A stretch of 10,142 nt of DNA. It comes from an uncultured Methanosarcinales archaeon. Its GTDB lineage: Archaea; Halobacteriota; Methanosarcinia; Methanotrichales; Methanotrichaceae. The translations under genes were made by a program, and so were the position numbers. Location of the stretch: contig CALMJN010000401.1 of assembly GCA_937864385.1 (NCBI GenBank), forward strand, positions 1-10,142, given 5' to 3'. Below the pieces are notes generated by a model. It worked only from the letters and a program-made list of their open reading frames with translations. It ran no database searches and was not told the origin of the DNA. Below are positions 1 through 10,142 of the stretch, piece by piece (position 1 is the stretch's first letter; every line of letters begins with the position of its first letter).

Positions 1-72
1 AAGGCCGTAAGAGGCCTGGAAGAGGGGGAGGGCGTAGGGCATGAATTCAAAAGAGGACGAGGAGATGAAGAG

Positions 73-1152
73 ATGACCTTGAGGCTGCGCATTGCCACAT
101 TTAATCTTATGACCCTGGACGATCGGCGAGAGCTGCGTCCAAGCCTGGAGGAGCGCATACCGATCCTGCGCCCCCAATTGGTTCGTCTGGATGCGGACAT
201 CTTATGCCTGCAGGAGGTTTACGGCCAGCATGAGCGGGGCAAAAAGATTCGCCTCACTGCCCTGAGCCGCCTCCTGGAAAACACCCCCTACGAGGGATAC
301 AGAAGGGTCACAACCATAGATCCGGGGACAAGAGAGGTCTCGGAGCGCCACAACCTGGTCATCCTCAGCCGATATGATATCTTGGAGCACGACCAGTATC
401 TGCACGAGTATGCACCGGCGCCCTGCTACAAGAAGGTAACCGCCGTGCCTGAGGAGAGCGAAGCCATGCCCATAACCTGGCAGAGGCCCATTCTGCATGC
501 CAAGGTAGGGCTTCCCAACGGCATGGTGGTGGATGTGATCAATCTGCATCTGAAGAGCCGCCGGCCTACCAATATCCAGGGACACAGACTCCCGGACAAG
601 AGCTGGAAGACGGCCTCGGGATGGGCGGAGGGTGTTTTCATCTCCAGTATGAAGCGCATCGGCCAGGCCCTGGAGACCCGCATTCTCATCGGCAAACTCT
701 TCGATGAGGATCCCTATTCCCTGATCGCAGTATGCGGGGATTTCAATGAGGAGCTGGATGAGGTATCCATAGAGGCCCTCCGGGGCGATGTGGAGAACAC
801 CGGCAATATGAATCTGGCCATGCGGGTCCTGGTGCCCACAGAGAGAAACGTCCCCGAGCCGGCCCGCTACTCCTTCCTTCACAACGGCAAGGGCAAGATG
901 CTGGACCATATCCTGGTCTCCAGAACCATGCTGGCCTACTTCCGGGGCACCGAGGTGCACAATGAGCTATTGCACGACACCTCCATGGTCTTTCCGGAGA
1001 GAATCTTCTATCCCGAGTCGGACCATGCCCCGGTCATTGCCCACTTCGAGCTGCCGGAGAAAAGGATCAAGCGGCAGACTGAGGAGGGAGAGGGAGCGGG
1101 AATGCCGGTGTATCAGGACAGGGCGGTGCAAGAGGCAATAAAGCAGGCCTGA
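73..1152 (+). CDS. Endonuclease/exonuclease/phosphatase (EEP) family hydrolase
   Basis: The 359-residue product carries the full DNase I-like EEP set in order: the TFN motif with Asn11, the metal-binding Glu48 in LCLQEV, NLVILSR at 94-100, the catalytic-type His159 in NLHLKSRRP, GDFN with Asp223 and Asn225, Asp278-His279 in MLDHILVSR, and the closing SDHAP with Asp317 and His318. The family is made of metal-dependent phosphodiesterases or phosphatases acting on DNA, RNA, phosphoinositides or sphingolipids; the substrate cannot be read from the sequence. There is no signal peptide or membrane segment, so a cytoplasmic enzyme is likely. The ATG at 73 is chosen because GAGGAG (59-64) lies 8 nt upstream and the EEP fold begins at once. 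The same frame stays open to the left edge of the window, so a longer N-terminus cannot be excluded. The last 30 residues are charged and lie outside the domain. No co-transcription with the next gene is evident: 150 nt with a promoter intervene. Confidence 0.88.
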   Translation: MTLRLRIATFNLMTLDDRRELRPSLEERIPILRPQLVRLDADILCLQEVYGQHERGKKIRLTALSRLLENTPYEGYRRVTTIDPGTREVSERHNLVILSRYDILEHDQYLHEYAPAPCYKKVTAVPEESEAMPITWQRPILHAKVGLPNGMVVDVINLHLKSRRPTNIQGHRLPDKSWKTASGWAEGVFISSMKRIGQALETRILIGKLFDEDPYSLIAVCGDFNEELDEVSIEALRGDVENTGNMNLAMRVLVPTERNVPEPARYSFLHNGKGKMLDHILVSRTMLAYFRGTEVHNELLHDTSMVFPERIFYPESDHAPVIAHFELPEKRIKRQTEEGEGAGMPVYQDRAVQEAIKQA

Positions 1153-1254
1153 TGAGAAGGGGCATTCCGGCTGCTTTAATCCAGATCCATTGCAGGTACA
1201 TAGGTCAGATGATCATCGTTCATTGCCACTTCATGGGAAAATTATTTGTAATAT

Positions 1255-1268
1255 CAATGATTATAAAT
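1255..1268 (+). promoter_or_regulatory. Candidate archaeal promoter of the peptidase gene
   Basis: An AT-rich block in the gap after the EEP gene contains TTATAAAT (1261-1268), a good archaeal TATA box, preceded by purine-rich AATGA that could act as a BRE. Transcription would start near 1288-1295, about 30-35 nt before the GTG start at 1325. It is placed by spacing and sequence only. Confidence 0.55.
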
Positions 1269-1311
1269 TAATTGATTCAGATTCCAGGCTTAGAATTTAG
1301 GCCATGTTTCT

Positions 1312-1317
1312 AGGAGG
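1312..1317 (+). promoter_or_regulatory. Ribosome binding site that sets the GTG start of the peptidase
   Basis: A perfect AGGAGG lies 7 nt before the GTG at 1325. It sits downstream of the ATG at 1304 in the same frame, so that ATG is very unlikely to be the start: it has no upstream site of its own, and the AGGAGG would fall inside the coding region. Confidence 0.8.
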
Positions 1318-1324
1318 AGTATTT

Positions 1325-3055
1325 GTGAATTTTAAGGAGATCTCCATAGGAGAGAAGATAACTGACAGCCTTTCGAAGAGAGAGAGAAAAGGCTATGTGG
1401 TCAGGGTTGAAGCCAATCGCAAGCTGACCATTGATCTGCGAGGACCGGCCAATCAGGACTTCGATCTCTATATCAAGCACAATGAAGAGGCATCAACTCT
1501 TAATTGGGACTATAAACGGGTGACGACCAAGGCAGATGAGATCATCACCATCGAACCCACCAGTTCAGGCTCTTATTATATCCTGGTTTATGCTTACAGA
1601 GGCTCCGGCCAGTTCAGTCTGTCCACCGAAGTTCCTACACAAGATGTGGAGATAGTACCCAGCCAGCAGATCAAAGGAATTCTGACTGCCAGCAAAGAGG
1701 CACTCTACTATCTCATAAAGACCAAAGAAGGGCAGAAGATCACCCTGGACTTGAACGGTCCATTAGATGCCGACTTCGATCTCTATGTCCGCTATGGCGA
1801 GAGGCCCACCAATATCAATTACGACTATAAGAGCTACAGCGGCAGCTCCAGAGAGAGCATAGTCATCGACAAGGCCAAAAGAGGCAGCTATTTCATTATG
1901 GTGTACTCATATCGGGGCAGCGGCGAGTTCACTTTATCCGCTTTGCCTTTGGAGGAAGCGGAGACTGTAGAGCTGATCATAACCAGCAAAGAAAAGCTCA
2001 AGACGAAATACGGTCAGGCAGAACTGGGCCAGATAGAGGCAAAAATCGCCGATTATATCAACGCCCTCGGGACAGCAGGCATAACCGCCAAGCTCGCCTA
2101 TGTCGATGATGCCGCCACCCTATCCCCCTATGGATTAAGCCCGGTAGCCTCCGACAGCCCGGACCAGATCAAGGAGTTGATCGACAGCCTGGAGGGAAAG
2201 CTCAATCCCAGGCATATCCTGATCCTGGGAGGACACTCCATCATACCCTTTTTCAGCCTGACCAATCCGGCCGGTTTCGACGGAGACAGAATTGTTCACT
2301 CGGACAGCCCCTATGCCTCCCGGGATAGCGACTATCTTATTCCAGAAAGGTCCTTGGGCAGGCTCCCCGATGCCGGTGAGGGAGAACTGCCTTTCTTCCT
2401 GTCACTGCTCTCTGCAGCCGCTTCCCGGGTCAGAAGGGCGGATAAAGTCTCCTTCGGCATGACTGCCAATGTCTGGACTGATGCCTCACAGGCGGTCTAT
2501 GTCCCCATAAAGAATGCCGGCGAGATTCTGGAACTCTCTCCTCCCGTGAGGCATGGGGATCTGCCCGTGGCACGGCTGAACAGGAAAGGCTACTTCTACT
2601 TCAATCTGCACGGAGGCGAGGACACCGCCAACTGGTACGGCCAGGAGGGAAGCTCCTACCCGGTGGCCTTCACTCCGGAGAACATCAAGGACGCCGAGGT
2701 GAGAAATGCAGTGGTCTGCTGCGAGGCCTGCTATGGAGCAAATATCGTGGACAAAGGAGTTGATGAGGCATTATCTCTCAAGTTCCTGGCTAAAGATGCC
2801 GCCTGCTTCGTGGGCTCGACCAAGATAGCCTACGGCCCCACCGAGCCGCCCAGCACTGAGGCCGACCTCCTGGTCCTGAAGTTCTTTGAGCGGATCAAGG
2901 AAGGCCTGACCTTCGGAGATGCCTTCATGAAAGCCAAGCAGGACTTTGCCAGGGAGTGCATTGCTGCCAGAGCCAGGCTGGATATGACCGAGAAGAAGAC
3001 CCTGATCGAATTCGTGTTGTTTGCAGACCCGTCATCGAAGATGGAGGAAGCATAA
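1325..3055 (+). CDS. Gingipain-like (C25, clan CD) cysteine peptidase with two N-terminal PPC domains
   Basis: The 576-residue product, read from the GTG at 1325, has three parts. Two tandem PPC-type beta-sandwich domains lie at about 10-103 and 115-207. They share DFDLY-x(n)-DYK blocks and near-identical ends (LVYAYRGSGQFSLS and MVYSYRGSGEFTLS). The rest, from about 214, resembles a C25/caspase-like domain: HILILGGHSIIP, DSDYLIPERSLGRLPD (as in gingipain relatives), the catalytic His429 in FNLHGGED, the catalytic Cys469 in CCEACYGAN, then FVGSTKIAYGP, and a closing LFADPS that resembles the usual GDP ending of C25. Both catalytic residues of the clan are present, so an active peptidase is predicted; the residue it cleaves after is not visible. 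PPC domains are usually found on secreted peptidases, but there is no signal peptide or transmembrane helix here, so the protein appears cytoplasmic. Its stop overlaps the next gene's start by one base. A CHAT-like or other caspase-fold assignment is the main alternative to C25. Confidence 0.85.
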   Translation: MNFKEISIGEKITDSLSKRERKGYVVRVEANRKLTIDLRGPANQDFDLYIKHNEEASTLNWDYKRVTTKADEIITIEPTSSGSYYILVYAYRGSGQFSLSTEVPTQDVEIVPSQQIKGILTASKEALYYLIKTKEGQKITLDLNGPLDADFDLYVRYGERPTNINYDYKSYSGSSRESIVIDKAKRGSYFIMVYSYRGSGEFTLSALPLEEAETVELIITSKEKLKTKYGQAELGQIEAKIADYINALGTAGITAKLAYVDDAATLSPYGLSPVASDSPDQIKELIDSLEGKLNPRHILILGGHSIIPFFSLTNPAGFDGDRIVHSDSPYASRDSDYLIPERSLGRLPDAGEGELPFFLSLLSAAASRVRRADKVSFGMTANVWTDASQAVYVPIKNAGEILELSPPVRHGDLPVARLNRKGYFYFNLHGGEDTANWYGQEGSSYPVAFTPENIKDAEVRNAVVCCEACYGANIVDKGVDEALSLKFLAKDAACFVGSTKIAYGPTEPPSTEADLLVLKFFERIKEGLTFGDAFMKAKQDFARECIAARARLDMTEKKTLIEFVLFADPSSKMEEA

Positions 3056-3336
3056 TGGCCCTTACAGACAAAGAACTCAAGAAGATGATCAAAGGATATA
3101 TGGAAGAGAATTCCCCCGAGCTGGCTGATGAGGAGCCGGTCATCAGCGAGGAGAGCTACGAGATTCCGGAGGGAGTAGCGAGAAAGCTTGGCGTGAGCTT
3201 GCCCAAGAGCGCCAAGACGGTCAAGGTTCTGACTTACAAGAAGATGGTTACCGCAGAGGACGGAGCCAAGCTGCCCATAGTGACCCGTGTCACTGTGGAC
3301 GAGGACGGCAATATAATCAAGGCCACTGGCAATTAA
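3055..3336 (+). CDS. Small protein of unknown function coupled to the C25-like peptidase
   Basis: I do not recognise this 93-residue protein. Its ATG shares its first base with the peptidase stop (TAATG), and GGAGG (3043-3047) lies 7 nt upstream, so the two are almost certainly co-translated. The N-terminal 26 residues look helical and charged (17 Asp/Glu against 14 Lys/Arg over the whole protein). The middle, from about 35, has EIPEGVARKLGVSLP. The C-terminal 40 residues alternate hydrophobic and polar residues, ending VTRVTVDEDGNIIKATGN, and look like a beta-hairpin or small sheet. There is no signal peptide, membrane segment or Cys. A longer reading from an ATG at 2956 would run out of frame through the peptidase C-terminus and is not preferred. 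By position it could be an inhibitor, detachable pro-domain or substrate of the peptidase; that is inference only. Confidence 0.82.
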   Translation: MALTDKELKKMIKGYMEENSPELADEEPVISEESYEIPEGVARKLGVSLPKSAKTVKVLTYKKMVTAEDGAKLPIVTRVTVDEDGNIIKATGN

Positions 3337-3387
3337 AGTGGGAGAGGAAGCGATCCCGGCCGAAGCCCGGAGAAAATGGCAGCAGGA

Positions 3388-3430
3388 TGCCGTCTGTCCT
3401 GAGCCGAGATAGAGTTCAGGACAGATGGCA
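3388..3430 (+). repeat. 15-bp inverted repeat (RNA hairpin) after the peptidase/small-protein unit
   Basis: TGCCGTCTGTCCTGA (3388-3402) and TCAGGACAGATGGCA (3416-3430) pair over 15 positions with a single G-U wobble, around a 13-nt loop. It begins 51 nt after the stop of the small gene. No T-run follows, so it is not an ordinary terminator; a 3' UTR stabilising stem, a processing site or part of a small RNA would fit. Confidence 0.65.
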
Positions 3431-3689
3431 AGAGCTGAGTAGAGATCGAGATCCATTGGAGTTGAGATAACTACCGGCCATCCTATCTCCCTTAAAGAGG
3501 CCGGCAATGCCGGCTACCGTCAAGCCCGCCTCAGCCATGCTGGCCCCGCTGGCGGTCTGACCATATGCTGTAGCGGAGGAGGACCACTAATCGCCCCGGT
3601 GAAGGTAGATTCCCTTTATCTGCAGCGGCATATCCAGCCAGGTTCTCCTTGCCTGACCAGCCGGATGTCTTCCACATTCACCACTCTCC

Positions 3690-3703
3690 ATAGGCTATTT
3701 ATC
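3690..3703 (+). promoter_or_regulatory. Candidate promoter of the beta-CASP ribonuclease gene
   Basis: TATTTATC (3696-3703) resembles an archaeal TATA box and would place the transcript start near 3722-3727, about 30 nt before the TTG start. GGAG (3742-3745) then lies 10 nt before that start. The BRE is not distinctive, so confidence is moderate. Confidence 0.45.
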
Positions 3704-3755
3704 TTAATCGAGCGATTTTAGACAAGGCAATATCTGAAACCGGAGTGGGATATAA

Positions 3756-5162
3756 TTGATACTTCAATTCTGGGGTGCGGCCCAGACTGTGACCGGCTCG
3801 ATGCATCTGGTCGAGGCCGACGGCCACCGGCTGCTATTGGACTGCGGCATGGCACAGGGCAGAAGAGAGGAAGCTAAAAAGCTGAATTCCGAATTTCCTT
3901 TCGATCCCGAGAAGATCGACGCCGTCGTGCTCTCTCATGCCCATCTCGACCACAGCGGCAAGCTGCCCATGCTGGTCAAGAAGGGCTTTTCCGGCAGCAT
4001 CTTCTCCACATCTGCCACCAGAGACCTTTGCAGCGCCATGCTGGCCGACTCCGCATCCCTGCAGGAGATGGATGCGAAGTATGTGAACAGGCAGAATGAA
4101 AAACAGGGACTGCCTTTCATCAAGCCTCTTTACACCTTGCATGATGTTGCCAGGACCATGCGGCTCTTCCAGACTGTGGAGTTCCAGCGCCCTATGGAGA
4201 TCCTGCCGGGGATAAAAATGACCTTCCGGAATGCTGGCCATATCCTGGGCTCGGCATCTGTATCCCTGGAGATAGCCGAGGGCGGGGACAAAAAGAAGGT
4301 GACCGCCCTGGCCTTCACCGGCGATCTGGGCCGCAAGGGAGCAGCGGTGGTGAAGGATCCAGATATCATAGACCGGGCTGATATTCTCATCACCGAGTCG
4401 ACATACGGAGGCAGAGATCACGGCCCCATGGATGAGGCCCGGAAGAATCTGGCCCGGGTGGTGAGGGAGACGGCCAACAACGGCGGACTTTTGATCATTC
4501 CCGCCTTTGCCGTGGGAAGGACCCAGGATGTGGTCTATCATCTTCATGACTTGATGCAGTCAAAAGAAATCCCCCAGATGCCGGTCTATGTGGACAGCCC
4601 ACTGGCCACCAATATAACTGAGATCTTCAGAGCCCATCCGGAATGCTTTGATGAGGAGACCGAACAGTTATTGATGCAGGACGGCGGCGATGACCCCTTC
4701 GGCTTTAATATGCTCCGGTACACCCGCAGCACCGAGGAGTCGAAAAAACTCAATAATATAAGGCGACCGGCGATCATCATCAGCGCCTCGGGTATGTGCG
4801 AGGGCGGCAGAGTGCTGCACCATCTGCGCCGTAATATCGGCGATCCCAATACCACCGTTCTATTCGTGGGCTTCCAGGCTGAGAATACCCTGGGTCGAAA
4901 GCTACTGCGAGGAGACAAGACGGCACGGATATACGGAGAGGAGCATGAGGTGAGAGCCAGGATGGAAAAGATCGATGGCTACAGCGCTCACGCCGATGAA
5001 GGAGAGATGCTTGATTTCATCAATGCCATACCGAACAGGCCGAAACACGTCTTCGTGGTGCACGGCGAGCCGGATGCCACAGCGGCCATGGCCACCGGGC
5101 TGGCCAGACTGGGAATCGAGGACATAGCAATTCCGGAGCGCGGTGAGAGGTTCGAGGTTTAA
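3756..5162 (+). CDS. Beta-CASP metallo-beta-lactamase ribonuclease (TTHA0252/YSH1 type)
   Basis: The 468-residue product starts at TTG 3756 with the family's GAAxxVTGS opening. Metallo-beta-lactamase motifs follow in order: Asp29 (LLLDCGMAQG), HAHLDH with His61, His63, Asp65 and His66, His162 in AGHILGS, and Asp190 in FTGDLG. The beta-CASP part has Glu214 in TESTYG (motif A), FAVGRTQ at 251-257, VDSPLA at 280-285, SASGMCEGG at 343-351, His412 in SAHAD (motif B) and His436 in VVHGEP (motif C). All zinc ligands are present, so a zinc-dependent endo/exoribonuclease acting in mRNA decay or processing is predicted. It lacks the N-terminal KH domains of archaeal aCPSF1 and resembles stand-alone enzymes such as Thermus TTHA0252. 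It appears monocistronic, with its own promoter and about 410 nt to the next gene. The alternative label is an aCPSF2 orthologue. Confidence 0.92.
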   Translation: MILQFWGAAQTVTGSMHLVEADGHRLLLDCGMAQGRREEAKKLNSEFPFDPEKIDAVVLSHAHLDHSGKLPMLVKKGFSGSIFSTSATRDLCSAMLADSASLQEMDAKYVNRQNEKQGLPFIKPLYTLHDVARTMRLFQTVEFQRPMEILPGIKMTFRNAGHILGSASVSLEIAEGGDKKKVTALAFTGDLGRKGAAVVKDPDIIDRADILITESTYGGRDHGPMDEARKNLARVVRETANNGGLLIIPAFAVGRTQDVVYHLHDLMQSKEIPQMPVYVDSPLATNITEIFRAHPECFDEETEQLLMQDGGDDPFGFNMLRYTRSTEESKKLNNIRRPAIIISASGMCEGGRVLHHLRRNIGDPNTTVLFVGFQAENTLGRKLLRGDKTARIYGEEHEVRARMEKIDGYSAHADEGEMLDFINAIPNRPKHVFVVHGEPDATAAMATGLARLGIEDIAIPERGERFEV

Positions 5163-5232
5163 GCTCATGGAAGTGGTTCTTTGCTGTGGGCGCTAGTCCC
5201 GGAATAATAGTACTCTCCAGAGAGCTCTTCAA

Positions 5233-5248
5233 CTGCCTGTGCAGGCAG
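5233..5248 (+). repeat. Short perfect hairpin downstream of the beta-CASP gene
   Basis: CTGCCTG (5233-5239) and CAGGCAG (5242-5248) are perfect inverted copies separated by TG; as RNA this gives a 6-bp stem with a 4-nt loop. It could mark the 3' end of the beta-CASP transcript. No T-run follows, so termination is only a guess. Confidence 0.4.
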
Positions 5249-5501
5249 CCGGACTTGCTCTCCGAACAGCTGCTTGTCTGTCCAGCGATTCTGCCCCATT
5301 ATCCTGATCTTGGTCTCTCTGGCCCGCAGGAATCTGGGCTGACATCCTCGGGCCAGGTTTGCTCTTTGCTCCGCCCGGCCCCACCCCTCTGCTTTCTGCC
5401 CGGCTACTTTATATTCAGGCAGAGCCTCCTGGAGAAGAGAGTTCCCCGAAACAGTGCCCTAAAAGCCGGCCACAATAGCCGCCTGGGGCCAGGAGGGGGC
5501 A

Positions 5502-5518
5502 GAAAAAGCATTTATACT
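5502..5518 (+). promoter_or_regulatory. Promoter of the S19e-to-ftsY cluster
   Basis: The purine-rich BRE GAAAAAGCA (5502-5510) is followed directly by the TATA box TTTATACT (5511-5518). Expected transcription start is near 5537-5542, giving a leader of about 30-35 nt that contains GGAGG (5558-5562). This is the best promoter in the window and probably drives most of the nine-gene cluster. Confidence 0.75.
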
Positions 5519-5557
5519 TGTTTCTGCGTAAGGGTTCTGGTTTGTCCCTTATCATTT

Positions 5558-5562
5558 GGAGG
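5558..5562 (+). promoter_or_regulatory. Ribosome binding site deciding the TTG start of S19e
   Basis: GGAGG lies 10 nt before TTG 5573. A second in-frame TTG at 5564 is only 1 nt away from the site and is therefore unlikely. This fixes the protein start and rules out the long upstream in-frame extension. Confidence 0.75.
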
Positions 5563-5572
5563 ATTGAAGGAT

Positions 5573-6052
5573 TTGACAACTGTTTACGACGTACCTCCCC
5601 ATGACTTGATAGCTGCCGTGGCCCAGGAGCTAAAGGCGGCGGGCAAGGTTCAGCCCCCGACATGGGCCGAGTTTGCCAAGACTGGGGTAAATAGGGAGAT
5701 GCCTCCCACCAACCCCGACTGGTGGTTTGTGCGGTGCGCATCAGTGTTGCGCAGAATATATATAGACGGCCCGGTGGGCGTCTCACGCCTGAGAAGCTTC
5801 TACGGCGGAAAGCACCGCAAGGGCGTAGCCACAGGATTCTTCTGCAAGGGCAGCGGCTCCGTGGTCCGCGAGTCTTTGCAGCAGCTGGAGAAGGCCGGCT
5901 ATGTCAGGAAGCTCAAGAAAGGACGCCAGATGACCCCCGAGGGCCAGGCGTACCTGGACGGCGTAGCCCATAAGATCAGAGGCAAGATACAGAGCGAGGC
6001 CGCACCTAATCAGCAGCCTCCGGCCGAGCCAGCCGCCGAGCCCACGGCCTGA
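5573..6052 (+). CDS. rps19e: 30S ribosomal protein S19e
   Basis: The 159-residue product from TTG 5573 matches the archaeal/eukaryotic S19e family: TVYDVPPHDLI at the N-terminus, PPTWAEFAKTGVNREMPP at 28-45, the signature DWWFVRCASVLRRIY at 49-63, GPVGVSRLRSFYGG at 66-79, and VRESLQQLEKAGYV at 98-111 as the winged-helix recognition region, with KKGRQMTPEGQAYLD following. S19e sits in the head of the small subunit and is needed for 18S/16S rRNA maturation. The last 19 residues are a low-complexity Ala/Pro/Gln/Glu tail not needed for the fold. It opens the cluster right after the promoter; PDCD5 follows after 47 nt. Confidence 0.96.
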   Translation: MTTVYDVPPHDLIAAVAQELKAAGKVQPPTWAEFAKTGVNREMPPTNPDWWFVRCASVLRRIYIDGPVGVSRLRSFYGGKHRKGVATGFFCKGSGSVVRESLQQLEKAGYVRKLKKGRQMTPEGQAYLDGVAHKIRGKIQSEAAPNQQPPAEPAAEPTA

Positions 6053-6099
6053 AGATCGAAAAAGGGCGGCAGCAATCAAGTTTAGCGAGGTAGAGTTCA

Positions 6100-6441
6100 A
6101 TGGTTGATGATGAGCTTGCAGAACTGAGACGAAAGAGGATGGAGCAGATCCAGAGGCAGCAGATGGACACCCAGATGGCTGCCGCTCAGCAGGATCAGGC
6201 CCAGCAGGAGCTGGAGGCCAAGAAGGCAGCTCTGATGAGGACCATCCTCACCCCCGAGGCCAGGGAAAGGCTCAATGCCATTCGCATGACCAGGCCGGAG
6301 TTCGTCGCCCAGATCGAGGCCCAGCTCATCATGCTTGCTCAAAGCGGCAGGCTGAGAGGCGCGATCACTGACGAGCAGCTCAAGGCGATACTCCAGCAGG
6401 CCCAGCCCAAGAAGAGAGACATCACCATAACCAGGAGATAA
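6100..6441 (+). CDS. PDCD5 (TFAR19)-family nucleic-acid-binding protein
   Basis: The 113-residue product has the family layout: an N-terminal charged, Gln-rich helix (residues 1-45), then the conserved three-helix core [19 protein letters not shown], a helix [17 protein letters not shown], and [12 protein letters not shown] (about 50-101), and a basic tail ending [10 protein letters not shown]. Archaeal members are double-stranded-DNA-binding proteins; the human relative is the apoptosis factor PDCD5. The position directly after S19e is conserved in archaea and suggests a ribosome- or RNA-linked role. GAGGT (6087-6091) sits 8 nt before the ATG. The next gene starts 29 nt after its stop. Confidence 0.93.
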
Positions 6442-6470
6442 GAGCGGCATCTTAGCCTCAGGCGGGATCG

Positions 6471-7127
6471 ATGAAGGTTGCAGTCTTATTCTCCGGCGGA
6501 AAGGACAGCAGCCTGGCGGCTCTTCTCATCGAGCCATTCTTCGACGAGATCGAGCTGGTCACCTTCGGCTTCCAGGGCGAAGAGTCCTGGACCCGGGCAT
6601 CAGATGCGGCAGAGGAGATGGGTCATCCCCACCGAAGGATGATCTTCCCCGAGGAAGTGGAAGAGAAAGCCCTGGAGATATTGATATCCAAAGGTTTTCC
6701 CAATGATGCTCTTGATTATGTTCATGCCATTGCAGTAGAGACAGTAGCAAAAGAGTGCGAGTTTGTGGCGGACGGAACGAGGCGGGATGATCGCGCACCA
6801 AAAATGGACTGGAGCGCCATCCGCAGCCTGGAAGACCGGTTGCATGTGCAATACTTAAGACCGCTGGCAGGCCTGGGTCAGAAGAGCATCCGGGCTATGG
6901 CCTCGCGCTATTTGGACTTCGAGGAGATGCTCTCCCAGAAGTATCCCGCCTCGGACTATGAGGTGGGCCTGAGATATGCGCTGAAAGAGAGGTACGGCCA
7001 GGAGAAGGTCGATTGTATCTTCCCCTCCAATCATACGCACACCAGAGTTATTCGGAGGAAAAGATTTGTCCAAGAAATTAAAGGGCAAGAAGATCAGGCT
7101 TGCCAAAGCATTCAATCAGAATCGTAG
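6471..7127 (+). CDS. PP-loop ATPase of unknown function (DUF7411-like)
   Basis: The 218-residue product opens with [14 protein letters not shown], the PP-loop that binds ATP and releases pyrophosphate in adenylating enzymes (SGGKDSS at 8-14). [10 protein letters not shown] at 101-110 and [21 protein letters not shown] at 128-148 resemble the later motifs of the NAD synthase, GMP synthase and ExsB group. This family, which I recall as DUF7411 and which is sometimes called alpha hydrolase, sits beside L39e in many methanogens. A tRNA, rRNA or protein modification reaction is plausible given the setting, but the substrate is unknown. The ribosome binding site before the ATG is weak. The last 20 residues (from about 199) overlap L39e by 62 nt in another frame and look unlike the rest, so the true conserved part probably ends near [13 protein letters not shown]. 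Confidence 0.85.
7054..7058 (+). promoter_or_regulatory. Ribosome binding site of L39e inside the PP-loop gene
   Basis: GGAGG lies 7 nt before TTG 7066 and is embedded in the coding sequence of the PP-loop protein (the Arg-Arg-Lys region). It supports the L39e start and the long gene overlap. Confidence 0.75.
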
Positions 7128-7218
7128 AGTGCCCTCCTGGGTCATAGTCAAGACCATGCGACGGGTAGTCAATCATCCCAAGAGAAGGCATTGGAGAAGA
7201 AGCAGCTTAGAGAGATAG
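7066..7218 (+). CDS. rpl39e: 50S ribosomal protein L39e
   Basis: This 50-residue protein is the smallest gene here. It starts at TTG 7066 and reads [19 protein letters not shown], then [11 protein letters not shown] at 20-30, then [20 protein letters not shown] at 31-50. The length, the PSWV/IVKT core, the RHWRRSSL ending and the extreme Lys/Arg content are exactly those of L39e, which threads along the nascent-peptide exit tunnel of archaeal and eukaryotic large subunits. GGAGG lies 7 nt upstream. It overlaps the PP-loop gene by 62 nt and ends 2 nt before the L31e ATG. Confidence 0.95.
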
Positions 7219-7220
7219 AC

Positions 7221-7487
7221 ATGGCCGACACAGAAAGAGTTTACACCATACCCCTGGGCAAGGTCAAGAGCGCCCCCATTTATAGAAGGTCCAATCGGGC
7301 CATGACCGAAGTTAGAAGCTACCTGGCCCGGCATATGAAGGTCGAAGAGGAGAGCGTCAAGATAGATCCGGGCCTCAATGAAGTGATCTGGGCCCGAGGC
7401 GATATGAAGCCTCCCCTGAGGGTAAGGGTTCGCGCCGTCAAGTTCGAGGACGGCGGGGTCGAGGCGGAGTTTGCTGGTGACAGATAA
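7221..7487 (+). CDS. rpl31e: 50S ribosomal protein L31e
   Basis: The 88-residue product has the L31e signature: ERVYTIPLGKVKSAPIYRRS, then RAMTEVRSYLARHMKVEEES and VKIDPGLNEVIWARGDMKPP, followed by LRVRVRAVKFEDGG. L31e lies near the exit of the peptide tunnel and takes part in docking nascent-chain factors. ATG 7221 is chosen over the in-frame TTG at 7191 because the latter would overlap L39e and add residues not found in the family; it lies 2 nt after the L39e stop. Only a weak GAGAG precedes it, so translation is probably coupled to L39e. Its end overlaps aIF6 by 11 nt. Confidence 0.94.
   Translation: MADTERVYTIPLGKVKSAPIYRRSNRAMTEVRSYLARHMKVEEESVKIDPGLNEVIWARGDMKPPLRVRVRAVKFEDGGVEAEFAGDR
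7466..7469 (+). promoter_or_regulatory. Ribosome binding site deciding the GTG start of aIF6
   Basis: GGAG lies 7 nt before GTG 7477, an ideal distance. The in-frame TTG at 7471 and CTG at 7474 are too close to it, and TTG 7492 would shorten the family's first strand. Confidence 0.6.
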
Positions 7488-8142
7488 GCGTTTGAAGATA
7501 GCAGGAAACAGCCTTATCGGCGTATTTTCCCGATGCACGGAGAATATAGTGCTCCTGCCTCTTGAGGCGGCAGAGCAGGACAGACTTACCCTGGAGGCAG
7601 CACTCAAGGCAGAAGCAGTAAAGATGCAGATAGGCGGAGCATCCGTTCTCGGATCACTGATCGCTGCCAACAGCAGCGGATTCGTGCTAACCCATCATGC
7701 CGGCAACGGGGATCTGGAATTCCTTCGGCATTACGGTCGGGCCAGCAGGCTGCCGGCCCGCATCAATGCCGCGGGCAATGTGATCCTGGTCAACGACAGC
7801 GCAGCTCTGGTTCATCCCGGCCTCTCCGCCAAGGCCTGCGAGACCATAGAGAAGACTCTGGGAGTCTCAGTGGAGAAAGGAACCATAGGCGGCCTGAAGA
7901 CCGTGGGAATGGCAGGCAGCGTCACCAACAAGGGTCTTCTGGTCCATCCACGCATCTCTGAGGCGGAGATCGCCGTCCTGGAGAGGGTCTTCAACCTGCC
8001 CATAGATGTGGGCACAGTGAATATGGGCTCGCCTCTGGTAGGCTCGGGGCTCCTGGCCAATAGCAAGGGCTATCTGGCAGGATTCGAGACCTCAGGCCCT
8101 GAGCTGGGGCGCATCGAGGATGCACTGGGCTTCCTGGTATGA
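7477..8142 (+). CDS. eif6: Translation initiation factor 6 (aIF6), ribosome anti-association factor
   Basis: The 221-residue product from GTG 7477 has the five-fold pseudo-symmetric aIF6 pattern: repeats of a beta-alpha unit marked by GNSLIGVFSRCTENIVLLP (10-28), IGGASVLGSLIAANSSGFVL, NDSAALVHPGLS, KGTIGGLKTVGMAGSVTNKG, and MGSPLVGSGLLANSKGYLAG, closing with TSGPELGRIEDALGF. The factor binds the 50S subunit and keeps it from joining 30S prematurely. Length agrees with archaeal members (about 220). It begins inside the L31e coding sequence (11-nt overlap), so translational coupling is likely; 63 nt separate it from LX. Confidence 0.95.
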   Translation: MTDKRLKIAGNSLIGVFSRCTENIVLLPLEAAEQDRLTLEAALKAEAVKMQIGGASVLGSLIAANSSGFVLTHHAGNGDLEFLRHYGRASRLPARINAAGNVILVNDSAALVHPGLSAKACETIEKTLGVSVEKGTIGGLKTVGMAGSVTNKGLLVHPRISEAEIAVLERVFNLPIDVGTVNMGSPLVGSGLLANSKGYLAGFETSGPELGRIEDALGFLV

Positions 8143-8205
8143 TTTGTGCATGATTTGCGTTAAGCTGATAGTTTTGAGATAAAGAACTAGAGCAGGGGTG
8201 GAAGA

Positions 8206-8394
8206 TTGAGCAATTTTGAGATCAAAGGAAGATACAAGGGAGGACTTGTGGGCAAGAGCTGGCTGGCATTTTGCAAGGTGGTAGACAGCCAGAATGAGAA
8301 GAATGCCGTTAACAAGGTCTACTCCCTTCTGGGAAGCGAACATGGCCTGAAGAGGGACCAGATCAAGATAGACGAGGTGAAGACAGTTGAGTAG
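8206..8394 (+). CDS. rplX: 50S ribosomal protein LX (L18Ae/L20a)
   Basis: The 62-residue product begins at TTG 8206, about 5 nt after GGGGTG (8195-8200). It shows the LX pattern: NFEIKGRYKGG, the KSWLAFCKVVDSQNEKNAVN stretch, KVYSLLGSEHGLKRDQIKI, and the closing DEVKTVE. LX is an archaeal large-subunit protein related to part of eukaryotic L18A and is reported near the peptidyl-transferase/L7 region. Length is usual for the longer archaeal forms. Its last 8 nt overlap the prefoldin start. Confidence 0.92.
   Translation: MSNFEIKGRYKGGLVGKSWLAFCKVVDSQNEKNAVNKVYSLLGSEHGLKRDQIKIDEVKTVE
8374..8380 (+). promoter_or_regulatory. Ribosome binding site of prefoldin alpha within rplX
   Basis: GAGGTGA, a seven-base match to the 16S rRNA anti-Shine-Dalgarno end, lies 6 nt before TTG 8387 and inside the final codons of rplX. 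It is the strongest site in the cluster. Confidence 0.75.
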
Positions 8395-8851
8395 CGCTCC
8401 TGGAGACGAGGAGGAGATCAGAAGGCTCCTGGCCGCTTACCAGCAATATCAGGCCCAGGCGGATGGAATCATGCGCCAGCTGAGCCTGACCCAACTGACG
8501 GCGGAGGGCCTGGAGAGGGCCTCTACTGCCGCGGATGCTCTGGACAGGGCAGAGGTTGGGCAGGAGATTATGGTTCCCATTGGGTCCGGGTCTTTTATCC
8601 ATGCCACCCTTGCCTCTAAGGAGAAGGTAGTCTTGAATGTGGGCGCAGGCGTTCACATAGAGAAGGATGCTTCCGAGGCCAAGGAGATCCTCAATGTCCG
8701 AAAGGCGGAGGTCCAGGAGGGCTCCAGAAAGCTCAATGAGGTTCTCTCCAAGATCGACCAGGAGATGCAGAAGATCCAGGCCGTAATGCAGCAGTTCGAG
8801 GAAGGCGCAGCGGCCCATCAACACAGTCTGGAGAGCCAGGGAGTTGTTTAG
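8387..8851 (+). CDS. pfdA: Prefoldin subunit alpha
   Basis: The 154-residue product has two coiled-coil arms (about 6-50 and 95-140, heptad-rich with Leu/Ile/Met and Gln/Glu) joined by a beta-hairpin segment at about 58-93. That segment carries the prefoldin alpha signature [18 protein letters not shown] and [18 protein letters not shown]. The alpha subunit dimerises at the centre of the jellyfish-shaped alpha2beta4 chaperone, which captures unfolded chains and hands them to the thermosome. Length is a little above the usual 140-150. TTG start; 8-nt overlap with rplX in front and 8-nt overlap with ftsY behind. The beta subunit is not in the window. Confidence 0.95.
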
Positions 8852-10016
8852 CCGCTTCAAGGAGAAGCTCTCCGGATTCAAAGAGGCTCTCTCCTCCAAG
8901 ATAGCAGAGAAGGTATCCCAGGCGGAGAATATAGCTGGAACGATAAACGGCAGACCTGACACTGCCGTGGCTGAGGATGAGAATGAAGTGCATGGCCTCC
9001 GGGCGGAAGCCAGGGCCATAAGTCCTCCGGCAGAAAAGGATACCGAGGTTAAGAGACCCTCAGAATCCCCCCAACCAACTCTTCCTGCTGGCTCCTCGGC
9101 TCAAGAAAAAGCCGATGCCAATAATAAGGCCAAAGGCCGCTTCTCCTTTTTAGAAAAGGCCAAGAGTCTGATCTTCGAGCAAGAGGTCATCCTGGAGGAG
9201 AAGGACCTGGAGGAGCCCATGTGGGCTCTGGAGATGGCCCTTATGGAGAGCGATGTTGCCCTTCCCGTAGCCGAGGAGATAGTGCGGGAGGTAAAGTCCG
9301 ATCTGGTGGGCAAGAAGAAGAAGATCGGTGCAGACACCGGGGCCATAGCCGAGCAGTCGCTTAAAAATGCCCTGATATCTCTATTATCCAAGAACCATCT
9401 GGACTTTGATGAGTTCGTTAAGGCCAAGGAAAAGCCGGTCAAGATACTCTTCGTAGGGGTAAACGGCACGGGCAAGACCACCAGCATCGCCAAGGTGGCC
9501 AGATACCTCATGAACCAGAACTACTCCGTGGTCTTGGCGGCAGGCGACACCTTCCGTGCCGGGGCCATAGAGCAGCTGGAGGTGCACGGCAATAACCTGG
9601 GCCTGAAGGTGGTAAAGCACAAGACAGGCGGCGATCCGGCCGCGGTGATCTTTGATGCCATAGAGTATGCCCGGGCCCACAACAAAGATGTGGTCCTGGC
9701 GGACACGGCGGGAAGGCTGCATACAAACATAAATCTCATGGATCAGATGAGAAAGATCGTAAGGGTGACCAAACCCGATCTGCTCATATTCGTGGATGAG
9801 GCCATAGCCGGCAATGATGCCGTGGAGAGGGCCCGCCTCTTCAACGAGTCTGTTCCCATAGGCGGCTCCATACTGACCAAGACCGATGCCGATGCCAAGG
9901 GGGGCTCGGCCATATCCATAGCCTATATCACCGGCAAGCCGGTGCTCTTTCTGGGCGTAGGCCAGACCTATCCCGATCTGGTGAAGTTCGAGCCGGAATG
10001 GCTGGTGGACCGGCTG
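8844..10016 (+). CDS. ftsY: Signal recognition particle receptor FtsY, C-terminus replaced
   Basis: Reading from TTG 8844 gives about 391 residues of FtsY: an amphipathic N-terminal start ([19 protein letters not shown]), a long acidic/Pro linker (about 30-95), the four-helix N domain (about 98-195), then the G domain. GTPase motifs are G1 [13 protein letters not shown] (205-217), G2 GDTFRAGA (234-241), G3 DTAGR (287-291), [15 protein letters not shown] (316-330), G4 [10 protein letters not shown] (345-354), and the closing [21 protein letters not shown] (371-391). FtsY docks the SRP-ribosome complex at the membrane and reciprocally activates GTP hydrolysis with SRP54. GGAG (8830-8833) is 10 nt upstream; the start overlaps pfdA by 8 nt. 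FtsY normally stops one to a few residues after this last motif, but here the frame stays open to the window end and changes identity at about 10000-10016. Confidence 0.93.
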
Positions 10017-10142
10017 ATGCGCAATCTCCTGGTGGACATCACCGGCAACACGCATCGCTCGGAGTTCTGCATCGACAAGCTCTACGCCCCCGGTTCGGCC
10101 AGCGGCCGCCAGGGCCTGCTGGAATTCCGCGGCTTCGAGATG
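9999..10142 (+). CDS. Fragment of a DUF2126 (transglutaminase-associated) protein fused to the end of ftsY
   Basis: From about residue 386 of the ftsY frame the sequence reads [39 protein letters not shown] and LLEFRGFEM. That is the strongly conserved [33 protein letters not shown] block of the large DUF2126 proteins found beside transglutaminases and alpha-E proteins, mostly in bacteria. The first part of this segment, WLVDRL, is also the end of FtsY, so the junction lies between 9999 and 10016. Codon use changes at once: all four Arg codons after the join are CGC, against 3 of 16 before it, and both Ile codons are ATC, while ATA outnumbers ATC 17 to 7 before it. No stop occurs before the window ends. 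It is probably a chimeric join, not a working fusion. Confidence 0.75.

Follow-up and report, generated by a model that had tools for sequence, protein, structure and literature searches.

The open reading frame that joins FtsY to DUF2126 at the right-hand end of this window is almost certainly an artefact: a chimeric join at a 21-mer that both genes can share, situated 123 bases from the contig end and representing no biological feature. The window, by which we mean the whole stretch of DNA that was analysed, is the entire contig C401 (10142 b) of an archaeal draft genome of 489 contigs and 2.26 Mb. We propose that a Methanothrix-type archaeal contig extends to the 3′ end of ftsY, where, inside 21 (at most 22) bases which both genes can carry, the sequence switches to a bacterial DUF2126 gene, the contig stopping 123 bases past the switch. 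The switch would have arisen outside any living cell, either where the de Bruijn graph branches at a k-mer of about 21 common to both genes or through a chimera among the reads or PCR products; the donor would have carried the 21-mer and have come from the same sample.

The frame begins with a TTG start at 8844 on the forward strand and remains open up to 10142, giving 433 codons without a stop that run off the contig end. Two protein families are present in it according to Pfam. SRP54_N (PF02881) matches residues 114–176 and the SRP54 GTPase domain (PF00448) residues 199–392 (E 2.2e-72, 243.3 bits against a curated cut-off of 22.7), so that both the N and G domains of FtsY are represented, and DUF2126 (PF09899) matches residues 383–433 (E 2.2e-27, 96 bits against a cut-off of 27). 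The occurrence of the SRP54 domains and DUF2126 in one frame is far beyond chance, and it bears out the statement in an earlier note on this DNA that DUF2126 follows ftsY without a stop. DUF2126, or putative amidoligase, is a family known in bacterial transglutaminase-family proteins, from which the present fragment differs in covering only positions 522–572 of the profile, that is, 51 of its 826 positions.

Three forward-strand segments can be distinguished. The first, at 8844..9998, is the genuine part of an archaeal ftsY, encoding the SRP receptor GTPase, and is recognised by PF00448 and PF02881, by its identity to a predicted FtsY protein (P0001) and by DNA matches. The second, at 9999..10019, is a tract of 21 bases that genes of both families can carry, with the codons for WLVDRLM, and is recognised by the presence of the same 21-mer in the ftsY of two relatives (L022 and L028) and in one bacterial DUF2126 gene (L035). 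The third, at 10020..10142, is a 41-codon piece of a bacterial DUF2126 gene and runs off the contig end; it is recognised by PF09899, protein identity and GC3. Because of the join, the frame from 8844 does not reach a normal FtsY C-terminus shortly after WLVDRLM; we nevertheless class the stretch as far as 10019 as ftsY.

The normal form of this gene is evident from its homologues. P0001, an FtsY of 397 aa predicted on other contigs, is identical to the window frame over 392 residues, through WLVDRLM, and ends normally five residues later; it represents a 90% cluster with 8 members and 7 contigs of up to 22,517 b, which are not necessarily from the same sample. In the window frame, by contrast, a foreign tail replaces the last five FtsY residues and the stop. 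Our homologue search scored 8000 candidates, of which 7967 were above the threshold, and the 120 listed are 77–100% identical to the window at a query coverage of 91% each, several of them carrying the database name Methanothrix. The expectation that ftsY should end within a few codons proved sound, the C-terminus lying 3 or 5 residues past the WLVDRLM position in 120/120 of these listed homologues, and the comparison with complete Methanothrix-type ftsY genes that the earlier note had recommended, which we ran on the same 120, found that all end normally and that PF09899 occurs in the domain lists of none (0/120 among the matches listed).

At the DNA level, the matches of the closest relatives stop at query position 1176 or 1179, equivalent to window position 10019 or 10022. 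We fetched 29 ftsY loci, in 26 of which the 3′ end is readable (L020, L027 and L032 are without a readable end). The base right after the codons for WLVDRLM (or L) is G in 26/26 readable loci compared with C in the window, and the stop in these loci falls 2 to 5 residues past the seventh codon. Inspected by eye, the flanks of eight relatives (L004, L005, L009, L010, L012, L016, L017 and L022) displayed no common downstream neighbour of ftsY; the genes 3′ of it seem to differ between relatives, and hence synteny gives no guide to what should follow here. The true continuation of ftsY was not found in the same draft genome when this was searched with 1500 bases of ftsY flank from the relative G017, although such an empty answer is uninformative.

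Two side observations concern the draft genomes themselves. One related draft genome, G014, contains two near-full-length ftsY matches (C54:1523-2686 and C84:3223-4392), both 87% identical to the window, a pattern that either gene duplication or mixing of genomes in the bin may explain. At its left end the present contig looks ordinary, with no chimera visible at window 1–1200; the alignment with G017 begins at base 1 and has 94% identity, and the ORF there is presumably endonuclease/exonuclease/phosphatase-like.

The DUF2126 fragment is foreign to the contig. As the earlier note had advised, the tail was searched against protein databases, and residues 386–433 (48 residues, comprising the shared tract and the tail) matched bacterial DUF2126 proteins at up to 98% identity among the matches listed, these figures being drawn from 120 listed out of 1121 proteins recovered by the tail-seeded search. 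For DNA comparison we kept the best 80 of at least 478 DUF2126 loci and used all 80 for counts of residues and tracts; judging from record titles, most of these best 80 are gammaproteobacterial. The donor organism was probably gammaproteobacterial too, and unrelated to the archaeon. No donor gene near identity was found among the best 80 of at least 478 genome loci, the closest (L100) sharing 108/123 tail bases, and plasmid records gave at best 79.9% identity, with 94% of the query covered. We considered a resident archaeal DUF2126 gene and rejected it, given that DUF2126 is present in 0/59 other related genomes and is matched only once in the source genome, at the contig-end fragment itself. 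A literature search on DUF2126 returned no paper.

The join can be placed closely. The earlier note was right that a segment is shared there, but this comprises WLVDRLM and 21 nt (9999–10019) and not WLVDRL and 18 nt, the foreign part beginning at 10020. Exact copies of the 21-mer are found in the ftsY of L022 and L028, where GGC follows, and Marinobacterium ramblicola (L035) has one in its DUF2126 gene, between CCC and CGC; among 117 loci the 21-mer is exact in these three and in three others that are the window itself, and hence in 1/80 DUF2126 loci (best 80 of at least 478). L028 belongs to G017, which ranks first among the relatives by DNA identity in both searches (92% for the final portion of the gene, and 94% in the search with the left end of the contig). 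The residue preceding Trp is Glu in the window, as in FtsY. Among the same best 80 of at least 478 DUF2126 loci this residue is Pro in 75/80, Phe or Tyr in 5/80 and Glu in 0/80, and where it could be read in the listed tail-seeded proteins (111/120) it is Pro in 109, His in 1 and Phe in 1. The window is therefore FtsY-like to the left of the tract and DUF2126-like to the right of it, which places the crossover within 9999–10019. Were the Pro codon of the donor CCA, as it is in 3/80 of these best loci (of at least 478), the shared tract would extend to 22 bases. A length of 21 is a usual smallest k of multi-k assemblers. The foreign tail amounts to 123 bases, and the tract and tail together to 144 bases, approximately one short read.

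Base composition also shifts at the join. We compared the tail with eight contig ORFs of our own choosing, cut into overlapping 41-codon windows (n=2183). GC3 is 0.902 in the tail against 0.688 in the eight ORFs, a level reached by 3/2183 windows, and GC is 0.65 against 0.56, a level reached by 23/2183. The switch in Arg and Ile codon choice claimed in the earlier note holds for Arg, where CGC accounts for 4/4 codons in the tail against 28/156 in the eight ORFs (P ~0.001 if codons are independent), but not for Ile, where ATC accounts for 2/2 against 84/159 (P 0.28, no evidence by itself). A synonymous-codon likelihood, calculated with the junction set three bases to the right of its proper place, failed to distinguish the tail, with 1709/2199 windows scoring as low or lower. 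Compositional features are side signs here; on the sequences compared, it is homology that decides.

It is conceivable, albeit very improbable, that the join is real, having arisen through illegitimate recombination at the 21-bp microhomology in an archaeal strain whose FtsY now bears a bacterial DUF2126 tail. The reading frame continues unbroken through the join, but this follows of itself, both genes reading the shared tract in the same frame; all of FtsY but its last five residues is present and the protein might still work, yet a normal-ended FtsY identical over 392 residues (P0001) exists on other contigs. A genuine recombination would also need the contig to break by chance 123 bases further on, the join would have to fall in a tract of about k-mer size, and the genome is without any other piece of DUF2126. 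We searched for a real fusion gene and rejected it, since no two-domain protein occurs among the 120 listed FtsY homologues and the 120 listed tail matches; FtsY marker motifs were likewise absent from the 111 testable of the 120 listed tail-seeded proteins. The normal-ended P0001, the lack of any listed fusion and the ending of the contig after 123 foreign bases agree with the earlier note in ranking recombination below an artefact. Its proposal of an assembly-type error at a short shared k-mer, with bacterial DNA, is supported by the normally ending homologues, the absence of a fusion, the count of 0/59 for DUF2126 and the position of the join on a tract that both families can carry. Within the artefact, and with its odds counted there, lies the sub-form in which the chimera was made in the library, by template switching or ligation, and not by the assembler. 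We hold this origin to be possible but somewhat unlikely: the tract and tail together are about one short read long and microhomology favours template switching, but nothing in the data separates a library origin from an assembler join.

The artefact resembles an interspecies chimeric contig formed at a shared k-mer, in that two unrelated genomes are joined close to the end of a contig, within a stretch that can be identical in both, and with a shift in composition. The available passages of PMC7299287 state that k-mers common to several genomes, chiefly of related species, or produced by sequencing errors can yield chimeric contigs, and that IDBA begins building its graph at small k; the case described there chiefly concerns related species, whereas an archaeon and a bacterium are combined here. 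The present join is a clear example of unrelated genes united across 21 bases close to the end of a contig in a draft genome, and it serves as a warning: automated gene calling would enter an archaeal FtsY-DUF2126 fusion, which studies surveying gene transfer or fused domains could accept at face value.
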